Virus record (IMG/VR): IMGVR_UViG_3300042691_004590
Span: 1 to 36,626 of that record
Length of the DNA: 36,626 nucleotides
From: a virus
Strand: one strand, 5' to 3'
Each line of letters opens with the position of its first letter. Positions within the stretch are counted from its first letter, which is position 1. Under the pieces are notes generated by a model. The model saw only the letters and a program-made list of their open reading frames with translations. It ran no database searches and had not been told where the DNA came from. The translations under genes were made by a program, and so were the position numbers. Of this stretch, positions 1 through 36,626 are shown in pieces.

Positions 1-1492
1 GGGCATTGACTAAATTTTTAAGTTCTTCAATTTGTTTTTGCTGCTCCTTAATTGCCTCAATCAATACTGCGGTCAAACCTTGATAACGAACAGACATAAA
101 TCCATCTTCATTAGTTCTAGCCAATTCGGGTAAAACTTCTGCTACTTCTTGTGCTATAACACCTACATCTTCTTTGATTTTTGTCAGTTCATTTGTTTCA
201 TTCCAATCAAATCTATAACCATTAAGTTTCAATACCTTATCTAAGGCATTAGGTACTTTTTCTTTAATTGTTTTTAATCTAGCATCAGATGGTGAACCAT
301 AAGCAACAACATCACCACTTGCAGTTAATGTGCCACCTGCAGTTAAATTCATTCTAATATCAGATGCTACAGACCAAACCATAGAATCACCTCCTGGTCT
401 ATGAAAATATGCAAATCTTCCTACAAAACTATTGTCAGTAGTATTAGCAAAGTGTATACCATTATCAAAATTATCGGGACTAGAAAATAAAATATAAGAA
501 TGGCTATTCCTAGTCAAATGCAATATATTGTTTTGGTCAAGAGTTGAAAAACCCGATGCACCTGAATTGCCTTGCAATACAACCATACAATCAGGACTAC
601 TAACACCTACATTACCTGTTGCTAACCTACCTCTTATGCTCACATTACCACTTTCGTGCATTATGACATTGTTTAGGGTATCACTAGAATTATTAAACCT
701 AAACCCATAACTCGGAGAACCTACCATGTATGCTGCATTATCAAATGATATTGCTCCTCTAAAAGCAGAACCACCATTAATTTGCAAACCATTACTTACT
801 AATTCTCCATACATAAATGCCCTACTATTTGGTAAAGGAGTTCCAGGGTTTTGCCTACTTGAGTATAAAGTCCAACCTGCATTAGTTTGAAATTCCCAAT
901 TTCCAGGGTCCCATGTTTCATTATAAAATTGCAATTCATATACTCTAAGATTAGCACTACTTTGTGTTAATACAACTCTTAATCTATTTGTATATGTGCT
1001 AGAATTAGTACCTGAACCTGTCATATTAACCATTACATGATGGTCTTCATTTGCACTAGGAAAACTACATTCTGCTCTTGCAGTCATGCTAATAAAAACA
1101 TGATTGTTTTCCCAAGAACCTGTATGGCGATATACACCCCAAAAATTATAACTCTGACAACTACCATTCAATGTTACTTCTGCAATCTTCCACCATTGCT
1201 CAGCATTAGGCCATGCATAAGGATGTGTTCCGTATGTCCAACTATTTGTTTTTGGGACAAATTCTGTTGCATGCATCCCATCTACCGTATCTGCATTGCC
1301 TGTTATACTGATTCCCCATGTACCACTTGCTCCACTTCCATTTGTAGGTGTGTAACTTGTGCTATCTACAGAACCATTTGCCTTTAAAAATTGGGATGCA
1401 GTACCACCCGATTTGACAATAGTACCAGCAGTTATTGTGTCTGTTACATTCAAATCATCATTAACACTTATACTATCTACTCTAAATGCCAT
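1..1492 (-). CDS. Tail fibre/appendage protein with C-terminal peptidase S74 chaperone domain (partial, runs off left edge)
   Basis: Starts at ATG 1492, two bases after the stop of the upstream fibre gene, and stays open to base 2 (497 codons seen). The first ~390 residues are Gly/Ser/Thr/Asn-rich fibre-like sequence. The C-terminal part seen is a peptidase S74 (chaperone of endosialidase) domain beginning near the SPSDARLK motif; S402 and D403 are the expected catalytic Ser-Asp of this family. It continues with DVGVIAQEVAEVLPEL and a final Lys/Glu/Gln helix typical of the trimeric chaperone. Known family role: an intramolecular chaperone folds trimeric fibres and then cleaves itself off. The stop codon is outside the window. 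If the molecule is circular, the frame continues into the LamG gene at the right edge. Confidence 0.9.
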   Translation of the reverse strand, partial: MAFRVDSISVNDDLNVTDTITAGTIVKSGGTASQFLKANGSVDSTSYTPTNGSGASGTWGISITGNADTVDGMHATEFVPKTNSWTYGTHPYAWPNAEQWWKIAEVTLNGSCQSYNFWGVYRHTGSWENNHVFISMTARAECSFPSANEDHHVMVNMTGSGTNSSTYTNRLRVVLTQSSANLRVYELQFYNETWDPGNWEFQTNAGWTLYSSRQNPGTPLPNSRAFMYGELVSNGLQINGGSAFRGAISFDNAAYMVGSPSYGFRFNNSSDTLNNVIMHESGNVSIRGRLATGNVGVSSPDCMVVLQGNSGASGFSTLDQNNILHLTRNSHSYILFSSPDNFDNGIHFANTTDNSFVGRFAYFHRPGGDSMVWSVASDIRMNLTAGGTLTASGDVVAYGSPSDARLKTIKEKVPNALDKVLKLNGYRFDWNETNELTKIKEDVGVIAQEVAEVLPELARTNEDGFMSVRYQGLTAVLIEAIKEQQKQIEELKNLVNA

Positions 1493-1494
1493 AA

Positions 1495-4400
1495 TTACAA
1501 TAATCTTTTAAATGTGAATGTATATGTTGCTGCACTTGAATTTGTACCATTGCTTTTCATTTGCAAAAAAGTACCTGCATTACCTACCGTTCCTCTTGTT
1601 CTTAAATAAATATATCTATCATTATCTGCATGACCCATGTGGTGCAATGATATTTCACTAAAATTTGCACCATTTGTATTCTCTGCATACCAATACATAA
1701 TACCTACATAAGTTTGTGAATACATAAGTCCACCCGAATAAGCATCATTGCTAAAACAAGTTACAAGATATACTCCTGATGTTGTCAAATTTGAATTACT
1801 TACACCTGTATCTTTCCATGTAGTATCTAATAAAACAGAAGCATTATAAGTAAATGTAGTACTTGTAGATGTCAAAGCATAACTGCTAACATTTTCACTA
1901 GTAACAATAGTTTTCCAACCTGTCCATACATTGTTATCTGTCTTATTCCTAAAACGCATACCTATATTGTATGCTGATTCTAATTGCGTTGCACCTGTAC
2001 TACCTCCTGCATCCCATACTAATACACTTCTACTATCTCCCCCACCATTCAACCTATAATACCCACTTGTAGTTATTCCATCATAAGTTGCACCTGTATA
2101 ACTTGGTGTAGAATATGCTCCACCATTATAAATAATACCTGATAAAGCATTTTGCTTGTTATTAAAGGTATTCCAATCTGTACTAGACAAATAACCATTT
2201 GTGCTAGTTGTTGCTTGTGTTATACTTAGAGTTCTGTCAGTAGTCAAATTACCTCCACCTTGCAATGGTGCAGTTGTTGAAATTGTCCTACTCGTAGGTA
2301 CACCACCTAATCCTGCTAGTGTTTGGTCACCTGTGTTTGTACCGCTTAAATTTGCAGCAGTTACATTTCCTACTATTGAAACATTTCTATCTGAATCAAT
2401 ACTCAATGCATCTCTAGTTCCTAGTGTAGCATGGCGAACACCAATTACAAACTTACCTGCAGGATTTCCACTTGTTCCATTTTCCTTTTCTGCTCTAAGT
2501 ACTGAATATGTTTTGACACCTGTTCCATCATTACCTTTCATGTAAAATGTAGAACCTTGACCTTGAACACCTGGAACATCTGTACCAACAATAGTCAATG
2601 TATCACTACTACCATTGCTAAATATTTTAACTCCTGTTATTGTTTGGTCTGTTGCTATTGTAACATAGCCACTCAAATCAGTTGCATAGTTTGGTACATT
2701 TAAAACACCTGTTGCAGAATCATAAGTTGCTGCTCCACTTGTACCTGTTGTAGTCAAACTAATACTACCTCTTGCAGCAGTATTAAAGTTTTGCCATGTC
2801 TTATCACCTCTCCAATATTGTGCAGTTGTACCTGCCGTAATTGCAGGTTCTTTACCATTGAATGTACTCCAATCAGTACTGCTTAACTTACCTGTATTTG
2901 TTGCACTTGCAACAGGGATATTCAATGTAATTGTACCTGCTCCTGTAATTGGACTACCTGTAACACCTACATCTGTACCTGTTGTACCTGTAGCCAATGC
3001 TACTGAAGTAACCGTACCTGCTGCTGCGTTAATCCAACTAGTACCATCATATTTAAGGAATTGACCATTGGTTGGGGTTGTAATTGCTACATCCCCTAAT
3101 TGACCTAAATTGTAATCCCCTTCTGTAGCCACTACTGCTCCTGTCCTACCAAATACACTTGTCACAGGTGCTGTGTCATAATCTGACCAACTAGCAGTAA
3201 TTGTACCACCATCCTGTTGGGTCAATGTCAATGTCTTGGTAGTAGTACCTGTAACAGCAGCACTATTTATCTTATCATTATAAGCTGCATCCCAATTAGT
3301 CTGACTTGCATTTGTAGGCAAGGAATACCCTGCTGCAAATGACAAACCTAAAGTACCACTTGAGGTAACAGGAGAACCTGAAACTGAAAAACCTGTAGGT
3401 GCTGACAAACCAACTGAGGTAACCGTTCCTACATAACCTGTATCGTTTACCCATGCTGTGCCGTTATATCTAAGAACTTGACCATTACTAGGGGTAGTTA
3501 TTGTAACATCTCCTAGCTGACCTAAGTTATAATCTCCCTCTGTTGCTACAATTGCTCCTGTTCTACCGAAAACTGAAGTAACAGGCGCTGTATCATAATC
3601 AGTCCAACTTGCAGTAACCGTTCCTCCATCTTGCTGAGTAAGAGTCAAAGTCTTAGTCGTTGTGCCTGTTACTGCTGCACTATTAATCTTGTCATTGTAT
3701 GCTGCATCCCATTCTGCTTGTTTTGCAGTCGTTGGAATACCATAACCTGTAGTTGTACTTAGTACACCTGTGCTAGAATTATAATCTAAACCTGTAACAG
3801 ACTCACTAAATGCTCCTCTTGCTCTTTCATCAGTATAGTACAAATTAGTACCTTCTGCTATGTTTGTAGTAGTACCTGCTGTTTTAGTCCATAAACCTGT
3901 AGCAGTTTTATATTGGAGTATATCGTTATTGCTTGGGTTCTGTGCTGCTACATCATGCAACTCATCCATTTCATAGCCGTTCTGAATCTTAACAGCTATA
4001 ACACCCAATTGAGGGTGACTTCTAGTTACAATACCTACATACACCAAATGAATAGGTGCATAAGGCTTGGTGCTAGTGTATGCTCCTGCTGTTGTACCAC
4101 TCAAATACAATTGAGTACCTTCTGCAAATGCTTGGGTATTTATGCCTACTAAATCACCTACTACTACAATATAGCCATTAGACATATCCAATATGTCATC
4201 CTGTACAACACCATAAGTTTGTGCTGAAGTTGCATCTGAGTCTGCCAATGCCTTAGCAATTGTTGGCAAGTTACCATGTCCTCCATCAATATAGACAACC
4301 GTACCTTTTGCCATTGTTGCTCCACTCTCATTGTACACCTCTCTAATCAATTCCTTTGCTTGTCCAATAATTGTAGGGAATGGCTGCAATGCTCCTGTTC

Positions 4401-5076
4401 CATCTATGTACTGACTAGCTGTACCTGCACCTGTAATTGTCAAAGTGCCTGTACTTGTTACAGGACTACCTGAAACTGAGAATGCTGAAGGCATACTTAT
4501 ACCTACAGATGTAACCGTACCAACATTCCATGTCCTATCTGCTGACAAATCATAGCTAGTGCCATTGATTGTAAGCTGCCTAGTTTGGTTTACAGGAGTA
4601 TAACCTAAAGCATCTTGCTTATTGTTGAAAGTGTTCCAATCTGTGCTGCTGAGGTAACCATTTGTACTTGCTCCTGCTTGAGTAATTGACAAAGTCCTGT
4701 CTGCACTCAAATCACCGCCTCCTTGCAAAGGTGCTGTTGTATTAATGCTTCTAGCTGTACCTACTTTATTATTGAATGTAGTCCAATCTGCACTAGACAA
4801 AGCACCCCTGTTTGTAGCTGATGCTGTAGGTATGCTTATCGTAAAACTGCCTGTAGAGGTTATTGGTGAACCTGTAACGGCTATATCTGTCCCACTTGTG
4901 TTAATAGTTAAGCCAACAGAAGTAACTCCAAAATCAAGGTTATTTTGCAAATAATCTTCAATCGTTTGGATGGTCACTTTGTTGGTTGTAGCTGCTCCAC
5001 TTGCTACTATTGGCAGCACATCATTGTTGAGTATGCTTACCCTTTCTACTAACTGACTTATTCTTTTATCTGCCAT
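1495..5076 (-). CDS. Long repetitive tail fibre protein, 1193 aa
   Basis: A very long low-complexity virion protein rich in Thr, Ser, Gly, Asn and Val. It is built from short beta-type modules that recur, such as GTVTSVG, SVSGSPVTSTGTL and TNGYLSSTDWNTFNNK. The N-terminal ~50 residues (ADKRISQLVERVSILNND...) look like a virion-attachment segment. Residues ~456-545 and ~595-684 are a near-identical duplication, and residues ~115-154 recur at ~936-975. The C-terminal ~200 residues are non-repetitive, with aromatic-rich sequence that may be the receptor-binding tip. It lies between a large tail protein and the S74 fibre gene, 4 and 2 bases away, so it is part of the tail/host-recognition operon. 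Receptor unknown. Confidence 0.88.
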   Translation of the reverse strand: MADKRISQLVERVSILNNDVLPIVASGAATTNKVTIQTIEDYLQNNLDFGVTSVGLTINTSGTDIAVTGSPITSTGSFTISIPTASATNRGALSSADWTTFNNKVGTARSINTTAPLQGGGDLSADRTLSITQAGASTNGYLSSTDWNTFNNKQDALGYTPVNQTRQLTINGTSYDLSADRTWNVGTVTSVGISMPSAFSVSGSPVTSTGTLTITGAGTASQYIDGTGALQPFPTIIGQAKELIREVYNESGATMAKGTVVYIDGGHGNLPTIAKALADSDATSAQTYGVVQDDILDMSNGYIVVVGDLVGINTQAFAEGTQLYLSGTTAGAYTSTKPYAPIHLVYVGIVTRSHPQLGVIAVKIQNGYEMDELHDVAAQNPSNNDILQYKTATGLWTKTAGTTTNIAEGTNLYYTDERARGAFSESVTGLDYNSSTGVLSTTTGYGIPTTAKQAEWDAAYNDKINSAAVTGTTTKTLTLTQQDGGTVTASWTDYDTAPVTSVFGRTGAIVATEGDYNLGQLGDVTITTPSNGQVLRYNGTAWVNDTGYVGTVTSVGLSAPTGFSVSGSPVTSSGTLGLSFAAGYSLPTNASQTNWDAAYNDKINSAAVTGTTTKTLTLTQQDGGTITASWSDYDTAPVTSVFGRTGAVVATEGDYNLGQLGDVAITTPTNGQFLKYDGTSWINAAAGTVTSVALATGTTGTDVGVTGSPITGAGTITLNIPVASATNTGKLSSTDWSTFNGKEPAITAGTTAQYWRGDKTWQNFNTAARGSISLTTTGTSGAATYDSATGVLNVPNYATDLSGYVTIATDQTITGVKIFSNGSSDTLTIVGTDVPGVQGQGSTFYMKGNDGTGVKTYSVLRAEKENGTSGNPAGKFVIGVRHATLGTRDALSIDSDRNVSIVGNVTAANLSGTNTGDQTLAGLGGVPTSRTISTTAPLQGGGNLTTDRTLSITQATTSTNGYLSSTDWNTFNNKQNALSGIIYNGGAYSTPSYTGATYDGITTSGYYRLNGGGDSRSVLVWDAGGSTGATQLESAYNIGMRFRNKTDNNVWTGWKTIVTSENVSSYALTSTSTTFTYNASVLLDTTWKDTGVSNSNLTTSGVYLVTCFSNDAYSGGLMYSQTYVGIMYWYAENTNGANFSEISLHHMGHADNDRYIYLRTRGTVGNAGTFLQMKSNGTNSSAATYTFTFKRLL
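3025..3711 (-). repeat. Diverged ~270-bp direct repeat inside the tail fibre gene (period 417 bp)
   Basis: Two copies, about 3442-3711 and 3025-3294, encode almost the same ~90 residues (WDAAYNDKINSAAVTGTTTK ... TAPVTSVFGRTGA ... EGDYNLGQLGDV). The protein copies differ at only a few positions. The DNA copies differ at many third codon positions, for example in the codons for the KINSAAV segment. This is an old module duplication held under protein-level constraint rather than a recent DNA repeat. Confidence 0.85.
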
Positions 5077-5080
5077 AATC

Positions 5081-7255
5081 TTAAATATAAAACTTATTTA
5101 CTCCGTTTTCTTGTAGCATAAAGTAGTCTGTTTCAAGTAATATGTAGTCGTAATCTGTTGGCTGCAATTCAGTCAATACTTTAAACAAGCTAACCTTACT
5201 GAGTGTATTAGCAATAGGGTTATACCTGTCAATCTTGTGCAATTGGTAAAAGTGATTGCCTACCTTAACCAACCTCCTAAAATCCAAATCCATAATATCT
5301 TGCGGAGTCAGGTAAAACTCAGCCTGTATTAACCTACTGCTTCTGTCACCTATAAGGTCAATCAATGGCTTGTAATATGCTCCGTACAAGTTAGCACCAG
5401 GGTAAACAGAAATACTAAAGTACACCTCTTTAGGAGTACCAAACAACAAATCTGCTACAGGGTCTATTGGGTTATTAAGGTGACCTGCATAAGGATATGC
5501 TGAATATGTACCTGTACCACCTGAGTAACTAATATTCCAACTTGTAGGACATTGTACATCAGGCTTCCAATATGCTATTCTTGGCTTAAAGTTATCTTTA
5601 ACCTTTACACCATTTTCAACCTTGTACAAATGCAACATTATCCTTCCTTGTACCTCCTCTCTCATAACAGGGGGAGCAAACACCACCTTGATTGCCTTAG
5701 TATCTAGTTCAAAATCATTATCTATAATAGTTCTGCTTTCTCCGTAACCTTCATTATACTTAGACTTATAAAATCCACTCCAATAATCAGAATCATCATC
5801 AAAAGACAATCTGTATTCCTTGTAGCCTAACTCACTTAAAGGAGTTATGGTAATCTCCTGACTTACATCTAGTTTCTCAGTCCAATCTGTAGCCTCATCC
5901 TTAAAGTTTTTATAAAATGTTGCATACGGAATTATCTCTAACACATTGTCCCTCAGCTTGTCTTGCTGTATGTACAAATTGTGCATGGTTATTATTGACT
6001 TGAGAAAATCCCTTTGCTTTATTGACTTAGGCATAATGTAGCCTATCTTCATTGTATCACCCTCAGTCAAATCTACTGCAACAGGTACGGTGTTACCAAT
6101 TAACAAATTCATGTCTAGGCATATAACTAGGGTATCAATAAAAGGGTTTTGGTTATACCCACCTCCTGACCTATCAGCCTCAATATACACCTCAAAATAA
6201 TCATTCTGTGCAATATCTCCTGCCCAAGTTGCTGCCCAATCCCAATTGTAAAACTGATACTGAGCAGAAAAATACACCATTCTTGAGTCAGTCATAATAG
6301 TACTGCCATTCTTTGTTACCCTCATAGTCCAATACACCTGAGTACCTGCTTCTAAACATAACAACTGAATCCTATGGTTAAAATTTACACCTGTGTTCAA
6401 TGTCTGTGCCCTATTCCATGTAAACCTTGTTCCTTGTGGGTTAATAGTGAATCCTTCTGCTGCTATACTAGTAAATGCAATCTGCTTTGTCCAATACTCA
6501 ACATTACCTGCTGTGTCCTCAAAACCTGAAGTCTGATTCAACAAGGTACTAACTTGCTTAGTTATAGCCTTTTCTGCAGTAACCAATATCAACTTCTTGA
6601 AATACTGAGTATTAAAAAACTCACTATTCAATACAAAACCACTACCTGCAAATATCTTTTCAATAATTTCCCTAACAAATACTGCAGGTTTGAAACTTGC
6701 AAAAGGGTAAGTAATGCTGTCAGTAGTATAGCCGTAATCAACAAGGGGGTAAACATAGTTTTGCCCACCTGCTACCCATTCAGTTCTTTGCCAACTATTA
6801 ACTACATTAGTCAAATTCCATGTATGGTCGTAGCTACTAAAATCTAGTTCTGCTAGTGTCTTATCTCCTAATACATGGAGAATATCCCTAAGCCTACCGA
6901 ATACATTGGTTTCATAGGTAATATCTCCTTGCTTGTTCTTTACATTGATTAGCCTAAGTACACCATCAAATATCTTAACATTGTCTAAAAATATTTGTGC
7001 CTTTGCTTGTTTTGCAGGGTTAAAATTTACTAGAATGTTTGGGTCTTGTTCATAGTAATCATTCTCAACAGATATGTCAAATATGTTACCGAACAACTTA
7101 GCATTTCTCTCAGTTGAAGGCAAAACAATAGTCTTACTGAATGATGTGTTTCTCCTTTCAATGTCACTAATGTCTGCAATGCTGTAGGTAAAATCTACAT
7201 CAATGTCACCAAATGTATCTGCTTCATATCCTTCTATAAATAGCCTAGCACTCAT
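5081..7255 (-). CDS. Large tail/baseplate protein, 724 aa, function unassigned
   Basis: Begins MSARLFIEGYEADTFGDIDV and carries SFSKTIVLPST at ~residue 40, a style I associate with a large tail-tip or baseplate protein conserved in Bacteroidota phages. The sequence is rich in Tyr, Trp, Phe and Asn and predicted mostly beta, with no signal peptide or membrane segment. Size and position, between a 393-aa tail protein and the fibre genes, fit a distal-tail hub or Tal-like protein that connects tube and fibres. No catalytic motif was seen. The assignment rests on context and composition. Confidence 0.6.
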   Translation of the reverse strand: MSARLFIEGYEADTFGDIDVDFTYSIADISDIERRNTSFSKTIVLPSTERNAKLFGNIFDISVENDYYEQDPNILVNFNPAKQAKAQIFLDNVKIFDGVLRLINVKNKQGDITYETNVFGRLRDILHVLGDKTLAELDFSSYDHTWNLTNVVNSWQRTEWVAGGQNYVYPLVDYGYTTDSITYPFASFKPAVFVREIIEKIFAGSGFVLNSEFFNTQYFKKLILVTAEKAITKQVSTLLNQTSGFEDTAGNVEYWTKQIAFTSIAAEGFTINPQGTRFTWNRAQTLNTGVNFNHRIQLLCLEAGTQVYWTMRVTKNGSTIMTDSRMVYFSAQYQFYNWDWAATWAGDIAQNDYFEVYIEADRSGGGYNQNPFIDTLVICLDMNLLIGNTVPVAVDLTEGDTMKIGYIMPKSIKQRDFLKSIITMHNLYIQQDKLRDNVLEIIPYATFYKNFKDEATDWTEKLDVSQEITITPLSELGYKEYRLSFDDDSDYWSGFYKSKYNEGYGESRTIIDNDFELDTKAIKVVFAPPVMREEVQGRIMLHLYKVENGVKVKDNFKPRIAYWKPDVQCPTSWNISYSGGTGTYSAYPYAGHLNNPIDPVADLLFGTPKEVYFSISVYPGANLYGAYYKPLIDLIGDRSSRLIQAEFYLTPQDIMDLDFRRLVKVGNHFYQLHKIDRYNPIANTLSKVSLFKVLTELQPTDYDYILLETDYFMLQENGVNKFYI

Positions 7256-7256
7256 A

Positions 7257-8438
7257 CTATATTGATTGTCTTGTATTTACCAAACCAAACTCAACATCTA
7301 GTTCAATATTAAATACCTTATCTGTTGCTGTTTGTTTTACTTCATAAGAATTTGGCACTATCTTGACAGGAATCCATGATACAGATATATCATTGTCATT
7401 AACCAAGTTCATGTACACCAAAGGTGATGAGTACAATTGCCTAATCAACTGACTTTGTGCATCAGTCAAGTAATCAGATACCAACTTATACTTCTGCATT
7501 TCCTTTGTATAGTATATTGGATTAGTATTCTTAACCATTACACCATTGCCTTCATAAATGTCTGCTGTGTAATTTCTTTGATAGCCTTTCCTCTCAATAT
7601 CAAAACTTGTCCTGCTAACCAAATCAAAGTTAAAATAGTCCCATGCACCAAACTTATTGAGGTAAGCAACCCTAACAGGGTCAAACTTACCACAAGCCTG
7701 AGTGTACAAAGTCATACCTGTAGGCACTCTCCTAGCTGTTCCGTTATTGTAATTCAAAAACAAACTTATGTAATTAACATTACCATAGTTTGCAGGGGTA
7801 ACCTTGAAAAATGTCACTTGGGGGGTTGTGACAACTGAGGGGGTTAAATAATATGTGCTGCTTGTTCCATTCATTAAAGTGACTACCAATTCTAAATTGG
7901 TTACCTTACCATCATTGTAGAAAGGTATCATCTGAGAATCTGTACTCCTTAGTTTTACATCAGTCCAACTTGTCAAAGGTTTATATCCTGTGTTTGAAAC
8001 ACCTGTATAAAAGTTCACATTTGCATACCAAGTCTTTAACTCCAATAAAGGAAAACTTGCTGCAAGTGCATACTTGTTAGCTGAGGTTACTTGCGTATTC
8101 AATACAATAACATAAGTACCATCTACATCTCGGTACTCATAACATTTTAAGTAAAACTTCTTAATCAATCCTGTGCTGTGCTGTGTTGCTGCTGTCTGAT
8201 ATACACCAACATCATAGGTAAAATCTTGCTGTACAAATTTAGATACATCAAATTCTACAGGGGTTGCAGGGTCAGCAGGTGCATCATAGTATGCAGTTGT
8301 CATCAATTCATCATTGCCGTTATACACCTTTACTACATACTTGAATCCTGTTTGGTCTGCGTTGTCACTTAGTATGCTGTAATTAATCCTATTAAATGCA
8401 GGTAACAAACTTGCACTAGGTTCTGTCAATGTTATCAT
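7257..8438 (-). CDS. Tail protein, 393 aa, possibly distal tail (Dit-like)
   Basis: Begins MITLTEPSASLLPAFNRINY. It is predicted to be beta-rich, with several Fn3/jelly-roll-like stretches (YVVKVYNGNDELMTTAYYDA near the N-terminus). It has no membrane segment and no recognisable enzyme motif. It ends one base before the 724-aa tail protein starts, and its own start overlaps the end of the gp10-like gene by 4 bases (ATGA), implying translational coupling in a tail operon. By position it could be the distal tail or baseplate adaptor; this is inference, and I do not recognise the family with certainty. Confidence 0.55.
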   Translation of the reverse strand: MITLTEPSASLLPAFNRINYSILSDNADQTGFKYVVKVYNGNDELMTTAYYDAPADPATPVEFDVSKFVQQDFTYDVGVYQTAATQHSTGLIKKFYLKCYEYRDVDGTYVIVLNTQVTSANKYALAASFPLLELKTWYANVNFYTGVSNTGYKPLTSWTDVKLRSTDSQMIPFYNDGKVTNLELVVTLMNGTSSTYYLTPSVVTTPQVTFFKVTPANYGNVNYISLFLNYNNGTARRVPTGMTLYTQACGKFDPVRVAYLNKFGAWDYFNFDLVSRTSFDIERKGYQRNYTADIYEGNGVMVKNTNPIYYTKEMQKYKLVSDYLTDAQSQLIRQLYSSPLVYMNLVNDNDISVSWIPVKIVPNSYEVKQTATDKVFNIELDVEFGLVNTRQSI

Positions 8439-9067
8439 CTTACTACTTTTAAAATCAATGCGTTATACCCTATCTCCTTAAGTTCTACATTAAAGTCAGG
8501 CAATACTGCATCAATTGCTTTCTTCTTAAAGTTTCTTCCTTCAATACCATATTTTTTAATATAGTATGCTAGTCTTTTAGCAGGACTTGTAATTAGCTTA
8601 ATCTTACCTTCTCCTCCTGCTGACCTTTCTATACTAGCTTGTCCTTTCAATTCTATATTCTTCCTTGCTGCCCATCCTTCCAATGCCTTGAGTGCTTCAG
8701 GAGGCATACCATAAGTTTTAAACTGATAGTATTTACCTTCTGCATTTTTAAATACCTTTCTTTTGTTTTCAATACCCTTAACACCCTTGTCAATGTAGTC
8801 TGCATAGTCCACACCTATTCCTATCTCTAACCTGTAGCCATTCTTACTTTCCTTTACACCTATAACTTTAAATGAATTAGCCAATGCTCCACTAGCTACA
8901 GGAGCAAACTCCTCCAATTTGTCCACTAGCCTGATGCCTAACTTGTCCATTGCAGTCTTGACATTTTGTGCCAATACTCCTTCAATAGCACCAATGTATT
9001 CATTAGGCTTGAGTCTTCTTCCTCCTATGTTTAAATTGGCTACCGCCTCCTTTGTTGCAACTCCCAT
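8435..9067 (-). CDS. HK97 gp10-like tail completion/neck protein, 210 aa
   Basis: The central segment APVASGALANSF followed by a YADYIDKGVKG element matches the HK97 gp10-like family, small proteins that join head and tail or complete the tail. N-terminal helices (VKTAMDKLGIRLVDKLEEF) precede it and a basic C-terminal half follows. The length is larger than the usual 120-150 aa, with an extra C-terminal region (AYYIKKYGIEGRNF). It overlaps the frameshifted chaperone extension by 28 bases upstream and the 393-aa tail gene by 4 bases downstream. Role in the virion neck is inferred from the family. Confidence 0.72.
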   Translation of the reverse strand: MGVATKEAVANLNIGGRRLKPNEYIGAIEGVLAQNVKTAMDKLGIRLVDKLEEFAPVASGALANSFKVIGVKESKNGYRLEIGIGVDYADYIDKGVKGIENKRKVFKNAEGKYYQFKTYGMPPEALKALEGWAARKNIELKGQASIERSAGGEGKIKLITSPAKRLAYYIKKYGIEGRNFKKKAIDAVLPDFNVELKEIGYNALILKVVR

Positions 9068-9321
9068 TTTTTATATTGTGCTTCTTTTGCCTTGTTTAAA
9101 TCCTTCAAATATGCTAGGGTATTTAAGTATTGTATTACAGGGAGTGCGTAGGCTTGTGAAACTGCTATGTTTTCAAAGTCTGCTACTTCCTTCGTACTAA
9201 GTACCCAACCCCATCTTTCCATAAATGTTGCAGGGTAGCCTTCGCCTCCTGACTCAGGTTTGAGGAGATTATGGTATCGCTTATTAACTCCTGAAATAAT
9301 TGATAAAAAAAAAGCATACAA
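9040..9321 (-). CDS. -1 frame extension of the tail assembly chaperone (lambda T-like), made by ribosomal frameshifting
   Basis: This open frame has no ATG at its 5' end; the only apparent start is a TTG just before the T9 run, so it is unlikely to be initiated independently. Read as a -1 extension of the 194-aa upstream frame from about 9310, it adds ~88 residues to give a fusion of ~242 aa. The extension includes ERWGWVLSTKEVADFENIAV and then ...VIQYLNTLAYLKDLNKAKEA, ending in Arg residues. This 'NLLAY.KDK'-like pattern is typical of T-type chaperone tails. It overlaps the gp10-like gene by 28 bases. The free TTG-initiated 93-aa reading is listed only to mark the frame. Confidence 0.75.
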   Translation of the reverse strand: MYAFFLSIISGVNKRYHNLLKPESGGEGYPATFMERWGWVLSTKEVADFENIAVSQAYALPVIQYLNTLAYLKDLNKAKEAQYKKWELQQRRR

Positions 9322-9767
9322 CCATAAATATCCACGAACCTTGCCTCTAGCATATCCTCAGCAACCTTGTCATGTGGTATGCTACCATACTCCATGTACT
9401 TATCTCCTTGCATAGGCAAAAAGAAACAAGCTGCTATTTTATGCAACTGCATTATCTCACCACTAAAGGTACTGATGTCTATGTATTGCCCTGCTGTTAT
9501 TTCAGTCAGTTCAAAACAAAACTTGTACCTCCTGCCATTTACCTCAATGTAATCTACTGCCTTACATTCAGGCATTATGTTAAAGAACTGCAACTTTTCA
9601 CCAAAATCTTGTATCAATTGCCTGTACTTCATGGTATCATAGTCATCTTCATGCTTACCTTCTATGATAGCCAACATCTTAGTCTGCCTCTCTACAACAT
9701 TAAGGTTTTGGTTTGTTTCAATATCGTACAGGCTTATAAATTGCCCTACACTTAGTTTGTCCCACAT
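9183..9767 (-). CDS. Tail assembly chaperone (lambda gpG-like), 194 aa
   Basis: Begins MWDKLSVGQFISLYDIETNQ. It is a soluble alpha/beta protein with no membrane segment or enzyme motif. Near residue 151 the coding sequence passes through nine consecutive T residues (codons CTT TTT TTT TAT), where a -1 slip opens an 88-residue extension. In siphophages the unshifted (G) and shifted (GT) products coat the tape measure protein and recruit tail tube subunits. Unusually, it lies 29 bases downstream of the large terminase gene rather than next to the tape measure gene, which is at 32.9-35.1 kb. The identification rests mainly on the overlap plus slippery-site architecture and the T-like extension. 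Confidence 0.72.
   Translation of the reverse strand: MWDKLSVGQFISLYDIETNQNLNVVERQTKMLAIIEGKHEDDYDTMKYRQLIQDFGEKLQFFNIMPECKAVDYIEVNGRRYKFCFELTEITAGQYIDISTFSGEIMQLHKIAACFFLPMQGDKYMEYGSIPHDKVAEDMLEARFVDIYGCMLFFYQLFQELISDTIISSNLSQEAKATLQHLWKDGVGYLVRRK
9305..9313 (-). other. T9 slippery sequence for programmed -1 frameshift
   Basis: Nine T residues on the coding strand within the chaperone gene. The zero frame reads Leu-Phe-Phe-Tyr. A -1 slip reads Phe-Phe-Leu-Ser and opens the long downstream frame. Both P- and A-site tRNAs (Phe) could re-pair fully on this run, matching the X XXY YYZ rule. A homopolymer-length sequencing error is the alternative explanation. Confidence 0.7.
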
Positions 9768-9796
9768 ACTTATAAATATATTAAAATTGTTTTCGT

Positions 9797-10957
9797 TTAC
9801 CTGAATGAGTACTTACCTAGATGGCTGTTGCTTATCTTGTTCACTACAGAGTACCTCATTGCATCAAGTCCATGATTAAAATTGTCCACAGGTTTGTTGG
9901 TCATTTGCCCATTCTTATCCTCAATATACTTGTAGTTTCTTAACTCCTTTATCAGGTTGTAACTCCTGTCTGTTGCAAATAGCCTATACCTCCTAATAAT
10001 ATCAATACCTAAATTGATTGCTCCCTTTATGGTAGGCTTTACATTCCATCCCATCCTGTATATTTCTTCAATGCTTTTAGGTTCAGCCGAATCAGCAAAT
10101 ACCTCATTACTTTTGTCTAGTCCCAAGTTCTGCATTTCCTTAGCTATATCCTGATTGGTCATGCCTGTCCTGTATATCAATTCATCTACATACATATTAT
10201 CATTATCCAAATATGTTCTAACAAGTGCAGTCGGGTCATTGCTAAAGCCAAAGTCTAATCCATAAGATATTAACTTTGCTTCTTTTGGTATTTCCTTACA
10301 GGTTGAAAATGAATAAACTAGACTTCTACTTTGTCCTCTCTCACCAAGACCATACACCCTCCAATAATTAGCATCAATGTCTTTAAGCCTCTCAATCTCT
10401 GCTTTTACTACATCACCTAGAAAGGGATTGTCCTTGTATGTAGTCTGAAAAAAGTCCACATCTTGCCTAGTCAGTACATTATCATAAATCCAATGAAACT
10501 CCTCCGAAGGGTTGTAGTCTAGTATTGCCCTTTCATTTGTCCTGAATATAAGCTGCTGCCAATCTTCGTATGTCAGTTCGTTTGCTTCGTTTACAAATAA
10601 CAAGTCCCTTTTCCTACCCCTTATCTTTTGAGGCATATCAAGGCTGATAAACTCAATTGTGTTTCCGTTTATGTAGTATTCATTAGCTGTCTTGTTATGG
10701 TACTCCTCAGAATACAAGTCATTATCCTTGATTATTTGAAAAAAGTCACGCATTACCGTACCTCTCAATGCAGGGAATGACCTACGGCAAATGGTAACTA
10801 TCTTGCCTGTGTGCTTCTCACAATAGCTTAACAATATCCATAACAATATATTGTAAGTCTTGCCTGACCTAGTTCCACCCTGTTCAACGACTATCTTTGC
10901 TTTGCTGTTTTCAAGGTGGCTGTAAACTTTATTGGTTTTTATTCTAACCTTCTCCAT
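9797..10957 (-). CDS. terL: Terminase large subunit, 386 aa
   Basis: DNA-packaging motor ATPase and nuclease of the PBSX/Terminase_3 type. Walker A is GGTRSGKT at residues 27-34. Walker B is LLFVNEAN at ~119-126 with the catalytic Glu. The RNase H-like nuclease half has the expected acidic residues: D235 in SYGLDFGFSNDP, D289 in FADSAEP, and D365 in NHGLDAMRY. The length is slightly short of the usual 400-450 aa but both domains are complete. Its start overlaps the small terminase gene by 14 bases in another frame, so the two are co-translated. It acts with the small subunit at the portal to cut and package concatemeric DNA. Confidence 0.96.
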   Translation of the reverse strand: MEKVRIKTNKVYSHLENSKAKIVVEQGGTRSGKTYNILLWILLSYCEKHTGKIVTICRRSFPALRGTVMRDFFQIIKDNDLYSEEYHNKTANEYYINGNTIEFISLDMPQKIRGRKRDLLFVNEANELTYEDWQQLIFRTNERAILDYNPSEEFHWIYDNVLTRQDVDFFQTTYKDNPFLGDVVKAEIERLKDIDANYWRVYGLGERGQSRSLVYSFSTCKEIPKEAKLISYGLDFGFSNDPTALVRTYLDNDNMYVDELIYRTGMTNQDIAKEMQNLGLDKSNEVFADSAEPKSIEEIYRMGWNVKPTIKGAINLGIDIIRRYRLFATDRSYNLIKELRNYKYIEDKNGQMTNKPVDNFNHGLDAMRYSVVNKISNSHLGKYSFR

Positions 10958-11330
10958 CTATAATCTCTACTTCAAATAGCTTTTGCCCATTTGCTCCTGT
11001 CAGTTCTTGCCTCTCCACATAGCCTCTATTCTTTCCCTTTGTTTTTAGGTAGAATATGATTGCCGTAATGTTTCCATCCAATATTTGCCTTTTGAGTGCT
11101 GTTTCTGCCGAATCTATGTCGCCTTCCTCCAATGCTGTTATCTTGTCCCTAAAAGCATTATCCTCCTTCATCCATTTGTAAAAGGTTACCCTTTCTATAC
11201 CGACAGCCTTGCAAGTCAAATGAATATTATTTGCCTTTTGGCTGTACACCTCAAGAAACTCCTGCTTTTTCTTCTCCCTGTTTTGTTGCCTAGCCTCAAT
11301 GGACTTTTCTAGTGCTTTACTCTTTGCCAT
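10944..11330 (-). CDS. terS: Terminase small subunit, 128 aa
   Basis: Helical DNA-binding protein. A Lys/Arg/Gln-rich N-terminal helix is followed by a helix-turn-helix, NIHLTCKAVGIERVTFYKWM (~35-54). A C-terminal section with DSAETALKRQILDG and AIIFYLKTKGKNRGYVE follows; this block is characteristic of phBC6A51-type small terminases. The start at 11330 is preceded by an A-rich leader with no Shine-Dalgarno. It overlaps terL by 14 bases. Expected role: recognises the packaging site and recruits the large subunit. Confidence 0.9.
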   Translation of the reverse strand: MAKSKALEKSIEARQQNREKKKQEFLEVYSQKANNIHLTCKAVGIERVTFYKWMKEDNAFRDKITALEEGDIDSAETALKRQILDGNITAIIFYLKTKGKNRGYVERQELTGANGQKLFEVEIIDGEG

Positions 11331-11359
11331 CTTTTTTAATGTTGTAACATTTATTTATT

Positions 11360-11965
11360 TTATAGCCAACTACTCTCTATCCATGGGTAATGCTTTGTAC
11401 CCATATCTATTTCTAATAAAATACTATTGGATTGAGCATACTCATGAGTCAATCCGTAACTTAAGCAAGTAGGACCTGACAGGTACACATCTCCATTCAC
11501 CGCCTTTGTAAGCCTTATCAGTTCATCTATGCCTCCGTTAGTAACCTCCGAAATAGTACTTGCCAATACAAACTCGGTTTTTATATTAAACAATTTACTC
11601 AAGTACATGAGTCCTTTTACTAGGCATCCTGTGTAATTAGTTGTGGTCATGTTTGCCAAATATGCTCCGTAATACAGGTCAATCACCTCACTTTTGTAGT
11701 ATTCATGCACTTTGTTAATATGGTCAATCTTCCAATTCAACCCATCAATAATGGTATCTTTTATCAATGCCCTACTGCTAGACTTGATAGGTATGGTTAG
11801 CCATTTCTCTACTCCTGCCATATTCTTAATCTTGTTCCTATTCTCAAAGCCTCGTTCTACCCTTTGTACTGAGTCCAATACAATAAACACATCTGCCATC
11901 TTTATCCTGTCTAGGTAGCCTTCACTAGGCAAATATCTAGGCTGACTAATCATTACTTTCTTCAT
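11360..11965 (-). CDS. WbqC-family protein, 201 aa
   Basis: Matches the WbqC-like family: SQPRYLPSEGYLDRIKMAD near residue 7, FIVLDSVQ, RGFENRNKIKN and WLTIPI, in the usual order, ending with a Y/W-rich stretch (HYPWIESSWL). Chromosomal members lie in O-antigen and polysaccharide loci; I know of no firmly established reaction for the family. Here it is the last gene before the terminase and follows a 34-aa membrane peptide and a PIG-L deacetylase. Context suggests modification of a sugar, either on the host envelope or attached to phage DNA. It has no signal peptide and is therefore cytoplasmic. The start overlaps the 34-aa gene by 20 bases. Confidence 0.85.
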   Translation of the reverse strand: MKKVMISQPRYLPSEGYLDRIKMADVFIVLDSVQRVERGFENRNKIKNMAGVEKWLTIPIKSSSRALIKDTIIDGLNWKIDHINKVHEYYKSEVIDLYYGAYLANMTTTNYTGCLVKGLMYLSKLFNIKTEFVLASTISEVTNGGIDELIRLTKAVNGDVYLSGPTCLSYGLTHEYAQSNSILLEIDMGTKHYPWIESSWL

Positions 11966-12050
11966 CAGGTAACCTGTTAATTTGTTTTAACATATCTACT
12001 ACTCCATACAGAGTAACTATAACTAACAATACTATTGCTCCAACTATCAT
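11946..12050 (-). CDS. Small single-pass membrane peptide, 34 aa
   Basis: ATG at 12050 overlaps the PIG-L stop in an ATGA arrangement, and the stop lies 20 bases inside the WbqC gene. The product is a hydrophobic helix (residues ~2-18, MIVGAIVLLVIVTLYGVV) followed by a short charged tail ending ...LPDEESND. The 4-base coupling and clean membrane-helix-plus-tail design support a real gene. Function unknown. It could anchor or recruit neighbouring sugar enzymes to the inner membrane, or act as a small inhibitor; both are inference. Confidence 0.6.
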   Translation of the reverse strand: MIVGAIVLLVIVTLYGVVDMLKQINRLPDEESND

Positions 12051-12712
12051 AATATTCCCCTCACTAATTTGTATGCCTCAGCATATTTAACACCAATATG
12101 CATACCATAGAATATTGCCCAACCTTCTATACCTTTTGCACCTCTCAGTTCAGCCATGCTTTCTACCTCAAAAACATACTGCTCCATTGCTAACTTCTTG
12201 GTTTCTATGTACTTACTAATATCTAAGAACAAATTAGGCTGAAAGTTGAACTGCGGATTAATTTCACTACTGCTAATTACAGGCATCTCCAATACAGCCT
12301 TTACAGGGTTATTAGCTGTAAACCTACAAGCTACCATTGTAGCTGCATTTACAACCTTGTGGTCTTGGTGCAAGTCATTAGATATGTGTGTAATCACCTT
12401 AGCAGGTCTTAACTTTTTGACCCATTTGCTTACGATATCATTAACTGACCTTTGTGGGTATGTATCAAACTCCCCTGTTGTAAGGGTTTCTACTATAGGT
12501 TTAAACTTTAAGATTTGGCTAACTTTAACAATCTGCTGCAATATTGTAGCTGCATCAAAGTCCTTTCTGTAGTGGCAGCCATTATTTAAGTACAATACAT
12601 AGTTTTCACCCTTCTGAGCATGGTTTTCTAGCAGTAAACCTGCACAACCTAGTACCTCATCATCAGGGTGAGCAACTACAACTAATAGTCTTTTTTTTAA
12701 ATCATGCTTCAC
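12047..12712 (-). CDS. PIG-L/LmbE family deacetylase, 221 aa
   Basis: Zinc-dependent N-acetyl-sugar deacetylase fold. The signature AHPDDEV is at residues 14-20 and the second metal motif HQDH at ~115-118 (with H109 nearby), giving the complete Zn-binding and catalytic set. The family removes acetyl groups from GlcNAc-containing substrates such as GlcNAc-PI and mycothiol or bacillithiol precursors, and from some antibiotics. No signal peptide, so cytoplasmic. The ATG overlaps the stop of the RarA-C-like gene by 1 base, and its stop overlaps the 34-aa membrane gene by 4. With the glycosyltransferase and WbqC genes nearby, it probably works on an amino-sugar, but the substrate cannot be read from sequence. 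Confidence 0.88.
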   Translation of the reverse strand: MKHDLKKRLLVVVAHPDDEVLGCAGLLLENHAQKGENYVLYLNNGCHYRKDFDAATILQQIVKVSQILKFKPIVETLTTGEFDTYPQRSVNDIVSKWVKKLRPAKVITHISNDLHQDHKVVNAATMVACRFTANNPVKAVLEMPVISSSEINPQFNFQPNLFLDISKYIETKKLAMEQYVFEVESMAELRGAKGIEGWAIFYGMHIGVKYAEAYKLVRGIL

Positions 12713-13317
12713 TAGAACAATTGTGGGTTATATGTTTCTTCAGTCTTACTTACAGGCTTGTTTCTTGCATCTCTGTCATAATATTGTTGGGCAACCTTGT
12801 CCCTAATTTCATACTCATCAGGCATTACATCATTGGTTATGGTAGCAGCCTCCTCGTAAAAATGCCTATTACCTCTGCCCTTCTTTTTACCTTCAATGGT
12901 ATGCAAACAATATACATAGTCATCAAACTCAGGGGTTTGGATATTGTTACGCAGGTCAAAATATTGACACAACAGGTTATCTACTATCCTAGATTTGGGA
13001 CTCCTGACTAACAACAGGACTGCATGAACAAAGGGAAGTTTTTCAGGGCAATGCTTGTTCTTCTCCTTCTTCATTTCAACATAGGTTTGGTAAAGTGCAT
13101 GGATTTGGGCAGGAAGCATAGGGTTTGCCAAGCCTACATCTTCAGATACCATGACCTTGATTCTTTTCCATGCATAGTTATCAAAGCCACTCATGAATAG
13201 TTCGGAGAACCAATATAAAGCCTTATGCTCATCTCCTCTCCGAACATACTTTTGGATTGCACTAGCTACCGTATAAAAGCTGTGTCCACCAATTGTTTCT
13301 AACTTGTAATCAGACAT
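12712..13317 (-). CDS. Stand-alone RarA/MgsA C-terminal-domain protein, 201 aa
   Basis: The N-terminal half closely resembles the C-terminal (MgsA_C) domain of the replication-associated AAA+ ATPase RarA/MgsA/WRNIP1: FYTVASAIQKYVRRGD, ALYWFSELF and VMVSEDVGLANP (SEDVG at 58-62). The AAA+ ATPase part is absent, with no Walker A or B. In RarA this region forms the tetramerisation/clamp-loader-collar-like part. The last ~70 residues (KGRGNRHFYEEAA...) are hydrophilic and unassigned. A possible promoter lies just upstream, so it may start a transcription unit running into PIG-L. Possible roles: mimic of, or partner for, host RarA at forks, or a structural scaffold for the cassette. Both are inference. 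Confidence 0.75.
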   Translation of the reverse strand: MSDYKLETIGGHSFYTVASAIQKYVRRGDEHKALYWFSELFMSGFDNYAWKRIKVMVSEDVGLANPMLPAQIHALYQTYVEMKKEKNKHCPEKLPFVHAVLLLVRSPKSRIVDNLLCQYFDLRNNIQTPEFDDYVYCLHTIEGKKKGRGNRHFYEEAATITNDVMPDEYEIRDKVAQQYYDRDARNKPVSKTEETYNPQLF

Positions 13318-13339
13318 AATGATTTGGTTTGTTGTCTTA

Positions 13340-13371
13340 TAAAGTTACGAATAAAATTGGTTTGAAAAAAA
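13340..13371 (-). promoter_or_regulatory. Possible Bacteroidota-type promoter (weak -33)
   Basis: The -7 box TAACTTTA is at 13340-13347, preceded by CG as in the 23.2 and 24.1 kb promoters. A T-rich TTTTT replaces the -33 TTTTG at the same 19-nt spacing. It lies in the only non-coding gap of the cassette (71 bases) and would give a leader of about 18 nt for the RarA-C-like gene. Confidence 0.4.
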
Positions 13372-13388
13372 TATTTATGCCATAATAT

Positions 13389-13964
13389 TTACTTTTTCAG
13401 TAAAATAATAAACTCATATTTTTCAAACAACTGAATCTGAATCTTTAACTGCATCAGATTAGCCAACTTTATCCATCTATTCATATCATGGTAAAACAAC
13501 TTCGGGTCTTTGTAATCAACTTGGTCATGGAAGCCATTAACAATAACTTGGTCTTTAACTGATTTCAATATATTTTTTAATTGAATTACGACATTGTTCC
13601 AATACTGCACATCATTCATTTTGCCTCTCAATGTCCAAACACCGATTAGCACAGCTATATCACATTCAGGTATAACACCTTTCCCATCACAATGAATAAC
13701 CTGCAACTCAGGGTGCATATCATTAGCTGCATCAACATATTCTTGGAATGAGTCCATGCCTAAGTAATCAACCTTGTTGCTTACATACTTAGAAAAATTA
13801 CCAATGCCACAACCATAGTCCACAATTGATTGTGTTTTAGGTGGGATTAGCTTGGCAATTTGCTTGTACCTTTTTACAGCCTTTACTTCATTATCCCAAC
13901 CTACTTGCTTAATAGGGTCACTTTCTGTCTTTAACTTTTCTTGATAAAATTCTTTGCTTGTCAT
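13389..13964 (-). CDS. Class I SAM-dependent methyltransferase, 191 aa
   Basis: Rossmann-type methyltransferase. Motif I is SIVDYGCGIGNFS (residues ~47-58), followed by the acidic end of strand 2 (YLGMDS, D71) and an acidic motif (VIHCDGKG). The next strand, IAVLIGVWTL, lacks an NPPY/DPPY motif, so it is unlikely to be an ordinary N6-adenine or N4-cytosine DNA methylase. Small-molecule, sugar or protein substrates are more likely. It starts 2 bases after the glycosyltransferase ends, so the two are probably in one operon and may act on the same product. Confidence 0.82.
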   Translation of the reverse strand: MTSKEFYQEKLKTESDPIKQVGWDNEVKAVKRYKQIAKLIPPKTQSIVDYGCGIGNFSKYVSNKVDYLGMDSFQEYVDAANDMHPELQVIHCDGKGVIPECDIAVLIGVWTLRGKMNDVQYWNNVVIQLKNILKSVKDQVIVNGFHDQVDYKDPKLFYHDMNRWIKLANLMQLKIQIQLFEKYEFIILLKK

Positions 13965-13966
13965 AT

Positions 13967-14725
13967 TTAAAATGGTATTCTAAGTGTTCTTTCGTATTCA
14001 TTAGCAAGACTTTTCCTCATGCTAGTGCTTTTCTTCTTTTGTATAGCTGCTCCAAAATATTCCTTCAATAAATAGTAATCATGCTTTTCAGTATCTAAAG
14101 TCCTATGCTCTGCCATGCCTCCTGTAGATATGAAAGTACCTTCCTTACTAGTAAATGCATACCTTGTATTTATAAAACATTTCCTATGAAAGTGTGCATT
14201 AATAGCTGACACAAAAAAGTCACAAGCAGATACACACTCATCAGGCAATATCATTTTGAAACCTTCAAAAAATCCCATACTACCACCAATAGCAAAGCCT
14301 GACAACTTGTATGGTTTCATGCCTGAGTAATCTACAGGTCTAGCAGTATTACTAAACCCAAACATCATGCAACCTGCTTCTTTTGCTGTGAATGCTGTAC
14401 TTTGAATAATATCATAAGCTGTGTCCATATCAACTCTATTGCCCTCATCAAATTCCTTATCTACATAGGTTCTGCTCATCCTATTCAGGTCATCATCAAG
14501 CATCACACAATTAGGGTATCTTTCATGTACCCACCTCATCTTTGCACTCAATCCTTTGATGCTGTCAGGGTGTACAATCATCTCTACATCTCCATTGTAT
14601 TTTAGATAGTCTTCTACTTGACTTTCAGGTACACACAAACTACAATTGCTGATAGTATCAAGGGTATCTACCTTGTTGCTTCTTTTGTGGCTAAGAATAA
14701 TTAACTTAACTATTTCTTTCATCAA
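13967..14725 (-). CDS. GT-A glycosyltransferase, TET-associated (TAGT)-like, 252 aa
   Basis: N-terminal strand KLIILSHKRSNK and a nucleotide-sugar fold lead to CVMLDDDLNRM, where D77-D79 form the DXD-type metal motif. A glycine/aromatic-rich segment (LSGFAIGGSMGFFEG) and SACDFFVSAINAH follow, ending with a basic C-terminus. The layout resembles the phage glycosyltransferases described with TET/JBP base oxygenases that glycosylate modified bases, but no TET/JBP gene is in this window. It overlaps the ParB-like gene by 20 bases. It may glycosylate phage DNA or a host surface sugar. Glycosyltransferase call is firm; DNA substrate is inference. Confidence 0.75.
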   Translation of the reverse strand: MMKEIVKLIILSHKRSNKVDTLDTISNCSLCVPESQVEDYLKYNGDVEMIVHPDSIKGLSAKMRWVHERYPNCVMLDDDLNRMSRTYVDKEFDEGNRVDMDTAYDIIQSTAFTAKEAGCMMFGFSNTARPVDYSGMKPYKLSGFAIGGSMGFFEGFKMILPDECVSACDFFVSAINAHFHRKCFINTRYAFTSKEGTFISTGGMAEHRTLDTEKHDYYLLKEYFGAAIQKKKSTSMRKSLANEYERTLRIPF

Positions 14726-15329
14726 TTATCCTTTTAAACTCATCAAATGTTACAACTCTCCCTTGCCCTACTTTGCTACTTTTGTAGTCTTTTTGGTCTG
14801 ACAAATTAAAGAATGTCTTAAGATAGGAGTACTCAATTTCATTGTCTGCAATAATCATAACATAGTCATGCTTTTCTGACAATCTTGGGGTTATAGGATA
14901 TATGCAATCTTCTTCTTCCTCCTCCTCTGACCTTAGTTCTTCAATCTCCTGTATAGCCAAATCTGTTGCACCTAGTCCCCAATCAAGTAACTTATTCAAG
15001 TCCCATTCATTAGCTAACATTTCAGCATCCCATGTACCAAAGTTTACATTGTCTTTAATGATAAACTCCTTTTGTTCTTCGGGAGTCAAGTCATCTGCCA
15101 AAACAATAGGCACTTCAGTTAATCCTGCTTCTTTACAAGCCTTTAGCCTCATGTTGCCACCTAATACAACCATATTGCCATTGACAACAATTGGTCTAAT
15201 CTCCAACATTTTAGGAAACTGCCTAATAGAATTAACTAGCTTGTAAAACTTGTTATTCTTAATGATTCTTGGGTTATCGGGATTAGTTTTTATCTCCGAT
15301 ATCTTCACTAATTTGGTTTGCATCTTCAA
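14706..15329 (-). CDS. ParB/sulfiredoxin-domain protein, 207 aa
   Basis: ParB N-terminal-like domain: KISEIKTNPDNPR, LVNSIRQF, RPIVVNGNMVVLGGNMRLKA (GGNMRLKA at 57-64), then EVPIVLADDLTPEEQKEFIIKDN. This phage-type ParB-like fold often precedes DNA-modifying enzymes and some members cut or nick DNA or hydrolyse nucleotides. The C-terminal half has a run of Glu residues (~134-140) and an unassigned globular part (HDYVMIIADNEIEYSYLKTFF). No HTH typical of partition ParB was seen, so plasmid partition is unlikely. It overlaps the 68-aa gene upstream by 47 bases (41 if M3 is the start) and the glycosyltransferase downstream by 20. Confidence 0.85.
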   Translation of the reverse strand: MKMQTKLVKISEIKTNPDNPRIIKNNKFYKLVNSIRQFPKMLEIRPIVVNGNMVVLGGNMRLKACKEAGLTEVPIVLADDLTPEEQKEFIIKDNVNFGTWDAEMLANEWDLNKLLDWGLGATDLAIQEIEELRSEEEEEEDCIYPITPRLSEKHDYVMIIADNEIEYSYLKTFFNLSDQKDYKSSKVGQGRVVTFDEFKRIIDERNS

Positions 15330-15489
15330 TCATTGATTCTGTTAATGTGTTTGCTATTCCTGCATTGTCCAACAATGACTTAAACATATTTGCTAGTTGA
15401 AATATGCCATCATCATCTAACAAGGTTACACTAACAACTTTCTTGTCGCTGCTGAAATTCAATTGAAACGGCTTGTGTTCTTTACTCAT
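15283..15489 (-). CDS. Small hypothetical protein, 68 aa
   Basis: Begins MSKEHKPFQLNFSSDKKVVS after an A-rich leader. A short beta region precedes an amphipathic helix (LANMFKSLLDNAGI) and a polar C-terminus. No motif recognised. It is translated in a different frame over the start of the ParB-like gene, suggesting coupling. Its role may be linked to the cassette or to the basic 40-aa gene upstream; nothing more can be said. Confidence 0.6.
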   Translation of the reverse strand: MSKEHKPFQLNFSSDKKVVSVTLLDDDGIFQLANMFKSLLDNAGIANTLTESMIEDANQISEDIGDKN

Positions 15490-15513
15490 TTTATTTGTGT
15501 TTTAGATTAAACT

Positions 15514-15636
15514 TTATCTTCCCTGACCTCTATAAGGCTTGGGTCTAGGTGTGTGCTTGTTGTATGCTTTTTTTGCACAACCTTTCTTTCTTTTACCGAA
15601 TGATACTTTTCTGCTGTCGCTTTTTGATTTTGCCAT
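15514..15636 (-). CDS. Small very basic protein, 40 aa
   Basis: ATG at 15636, TAA at 15514-15516. The sequence is Lys/Arg-rich throughout (MAKSKSDSRKVSFGKRKKGC ... YRGQGR) with no acidic stretch, consistent with nucleic-acid binding. I recall similar short 'SFGKR...YRGQGR' proteins in Bacteroidota phages; this recollection needs a database check. It overlaps the last 44 bases of the HNH gene in another frame. Function unknown. Confidence 0.6.
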   Translation of the reverse strand: MAKSKSDSRKVSFGKRKKGCAKKAYNKHTPRPKPYRGQGR

Positions 15637-15868
15637 CGTGTGTATCTTTTAAATAATCAATATAGTCTTTAACATCTCCGTACTCCATGTGACAAGGTCT
15701 GCACAATGCCATTAAATTATCTATGCTATCCTTATCCTTACTACCACCCATACCTCTTGCATTAATATGGTGGATATCTACTGCCCTGTTGCCGCACAAT
15801 TCACATGGAATAAAGTCATCTAAACCATATCCAAAATAGCTTAGATACACCTTCGTGTGCTTCTTCAT
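15593..15868 (-). CDS. HNH endonuclease, 91 aa
   Basis: Compact HNH nuclease: zinc pair CELC (22-25), the catalytic DIHHINARGMGG (H33-H34), the Asn/Leu helix DNLMALC and second zinc pair CRPCH (56-60). This size and layout match phage HNH proteins that aid terminase in DNA packaging, usually encoded next to terS. Here it is about 4.3 kb upstream of terS with the accessory cassette in between. A basic C-terminus (KIKKRQQKSIIR) may bind DNA. Its ATG overlaps the previous gene's stop by 1 base. Confidence 0.88.
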   Translation of the reverse strand: MKKHTKVYLSYFGYGLDDFIPCELCGNRAVDIHHINARGMGGSKDKDSIDNLMALCRPCHMEYGDVKDYIDYLKDTHDGKIKKRQQKSIIR

Positions 15869-16086
15869 CAGAATGGTATCTTTTCTTCCTTCTTGTAATC
15901 GTTCAGGGTAACTTGTACATCTTTGCCGTATTCATTAGGCTGCTCTGCTATGTTAATATTGACATTAACATATTCCTTACCATTGTAGGTATAAACATGG
16001 TTCTTTGCTTCTGTCAAGCAAATGGTAGCGGTAAGCCAAGATTCGCTTCTTTTCTTACCGTTACCTAGTCTGATTTTCTTTTGCAT
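15868..16086 (-). CDS. Small hypothetical protein, 72 aa
   Basis: Begins MQKKIRLGNGKKRSESWLTA, then VNVNINIAEQPNEYGKDVQV, ending KKEEKIPF. It looks like a small beta-rich protein with a basic N-terminus, possibly nucleic-acid or nuclease associated because it is coupled (1-base overlap) to the HNH gene. The final EKIPF resembles the acidic-hydrophobic tails of single-strand binding proteins (which end DDDIPF in bacterial SSB), a hint only. No family recognised with confidence. Confidence 0.65.
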   Translation of the reverse strand: MQKKIRLGNGKKRSESWLTATICLTEAKNHVYTYNGKEYVNVNINIAEQPNEYGKDVQVTLNDYKKEEKIPF

Positions 16087-16115
16087 GATTTGATTTGTTT
16101 TTATATGGTTTTGAT

Positions 16116-16460
16116 TTATTGCTTCTTTCTTCTGCGTTTAGGTGGTTCAAACACCTCAACTTTTGGTTCTTCTACAGGTACTACTTCAGGTTCAGGTTCT
16201 TGCTTTGCTACTTCCTGATACCATGTAGTAGGCACATTAGCTGAATACCAATTGTACAAGTGCATAACTAGTTCAGTCCTGCAACTGCTGCACCAATGAG
16301 AAAAATTGTGCTTTTCATTTACATAAGTAGTGTACAGATAAATCAAATCTGCATACACATCTTTTGAGTAATTTCTAATAAATTGATGCTTCTTGTACGA
16401 TTCATACAAGTCCAAATGTTTATCAAACAACTCTTTGTCTTTTTGATTCATAACTCCCAT
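16116..16460 (-). CDS. Hypothetical protein with CxxC and Pro/Glu-rich tail, 114 aa
   Basis: A helical N-terminal part (LYESYKKHQFIRNYSKDVY) leads to FSHWCSSCRTELVMHLYNWY, where one CxxC pair could bind metal or form a disulfide. The C-terminal ~40 residues are Pro/Glu/Val-rich and end in PKRRRKKQ, a flexible basic tail. No family recognised. It overlaps the end of the upstream membrane-protein gene by 13 bases. Role in the early block unknown. Confidence 0.65.
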   Translation of the reverse strand: MGVMNQKDKELFDKHLDLYESYKKHQFIRNYSKDVYADLIYLYTTYVNEKHNFSHWCSSCRTELVMHLYNWYSANVPTTWYQEVAKQEPEPEVVPVEEPKVEVFEPPKRRRKKQ

Positions 16461-16714
16461 TTATTTGTTATAAAATCCTCTGCGTACAAGTACACAAAGG
16501 GTGCTACACTACTTATAAATATAGCATCTAGCCAATTTGTTTTAAACATTAAATAAATTAAGCAAGTCCAAAACGACAAACAAAAGCCACAACTAAAGGG
16601 TTTGTCCATATTTAAACCTGTCACCTTCCAAAAATAATGCGGCACTTTCAATATGTAATGCCATATCATCACTAGTCCTACTGAACCTAGTACACCAACG
16701 ATTGCTTGATACAT
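16448..16714 (-). CDS. Integral membrane protein with CGFC motif (DUF1360-like), 88 aa
   Basis: Three hydrophobic stretches (about 3-22, 46-57, 62-77). Between the first and second is SCGFCLSFWTCL (C42, C45), a CxxC-x-x-FW motif like that of DUF1360 small membrane proteins. No catalytic motif. The start at 16714 lies 28 bases inside the sigma-like gene, so the two are coupled. Inner-membrane location is expected. A role in superinfection exclusion or host membrane modification is possible but unsupported. Confidence 0.6.
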   Translation of the reverse strand: MYQAIVGVLGSVGLVMIWHYILKVPHYFWKVTGLNMDKPFSCGFCLSFWTCLIYLMFKTNWLDAIFISSVAPFVYLYAEDFITNKWEL

Positions 16715-17172
16715 TTTCTTATGTTTTTAATTGTCATAAAAATAGAAGTATGCGGTATGCCTAGATATGCAGAAACCTTGCGTACACTACCTAGTTCAAT
16801 ATACAACTTCAATATTTCCTTATCATACCAATACAACTTTTGCATATTTGCCAATATACCATCTACAATGTGCTGATTATCAGTAACTTCCTCCTCCTCT
16901 GCTACAAACTTCATTACATCTTCTACAGGTATTATTGACTTATACATTCTACCAAACTTACCGAATTTAGTATTTGTTTGATTGCAACATATCCTCACAA
17001 TCCAAAACTTATACACCTGCTTTCCTTTACCTACTAACTCAGTTAGCTTATCTTGGTCATATTCCAACACTATAAGGGCAACCTCTTGCCTCAAGTCCTC
17101 CCATAAGTCCTTGCCTATATTTTTGAATGCTAGTTCAAATTCTGTGTCATATAGCCATTCAATCGCTTTCAA
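16687..17172 (-). CDS. Sigma-factor-like/HTH transcription regulator, 161 aa
   Basis: The architecture resembles small sigma-70-like phage proteins. An N-terminal helical part has DLRQEVALIVLEYDQDKL and VYKFWIVRICCNQ, similar in style to sigma region 2. The C-terminal HTH, VRKVSAYLGIPHTSIFMTIK (~129-148), resembles sigma region 4. A middle acidic linker (KFVAEEEEVTDN) separates them. Possible role: directing host RNA polymerase to phage promoters. It overlaps VRR-NUC by 14 bases, downstream of the 17.5-kb promoter. It could instead be a simple HTH DNA-binding protein. Confidence 0.6.
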   Translation of the reverse strand: MKAIEWLYDTEFELAFKNIGKDLWEDLRQEVALIVLEYDQDKLTELVGKGKQVYKFWIVRICCNQTNTKFGKFGRMYKSIIPVEDVMKFVAEEEEVTDNQHIVDGILANMQKLYWYDKEILKLYIELGSVRKVSAYLGIPHTSIFMTIKNIRKCIKQSLVY

Positions 17173-17539
17173 GGTACTCTACAATTTTATTTATAGCATC
17201 TTCATAACCAATTGCAAATTGTGCCTGAAAGCCTCTTATTTGCAACAACACCAACATTGCAGCTTGTTCCTTATGGTGAGCATTTGCCAATAATGTGCCA
17301 TCCTTTTTGAATACCTTGTTATTTTCAGTTTTCAACTCCAAAAATAAACCTGAATATTCTCCTCTTGGTTCTGCTATAAACAAATCGGGATATCCTGAAT
17401 GAGATTGCAACACTTTTTGCCTCTTTGCCATACCTATACTCATAGGCATACCTGCAGCAAAGTCAGTACGGAATATGACTTCAGGGTATTTTACCCTTAT
17501 AAAATTGCATACTTTAGTGTGCAGGTCTTTTTCTAACAT
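17159..17539 (-). CDS. VRR-NUC domain nuclease, 126 aa
   Basis: PD-(D/E)XK fold nuclease of the VRR-NUC family. Catalytic motifs: SGYPDLFIAE with D52, then LFLELK with E68 and K70, followed by KEQAAMLVLLQIRGFQAQFAI, the conserved Q-containing helix and strand. Stand-alone phage versions are thought to process branched DNA (Holliday junctions or flaps) during replication and packaging. The ATG at 17539 lies only 3 bases after the -7 box of a strong promoter match, so the transcript may be leaderless. The next in-frame ATG (M31) would remove conserved residues. Confidence 0.85.
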   Translation of the reverse strand: MLEKDLHTKVCNFIRVKYPEVIFRTDFAAGMPMSIGMAKRQKVLQSHSGYPDLFIAEPRGEYSGLFLELKTENNKVFKKDGTLLANAHHKEQAAMLVLLQIRGFQAQFAIGYEDAINKIVEYLESD

Positions 17540-17542
17540 ACG

Positions 17543-17593
17543 GAAAATTACTACTTTATTTCATACAAACAAAATATTTTTCAAATTATTTTT
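17543..17593 (-). promoter_or_regulatory. Promoter P-17.5 with conserved upstream AT element
   Basis: -33 TTTTG at 17570-17574, 19-nt spacer, -7 box TAATTTTC at 17543-17550. The 24 bases at 17570-17593 match the same-position element of the 23.2-kb promoter at 23 of 24 positions. Drives VRR-NUC and the genes beyond. The upstream element overlaps the dnaB stop codon. Confidence 0.65.
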
Positions 17594-18950
17594 AAAAATC
17601 ATATTCTTTAAACTTCATAGTTTCTCCGACAAATTTAAACGGCAATGTCTTTAGTGAACCATGCCTGTTCTTGCCTACTTTGACCACACATACACCATCT
17701 GTACCATAGGTTTGCCCTTTAATCTCAATCTCTCTAATACCATAGGTTTCGGGTCGCATTAGGAATATCACACTATCTGCATCTTGTTCTATACCACCTG
17801 ACTCACGCAAATCTGATAGCTGAGGCATCTTGTCTGCCCTACTTTCTACTGCTCTACTAAGCTGACTAAGTGCCAAAACAGGTATATTCAACTCCTTTGC
17901 AATTATCTTACAACCTCTACTAATTTCTGCAATCTCGGTTTCCCTATTGCCTCGCTTGTCTATACCACTCATCAATTGCAGATAGTCCACACACAAAAAC
18001 TGAATATTGTACTTGCGTTTCATTATTGTAGCCTTGCTCCGCAAATCTCTGATATTTACACTAGGGGTATCATCAATAAACAATGGCATTTTTTCCAATC
18101 TACCTTGACTATTACTTAGTCTGACCTGCTCTGCCTCGTTCATATCATTATGCCTTAGCTTAGTGTGACTAATGTCTGCATCTAAACTTAGCAACCTATT
18201 GACTAGCTGTTCACCACTCATCTCCAAGCTAAATATGCCAACAGGTATGTTTTGCCTTAGCACATTTAGTATTGTATTGAGCATAAAAGCTGTCTTACCT
18301 TGTGCAGGTCTAGCTGCTAAAATTACCAAATCAGGTGCTGCCCAACCACTAATCAAAGCATTAAGACTTGCATAACCTGTATTGATACCGATATGCCCAT
18401 CTTTACTAGTTTTATCACGCATTACTGCTAGATTAAACAAGTAGTGCATCATACTTTTCTCAGTATTTCGGAATACATTTTCTTGTGCCTTGAGAATCAA
18501 CGAACTAGCATTATTCAATACTGCATCTGCTTCACCACCATCATAGCTGTCTGTCATCAATGCTTGACCAATAACAATGCCTTGTCTTTGCAAATACCTA
18601 CTTTGTAGTATCTTAATCCAATCATCCATGTGTGCCGAACTGACTACATTATTGGTTAGCTTGACAACATCATATACACCTCCTACAATGTCCATTAAAT
18701 TATTCTCATTCAAATAATTAACTACCGTAAGCAAATCAATAGCAGAACCTCTGTCATACAAAGCCTGTACAGCCTTGAATACTGCGTTATGTTTGGGTAC
18801 ATAGAAAAAATCAATACTAAGACTATTCAAAGCCTTATACAATGCTGTTGGTTCAAGCAATAAAACACCTAATACTGACTCCTCTACTTCTTTAGAATGT
18901 GGGGGAACTTTGGTCAATATAACCTCCTCCCATGACTTGTTTTTCTTCAT
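17592..18950 (-). CDS. dnaB: Replicative DNA helicase, DnaB family, 452 aa
   Basis: Full-length DnaB-type hexameric helicase, near the usual ~450-470 aa. The N-terminal domain (HSKEVEESVLGVLLLEPTAL) is the protein-protein/DnaG-binding part. The RecA-like motor has Walker A ARPAQGKTA at 213-221, SLEMS at ~241-245, Walker B VDYLQLM at ~321-327, SQLSR at 362-366 and the arginine-finger region DLRESGGIEQDAD at ~380-392. It unwinds DNA at the phage fork; no primase was found in the window. It starts 4 bases inside the 141-aa HTH gene (ATGA), a likely helicase-loader/initiator partner. Confidence 0.97.
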   Translation of the reverse strand: MKKNKSWEEVILTKVPPHSKEVEESVLGVLLLEPTALYKALNSLSIDFFYVPKHNAVFKAVQALYDRGSAIDLLTVVNYLNENNLMDIVGGVYDVVKLTNNVVSSAHMDDWIKILQSRYLQRQGIVIGQALMTDSYDGGEADAVLNNASSLILKAQENVFRNTEKSMMHYLFNLAVMRDKTSKDGHIGINTGYASLNALISGWAAPDLVILAARPAQGKTAFMLNTILNVLRQNIPVGIFSLEMSGEQLVNRLLSLDADISHTKLRHNDMNEAEQVRLSNSQGRLEKMPLFIDDTPSVNIRDLRSKATIMKRKYNIQFLCVDYLQLMSGIDKRGNRETEIAEISRGCKIIAKELNIPVLALSQLSRAVESRADKMPQLSDLRESGGIEQDADSVIFLMRPETYGIREIEIKGQTYGTDGVCVVKVGKNRHGSLKTLPFKFVGETMKFKEYDF

Positions 18951-19372
18951 ATTACTATCTTTTTAAGTGTGTCATCCCTATTATCTTTGTTTTTATATAC
19001 TTTGTTATTACTTTCCGTATTTTTCGGGGGAGGGGTATCCCGATTTTTCCGTATAGGCATCCTGAAAATTAGGGGGAGTGCCTTGATTCTTAGCTGCCTC
19101 CTTTCTATCTGCTGAGTCTTAGGATTCCGAATAATATCACGAACAATGATGCCTTTGTTCTCCAAAAATGTAACATTATCTGATATAGTTTTAGCCGTAA
19201 GATTCAAACATTCAGCCAAATACGAATTACTTGCATAACAATAGCCTTTAGCATTTGACAAATTGCTAATCAATGCAATCAACAATTTCTGTGTACTACT
19301 AAGGGTTTTATCTAACAAAATTTCAGCAGGGATAACAGCATACCAATTGTGCTGTCCATTTTCATTTGTCAT
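18947..19372 (-). CDS. wHTH replication-associated protein, 141 aa
   Basis: N-terminal winged helix-turn-helix, related to the helix_turn_helix_36 type found in phage replication initiators: TLSSTQKLLIALISNLS, SNSYLAECLNLTAKTISDNV as recognition helix region, and LENKGIIVRDI as wing. The C-terminal ~40 residues are polar and Lys/Asn-rich. Its 4-base overlap with dnaB suggests it binds the origin and/or loads the helicase. It follows a terminator, so it may have its own transcript, although no promoter is obvious in the 42-base gap. Confidence 0.75.
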   Translation of the reverse strand: MTNENGQHNWYAVIPAEILLDKTLSSTQKLLIALISNLSNAKGYCYASNSYLAECLNLTAKTISDNVTFLENKGIIVRDIIRNPKTQQIERRQLRIKALPLIFRMPIRKNRDTPPPKNTESNNKVYKNKDNRDDTLKKIVI

Positions 19373-19383
19373 ATATCTAGGTT

Positions 19384-19410
19384 AAAAAAGGAGAGCATCA
19401 CACTCTCCTT
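19384..19410 (-). terminator. Rho-independent terminator
   Basis: An 8-bp perfect stem (19388-19395 with 19403-19410) with a 7-base loop is followed on the minus strand by a run of T (19384-19389, partly shared with the stem). It lies between the 77-aa and 141-aa HTH genes and would separate the recombination block from the helicase block. Confidence 0.75.
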
Positions 19411-19414
19411 ATTG

Positions 19415-19648
19415 TCAGTCAATCAATTCAACTACTCTCTTGCGTTTGGAATAGCTGAGTTTTACATAATCAGCCTCCTCCAACTTAGATAGCCAATTTG
19501 AAATACTGACACTAGTTACATTAAATCTAACTGCTAACTGCTCATTGGTTTCTTCAATCTTGCGTTTTTCTGCAATGTAGGCATACAACATTTTAGCTGA
19601 ACTAGGGATGCCTGTGTCATAAAAAATCTTCTTCTCTGTCGTAATCAT
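19415..19648 (-). CDS. Small winged-helix DNA-binding protein, 77 aa
   Basis: Almost all of the protein is one wHTH: SSAKMLYAYIAEKRK, then ETNEQLAVRFNVTSVSISNW as the HTH (~33-52), LSKLEEADYVKLSYSKRK as the wing. Probably a phage transcription regulator or replication accessory protein. It ends just before a strong terminator and starts 1 base after the 84-aa gene, so it closes an early operon. Its target site is not evident. Confidence 0.72.
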   Translation of the reverse strand: MITTEKKIFYDTGIPSSAKMLYAYIAEKRKIEETNEQLAVRFNVTSVSISNWLSKLEEADYVKLSYSKRKRVVELID

Positions 19649-19649
19649 A

Positions 19650-19904
19650 CTACTTGTTTATTTGGTTATAAATCTTGGCTGCTTCTCTCCTGTTAAGTAT
19701 GGTAAACCTGCCATAAGTCATCTGCCTACCAAACTTATTCTTGTGCTTTACATCATTGCATAGTATATTGACACCCTTTGCCCTTAGCTGACTAATCTTA
19801 GCTGTAGGGTTCAATACTCCATTCATTATAATGTCTAAACTAGTCATGTCTTGCGATAGCAATAAGTGCAATACTTCTGCTATCTGTGTTTTTGGTTTTG
19901 TCAT
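19650..19904 (-). CDS. Small wHTH-like protein, 84 aa
   Basis: Helical N-terminus (KTQIAEVLHLLLSQDMTSLD) followed by a recognition-helix-like segment NPTAKISQLRAKGVNILCND and a basic wing (KHKNKFGRQMTYGRFTI). This layout resembles the short HTH proteins seen in phage and ICE replication loci. Its ATG overlaps the stop of a 37-aa membrane peptide in an ATGA arrangement. DNA binding inferred, role unknown. Confidence 0.7.
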   Translation of the reverse strand: MTKPKTQIAEVLHLLLSQDMTSLDIIMNGVLNPTAKISQLRAKGVNILCNDVKHKNKFGRQMTYGRFTILNRREAAKIYNQINK

Positions 19905-20014
19905 TTTTTTATCAATTTATGGATGAAGAAAAATACTTCTATCGTAGTGTACACAATTACAAATACAGGTACACAAACAAATACAAAGTACATACAATCA
20001 AATACTTTTTTCAT
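19901..20014 (-). CDS. Small single-pass membrane peptide, 37 aa
   Basis: ATG at 20014, TGA at 19901-19903. Begins MKKVFDCMYFVFVCVPVFVI and continues hydrophobic to ~residue 31, ending HKLIKK. The stop overlaps the 84-aa gene's start in ATGA, and its 5' end overlaps the DnaA-like gene by 17 bases, exactly filling an otherwise non-coding gap. Composition is that of one transmembrane helix with positive flanks. Function unknown. Confidence 0.55.
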   Translation of the reverse strand: MKKVFDCMYFVFVCVPVFVIVYTTIEVFFFIHKLIKK

Positions 20015-20402
20015 TTGCTTTACGTTTAATCTTGTGAATACAATGAATTATTGTACTATGGTCTTTTTTCAAATACCTACCAATTTCTGAATAGCCATAA
20101 CCTTCTACAAAAGCATCCATACAAAATCTGTTTCTCAACGATACTACTTCTGTTGCTCTAGACTTCATTGACACTTCCTTATAAGTTACATTATTCTTAA
20201 TCAACCAATCTTCTGCCCATCTGCGAATACTTGCATTAACTCGCTTCTTTTGTATGTACACTATTTTTTTGTTTTCAACTACCTTAACTACCTCACGCAC
20301 TTCTACAAAATCTTCAAGCAATACTTGTATTCGCTTCAAAGCATGGTCGCTACAATTGGTGTACAATTTTATGTACATTAAAACATCACTTATTTTGCCC
20401 AT
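19998..20402 (-). CDS. DnaA domain IV-like DNA-binding protein, 134 aa
   Basis: The C-terminal third, GYGYSEIGRYLKKDHSTIIH followed by CIHKIKRK (residues ~101-128), resembles the DnaA-box-binding domain IV of the bacterial replication initiator DnaA, including the DHST/S signature helix. The AAA+ ATPase of DnaA is absent. The N-terminal part is helical and basic. It lies between the YqaJ exonuclease and small wHTH genes, ahead of dnaB. It may bind DnaA boxes in the phage or host origin, either to recruit the helicase or to compete with host DnaA; both are inference. Confidence 0.75.
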   Translation of the reverse strand: MGKISDVLMYIKLYTNCSDHALKRIQVLLEDFVEVREVVKVVENKKIVYIQKKRVNASIRRWAEDWLIKNNVTYKEVSMKSRATEVVSLRNRFCMDAFVEGYGYSEIGRYLKKDHSTIIHCIHKIKRKANEKSI

Positions 20403-21034
20403 CTTGACAATAGATAATCATTCATCTCGTTCATAAATTTAGCTGAAGCATCAAGCCTTTCAACTAACAATTGCATATCCTCAAGGTTTGCAGGTATTCT
20501 AAAAACAAACATCTTGTATTGCTCAGGCATATCCTTGCAGTATGAAACAAAGTCACAAAACACCTTGTCTGAAACTAGCATATCTGACTGACATTGCCAA
20601 TAATACTCACGATATTTCTTCTTAAAATATTCTACACTTTCAACTAGTCCATAGCTTAAATGGTTTACATAATTCCATGGACACTTGACCTGAATGATGC
20701 CATCATCATTAACAAAGCCATCAGGTGTACCACCATACAAGCCTGAAATCATCTCAATAAATCCTGCTTCTTTAACTACATTGCCTGTTTTAGCAGCATA
20801 GTAAGCTAAGGCTTCACCTTCTAATTCCAAACCATGTGTGGTTGCATCACTCTTGTAATCCCTTTGCACTCCTGATAGTTTTTCAGCCAATTTAGCCAAA
20901 AGATACTCCTTTGTAGTGGCAGATAGTTCTCCTTCTTTTTTGGTCTTAGGTTCAACTATAAGATTCCATATAGTACTGCTAGTTATCTTGCCCAACCTAG
21001 CATTGAACCATTCTTGACTATACTGCTCTATCAT
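20390..21034 (-). CDS. YqaJ-type (lambda exonuclease-like) recombination nuclease, 214 aa
   Basis: 5'-3' double-strand DNA exonuclease of the PD-(D/E)XK YqaJ family. SQEWFNARLGKITSSTI at the N-terminus and HGLELEGEAL (E70-E74 region) are followed by GLYGGTPDGF with D105 and then IIQVKCPW with K117. It lacks the usual catalytic Glu: position 115 is Gln (CAG) where the ExK motif is normal. Paired with the ERF annealing protein, whose gene overlaps it by 17 bases, it would form a two-component (exonuclease plus annealase) recombination system. Activity with Gln at this position is uncertain. Confidence 0.87.
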   Translation of the reverse strand: MIEQYSQEWFNARLGKITSSTIWNLIVEPKTKKEGELSATTKEYLLAKLAEKLSGVQRDYKSDATTHGLELEGEALAYYAAKTGNVVKEAGFIEMISGLYGGTPDGFVNDDGIIQVKCPWNYVNHLSYGLVESVEYFKKKYREYYWQCQSDMLVSDKVFCDFVSYCKDMPEQYKMFVFRIPANLEDMQLLVERLDASAKFMNEMNDYLLSRWAK

Positions 21035-21581
21035 CTGCTAAATTTTGAATGAGTACAACATCTTTTTCTCTCAACTTGTAATGCTGTGCTGCCTTAGCAA
21101 AAACATCTACTTCACCTCCATTAAACCTTGCAACTAACTTCATCATAGTTACATCATTCATTTGAGGTATCTCGCTTGGCATAGGCACTTCCATTACCTT
21201 AGCCTTTGGCTTTACAGGTTCACCTGCTGCATCTGTGTCTTTGTCTGTTACAAGTCCCAACATACTTGACAAAGCATATCTGCGATAGTATGTAACACCT
21301 GAACCAAAAGCCTGATAGTCATTCATATTGCCTAACTGAACTTGCGGAATAGGAGTACTAGACCTAAGACACTCCTCGCTAGGAATGTGATACAGGTAGG
21401 TTTCAATACAACCATTCATCAAAGGCTGAGAAACAACTAAACCATGCTTGTGCAACAATGGGTTAATCACACTATAAATCTTGGGCAAATCAGCATAAGT
21501 GTACTTATGCCCTTGAGTGTCCTTGTGAATTATTGGACACTCCAATTGAAATGCGGACAATGCCGCCATCAAATTTTTCAT
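21018..21581 (-). CDS. erf: ERF-family single-strand annealing protein, 187 aa
   Basis: ERF-type recombinase like P22 Erf. YTYADLPKIYSVINPLLHKH (~27-46) and the hallmark GSGVTYYRRYALSSMLGLVT (~93-112) with TDKDTDAA are present in the family's order. It promotes annealing of complementary single strands exposed by the exonuclease, needed for concatemer formation or circularisation. The start overlaps the 115-aa gene by 4 bases and the end overlaps the exonuclease by 17 bases. The short C-terminal part (~130-187) is variable. Confidence 0.9.
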   Translation of the reverse strand: MKNLMAALSAFQLECPIIHKDTQGHKYTYADLPKIYSVINPLLHKHGLVVSQPLMNGCIETYLYHIPSEECLRSSTPIPQVQLGNMNDYQAFGSGVTYYRRYALSSMLGLVTDKDTDAAGEPVKPKAKVMEVPMPSEIPQMNDVTMMKLVARFNGGEVDVFAKAAQHYKLREKDVVLIQNLADDRAV

Positions 21582-21925
21582 TTAACATTAATTTGGTTTG
21601 TAAACTTGGTAAGCAATACCTTCAAAACTTTGGCAATTGTGTCTTGACTTATGTAATTCATAATGTAGTCCTGCACACTAACCGAATAAGTTTGGCAGTA
21701 TGTATCACCATCATCATCTTCTACATAATAATCCAATACAATTTTGTCACCTATGTAGTCTTCAATATAGTTGTCCCTTAACAGGTCTAGGAACTCCTTA
21801 TGGTCAAGAAAAATATCAACCTGATATGTAGGAAGCATATTGACTACAAACATTAATTTAGGCTTAGTATCAAGCACTATAATAGTGCCTGATACATTGC
21901 CATCTAAATTGAAATTAGTTTCCAT
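21578..21925 (-). CDS. Hypothetical acidic protein, 115 aa
   Basis: Start chosen at M of METNFNLDGNVSG (21925), which gives an 11-base overlap with the 84-aa gene, rather than a longer frame beginning inside that gene. The protein is beta-rich and acidic, with VLDYYVEDDDGDTYCQTYSV. No motif recognised. Position before erf suggests a role in early replication or recombination. Overlaps erf by 4 bases. Confidence 0.6.
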   Translation of the reverse strand: METNFNLDGNVSGTIIVLDTKPKLMFVVNMLPTYQVDIFLDHKEFLDLLRDNYIEDYIGDKIVLDYYVEDDDGDTYCQTYSVSVQDYIMNYISQDTIAKVLKVLLTKFTNQINVK

Positions 21926-22169
21926 ATACTTCTTCAGTTTTGAGGACTTCTTGAATTGGCAATATTGCCTCCTCATCAACTTCAATCACACCTACTATTT
22001 CTTTGGTCTGAGGGCGATACCTTTCCTTGAGAATATCCCATTTTTTCATGGCATCTTCTACATTGCGACATAATTCAAGGTATCTACCATCTACCTTAAT
22101 CCAATAAGTAACTTCCATTTCTTCTCTAATGGAGTTCCACTTGCTTTCTTTTTCTAATTCAAATTTCAT
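21915..22169 (-). CDS. Hypothetical protein, 84 aa
   Basis: Begins MKFELEKESKWNSIREEMEV and is rich in Glu, Lys and Trp with a compact alpha/beta look (VTYWIKVDGRYLELCRNVED). It ends in a short acidic tail. No known family. It lies 22 bases downstream of the DUF932 gene and is probably co-transcribed from the 23.2-kb promoter. Confidence 0.6.
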   Translation of the reverse strand: MKFELEKESKWNSIREEMEVTYWIKVDGRYLELCRNVEDAMKKWDILKERYRPQTKEIVGVIEVDEEAILPIQEVLKTEEVYGN

Positions 22170-22191
22170 TTTGTTTCAATTTTGGTGGTTA

Positions 22192-23127
22192 TTAATTAAA
22201 CGAACTTACTAAGTCAAAAATTCTGTTATCAATCATACTGCCTGTACCTACATACTTGCTCTCCATTCTTGCATTATCACGATTTGGGACAGGTATCTTG
22301 TGGGTAGTGTAATTGGTTACACCGCTAAACAAACCCCATAAGGTTTCGCCTTTTTGGTTTATCTCAGCAGATATTGAAGCCAACAACTCCTCACTTCTGT
22401 TGATGTTATATGTGCTAAACTTCTCCTGTGCCTCACTTCTTGCCATATTGATATCAACACCTGTAACATCTTTGACAACCTTAACAATGTGATGACCAAC
22501 AACAGGGGTTTCAGACAACCTAATAAACCTGTTAAAAATTGACTTCTCCTGCTCAATTGCAACACCAATCTCACTTAGGTACATATCCACCTTGTCTTGC
22601 AAGTTTGTCGTGTGCCTAGCTGTGTTTGACAATTGTCTTGATACAGCATTAAACACATTCTGACAACAAATTGTCTTGTTTGTACTACCCCATTTTAGTG
22701 AAGTACTACCATCATGCGAATTAAGACCTGTAGTGTAGCCTACAACTCTTGTCTTGTTCTTGCCAATGCCATTAATTTCATTGCCTGACAGCAACTGAAC
22801 AAAGACTTTTGCACCGCCTTTGAAACAACCGCCATGGTGGATTTCATAACCACCTTTGTCTGCAATTCTAATCAATAACTCAGCTAGTTCGCTGTTCTGA
22901 TAAGGACTATAAGTGTCCTTACAAGTTTGAAACACCTGCTTGTTGTCATCTCTAACAACAGCATGGTAGCTAGTTCTTGTGCCATCTTCTAAGTACAATG
23001 GCTGTTTGCTAACTGACCATCTAAGGTCAAACTTGTCTAACAAACTTGCTACTCTTTCGGAGTTAGCAGGGTCTTGCAACTTCAATCCTTGAAATGCTGA
23101 CCCAATTAGTGCTTGGATATTATCCAT
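22192..23127 (-). CDS. DUF932 phage/plasmid-like protein, 311 aa
   Basis: Contains the features of the DUF932 family (TIGR03299-like): YLEDGTRTSYHAVVRDDNKQ, TYSPYQNSELAELLIRI, GYEIHHGGCFKGGAKVFVQL, TTGLNSHDGSTSLK, and TICCQNVF. The family is widespread in phages and plasmids and has no established biochemical activity. It has a near-canonical length of ~310 aa and no membrane or signal sequence. It is the first gene after a strong promoter match and probably strongly expressed early. A role in DNA metabolism is only presumed from neighbours such as erf and YqaJ. Confidence 0.82.
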   Translation of the reverse strand: MDNIQALIGSAFQGLKLQDPANSERVASLLDKFDLRWSVSKQPLYLEDGTRTSYHAVVRDDNKQVFQTCKDTYSPYQNSELAELLIRIADKGGYEIHHGGCFKGGAKVFVQLLSGNEINGIGKNKTRVVGYTTGLNSHDGSTSLKWGSTNKTICCQNVFNAVSRQLSNTARHTTNLQDKVDMYLSEIGVAIEQEKSIFNRFIRLSETPVVGHHIVKVVKDVTGVDINMARSEAQEKFSTYNINRSEELLASISAEINQKGETLWGLFSGVTNYTTHKIPVPNRDNARMESKYVGTGSMIDNRIFDLVSSFN

Positions 23128-23175
23128 AAATTTACGCAGGTTATACAGACTGCTCCTGTTTTTGGTTTGTTCATG

Positions 23176-23226
23176 TGAAAGTACGACATTCTTTTGATAT
23201 TACAAAATATTTTTAAAATTATTTTT
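23176..23226 (-). promoter_or_regulatory. Promoter P-23.2 with conserved upstream AT element
   Basis: -33 TTTTG at 23203-23207, 19-nt spacer, -7 box TACTTTCA at 23176-23183, preceded by CG. The 24 bases at 23203-23226 match the 17.5-kb promoter at 23 of 24 positions. A start near 23171 gives a leader of ~44 nt to the DUF932 gene. The upstream element overlaps the end of the 62-aa gene. Confidence 0.65.
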
Positions 23227-23407
23227 GCAGTTCTGACAATTTTTTATCAATGTACTTGTCAAAAGTATCTACATCAAACCTGTCATTGAAACTGCTAAAA
23301 AAATTGACAAACAAAACATAGGCATAACAATTTGCCCTGTCAATACCTGCGGACATACATTCGCTAACAATGCTATCTGCTGCCCATACATAGTGTTTCT
23401 TGCTCAT
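23219..23407 (-). CDS. Small hypothetical protein, 62 aa
   Basis: Begins MSKKHYVWAADSIVSECMSA and ends in a basic helix (KYIDKKLSELQK). It looks alpha-helical and soluble, without metal motifs. It lies in the early operon downstream of the 24.1-kb promoter. No function can be assigned. Confidence 0.6.
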   Translation of the reverse strand: MSKKHYVWAADSIVSECMSAGIDRANCYAYVLFVNFFSSFNDRFDVDTFDKYIDKKLSELQK

Positions 23408-23408
23408 T

Positions 23409-23603
23409 TTACTTGGTTTTTAACTTGGTTAAATCAATTTGGTTACCTTGATACATCTGCTCTTGTGTCGGAACTTGTGTGCTGACTCCTAAAAGCCTAC
23501 ACCATTCATTATAAGGCACAATTTCGGCAGGAAAATAGGACTTTGATATATTGAGTCCTTTTGGGGTTTCGTGGCTTAAAACAGCCTCTTTTTGCTTTGT
23601 CAT
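23409..23603 (-). CDS. Small hypothetical protein, 64 aa
   Basis: Start chosen at MTKQKEAVLSHETPKG (23603), which leaves a 5-base gap to the upstream zinc-ribbon gene. The longer frame would start inside that gene. Contains SYFPAEIVPYNEWCRLLGVS. No motif or family recognised. Early-operon gene. Confidence 0.55.
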   Translation of the reverse strand: MTKQKEAVLSHETPKGLNISKSYFPAEIVPYNEWCRLLGVSTQVPTQEQMYQGNQIDLTKLKTK

Positions 23604-23608
23604 ATATT

Positions 23609-23842
23609 TTATTTTGATTGAGTCATACCTCGGCATACACCATAGCCATCTCTAGCTGCAAGGCGGTTAATTCTTTGAGCAACCTCCATAGGCAAAACCT
23701 GTATAGTATTACCTGTCTTATGGTTAGTGATAGCAACACCACCAACCTTCTGAACATCTGAGCAATTTACACAAGTCTTGTAACCATACTTGGTCAGCCT
23801 CAAATCAGGCATTTGGCATCCGCATCTTGTACAATATGCCAT
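23609..23842 (-). CDS. Zinc-ribbon protein, 77 aa
   Basis: MAYCTRCGCQMPDLRLTKYG and KTCVNCSD contain two CxxC pairs (C4/C7 and C24/C27), spaced like a zinc ribbon. The rest is basic and compact. Such proteins are often regulators or DNA/RNA binders in phage early regions. The start is 4 bases downstream of the 73-aa gene. Zinc binding inferred from motif, target unknown. Confidence 0.7.
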   Translation of the reverse strand: MAYCTRCGCQMPDLRLTKYGYKTCVNCSDVQKVGGVAITNHKTGNTIQVLPMEVAQRINRLAARDGYGVCRGMTQSK

Positions 23843-23845
23843 AAC

Positions 23846-24067
23846 TTACTTTTTTGATTGTTTACGATAATTGCGATACTCCTGAGAGCATGAGTCATAA
23901 CCTGAATACCATGATTGCAATAAATCAATGGTAGTTTGCATCTGAGGGTCATCATTAATTTCGGCACACATAGACCTAAACTTGAGGTCATCAATAGCCT
24001 TGCGAGTGTTACCATTCATCTTAGCAATAAAGCCAAGATTGTAAGCTGTGTCTTGTAATTGTAGCAT
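23846..24067 (-). CDS. Small hypothetical protein, 73 aa
   Basis: Start chosen at MLQLQDTAYN (24067), because an upstream ATG at 24103 would sit almost on the predicted transcription start of the promoter at 24105-24136. The predicted leader is then ~33 nt, with a pyrimidine-poor A-rich end. The protein is polar and helical (GNTRKAIDDLKFRSMCAEIN). No family recognised. First gene of the early unit. Confidence 0.55.
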   Translation of the reverse strand: MLQLQDTAYNLGFIAKMNGNTRKAIDDLKFRSMCAEINDDPQMQTTIDLLQSWYSGYDSCSQEYRNYRKQSKK

Positions 24068-24104
24068 AATCGTTTGTTTGATTGGTGAGGAATTAATTAC
24101 CATA

Positions 24105-24136
24105 TAAAATTACGAGGTTTATTTTAATTAACAAAA
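24105..24136 (-). promoter_or_regulatory. Promoter P-24.1 (early unit)
   Basis: -33 TTTTG at 24132-24136, 19-nt spacer ending in CG, -7 box TAATTTTA at 24105-24112. An A/T tract similar to the other promoters lies upstream. It sits just after the terminator that closes the lysis/virion unit, at the start of the early operon. Confidence 0.65.
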
Positions 24137-24175
24137 TTATTTTGAAAATTTTTTTTAATTATTTTTACAGGGCAT

Positions 24176-24198
24176 AAAAAAAGCACCATTTCGGTGCT
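24176..24198 (-). terminator. Rho-independent terminator after the lysis region
   Basis: Six-base-pair stem AGCACC/GGTGCT (24182-24187 with 24193-24198), 5-base loop, then T7 on the minus strand (24182-24176). It overlaps the stop codon of the 101-aa gene and separates the virion/lysis unit from the early unit. Confidence 0.8.
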
Positions 24199-24502
24199 AT
24201 TCTTCATCATCATCCTGCCTATCCTGCAGGTGCAGTATTTCATCTCTTATCTGTTCATACTCTCCCCTAATGTACACAGAAGTTTGGTCATTAAAAGTCA
24301 TTATCTGAATATCAGGCAACAACTCCTGTACATTGTATATTTCATCAAGCCTGACCATTCGCCTAGCAAATTCATGCCTAACATCAAAGCCTAACTCCTG
24401 CCAATTTATGGTATTGCCTCTAAGCAACACTTCTATTTCTAGCCACATACTAAGTCGGGTATATTCTTGTCTTAATTTGTACTTTCCTCTTTTTCTCATC
24501 AT
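24197..24502 (-). CDS. Hypothetical protein, 101 aa (83 aa if the internal ATG is used)
   Basis: Begins MMRKRGKYKLRQEYTRLSMW. The first 53 bases overlap the phosphoesterase gene in another frame. The alternative start MWLEIEVLL (24448) sits 1 base after the phosphoesterase stop and would be a clean coupled start. The body is helical (LGFDVRHEFARRMVRLDEIY) with a very acidic end (DRQDDDEE). No motif recognised. The last gene before the terminator. Confidence 0.55.
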   Translation of the reverse strand: MMRKRGKYKLRQEYTRLSMWLEIEVLLRGNTINWQELGFDVRHEFARRMVRLDEIYNVQELLPDIQIMTFNDQTSVYIRGEYEQIRDEILHLQDRQDDDEE

Positions 24503-25313
24503 TTAAAATTCGTGAACAACCTAATTCCAACCAATAGCCGCCTATTTCGGATGGACTAAAACCCTTCTCTACTGACCAACCTCCTTCTTTATACTCCTGC
24601 TTCCAACAACCTGTTCTTACTTGATACACCTTTTCAAATCTAGTTTCATAATGATTGCTACCACCTATCCTTTCTGTAGTGCTGTGCATACAATACTGAG
24701 TGTGAGTGTGAGCCAACCATACTAAATCTGCTCCTTCTACATAGTTTCCTATACGATTATGCTCAATTACACCTTTGGTCACTCTAGCATTACCACCTGA
24801 ACCATGATGCATCTTAATATAAAACGGAATAAAAATATTACTACCAATAGTCATTCTAAAAACAACCCAACCTTGATAACCTGTATGCAATACAGGACTT
24901 CCTTCCTCTCTGCTCAACAAATAGCACAACCTGTCTAAAGGATTAGTTTCATAATTTTTAGTAATTGCTGTTTCATGGTTTCCATCTGCCATGATAGCTA
25001 TGTTTTTAGCATACGGCTTGAGAAATTCAAAAGCATCTTCAATTACTAGGTCAAAATAATTATCACCTAAATACTCCTTCCTAATATTGCCCTTAGTTCC
25101 TCTTTTGTCATTTCTGCCTTGCATCATATCAAAAAAGTCACCATTAAAAAGAATTATTGCATCCTTTTGGACTGCTTCATTAAGAACTTCTGTCAATAAA
25201 CTTCTTTCACAATAAGCACTATCAAAGTGGACATCAGAAAGCAACAGCAATTTTGCTGAATTTGTCTTTACAAATATTTCTGTAACTGACTTTGCTACAT
25301 TTTTTACTACCAT
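24450..25313 (-). CDS. Calcineurin-like metallophosphoesterase, 287 aa
   Basis: Binuclear metal phosphoesterase: LLLSDVHFD (D27, H29), FNGDFFD (D59), MADGNHET, a middle His (MHHGSG) and LAHTHTQY as the final metal-binding His motif. All key motifs are present in order. The family includes SbcD/Mre11-type nucleases and phage phosphodiesterases; the lack of an SbcC partner argues against a full SbcCD complex. No signal peptide. It lies after the lysis genes, overlapping them by 7 bases, and ahead of a terminator. Confidence 0.85.
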   Translation of the reverse strand: MVVKNVAKSVTEIFVKTNSAKLLLLSDVHFDSAYCERSLLTEVLNEAVQKDAIILFNGDFFDMMQGRNDKRGTKGNIRKEYLGDNYFDLVIEDAFEFLKPYAKNIAIMADGNHETAITKNYETNPLDRLCYLLSREEGSPVLHTGYQGWVVFRMTIGSNIFIPFYIKMHHGSGGNARVTKGVIEHNRIGNYVEGADLVWLAHTHTQYCMHSTTERIGGSNHYETRFEKVYQVRTGCWKQEYKEGGWSVEKGFSPSEIGGYWLELGCSRILNDEKKRKVQIKTRIYPT

Positions 25314-25774
25314 AATCTTGTGGCAGACCTGACAACCTTCAATACGATTAGTGCTACTATTACCAATAATCCAAACAAGGCATACAAGCCAATTTTTTTA
25401 TACTTTTTGTTTTCTGCAACCAATTGTGCATTATCATGCTCCAATTTTGTGCATTTTTGAGTTACTTTTTTCAATTCTGACTCACAAACAAATACTTTTG
25501 CTGTGTTTTCTTGGTAAACAATTTTCTCCTTGTACCTAGTTACTTTCGGAATTTTAACAGGTGGGCAAATTGTGTCCTTAATAAGTACAGAGTCATGTAC
25601 AACCATCTGTACACGAATACTATCACCTTTAACATATTCATAAGTCGTATCAATCTTTTCAATAATTATTGTGCTATCTTTTACAGGGAACTTATCAGCA
25701 CATACCTTAGCCAATTTCTTCTGACTCATACAACTAGTCAGAAACACCAAAATCAAAACCTTTAACAACTTCAT
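25307..25774 (-). CDS. Unimolecular spanin (u-spanin)-like lipoprotein, 155 aa, predicted internal start
   Basis: Internal in-frame ATG (residue 59 of the longer frame) opens MKLLKVLILVFLTSC, an N-terminal lipoprotein signal with lipobox LTSC (Cys15). A periplasmic region of ~110 residues has a late coiled coil (CESELKKVTQKCTKLEHDN), and a C-terminal membrane helix follows (YALFGLLVIVALIVLKVV). Outer-membrane lipid at one end and inner-membrane helix at the other is the u-spanin design (as in phage T1 gp11), which fuses outer and inner membranes at the last lysis step. Start choice is inference. Confidence 0.68.
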   Translation of the reverse strand: MKLLKVLILVFLTSCMSQKKLAKVCADKFPVKDSTIIIEKIDTTYEYVKGDSIRVQMVVHDSVLIKDTICPPVKIPKVTRYKEKIVYQENTAKVFVCESELKKVTQKCTKLEHDNAQLVAENKKYKKIGLYALFGLLVIVALIVLKVVRSATRLW

Positions 25775-25948
25775 TATTTTATCCAATATTGTATCGGGTG
25801 AAAACACTAACATTAGTCCAATGGCTATACCAATTGCTGCATCCGACCATGTCAGAGATTCTTTTACAAACACACTCGCCATAGAGGCGACAATAATTGT
25901 CATTCCCAAAGCTGTAGTTTTCCATGCCTTATAATTTTTCAACTTCAT
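25307..25948 (-). CDS. Holin-like membrane region fused in frame to a u-spanin-like region, 213 aa
   Basis: The full frame starts at 25948 (ATGA overlap with the endolysin stop). Residues 1-58 have two hydrophobic helices (~11-28 and 33-50; MTIIVASMASVFVKE and AAIGIAIGLMLVFSP) like a small holin. Residue 59 onward is the lipoprotein-type spanin. The two parts share one uninterrupted frame without a stop between them. Near the junction, AAAATAATG contains the stop-start TAATG in another frame, suggesting an ancestral two-gene arrangement. Either product (213 aa, or 155 aa from the internal ATG) is possible. Confidence 0.6.
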   Translation of the reverse strand: MKLKNYKAWKTTALGMTIIVASMASVFVKESLTWSDAAIGIAIGLMLVFSPDTILDKIMKLLKVLILVFLTSCMSQKKLAKVCADKFPVKDSTIIIEKIDTTYEYVKGDSIRVQMVVHDSVLIKDTICPPVKIPKVTRYKEKIVYQENTAKVFVCESELKKVTQKCTKLEHDNAQLVAENKKYKKIGLYALFGLLVIVALIVLKVVRSATRLW

Positions 25949-26430
25949 ATCAAAACGTAATTGTTCTTATCAACCTTGCCCTTGTTATACATATCTAACA
26001 GGGTCTTAATGCTATGTCCATAAGTCTTTTGAAAATGTGGAGCATCATAAAACTTCCAATCTCCTCCCCATTCCCAACCATATTGCTTGAAAATGGCTAC
26101 TATTTCCATCCAATCTGCCTTACCATCACCATCAAAGTCCTTTTTTACATCATAACTAGCAGCCTTGCCATCTACAATAACTATATCAATTGCCAATCCG
26201 TAGTTATGGTAACTCCTACCGCCCTTAGCACTTGTAACAATACCGCCTTTTGCCGTTCTACCCTGAGCATACAAAGCATCTTGCTCTGCAAATGTTCTAA
26301 GTGTATGAGTAAATCGGCAAAATGCCCTGCCTGATAAAGCAGCACATATATCTTCATACAACTCCTTAGCCTCATCACGCAGCTTAGGGTGCAACAAGTT
26401 AATTTTCTCTATTGTTTTTGTGTCTGTCAT
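25945..26430 (-). CDS. M15-family peptidase endolysin, 161 aa
   Basis: Zn peptidase of the M15 (VanY/CwlK, L-Ala-D-Glu) type that cuts peptidoglycan stem peptides: GRSYHNYGLAIDIV (His and Asp metal ligands), then WEWGGDW and APHFQKTYG (final His ligand). A short acidic Asp-Gly loop, DFDGDGKADW, lies between. No signal peptide, so it needs the holin for export. It is the first of the endolysin-spanin pair (ATGA overlap). Its start overlaps the 76-aa membrane gene by 32 bases. Confidence 0.92.
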   Translation of the reverse strand: MTDTKTIEKINLLHPKLRDEAKELYEDICAALSGRAFCRFTHTLRTFAEQDALYAQGRTAKGGIVTSAKGGRSYHNYGLAIDIVIVDGKAASYDVKKDFDGDGKADWMEIVAIFKQYGWEWGGDWKFYDAPHFQKTYGHSIKTLLDMYNKGKVDKNNYVLI

Positions 26431-26629
26431 GCTGTGCCTTTTCGTTTTTAATTTTATATACGAGGTAAACTATTGACAGGGTTGAAATAATCCATGTAAA
26501 GCCATGACTAATGACTTCTACACCCATCATATTCATCATATTTAACAAAATAGCACCTAATGTTGATGGCACTCCTACTTCATCTCTTTGAAACATGGTC
26601 ATAATATTATCTAATTTGGAAATTGGCAT
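26399..26629 (-). CDS. Small membrane protein, holin candidate, 76 aa
   Basis: One clear hydrophobic helix (FTWIISTLSIVYLVYKIK, ~44-61) after a weakly hydrophobic stretch (LGAILLNMMNMMGVEVIS), ending in a basic His/Lys tail (EKAQHDRHKNNREN). It lies immediately before the endolysin and overlaps it by 32 bases, a typical holin position. Two candidate holins exist (this and the fused gene downstream); which is the holin cannot be told. Membrane protein firm, function inferred. Confidence 0.6.
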   Translation of the reverse strand: MPISKLDNIMTMFQRDEVGVPSTLGAILLNMMNMMGVEVISHGFTWIISTLSIVYLVYKIKNEKAQHDRHKNNREN

Positions 26630-27042
26630 AAATCAAGCGGCTGAGGGTCAATAATTTCAACATTTATTGTCACACCTGCAGTAAAGTCATCAAATCTTTC
26701 CTGAAAAAACTCTATTGCAACATTTTGCCTGACATTAAAGCTGTATGCGTCATCTTCTTTTAACTTAGCTACTACATCTAACGCAACAAGCAATTGGTCT
26801 GACTGTACCTGCAGTCTATTGCTTTTATCTTCAGCTAACAAGTCTGCAAATACGATTGCTAAATTGTAATTCATAGTAGTATTGCTGTATTGCGAAGGCT
26901 TAACAACCACCCACATTACAGGATACTCTATTTCACCACCATTATCAACATAATCATATATGTCGCCTTCTCCGAAGGTTCTTATCATTGGATGACTTAG
27001 CTGTATCGCCTTTAACTTGCTTACTAGGTTGCTTAATGTCAT
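26611..27042 (-). CDS. Tail completion/terminator-like protein, 143 aa
   Basis: Begins MTLSNLVSKLKAIQLSHPMI; DNGGEIEYPVMWVVVKPSQY follows. It is predicted alpha/beta, soluble, with the C-terminal VEIIDPQPLDLCQFP. By size, fold impression and position after the connector protein it is likely a tail terminator or head-tail joining protein; I do not have a precise family name. It overlaps the 76-aa gene by 19 bases. Confidence 0.5.
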   Translation of the reverse strand: MTLSNLVSKLKAIQLSHPMIRTFGEGDIYDYVDNGGEIEYPVMWVVVKPSQYSNTTMNYNLAIVFADLLAEDKSNRLQVQSDQLLVALDVVAKLKEDDAYSFNVRQNVAIEFFQERFDDFTAGVTINVEIIDPQPLDLCQFPN

Positions 27043-27094
27043 TTTGCTTCTTTAAATATTCTTTTAATTTCTTCTCGTTCTTGCTATATGCCAT
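26954..27094 (-). CDS. Small basic hypothetical protein, 46 aa (uncertain)
   Basis: ATG at 27094 is 1 base after the stop of the connector gene (TAGTATG), a good coupled start. The product is Lys-rich (MAYSKNEKKLKEYLKKQND) and ends RRRRHI. It overlaps the 143-aa gene by 89 bases in another frame, which is more than usual, so it may be spurious. A longer version starting inside the connector gene is less likely. Confidence 0.35.
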   Translation of the reverse strand: MAYSKNEKKLKEYLKKQNDIKQPSKQVKGDTAKSSNDKNLRRRRHI

Positions 27095-27095
27095 A

Positions 27096-27689
27096 CTAGA
27101 ATGGTTTTTTGTATCTGTTTCCTTGATAGCGTTCTGAATAAGGTCTGTGGTCTTCATAATCACCTCTGCCTAAGTTAATAGCACACTTGTACTGATTACT
27201 TACAGGGTTAATAGTCGTTACATCTGAACCTGGGTTCAAGTATTCAGGGTACGAAGGTCCATTTGCACACAAATAATTGATTGCCCTTTCGGCATACCAT
27301 TCTGCGTAACCCTTATAATACTCACTAATGCTTTGCAATTCAGCAAAAGTCGGTTCTTGAGTATTCTCACTAGTTCTTTTTAGTACTCCTTTGTTTACAT
27401 ACTTGTACTGCATAGCCATTGGCAATTCTCCTAAAACATAATTGAATAGAGTATCAGTCAAATAGTTGTCCAAAAGTGTCTTGTAAACTGCGTTTCCTTG
27501 CTGTCCAATCGTGTTCAAGTCAATCAATTGCAGTATTTTATTGTACAAAGCCGTTCCACATATCGGGTGAATATACCTGTCTTGAGTCATTTTGATGACT
27601 TGAGTGACATTTTTCATGTCAATATTGTTACTAGCTATCGTAAAATCCTTAAAGGACTGCTCCGAAATCATTAAAATATTCGCACTCAT
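27096..27689 (-). CDS. Head-tail connector protein, 197 aa
   Basis: Mainly helical: MISEQSFKDFTIASNNIDMK, TQDRYIHPICGTALYNKI, FNYVLGELPMAMQYKYVNKG and YAEWYAERAINYL. This is the layout of the connector (adaptor) proteins next to portals in Bacteroidota phages. It lies directly after the portal with a 4-base overlap (ATGA) and its C-terminal YKCAINLGRGDYEDHRP is polar and unstructured. Role: docking of the tail to the portal, inferred from position and helix content. Confidence 0.65.
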   Translation of the reverse strand: MSANILMISEQSFKDFTIASNNIDMKNVTQVIKMTQDRYIHPICGTALYNKILQLIDLNTIGQQGNAVYKTLLDNYLTDTLFNYVLGELPMAMQYKYVNKGVLKRTSENTQEPTFAELQSISEYYKGYAEWYAERAINYLCANGPSYPEYLNPGSDVTTINPVSNQYKCAINLGRGDYEDHRPYSERYQGNRYKKPF

Positions 27690-29713
27690 CTTGATGTTTT
27701 TTCAATTACGACATTTCTTCTCCATTCATGGCGGCAATATGGGGTATTTATGCCTGTATTTGGGTTATGATACCAACCTCCGCACAACAAAAACACCGAA
27801 TAACCTAGCTGATTACTGATATTTTGTATCTCCTCTCTAGTAAAATACAATCCACTACGATACAACCTTTGACATAATGGTCTGCTTTGTGTCTTAACAG
27901 CAGGTACATTAGGTCTTTCTTCGTATGAATACAATACCTTATACGAGGTAATCGGGGTCAATTTGCGTATTGCACTTTCTCCAATCTTTGTCAGGGTTCT
28001 TGTAATCAGTCCTTCACGATTAATTTTCTCCTTAATTACGTTATCATCAATCAAAGTATTCAACCTATTCGTTACTACAGACTTGCTAATGCCTACTTTT
28101 TCGGCAATTTGTTCTACCGTTGCCGCAGGATTGCCCTTAATTACCGCCAAAATCTTCTCCTGAACTTCATTTAGTATGTAATCAGCGAATAAATCTTCCT
28201 TAATAACGTCATTTATACTAGAAAATACCAATTTATCTTGCTGCAACACATCAAATTGCTCTTTTGGTATGCCCTTACCTTCAAAATGTCGCAATATTTC
28301 TTCATCTTGGTCTGTATGGCTACAAGTTATGTGTAAGTGGTCACCAAAAGTGCCATTATTAGCTTCTAGGATGCCTAAATTTGGCTGTTGCGTTGCAGGT
28401 AGGGTATTTGTAGGCTGCTTAGGTGTCAAGCCTATTAAACCTCTTATTTCAGTTGCATCCATATTCTCCATAACTTTCTGCAGTATAGCAGGATTAAGGG
28501 AATTCAGTGCATTAATTATCTCCTGACTAGTTGTACTTTCCTTTTTAACTATTTCAGGCAAACCTAACTTCTCACGAATTTCATCTTGAGTCATATTTGC
28601 AGTAATTACCTGCTCACTAAACTCCGTACCTATAGGTTCGGTCTTTTTCAACTCAAATTGTGCCGTAACATCATTAAATGAGTACAAGTAGTTAATTATT
28701 TCTTCAATAGTCTTCTGCTTACCATTTACATAGGTATTTTGGAACAACTCACTAGCTTCACGCAATTCTGTACGACCACCAAGCTGTCCTTCAGTCTTAA
28801 TACCGAACAACATTGGACTAGTTACCTTGTGACCGCTAAATATTTCTTGCTGTACCGTTTTATTTAGCAAATCAAAGTGCTTATCTAACTCCGTTCCGCT
28901 TAGGTCAATAATAGAAGGTTCATTGTCCTTGCTATCATTAAAAGCTAACATGAATTTACCTGCATTCTTGCTACCTGAGAACTTATCTTTAAATAGTCTT
29001 TCAATTCTGTCTTCTTCTTCCTGACTAACTTTACCTCCGTTAAGGTTAATCAACTTAGAACTAAACATACCATTGTTAATAGTATTCAAATGGTATTCAC
29101 CGATACTAATATCTAGTTCTATGTACGAAATTGCACCTCTGTAATCGGGCAATGAATAAGTATTTGCTCCTGCTCTGTACTCCTTAAAGTATAAAATCTG
29201 ACTACCTTTTGGATTCATTGGGTTAAAACAAGGATAAGCTACATAATCAGGTCTTGGGTTCGTTTGGTCGTTCTTTATCCAATTGTCAGATACATAATAC
29301 TCACTATTATCTGCGTTTGTACGCACCTTGTAGTAATCTACATGGTACAACTCAGCTATTTGACCTGTTGCCTTGCTCCATATAACTTGCAAATAGTAGC
29401 CACCAAACAAAGTAAGGTCTGTAGCTATCTTTTTAGTTAATTCATTTAGGCTTTCTTCTTTGCTGTTTACGGATTCAATGATTCCATAAGCCTTAGCTTT
29501 CTCCATCTCATCCTCAGACTTTGCCTCCCAACCATTTCCGCAGATATAATCAACCTTACCTGTTACAATTGCGTTATGCTTAGCTGAATTGTTATAAATC
29601 CGCAACAAATAGTTCGGATAGTCATTCTTCTCACCATAATAAATCCAATCCTTACCTTTTACTTCTTTGTAAATCGGCAAAGGAACTTGGTCAAACTTCA
29701 TTAGCTTAATCAT
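27686..29713 (-). CDS. Portal protein with winged-helix and MuF-like C-terminal extension, 675 aa
   Basis: Residues ~1-440 look like a portal: YYGEKNDYPNYLLRIYNNSA, a stem-like segment TLFGGYYLQVIW, LFKDKFSGSKNAGKFMLAFN, SGHKVTSPMLFGI. Residues ~515-575 form a wHTH, VQEKILAVIKGNPAATVEQI followed by SKSVVTNRLNTLIDDN. Residues ~590-675 (EERPNVPAVKTQSRPLCQRL ... TPYCRHEWRRN) resemble the C-terminal end of MuF-type minor head proteins. The portal part is about 240 residues shorter than the whole. It overlaps the connector by 4 bases and the 118-aa gene by 4. It forms the DNA-entry dodecamer and docks terminase; the extension is unusual. Confidence 0.85.
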   Translation of the reverse strand: MIKLMKFDQVPLPIYKEVKGKDWIYYGEKNDYPNYLLRIYNNSAKHNAIVTGKVDYICGNGWEAKSEDEMEKAKAYGIIESVNSKEESLNELTKKIATDLTLFGGYYLQVIWSKATGQIAELYHVDYYKVRTNADNSEYYVSDNWIKNDQTNPRPDYVAYPCFNPMNPKGSQILYFKEYRAGANTYSLPDYRGAISYIELDISIGEYHLNTINNGMFSSKLINLNGGKVSQEEEDRIERLFKDKFSGSKNAGKFMLAFNDSKDNEPSIIDLSGTELDKHFDLLNKTVQQEIFSGHKVTSPMLFGIKTEGQLGGRTELREASELFQNTYVNGKQKTIEEIINYLYSFNDVTAQFELKKTEPIGTEFSEQVITANMTQDEIREKLGLPEIVKKESTTSQEIINALNSLNPAILQKVMENMDATEIRGLIGLTPKQPTNTLPATQQPNLGILEANNGTFGDHLHITCSHTDQDEEILRHFEGKGIPKEQFDVLQQDKLVFSSINDVIKEDLFADYILNEVQEKILAVIKGNPAATVEQIAEKVGISKSVVTNRLNTLIDDNVIKEKINREGLITRTLTKIGESAIRKLTPITSYKVLYSYEERPNVPAVKTQSRPLCQRLYRSGLYFTREEIQNISNQLGYSVFLLCGGWYHNPNTGINTPYCRHEWRRNVVIEKTSR

Positions 29714-30066
29714 GTCGTATATGTTTTATATGTGCCAACATAACCGTTGTACCTCTTGACACCTGTCGTGCTTAAATTGTCTGCAGTCAATTCCATCTTA
29801 CCTGTAGCTATTATTGTCGTACCACTACCTGTCTGAGTTACATAATATCTCCAAAAACCGATAGTGCTGTTTTCAAAAGCAGCCGTAAGTACCTGAAATT
29901 TGCTGTACCTGTCCTTATATTGGCTTAAATCTGCTAAAGATAGACTAACTTCTTCACTAGTAACTTCATTGACAAATTTAAAGCTGTAAGTGTCGCTACT
30001 AGTCAGCCTTTTGTCCACCAATGTTACATAAATGTAGTTATTCTGTCCCCTTCTTATGCTAATCAT
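29710..30066 (-). CDS. Small virion-associated hypothetical protein, 118 aa
   Basis: Start chosen at MISIRRGQNNYIYVTLVDKR (30066). A longer frame upstream would have to be translated through the terminator at 30103-30125 and the end of the tail protein gene. The protein is beta-rich and soluble (YSKFQVLTAAFENSTIGFWR). Its ATG-portal overlap (ATGA) implies coupling. Probably a structural or assembly protein; family not recognised. Confidence 0.6.
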   Translation of the reverse strand: MISIRRGQNNYIYVTLVDKRLTSSDTYSFKFVNEVTSEEVSLSLADLSQYKDRYSKFQVLTAAFENSTIGFWRYYVTQTGSGTTIIATGKMELTADNLSTTGVKRYNGYVGTYKTYTT

Positions 30067-30102
30067 ATCTTTAAATATAAATAAATCTAAACTTGTACAA
30101 TT

Positions 30103-30125
30103 AAAAAACCCCCTATAAAGGGGGT
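30103..30125 (-). terminator. Strong rho-independent terminator after the tail-tube gene
   Basis: On the minus strand: a 6-bp stem (GACCCCC-type arm; 30108-30113 with 30120-30125), loop of 6, then T6 (30108-30103). It lies 36 bases past the stop of the probable major tail protein, likely limiting high-level capsid/tail transcription. Confidence 0.85.
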
Positions 30126-30160
30126 CTTCATTTTTCCTACCATATTGAAACAAACCAAAT

Positions 30161-30667
30161 CTATGCTGATACAGGGACATTTCCTGTGAATGATGGAGCA
30201 AGTTCCTTTTCATTACCTGTGAAGGTAAGAGTGTAACCATTTCTATCACCGAAGGCTGTACCTGATGCAGGTCCACCACCTGTCAAATCAAGACCATTGT
30301 CTTTACCAAGAACCCACTTAGTTCCGTTATTATCAGTCAAGATAACAACTAGTCTGTTCTTAGCCAACAAAAGGATTTCGTTTCTAGTGTTTACCTGAAG
30401 TTTATTCAAAATAATCTCCAAAGTTTGACCATAAAATACCGTACCATTCTGTACATTGGTATTTATTGCTTCTGCGAAGTTTGAACTTTCTTTTACTAGT
30501 TCATACTTCCAAAAGTATTTACCCGCATCCATTGTAACTGCGGTATATGCTCCATTAGAACCTGTCCAAGTTGCGATATCTTCGTGTGCGGCAAACCACA
30601 CTTCCTTGATACCACCAATACTATCTCGGCAGTCCAATGTGTAACTCTGTGTAAGGGCGCATGGCAT
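30161..30667 (-). CDS. Major tail tube protein (probable), 168 aa
   Basis: Begins MPCALTQSYTLDCRDSIGGI and carries TLDCRDSIGGIKEVWFAAHE, with later LLLAKNRLVVILTDNNGTKW and YTLTFTGNEKELAPSF. I recognise the pattern as a tail tube type common in Bacteroidota phages and related prophages. Beta-rich, no membrane segment. It is isolated by a hairpin upstream (30691-30715) and a strong terminator downstream, consistent with very high expression together with the capsid gene. Exact family to be confirmed by search. Confidence 0.65.
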   Translation of the reverse strand: MPCALTQSYTLDCRDSIGGIKEVWFAAHEDIATWTGSNGAYTAVTMDAGKYFWKYELVKESSNFAEAINTNVQNGTVFYGQTLEIILNKLQVNTRNEILLLAKNRLVVILTDNNGTKWVLGKDNGLDLTGGGPASGTAFGDRNGYTLTFTGNEKELAPSFTGNVPVSA

Positions 30668-30690
30668 AATAAATAAATTTATATTGTTAA

Positions 30691-30715
30691 GAGGGAGGCA
30701 TCAACTACCTCCCTC
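30691..30715 (-). other. Strong hairpin between capsid and tail-tube genes
   Basis: Perfect 8-bp inverted repeat (30691-30698 with 30708-30715), 9-base loop, followed on the minus strand by an A/T-rich stretch without a real U-run. More likely an mRNA-stabilising or partial attenuating hairpin than a full terminator. Confidence 0.6.
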
Positions 30716-30721
30716 ACTTAA

Positions 30722-31672
30722 TTAAGCTGATTTCTTCCAAAATACGATTTCATCAGGGAAAGCAACTTGGCAACCCAACTTGAACTCCACTACGAAACGC
30801 ATTTCATCTGCTTCTTTTGCATAGAACAACTCAAATTTGTCTTGCTCATTCAACATATCTGTTCCAAGCCAAAAGTTTTCCATGCTACCGCATACCATGT
30901 AGTCTGTACCATTCAATCCGTTTACACCAATCATTTTTACATTAGTGCCAGGGATGATTGTTTCCATGTTTGCTGCATCTACAGAGTAGTGGAACAAGTT
31001 AGCCTCACGAAGTGCTACTACATATTCTCTGAAGGTATCGTTACCTGCAAAGATTACTACATCTTCTTTATCCAACAATGCTGCAGGGATTGACAAGAAA
31101 ATATCATCAACAGCTTGTCTAACATTAGACTTTGTCAAAGTAGTCAAAGCACTAACATTACCATTGATTGGGTCACCTGCACCACCAAAGCCAAGAGCAT
31201 TGATGATAGTAGCATAACCATTAAACTTGTTCAATTGACCATTACCACTTGTGGTATCGCCTTGCCACAATGCTGTTTCCAAAGCTGCACCAATTTTCTT
31301 AATCTTTTGGTCAGTATATTCTTGAGCATAAGCCATGTAATCATACTGAGAACCTTGTCTAAGTGCCTTCTGAGTGTACTTAGCTTCAAAGGTCTTAGGA
31401 CAAATAGCTTCCTGAACCTTAATTTTTCCAACTGACAATTGTCTTTGAGTAATTGTAGTAGTACCACTAGCATTAAAACCACAAGTACCACCTGCCTGAA
31501 ACACAGCATCAGTAGTCAATATGTTAATGGTTTCTGCTGATTTGATACCAACTTGCACATTACCTTTAGCCTCAATCAATGAAGCTGTCTTTGCACTAAA
31601 GATTGCAGCAGCAGTAAGCTGTTGCTCATTCTCTTTTACATAGTTTGAAAGTGCTGATAAATCTAAACTCAT
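30722..31672 (-). CDS. Major capsid protein, HK97-fold (probable), 316 aa
   Basis: Begins MSLDLSALSNYVKENEQQLT and has the layout of a small HK97-type capsid protein: N-terminal helix, a long E-loop/beta region (VQEAICPKTFEAKYTQKALR), helical A-domain parts (DIFLSIPAALLDKEDVVIFA, REYVVALREANLFHYSVDAA) and a C-terminal strand (EADEMRFVVEFKLGCQVAFP). It follows a prohead protease and a scaffold-like protein, the standard capsid assembly order. The sequence itself carries no unique motif, so fold assignment relies on context and pattern. Confidence 0.85.
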   Translation of the reverse strand: MSLDLSALSNYVKENEQQLTAAAIFSAKTASLIEAKGNVQVGIKSAETINILTTDAVFQAGGTCGFNASGTTTITQRQLSVGKIKVQEAICPKTFEAKYTQKALRQGSQYDYMAYAQEYTDQKIKKIGAALETALWQGDTTSGNGQLNKFNGYATIINALGFGGAGDPINGNVSALTTLTKSNVRQAVDDIFLSIPAALLDKEDVVIFAGNDTFREYVVALREANLFHYSVDAANMETIIPGTNVKMIGVNGLNGTDYMVCGSMENFWLGTDMLNEQDKFELFYAKEADEMRFVVEFKLGCQVAFPDEIVFWKKSA

Positions 31673-31673
31673 C

Positions 31674-32288
31674 TTATTTTGTTTTTAATTTTTGAAATGC
31701 TTTTTGTAAATCATTAAACCTTTGTGTTTTCTCTGACTTTACTTCTTTATAGAATGTATTTGGCTTCTGAATAGCATCAGCACTTGGCTGATTAGCCAAC
31801 TCATCAATTACCTGAGCAGACAATTTAACTGCTGCATTCATAGACTGATACTTCTTCTCCATATCTTCTACTTTTGCACTCAGTTCATCTACCTTAGCTG
31901 ACAATGATGCAACTGCTTCTTCAAATTTAGCCATTGCTTCATCTTTCTTAGGTTCTTCAGCAGGTTTTTCTTCTTCTTTAGCATCATCTGCTGCTTCAAC
32001 CTCAACTTCTACTTTAGGTGCTGCATCTTCTGCCTTTTTAACCTCAGCTATTTTACCTTCTTCTGCTACAACGATAATCTCACCTGACTCCAATTGGTGT
32101 TCACCAACAGGTGCAGGAACTGAAACCCCATCAGGTCCAACTACATAAATCTCTGCAGTTTCTAGGTTGTAATTTACAACCGTTCCATCAACTAGCTTAC
32201 CCTCAGTAAGTTCAAACTTTTGTGCCTGAACTTCTTGCTCTGAGAACAACAGCTTCTTGATTTCTGTTAATGCTTCTTTTGCGTTCAT
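31674..32288 (-). CDS. Scaffold-like capsid assembly protein, 204 aa
   Basis: Highly charged and helical. Residues 1-80 are mixed and beta-rich, followed by an Ala/Glu/Lys-rich low-complexity linker (AADDAKEEEKPAEEPKKDEA) and a coiled-coil region (ASLSAKVDELSAKVEDMEKK), ending with a polar Lys-rich tail. This is the typical composition of a removable scaffolding protein. It lies between protease and capsid genes, one base from the capsid start. Scaffold role is inferred. Confidence 0.68.
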   Translation of the reverse strand: MNAKEALTEIKKLLFSEQEVQAQKFELTEGKLVDGTVVNYNLETAEIYVVGPDGVSVPAPVGEHQLESGEIIVVAEEGKIAEVKKAEDAAPKVEVEVEAADDAKEEEKPAEEPKKDEAMAKFEEAVASLSAKVDELSAKVEDMEKKYQSMNAAVKLSAQVIDELANQPSADAIQKPNTFYKEVKSEKTQRFNDLQKAFQKLKTK

Positions 32289-32310
32289 ACTTGTAAATAT
32301 TAATTATTAA

Positions 32311-32901
32311 TTAGTGTTCAATTTCAGCTAAAATTTTAAAAATCTGTGCCATTATTTCTTCTTCGGGAGTCACTACCTTACCTGTCCTTTCATACTTAAA
32401 CAAGCCTTCTACAGAAAAACCCTTAAAAGTACCTGCTTTAACTTCTTCCCAAATATCGTCATTTTCCACCTTAAAACTACCAAACCATGACCCATCTGCT
32501 ATGTCTTCAAAACCTTTTGGTGGGGTTATACCACGCTGTCTGTCAATGATATAGCTTTCAAACATATATACTCCATCAATAGCCTTTTCATGCTCAATGT
32601 TTACCTTAGCTTGATAGCCCTTTTTAAAGAATCTTTGTACAATCTTCTTGATTTCATCTGCTGTAAACAATACATAATACTCCCCTTCATCATCTCTCCT
32701 GTATATTGGCAAGTCTGCAATCATCAATGGACCTGACACTATTCTTTGCTCCTCATTTGCTACAAACTTCAATCTATTATTGAATGCCACAAAATTCTTC
32801 TGAATAGCAGGGTATTCCACCAATGCTACATAGTCCACTTCCTCCTCGCCTTCATCATTATCTGTAATTACTAGCCTATACAAAGGCAAATTATTTTCCA
32901 T
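32311..32901 (-). CDS. XkdF-type prohead protease, 196 aa
   Basis: Matches the XkdF-like serine protease family: FVANEEQRIVSGPLMIADLP, YYVLFTADEIKKIVQRFFKK, NIEHE with H104, then FGSFKVENDDIWEEVKAG and KGFSVEG with S163. H104 and S163 are the expected catalytic His and Ser. It cleaves scaffold and capsid N-termini during prohead maturation. It sits directly downstream of the tape measure gene (11 bases) and upstream of scaffold and capsid genes. No scaffold region of its own. Confidence 0.85.
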   Translation of the reverse strand: MENNLPLYRLVITDNDEGEEEVDYVALVEYPAIQKNFVAFNNRLKFVANEEQRIVSGPLMIADLPIYRRDDEGEYYVLFTADEIKKIVQRFFKKGYQAKVNIEHEKAIDGVYMFESYIIDRQRGITPPKGFEDIADGSWFGSFKVENDDIWEEVKAGTFKGFSVEGLFKYERTGKVVTPEEEIMAQIFKILAEIEH

Positions 32902-32912
32902 ACATCTAAATA

Positions 32913-35102
32913 TTAAAATCCTGCCCTGCGTTCAATATCTGCTACCCTCCTTTGAGTACCTGTAACCTCACTTTCCATAACATATGCCCTCAAAGGTTTC
33001 TGTGTCTGCATTACTTGAGCAATAGCTGTAACAGGACTAGTTCCTAAAGTTGGCTGTGCTGCTACTTGTGGTGCAGCCTGAGCAATTGAAGGTGCTGATA
33101 CACCTCCTCCTTTACCTGCAGGAGTCTTTACAGACAATATAGACTTCACATTTTTAATACCACCTGCTATAGCCACACCTGCTGCTACTGCTGCAAGTGC
33201 AGGACCAACTACAGGAATACCAACCATTGACTGATATGCCTTAGTTGCTGCAAGGTATGTATCAATTGTAGCCTGTGCTACTGCAAATGCCTTACCTGCT
33301 GCTGTTTCTTTACCTACTAGGTCTGACAAACCACCTAACAAAGAGGAAATCTTGGCTGCATTTTCCATTTTTGCATCCATCTCCTTCCTGTCAATCTCAG
33401 TCCTAGCTAGTGAGTTTGCTTCTACACCTTTGTTGTACTCAGCCTCACTAATCAAACCTTTATCAAACTGCTCCTTTAAAAGTGCATCTTTCTTGTTTAA
33501 CAAGTCCCTTTGCACCTGAAACTTAGCATCTGCTAATTTTATTTCATTATCTAAAGCAGCAATATCTTCACCTGCTTTCTTTTGGTCTTGAGCAAATTTA
33601 AGAGCATCTAAAGCAGCATTTTCCTGCTCCTGTAGTGCAATCTTCAAAGCCGACTTCTGTTCTGCTGTCAGCTTTTCATTATTCATTACATCTTCTCTCT
33701 GCTTAGCAAAGTCTGCTAGTATTTGCATCCTTGCCTTTTCATTCTCATCCCTTATACCATCAAGCCTTGTCTGAGTCCTAATATCATTAAGCTGCTTCTC
33801 AAAGTCCTTAACTTGGTCTTCTTCTTCCTTTCTGTACTTGTCACGAATAGCTGACAATTCTAACTGCTTTGCAGCTTCTACCGTACCATCATCTTTAACT
33901 CCTGCTTCTTTAAGTTTTTTAAACTTTTCAGCATAAGCCTCCTCAACTGCTGCTTCTTCCTGTCTTTGTTTGTCTAACAACTTAATCTTAGACTCCTGTA
34001 ATATTTTCTGTGCCTCTAGTTCCTTAGCATCTTGCTTTTCCTTGTCCCCTTTAGCCTTATCTGCTGCAGCTTTATCAATACCTTGTACAGACAACTGAAA
34101 ACCTGCTCTTTTCTCTTTCAATTGGTTCAATGTATTTTCAGCAGCCTGTATTGTTTCATCACCCTTCTTAGCTGTTTCTTCAGGGTCAAACACCATCTTA
34201 GCTAGTCCACCTGTAAAACCTTCAGCTAAACCAAAGTTTTTACCTACAAACTTACCAATCATGTCTATACCTGCAAGTACAGCCGTAATTGGTGCTGTCA
34301 CCATAGTTATCAAACCTTGCAGAATATCCTTGTTTCTTTTAGCTGCTTGGACTTGTGCATCCTTTGTAGCCTTAGCATTTGCTAGATTAATTTCAGCAGC
34401 CTTGATTGCTTCATCAGACTGCTTAATTTTCATCTGCAATATTTCCTTCTCAGACTTACCTTGTAGTTTTAGCTGATTGCTTTGCCCATCTATTGCCTCT
34501 AACTTATCTTGCTGAGTCTTAAGGTTTGCTGCTGAGTCTTCATTTAACTTTTTCTGCTCACTACCAACTCCACTAACAAAACCCATTATGTCTTCCCAAT
34601 AGGCTACTAACAAACCTACTGCTACAACCAAAGCACCAATACCTGTAGATATCAATGCCTTCTTAAAGCCATTAACCCCTGCAGTCAGTCCCTTAAAAGA
34701 TATTTTAAGCTGTTCTCCAACTTTGCCTATGTCCTTCAATTGCGAAAGACCTTGTGACAAAGCCATAGCACCTTGAACTTTCTGCAGGGTTTTAGCTACA
34801 TCTTCACTTTGCTCACCAAATAAAGCCATAGCACCCTGTACTGCTGACACACCTGCGGCAGCAGCACTAGCGGCTGTAGTCAATGCCTGAAACCTAGAAC
34901 CTGGGTCAAATAATTTAGCTTGTTCACCTGCTGCCTCAATCTCATCCTTTATGGCAGCAACCTTTTTACCTGCTTCAATTGCCTCATCACTAAACTCACC
35001 AAACTTTTGCCTAGCTGCTATTAATGCTTCATTTGCCTCCCTAAGCTGTAACTTAATAGGCTTGACATCTACATCTAATATGACTTTATTTTCTTCTGCC
35101 AT
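32913..35102 (-). CDS. Tape measure protein, 729 aa
   Basis: A long Ala/Gln/Lys-rich helical protein. The N-terminus begins MAEENKVILDVDVKPIKLQL, followed by Ala-rich helices. A membrane-like segment spans ~150-168 (TGIGALVVAVGLLVAYW), and long coiled coils occupy ~185-260 and ~340-580. The C-terminus is hydrophobic, Ala-rich (VVGPALAAVAAGVAIAGGIK) and ends polar. These are the usual features of a siphophage tape measure protein. At 729 aa, and at roughly 1.5 angstroms per residue, a tail of about 100 nm is expected. It lies directly after a 51-aa gene (TAATG junction). Confidence 0.88.
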   Translation of the reverse strand: MAEENKVILDVDVKPIKLQLREANEALIAARQKFGEFSDEAIEAGKKVAAIKDEIEAAGEQAKLFDPGSRFQALTTAASAAAAGVSAVQGAMALFGEQSEDVAKTLQKVQGAMALSQGLSQLKDIGKVGEQLKISFKGLTAGVNGFKKALISTGIGALVVAVGLLVAYWEDIMGFVSGVGSEQKKLNEDSAANLKTQQDKLEAIDGQSNQLKLQGKSEKEILQMKIKQSDEAIKAAEINLANAKATKDAQVQAAKRNKDILQGLITMVTAPITAVLAGIDMIGKFVGKNFGLAEGFTGGLAKMVFDPEETAKKGDETIQAAENTLNQLKEKRAGFQLSVQGIDKAAADKAKGDKEKQDAKELEAQKILQESKIKLLDKQRQEEAAVEEAYAEKFKKLKEAGVKDDGTVEAAKQLELSAIRDKYRKEEEDQVKDFEKQLNDIRTQTRLDGIRDENEKARMQILADFAKQREDVMNNEKLTAEQKSALKIALQEQENAALDALKFAQDQKKAGEDIAALDNEIKLADAKFQVQRDLLNKKDALLKEQFDKGLISEAEYNKGVEANSLARTEIDRKEMDAKMENAAKISSLLGGLSDLVGKETAAGKAFAVAQATIDTYLAATKAYQSMVGIPVVGPALAAVAAGVAIAGGIKNVKSILSVKTPAGKGGGVSAPSIAQAAPQVAAQPTLGTSPVTAIAQVMQTQKPLRAYVMESEVTGTQRRVADIERRAGF

Positions 35103-35257
35103 TATTCTTCTGCCTTAATAACCTCAGCAGGTGGAGGGTTTTGGTCTTGTACAGCCTTCATTAAGAATTGTAGAAATCCTGCACCATACTTAGTAGGTAA
35201 ATCATTTGCCCAATTTTCTAGCATCTTAATTTGTTCTTCGTTAAATGTTACTTGCAT
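35102..35257 (-). CDS. Small hypothetical protein coupled to the tape measure gene, 51 aa
   Basis: ATG at 35257, TAA at 35102-35104, with the stop overlapping the tape measure ATG by one base (TAATG). Begins MQVTFNEEQIKMLENWANDL and has helical character with a Pro-rich end (NPPPAEVIKAEE). No family recognised. The position directly before the tape measure gene is where a tail assembly chaperone usually lies, but this protein is much smaller. Confidence 0.6.
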   Translation of the reverse strand: MQVTFNEEQIKMLENWANDLPTKYGAGFLQFLMKAVQDQNPPPAEVIKAEE

Positions 35258-35274
35258 TTGGTTTGTTTTTATTG

Positions 35275-35565
35275 TTATTCATTAGGTAAATACACGATAT
35301 TTAATTGTGCTGCTATCCATTCCCAAACATAATCATCATCATTACCCCAATCTTGATATGCTTGACCATCCATAACCAATGCACCATCTTGCAATTTAGC
35401 ACCAATCAAAGTTTTAACTACTGATTCACTTGGTTCTCCTGCAAACAAAGAGTAAGTAATTTTAGCAGAAATTCCCAAATTGACTTCATTTACATTAACA
35501 TAAATCCAACTTGCATTTTTGTTTTCTCCATTGTACCAAATAGGTACATCTTGAATTTTTCTCAT
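35275..35565 (-). CDS. Small hypothetical virion-region protein, 96 aa
   Basis: Begins MRKIQDVPIWYNGENKNASW after an A/T-rich leader (AAAAATAAATAAA). The sequence is beta-rich with many Trp and Tyr and an acidic segment (YQDWGNDDDYVWEWIAAQLN). I have no family assignment. It lies between the fibre-region genes and the tape measure gene, so it may be a tail-tip or fibre-assembly protein. Confidence 0.6.
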   Translation of the reverse strand: MRKIQDVPIWYNGENKNASWIYVNVNEVNLGISAKITYSLFAGEPSESVVKTLIGAKLQDGALVMDGQAYQDWGNDDDYVWEWIAAQLNIVYLPNE

Positions 35566-35570
35566 TTTAT

Positions 35571-35747
35571 TTATTTTTGTGGGTGAAAGTTACTCCATGT
35601 TGAGTCCGACATATTAAAATATACAGGCTGCCTGTGTTGTATTGCTACATATTGTGTGCTTATTTGCCTAATAGCCATAAGCAAGGTAAAGAATATGCAC
35701 CAAAAAAGTGCAACCATAATCTGTCTTATATTTAATTTAAAAGTCAT
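35571..35747 (-). CDS. Small single-pass membrane protein, 58 aa
   Basis: ATG at 35747, TAA at 35571-35573, overlapping the end of the LamG gene by 11 bases. Begins MTFKLNIRQIMVALFWCIFF, with a hydrophobic helix ~10-26, then polar sequence ending STWSNFHPQK. The topology suggests an N-in anchor with a C-terminal external segment. Function unknown. Confidence 0.6.
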   Translation of the reverse strand: MTFKLNIRQIMVALFWCIFFTLLMAIRQISTQYVAIQHRQPVYFNMSDSTWSNFHPQK

Positions 35748-36626
35748 ATCTAAATCTAGTTACATCATTAATAGTTCCTGTTCCTGTTGTACCAATATCT
35801 GATGAATAACAAGCAACATATCCAAGTTGCCCTGTCATCCATTGATTGTACCGCAATCCTGCAAAACAACCCCAACTCGCACTAGTGGTAACACTATTTG
35901 TTGTATTTACACTACTTGAATATCTAGTACCATTTACATACAATTCTAATACTGCAGTACTACCATTATATCTAAGTGCTACCATATACCATTTTCCACT
36001 TACATATGCAGGTACACCACCGCTACCGAATGTTAAATTTGTTGCTGCTGCACTACCACTTGTACCATTCCACCTTTCATACTGAATAAATGTTCCACTT
36101 GCATTTGATATGTACAAACTTTGACCAATAGCATTACCACTCCTACCTTCACAAGCAATAATACCATTGTAACTTGTATCAAAACTTGTATTTCTAAACC
36201 ATGCTAACCAAGTAAATGATGCAGTACCACCATACTTAGCAGTATCATCTAATCTAACTGAATATTGACCATTATGTGCAGTAGCCAATCTTGCTACATA
36301 AGATTGAGTATAACCTGTTACATTAACTGCACTACCATTGCCTGTACCTGTTACAAAAGTACCTGTTCTTCCGTTACCACTTGTATCTATAATACTACTA
36401 GAATTAGTAGGAAATCTTGAACTTAATCCGAAATCATGCAATATAGCAGGACTACCATATTTGTAGCCGTAACCTGCATAACTATAAAATGAACTAACTG
36501 CCATATCATAGTACACAGGAATACCATCCCATACAAAGTTTTTACCTGCCAAAATTGACAATTGAAACATTGAGTATGGAGTAACCACACCTACAGAATT
36601 AGCACCTTGATTTGCTGCTATATCTG
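35737..36626 (-). CDS. LamG/concanavalin-like lectin-domain virion protein (5' part missing at right edge)
   Basis: The frame stays open to the window edge; a GTG at 36588 is probably not the true start. The C-terminal ~200 residues are a Laminin_G_3-type fold: DTSGNGRTGTFV, YSVRLDDTAKYGGTASFTWL, AWFRNTSF, SGKWYMVALRYNGSTAVLEL and YVNGTRYSSSV, ending in NDVTRFRYDF. Such domains bind glycans and are common in phage receptor-binding proteins. The upstream segment includes GVVTPYSMFQLSILAGKNFV. It may be the C-terminal part of the gene at bases 1-1492 if the genome is circular. Confidence 0.8.
   Translation of the reverse strand, partial: DIAANQGANSVGVVTPYSMFQLSILAGKNFVWDGIPVYYDMAVSSFYSYAGYGYKYGSPAILHDFGLSSRFPTNSSSIIDTSGNGRTGTFVTGTGNGSAVNVTGYTQSYVARLATAHNGQYSVRLDDTAKYGGTASFTWLAWFRNTSFDTSYNGIIACEGRSGNAIGQSLYISNASGTFIQYERWNGTSGSAAATNLTFGSGGVPAYVSGKWYMVALRYNGSTAVLELYVNGTRYSSSVNTTNSVTTSASWGCFAGLRYNQWMTGQLGYVACYSSDIGTTGTGTINDVTRFRYDF

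Follow-up and report, generated by a model that had tools for sequence, protein, structure and literature searches.

Organisation of the locus

The window, the whole stretch of 36,626 nucleotides analysed here (IMG/VR record IMGVR_UViG_3300042691_004590), originates from a small phage of Bacteroidota-type bacteria in which a gene cassette adjoins the DNA-packaging genes. The seven ORFs of the block all lie on the minus strand in the order ParB, TAGT, methyltransferase, RarA-C, PIG-L, 34-aa peptide and WbqC, and are followed by TerS and TerL. The ORFs, families and terminase neighbours that a first-pass annotation had described were all recovered at the coordinates it gave, as were the motifs HPDDE/HQDH, DDD, motif I and GGNMRLKA.

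15283..15489, minus strand: 68-aa ORF overlapping the ParB start; no family match
14706..15329, minus strand: ParB-like protein, 207 aa, ParB_N fold (PF02195, 1.3e-7; phrog_498/620)
13967..14725, minus strand: TAGT-family GT-A glycosyltransferase, 252 aa (PF20691, 2.4e-13; phrog_842, 5.7e-12)
13389..13964, minus strand: SAM methyltransferase, 191 aa (Methyltransf_23/25, 0.002; PDB 5cm2, 5e-5)
12712..13317, minus strand: RarA/MgsA C-terminal helical protein (RarA-C), 201 aa (PF12002, 8e-10)
12047..12712, minus strand: PIG-L (LmbE/BshB-like) de-N-acetylase, 221 aa (PF02585, 2e-16)
11946..12050, minus strand: 34-aa membrane peptide ORF (hydropathy 2.50 over 19 residues)
11360..11965, minus strand: WbqC-family protein, 201 aa (PF08889, 6.6e-31)
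10944..11330, minus strand: terminase small subunit, directly downstream of the cassette (phrog_4044, 6.7e-8)
9797..10957, minus strand: terminase large subunit (PF04466, 1.4e-19)

The Pfam matches for ParB_N, TAGT, MgsA_C, PIG-L and WbqC all exceed curated cut-offs. Two details of the earlier delineation required revision. Position 15489, which had been taken as the end of the cassette, belongs to the 68-aa ORF upstream of ParB, which is kept only in the nearest relatives (75-77% identity in L002/L003) and has no match in L005/L006. The 34-aa peptide had been counted as a block member and has no counterpart in any relative; in the relatives the start of WbqC meets or overlaps the last part of PIG-L. 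Its membership of the cassette is doubtful and the ORF is specific to the present genome.

The genome is probably complete because a single 793-aa ORF runs through the junction of the joined window ends, and because the ends of a 36,487-bp sister contig overlap by 139 nt with 98.6% identity. Some small proteins of the window have no assigned function. A nucleotide search of annotated phages using the block returned no match.

Conservation of the block

With the 34-aa peptide as the exception, six of the seven genes keep their order in IMG/VR relatives, with amino-acid identities of 44-93%. The first-pass annotation had named scattering of the individual enzymes among related phages as a refuting outcome; the genes are instead co-inherited, and the same gene order in relatives leads us to reject scattering. 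In L005/L006, TAGT is 76% and TerL 62% identical, while the remaining genes have diverged strongly or escape detection, and cassette and terminase thus stay together where the remaining genome has diverged. Relative to L003, dN/dS is 0.02-0.12 for ParB, TAGT, the methyltransferase and PIG-L; for MgsA_C and WbqC dS is saturated, with pN values of 0.09 and 0.21, respectively. Given the retained six-gene order and the low dN/dS, conservation of the block exceeds chance.

The enzymes of the cassette

ParB constantly accompanies the base-modification genes of phages, and in almost every related locus it lies before the glycosyltransferase or TET. With 76-93% identity in L002-L006, TAGT is better conserved than any other enzyme of the block. 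It scores 50.9 bits against PF20691, where the curated cut-off for the family is 27.5, and the matching PHROGs family, phrog_842, is annotated as 'beta-glucosyl-HMC-alpha-glucosyltransferase'. The DDD motif at residues 77-79, corresponding to the metal-binding DxD/DDD of GT-A enzymes, is invariant in 19 relatives. In T2/T6, TAGT attaches sugar to DNA that is already glucosylated, and solitary TAGT homologues, which a 2026 paper regards as possible new transferases, occur in 288 of 753 phage genomes (PMC13216743).

PIG-L scores 61.1 bits against a family cut-off of 28.2, with HPDDE and HQDH intact and the metal/base residues H15, D17, D18 and H118 invariant in nine cassettes. Its match to the bacillithiol deacetylase BshB1 (TIGR04001; 5.8e-11, 42.5 bits) lies below the equivalog cut-off of 182.5, and that to BshB2 (36.1 bits) below 195.25; bacillithiol synthesis proper was rejected on these cut-offs.

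WbqC scores 108.3 bits against PF08889 (cut-off 21.3) and neighbours PIG-L in most loci holding both. Its structural model (pLDDT 91) predicts a BshC-like fold, matching BshC 4wbd with a Z score of 12.8 and an rmsd of 3.0 over 196 of 201 residues, a match that spans only part of BshC's 540 aa; the next entry has a Z score of 8.5. Neither phmmer nor a profile found a sequence match between WbqC and BshC, and a WbqC profile returned nothing meaningful from PDB sequences. In Vibrio J26, pairs of WbqC genes lie beside TerL without PIG-L, glycosyltransferase or ParB, and WbqC may therefore act on a non-glucosamine target.

The methyltransferase has a weak Pfam match (Methyltransf_23, 0.0017, under the cut-off). 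Judged from its sequence, in which neither a [DNS]PP[YFWH] nor a PC/PCQ motif was found, it appears to be of the small-molecule type without the motif IV of DNA methyltransferases. As these catalytic motifs are absent, a role as a DNA base methyltransferase was rejected.

A RarA-C protein in place of a base-activating enzyme

In RarA-C, MgsA_C is the sole domain found within the 201 aa (39.3 bits, cut-off 27), and no N-terminal AAA+ ATPase domain is present. The predicted structure (pLDDT 92) matches C-terminal fragments of the RarA family (8g28, Z 16.4; 3pvs, Z 15.4) and suggests a helical, non-enzymatic fold. The phage protein therefore resembles RarA/MgsA in having its C-terminal helical domain, but differs in being a stand-alone gene product of ~200 aa.

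RarA-C is a core part of a widespread cassette class, which is new in the present analysis. Among 43 independent RarA-C clusters, 36 have a glycosyltransferase and ParB nearby. Conversely, RarA-C occurs in all 14 intact TAGT loci with room for it in Bacteroidota genomes. Strains whose prophages carry ParB-TAGT-RarA-C include Arundinibacter roseus DMA-K-7a and Runella (L141-L154). Minimal ParB-TAGT-RarA-C-terminase blocks exist in L042/L043. RarA-C is not required everywhere, since TAGT and ParB occur without RarA-C, TET or thymidylate synthase in five contigs of 28-47 kb (L108, L109, L113, L114 and L123) and in the 9-kb contig L112. A literature search for phage hypermodification together with RarA or PIG-L, which covered few subscription papers, returned nothing.

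The first-pass annotation had seen neither a TET/JBP oxygenase nor a thymidylate synthase in the window, and our searches agree. TET/JBP was absent from the window and its relatives by PF12851, a profile with low sensitivity for phage TETs (the Altadena TET scores 0.0027), and a profile built from nine phage TETs had no match in cassette loci. Thymidylate synthase/dCMP hydroxymethylase (PF00303) was absent from the window, and nearly complete 36-kb relatives have neither enzyme. An IMG/VR search with the Altadena TET protein retrieved no TET relatives, and annotated phages were used for the TET set instead. No TET was found in 71 RarA-C records and no RarA-C in nine TET phages. Thymidylate synthase homologues occur in only four TAGT records, all without RarA-C, and the two never co-occur in the tested records. 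RarA-C therefore marks a third, TET-less and thymidylate synthase-less class, and holds the place in the locus that is filled by TET or a thymidylate synthase homologue in other TAGT phages. The first-pass annotation was right to suppose that an entry enzyme is lacking or of another kind, and this is the most interesting point of the locus.

Comparison with known systems

The TET/JBP loci of Arthrobacter phage Altadena and Mycobacterium phage Acadian, both ParB-TET-TAGT-PIG-L, share ParB, TAGT and PIG-L with the cassette, and in Acadian the hypermodification genes also adjoin TerS-TerL. Unlike these, the cassette has RarA-C and no TET/JBP oxygenase, whereas phages of the Altadena/Acadian type have no RarA-C. 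The T-even glucosyl-hydroxymethylcytosine system shares the TAGT family (T2/T6 second glucosyltransferase; PF20691 and phrog_842). The cassette differs in having no dCMP hydroxymethylase or thymidylate synthase homologue and in adding a deacetylase, WbqC and a methyltransferase.

In the unrelated Vibrio phages VH2_2019/V-YDF132, PIG-L, WbqC, methyltransferase, GT4 and ParB lie beside TerL. Delepquintavirus DLP3/DLP5 share the order PIG-L, methyltransferase, glycosyltransferase, ParB and TerL, and have a diverged RarA-C protein elsewhere in their genome. They differ in having a GT4 glycosyltransferase, an epimerase and aminotransferase for sugar making, and no WbqC; the DLP5 block runs PIG-L, epimerase, aminotransferase, methyltransferase, GT4, ParB, TerL. 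The stretch examined of RcZahn holds these DLP5-type genes without a terminase. DLP3 has DLP5's block, whose glycosyltransferase is GT4 and not TAGT. DLP3 DNA is resistant to all 15 restriction enzymes tested on it (PMC7326821).

The order of chemistry resembles bacillithiol biosynthesis (BshA, BshB, BshC), with a glycosyltransferase, a PIG-L-family deacetylase and a protein of predicted BshC fold. The differences are a GT-A TAGT in place of the GT4 BshA, a WbqC protein of 201 aa compared with 540 for BshC and no sequence match to it, and an acceptor presumed to be DNA. The first-pass annotation had missed both the predicted BshC-like fold of WbqC and the fact that RarA-C belongs to the core of a class found widely.

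Proposed function and alternatives

The block is probably a phage DNA hypermodification cassette. The earlier interpretation is partly supported overall; its main claim, that the block glycosylates, deacetylates and methylates DNA rather than a surface glycan, is supported by the synteny with the terminase genes, the DNA-acting T6 TAGT and the matching blocks of unrelated phages, including DLP3 with its restriction-resistant DNA. We infer that an amino-sugar is most likely placed on the phage DNA as armour against restriction. ParB and RarA-C would recruit TAGT to the DNA of the phage, perhaps at the replication fork, and TAGT would transfer a host NDP-sugar, most likely UDP-GlcNAc, to a base. 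PIG-L would strip the N-acetyl group from the sugar, WbqC, given its predicted fold, may acylate the freed amine, and the methyltransferase may methylate the decoration. This order of transfer, de-N-acetylation, N-acylation and methylation would resemble bacillithiol synthesis. The modified DNA would be packaged next, which fits the position of the cassette beside the terminase.

Remodelling of host surface glycan (LPS/capsule) against superinfection, with terminase proximity incidental, is improbable. The family names of WbqC and PIG-L do derive from polysaccharide and amino-sugar pathways, and LPS modification was proposed by the DLP3 authors for that phage's glycosyltransferase (PMC7326821), but DLP3 DNA is itself restriction-resistant, TAGT relatives act on DNA, no membrane segment was found in any of the block's enzymes, and unrelated phages combine the same genes with ParB, TET or thymidylate synthase homologues, and TerL. 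More remote still is the production of a soluble, bacillithiol-like amino-sugar thiol cofactor or small molecule for the infected cell: PIG-L resembles BshB and the model of WbqC shows a BshC-like fold, but TAGT belongs to a DNA glycosyltransferase family and is not BshA, ParB and RarA-C are DNA-linked, and PIG-L scores 42 bits where the BshB1 cut-off is 182.5.

How the base is activated is a sub-question inside the hypermodification reading, and its likelihood overlaps with that of the whole. Entry through a pre-modified dNTP, or through an oxygenase that comes from the host or is an unrecognised phage protein, with RarA-C as a fork-recruitment adapter only and not an entry module, has a little short of an even chance. 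In its favour are the helical, non-enzymatic fold, the T4 alpha-GT, which works together with the replisome (PMC13216743), and the small window proteins of unassigned function. Against this, a PF12851 search of 10 whole genomes of hosts with such prophages found no TET, though it matched no control either, the 36-kb relatives have neither activating enzyme, and the L042/L043 blocks are minimal. A bolder and rather unlikely extension of the hypermodification reading is a third, TET- and thymidylate synthase-independent route of DNA glycosylation, in which ParB, glycosyltransferase and RarA-C would suffice on an ordinary base, here yielding an N-acylated (bacillithiol-like) glucosamine through PIG-L and a WbqC ligase. 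If true, such a glucosamine on DNA would be an unreported modification.

A partner set is now at hand for many solitary TAGTs, together with the names of Bacteroidota strains carrying them, and DNA glycosylation free of TET and hydroxymethylase therefore becomes testable. The analysis also suggests a modification role for stand-alone RarA-C proteins, and for the WbqC family, hitherto uncharacterised, it offers a first clue to mechanism.

A cassette inherited as a unit

ORF calling recovered all the genes named in the first-pass annotation at their places on the minus strand (11360-15489), and ParB_N, TAGT, MgsA_C, PIG-L and WbqC each exceed the curated Pfam cut-off. TAGT, the glycosyltransferase (GT), belongs to the T-even 'beta-glucosyl-HMC-alpha-glucosyltransferase' family (PHROGs). 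The methyltransferase (MTase) matches class I enzymes weakly, and its top PDB hit is 5cm2, a tRNA methyltransferase; the MTase has no DNA-MTase motifs and is of small-molecule type. Membrane segments are absent from the cassette enzymes, and TerS and TerL are the next genes downstream. The window is an entire IMG/VR virus record (36,626 bp), and the genome is probably complete because a 793-aa ORF runs through its joined ends and a 36,487-bp sister contig has ends overlapping by 139 nt.

The cassette is real and co-inherited. IMG/VR relatives keep the order ParB-TAGT-MTase-RarA-C-PIG-L-WbqC-TerS-TerL, which bears out the earlier expectation of co-inheritance rather than scattering. Between the window and relatives L005/L006, TAGT is 76% and TerL 62% identical, the remaining genome being far diverged or undetected. 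Against relative L003, dN/dS is 0.02-0.12 for ParB, TAGT, MTase and PIG-L, with dS saturated for RarA-C and WbqC. The 34-aa membrane peptide ORF (11946-12050, between PIG-L and WbqC), initially listed in the block, has no counterpart in the relatives compared and occurs in this genome only; in relatives, the start of WbqC coincides with or overlaps the PIG-L end. Separately, in loci L046, L047, L049, L050, L052 and L054 WbqC and PIG-L are on the strand opposite to ParB-TAGT-MTase-RarA-C, and a second ParB protein, a longer one of about 410 aa, is encoded upstream.

RarA-C as a constant part

RarA-C is a core component of this cassette type. Scanning IMG/VR with a pattern drawn solely from the RarA-C alignment gave 80 loci, forming 43 clusters at 70% identity; within 8 kb, ParB occurs in 38/43, a GT (TAGT or GT4) in 37/43 and both in 36/43. 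A TAGT search of GTDB genomes found 16 loci, in Bacteroidota only, and ParB and RarA-C lie <=9 kb away in all 14 with intact TAGT and enough sequence, five of these being from one Arundinibacter roseus genome. Those five in strain DMA-K-7a (L141-L143, L147, L148; ParB, TAGT, RarA-C) are apparently five prophages or repeated elements. The minimal form is ParB-TAGT-RarA-C-terminase (L042/L043). The RarA-C model (pLDDT 92) matches C-terminal fragments of the RarA family (Z up to 16.4) and lacks the ATPase domain.

In our sample the TAGT partner is a TET, a thymidylate-synthase (TS) homologue or RarA-C, never two together. Tet_JBP was found in 0/71 RarA-C-bearing records, a profile of nine phage TETs detected none in their loci, and RarA-C is absent from all nine TET phages. 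A TS homologue adjoins the L118 TAGT, and L124-L126 also contain one; all four lack RarA-C, and the same search found a TS homologue in 0/40 RarA-C records. This exclusion is an association rather than proof of substitution, since membership was itself the basis for choosing the sets and there is some relatedness among the phages. The three-partner scheme is also incomplete, because TET, TS homologue and RarA-C are all missing from six TAGT+ParB contigs; L108, L109, L113, L114 and L123, contigs of this kind (28-47 kb), perhaps use yet another entry route.

In L118 (10776-11810), TAGT is directly followed by the TS homologue and a PD-(D/E)XK nuclease, an arrangement that suggests T-even-like entry in a different group of phages. 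Mycobacterium phage BrownCNA (L130:785-1759) and other Bclasvirinae carry a TET/JBP-like oxygenase (PF12851, 5.5e-6) with HRD and a later H invariant across nine phages; several RefSeq records call it 'queuine tRNA-ribosyltransferase', a name that appears to be a misannotation.

Function and parallels

Comparable blocks in unrelated phages:
Vibrio phages V-YDF132, VH2_2019: PIG-L, WbqC, X, MTase, WbqC2, GT4, ParB, X, TerL
Stenotrophomonas phage DLP5: PIG-L, epimerase, aminotransferase, MTase, GT4, ParB, X, TerL
RcZahn: sugar genes of DLP5; ParB-like gene close by
KarBoss: block matches DLP5
Arthrobacter phages Altadena, Bolt007: ParB, TET, TAGT, PIG-L
Mycobacterium phage Acadian: ParB, TET, TAGT, PIG-L, TerS, TerL

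The TET-type loci (Altadena, Bolt007, Acadian) share ParB, TAGT and PIG-L with the cassette but differ in having TET. PIG-L, MTase, ParB and TerL are common to the cassette and the other two block types, whereas DLP5 has GT4, epimerase and aminotransferase, and V-YDF132/VH2_2019 have GT4 and two WbqC. DLP5, RcZahn and KarBoss hold a diverged RarA-C copy, detected with the profile made here. The cassette belongs with known phage base-modification loci, as a variant without TET/TS in which RarA-C is a constant part, and its function is most likely DNA hypermodification. DLP3, which also carries DLP5's block, has DNA on which 15/15 restriction enzymes tried failed; its authors inferred modified DNA and suggested LPS as a possible GT target (PMC7326821). 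T2/T6 TAGT adds a second sugar onto glucosylated hydroxymethylcytosine (PMC13216743; see also PMC13390438).

Gene content, order, motifs and modelled folds were observed; the acceptor, the sugar, the order of steps and the effect of the modification are inferred. ParB and RarA-C would bring TAGT to phage DNA, where it would transfer a host NDP-sugar; PIG-L would then deacetylate the sugar, WbqC acylate the amine and the small-molecule-type MTase methylate the product, with packaging of modified DNA coming last. For the first activation of the base, RarA-C may itself serve as an entry module, or it may act simply as an adapter at the fork that takes the place of such a module.

The WbqC model (pLDDT 91) matches Bacillus subtilis BshC over 196/201 residues (Z 12.8, rmsd 3.0), the next-ranked structure entry scoring 8.5; no WbqC-BshC sequence match was found. 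BshC catalyses the last step of bacillithiol synthesis, in which cysteine is joined to the glucosamine amine that BshB, a PIG-L enzyme, has freed. The modelled shared fold is no proof of shared function. PIG-L and WbqC are neighbours in most loci holding both, but strict pairing is disfavoured because Vibrio phages J26 (two tandem WbqC genes) and SIO-2 (L157/L158) carry WbqC just upstream of TerL without GT, PIG-L or ParB.
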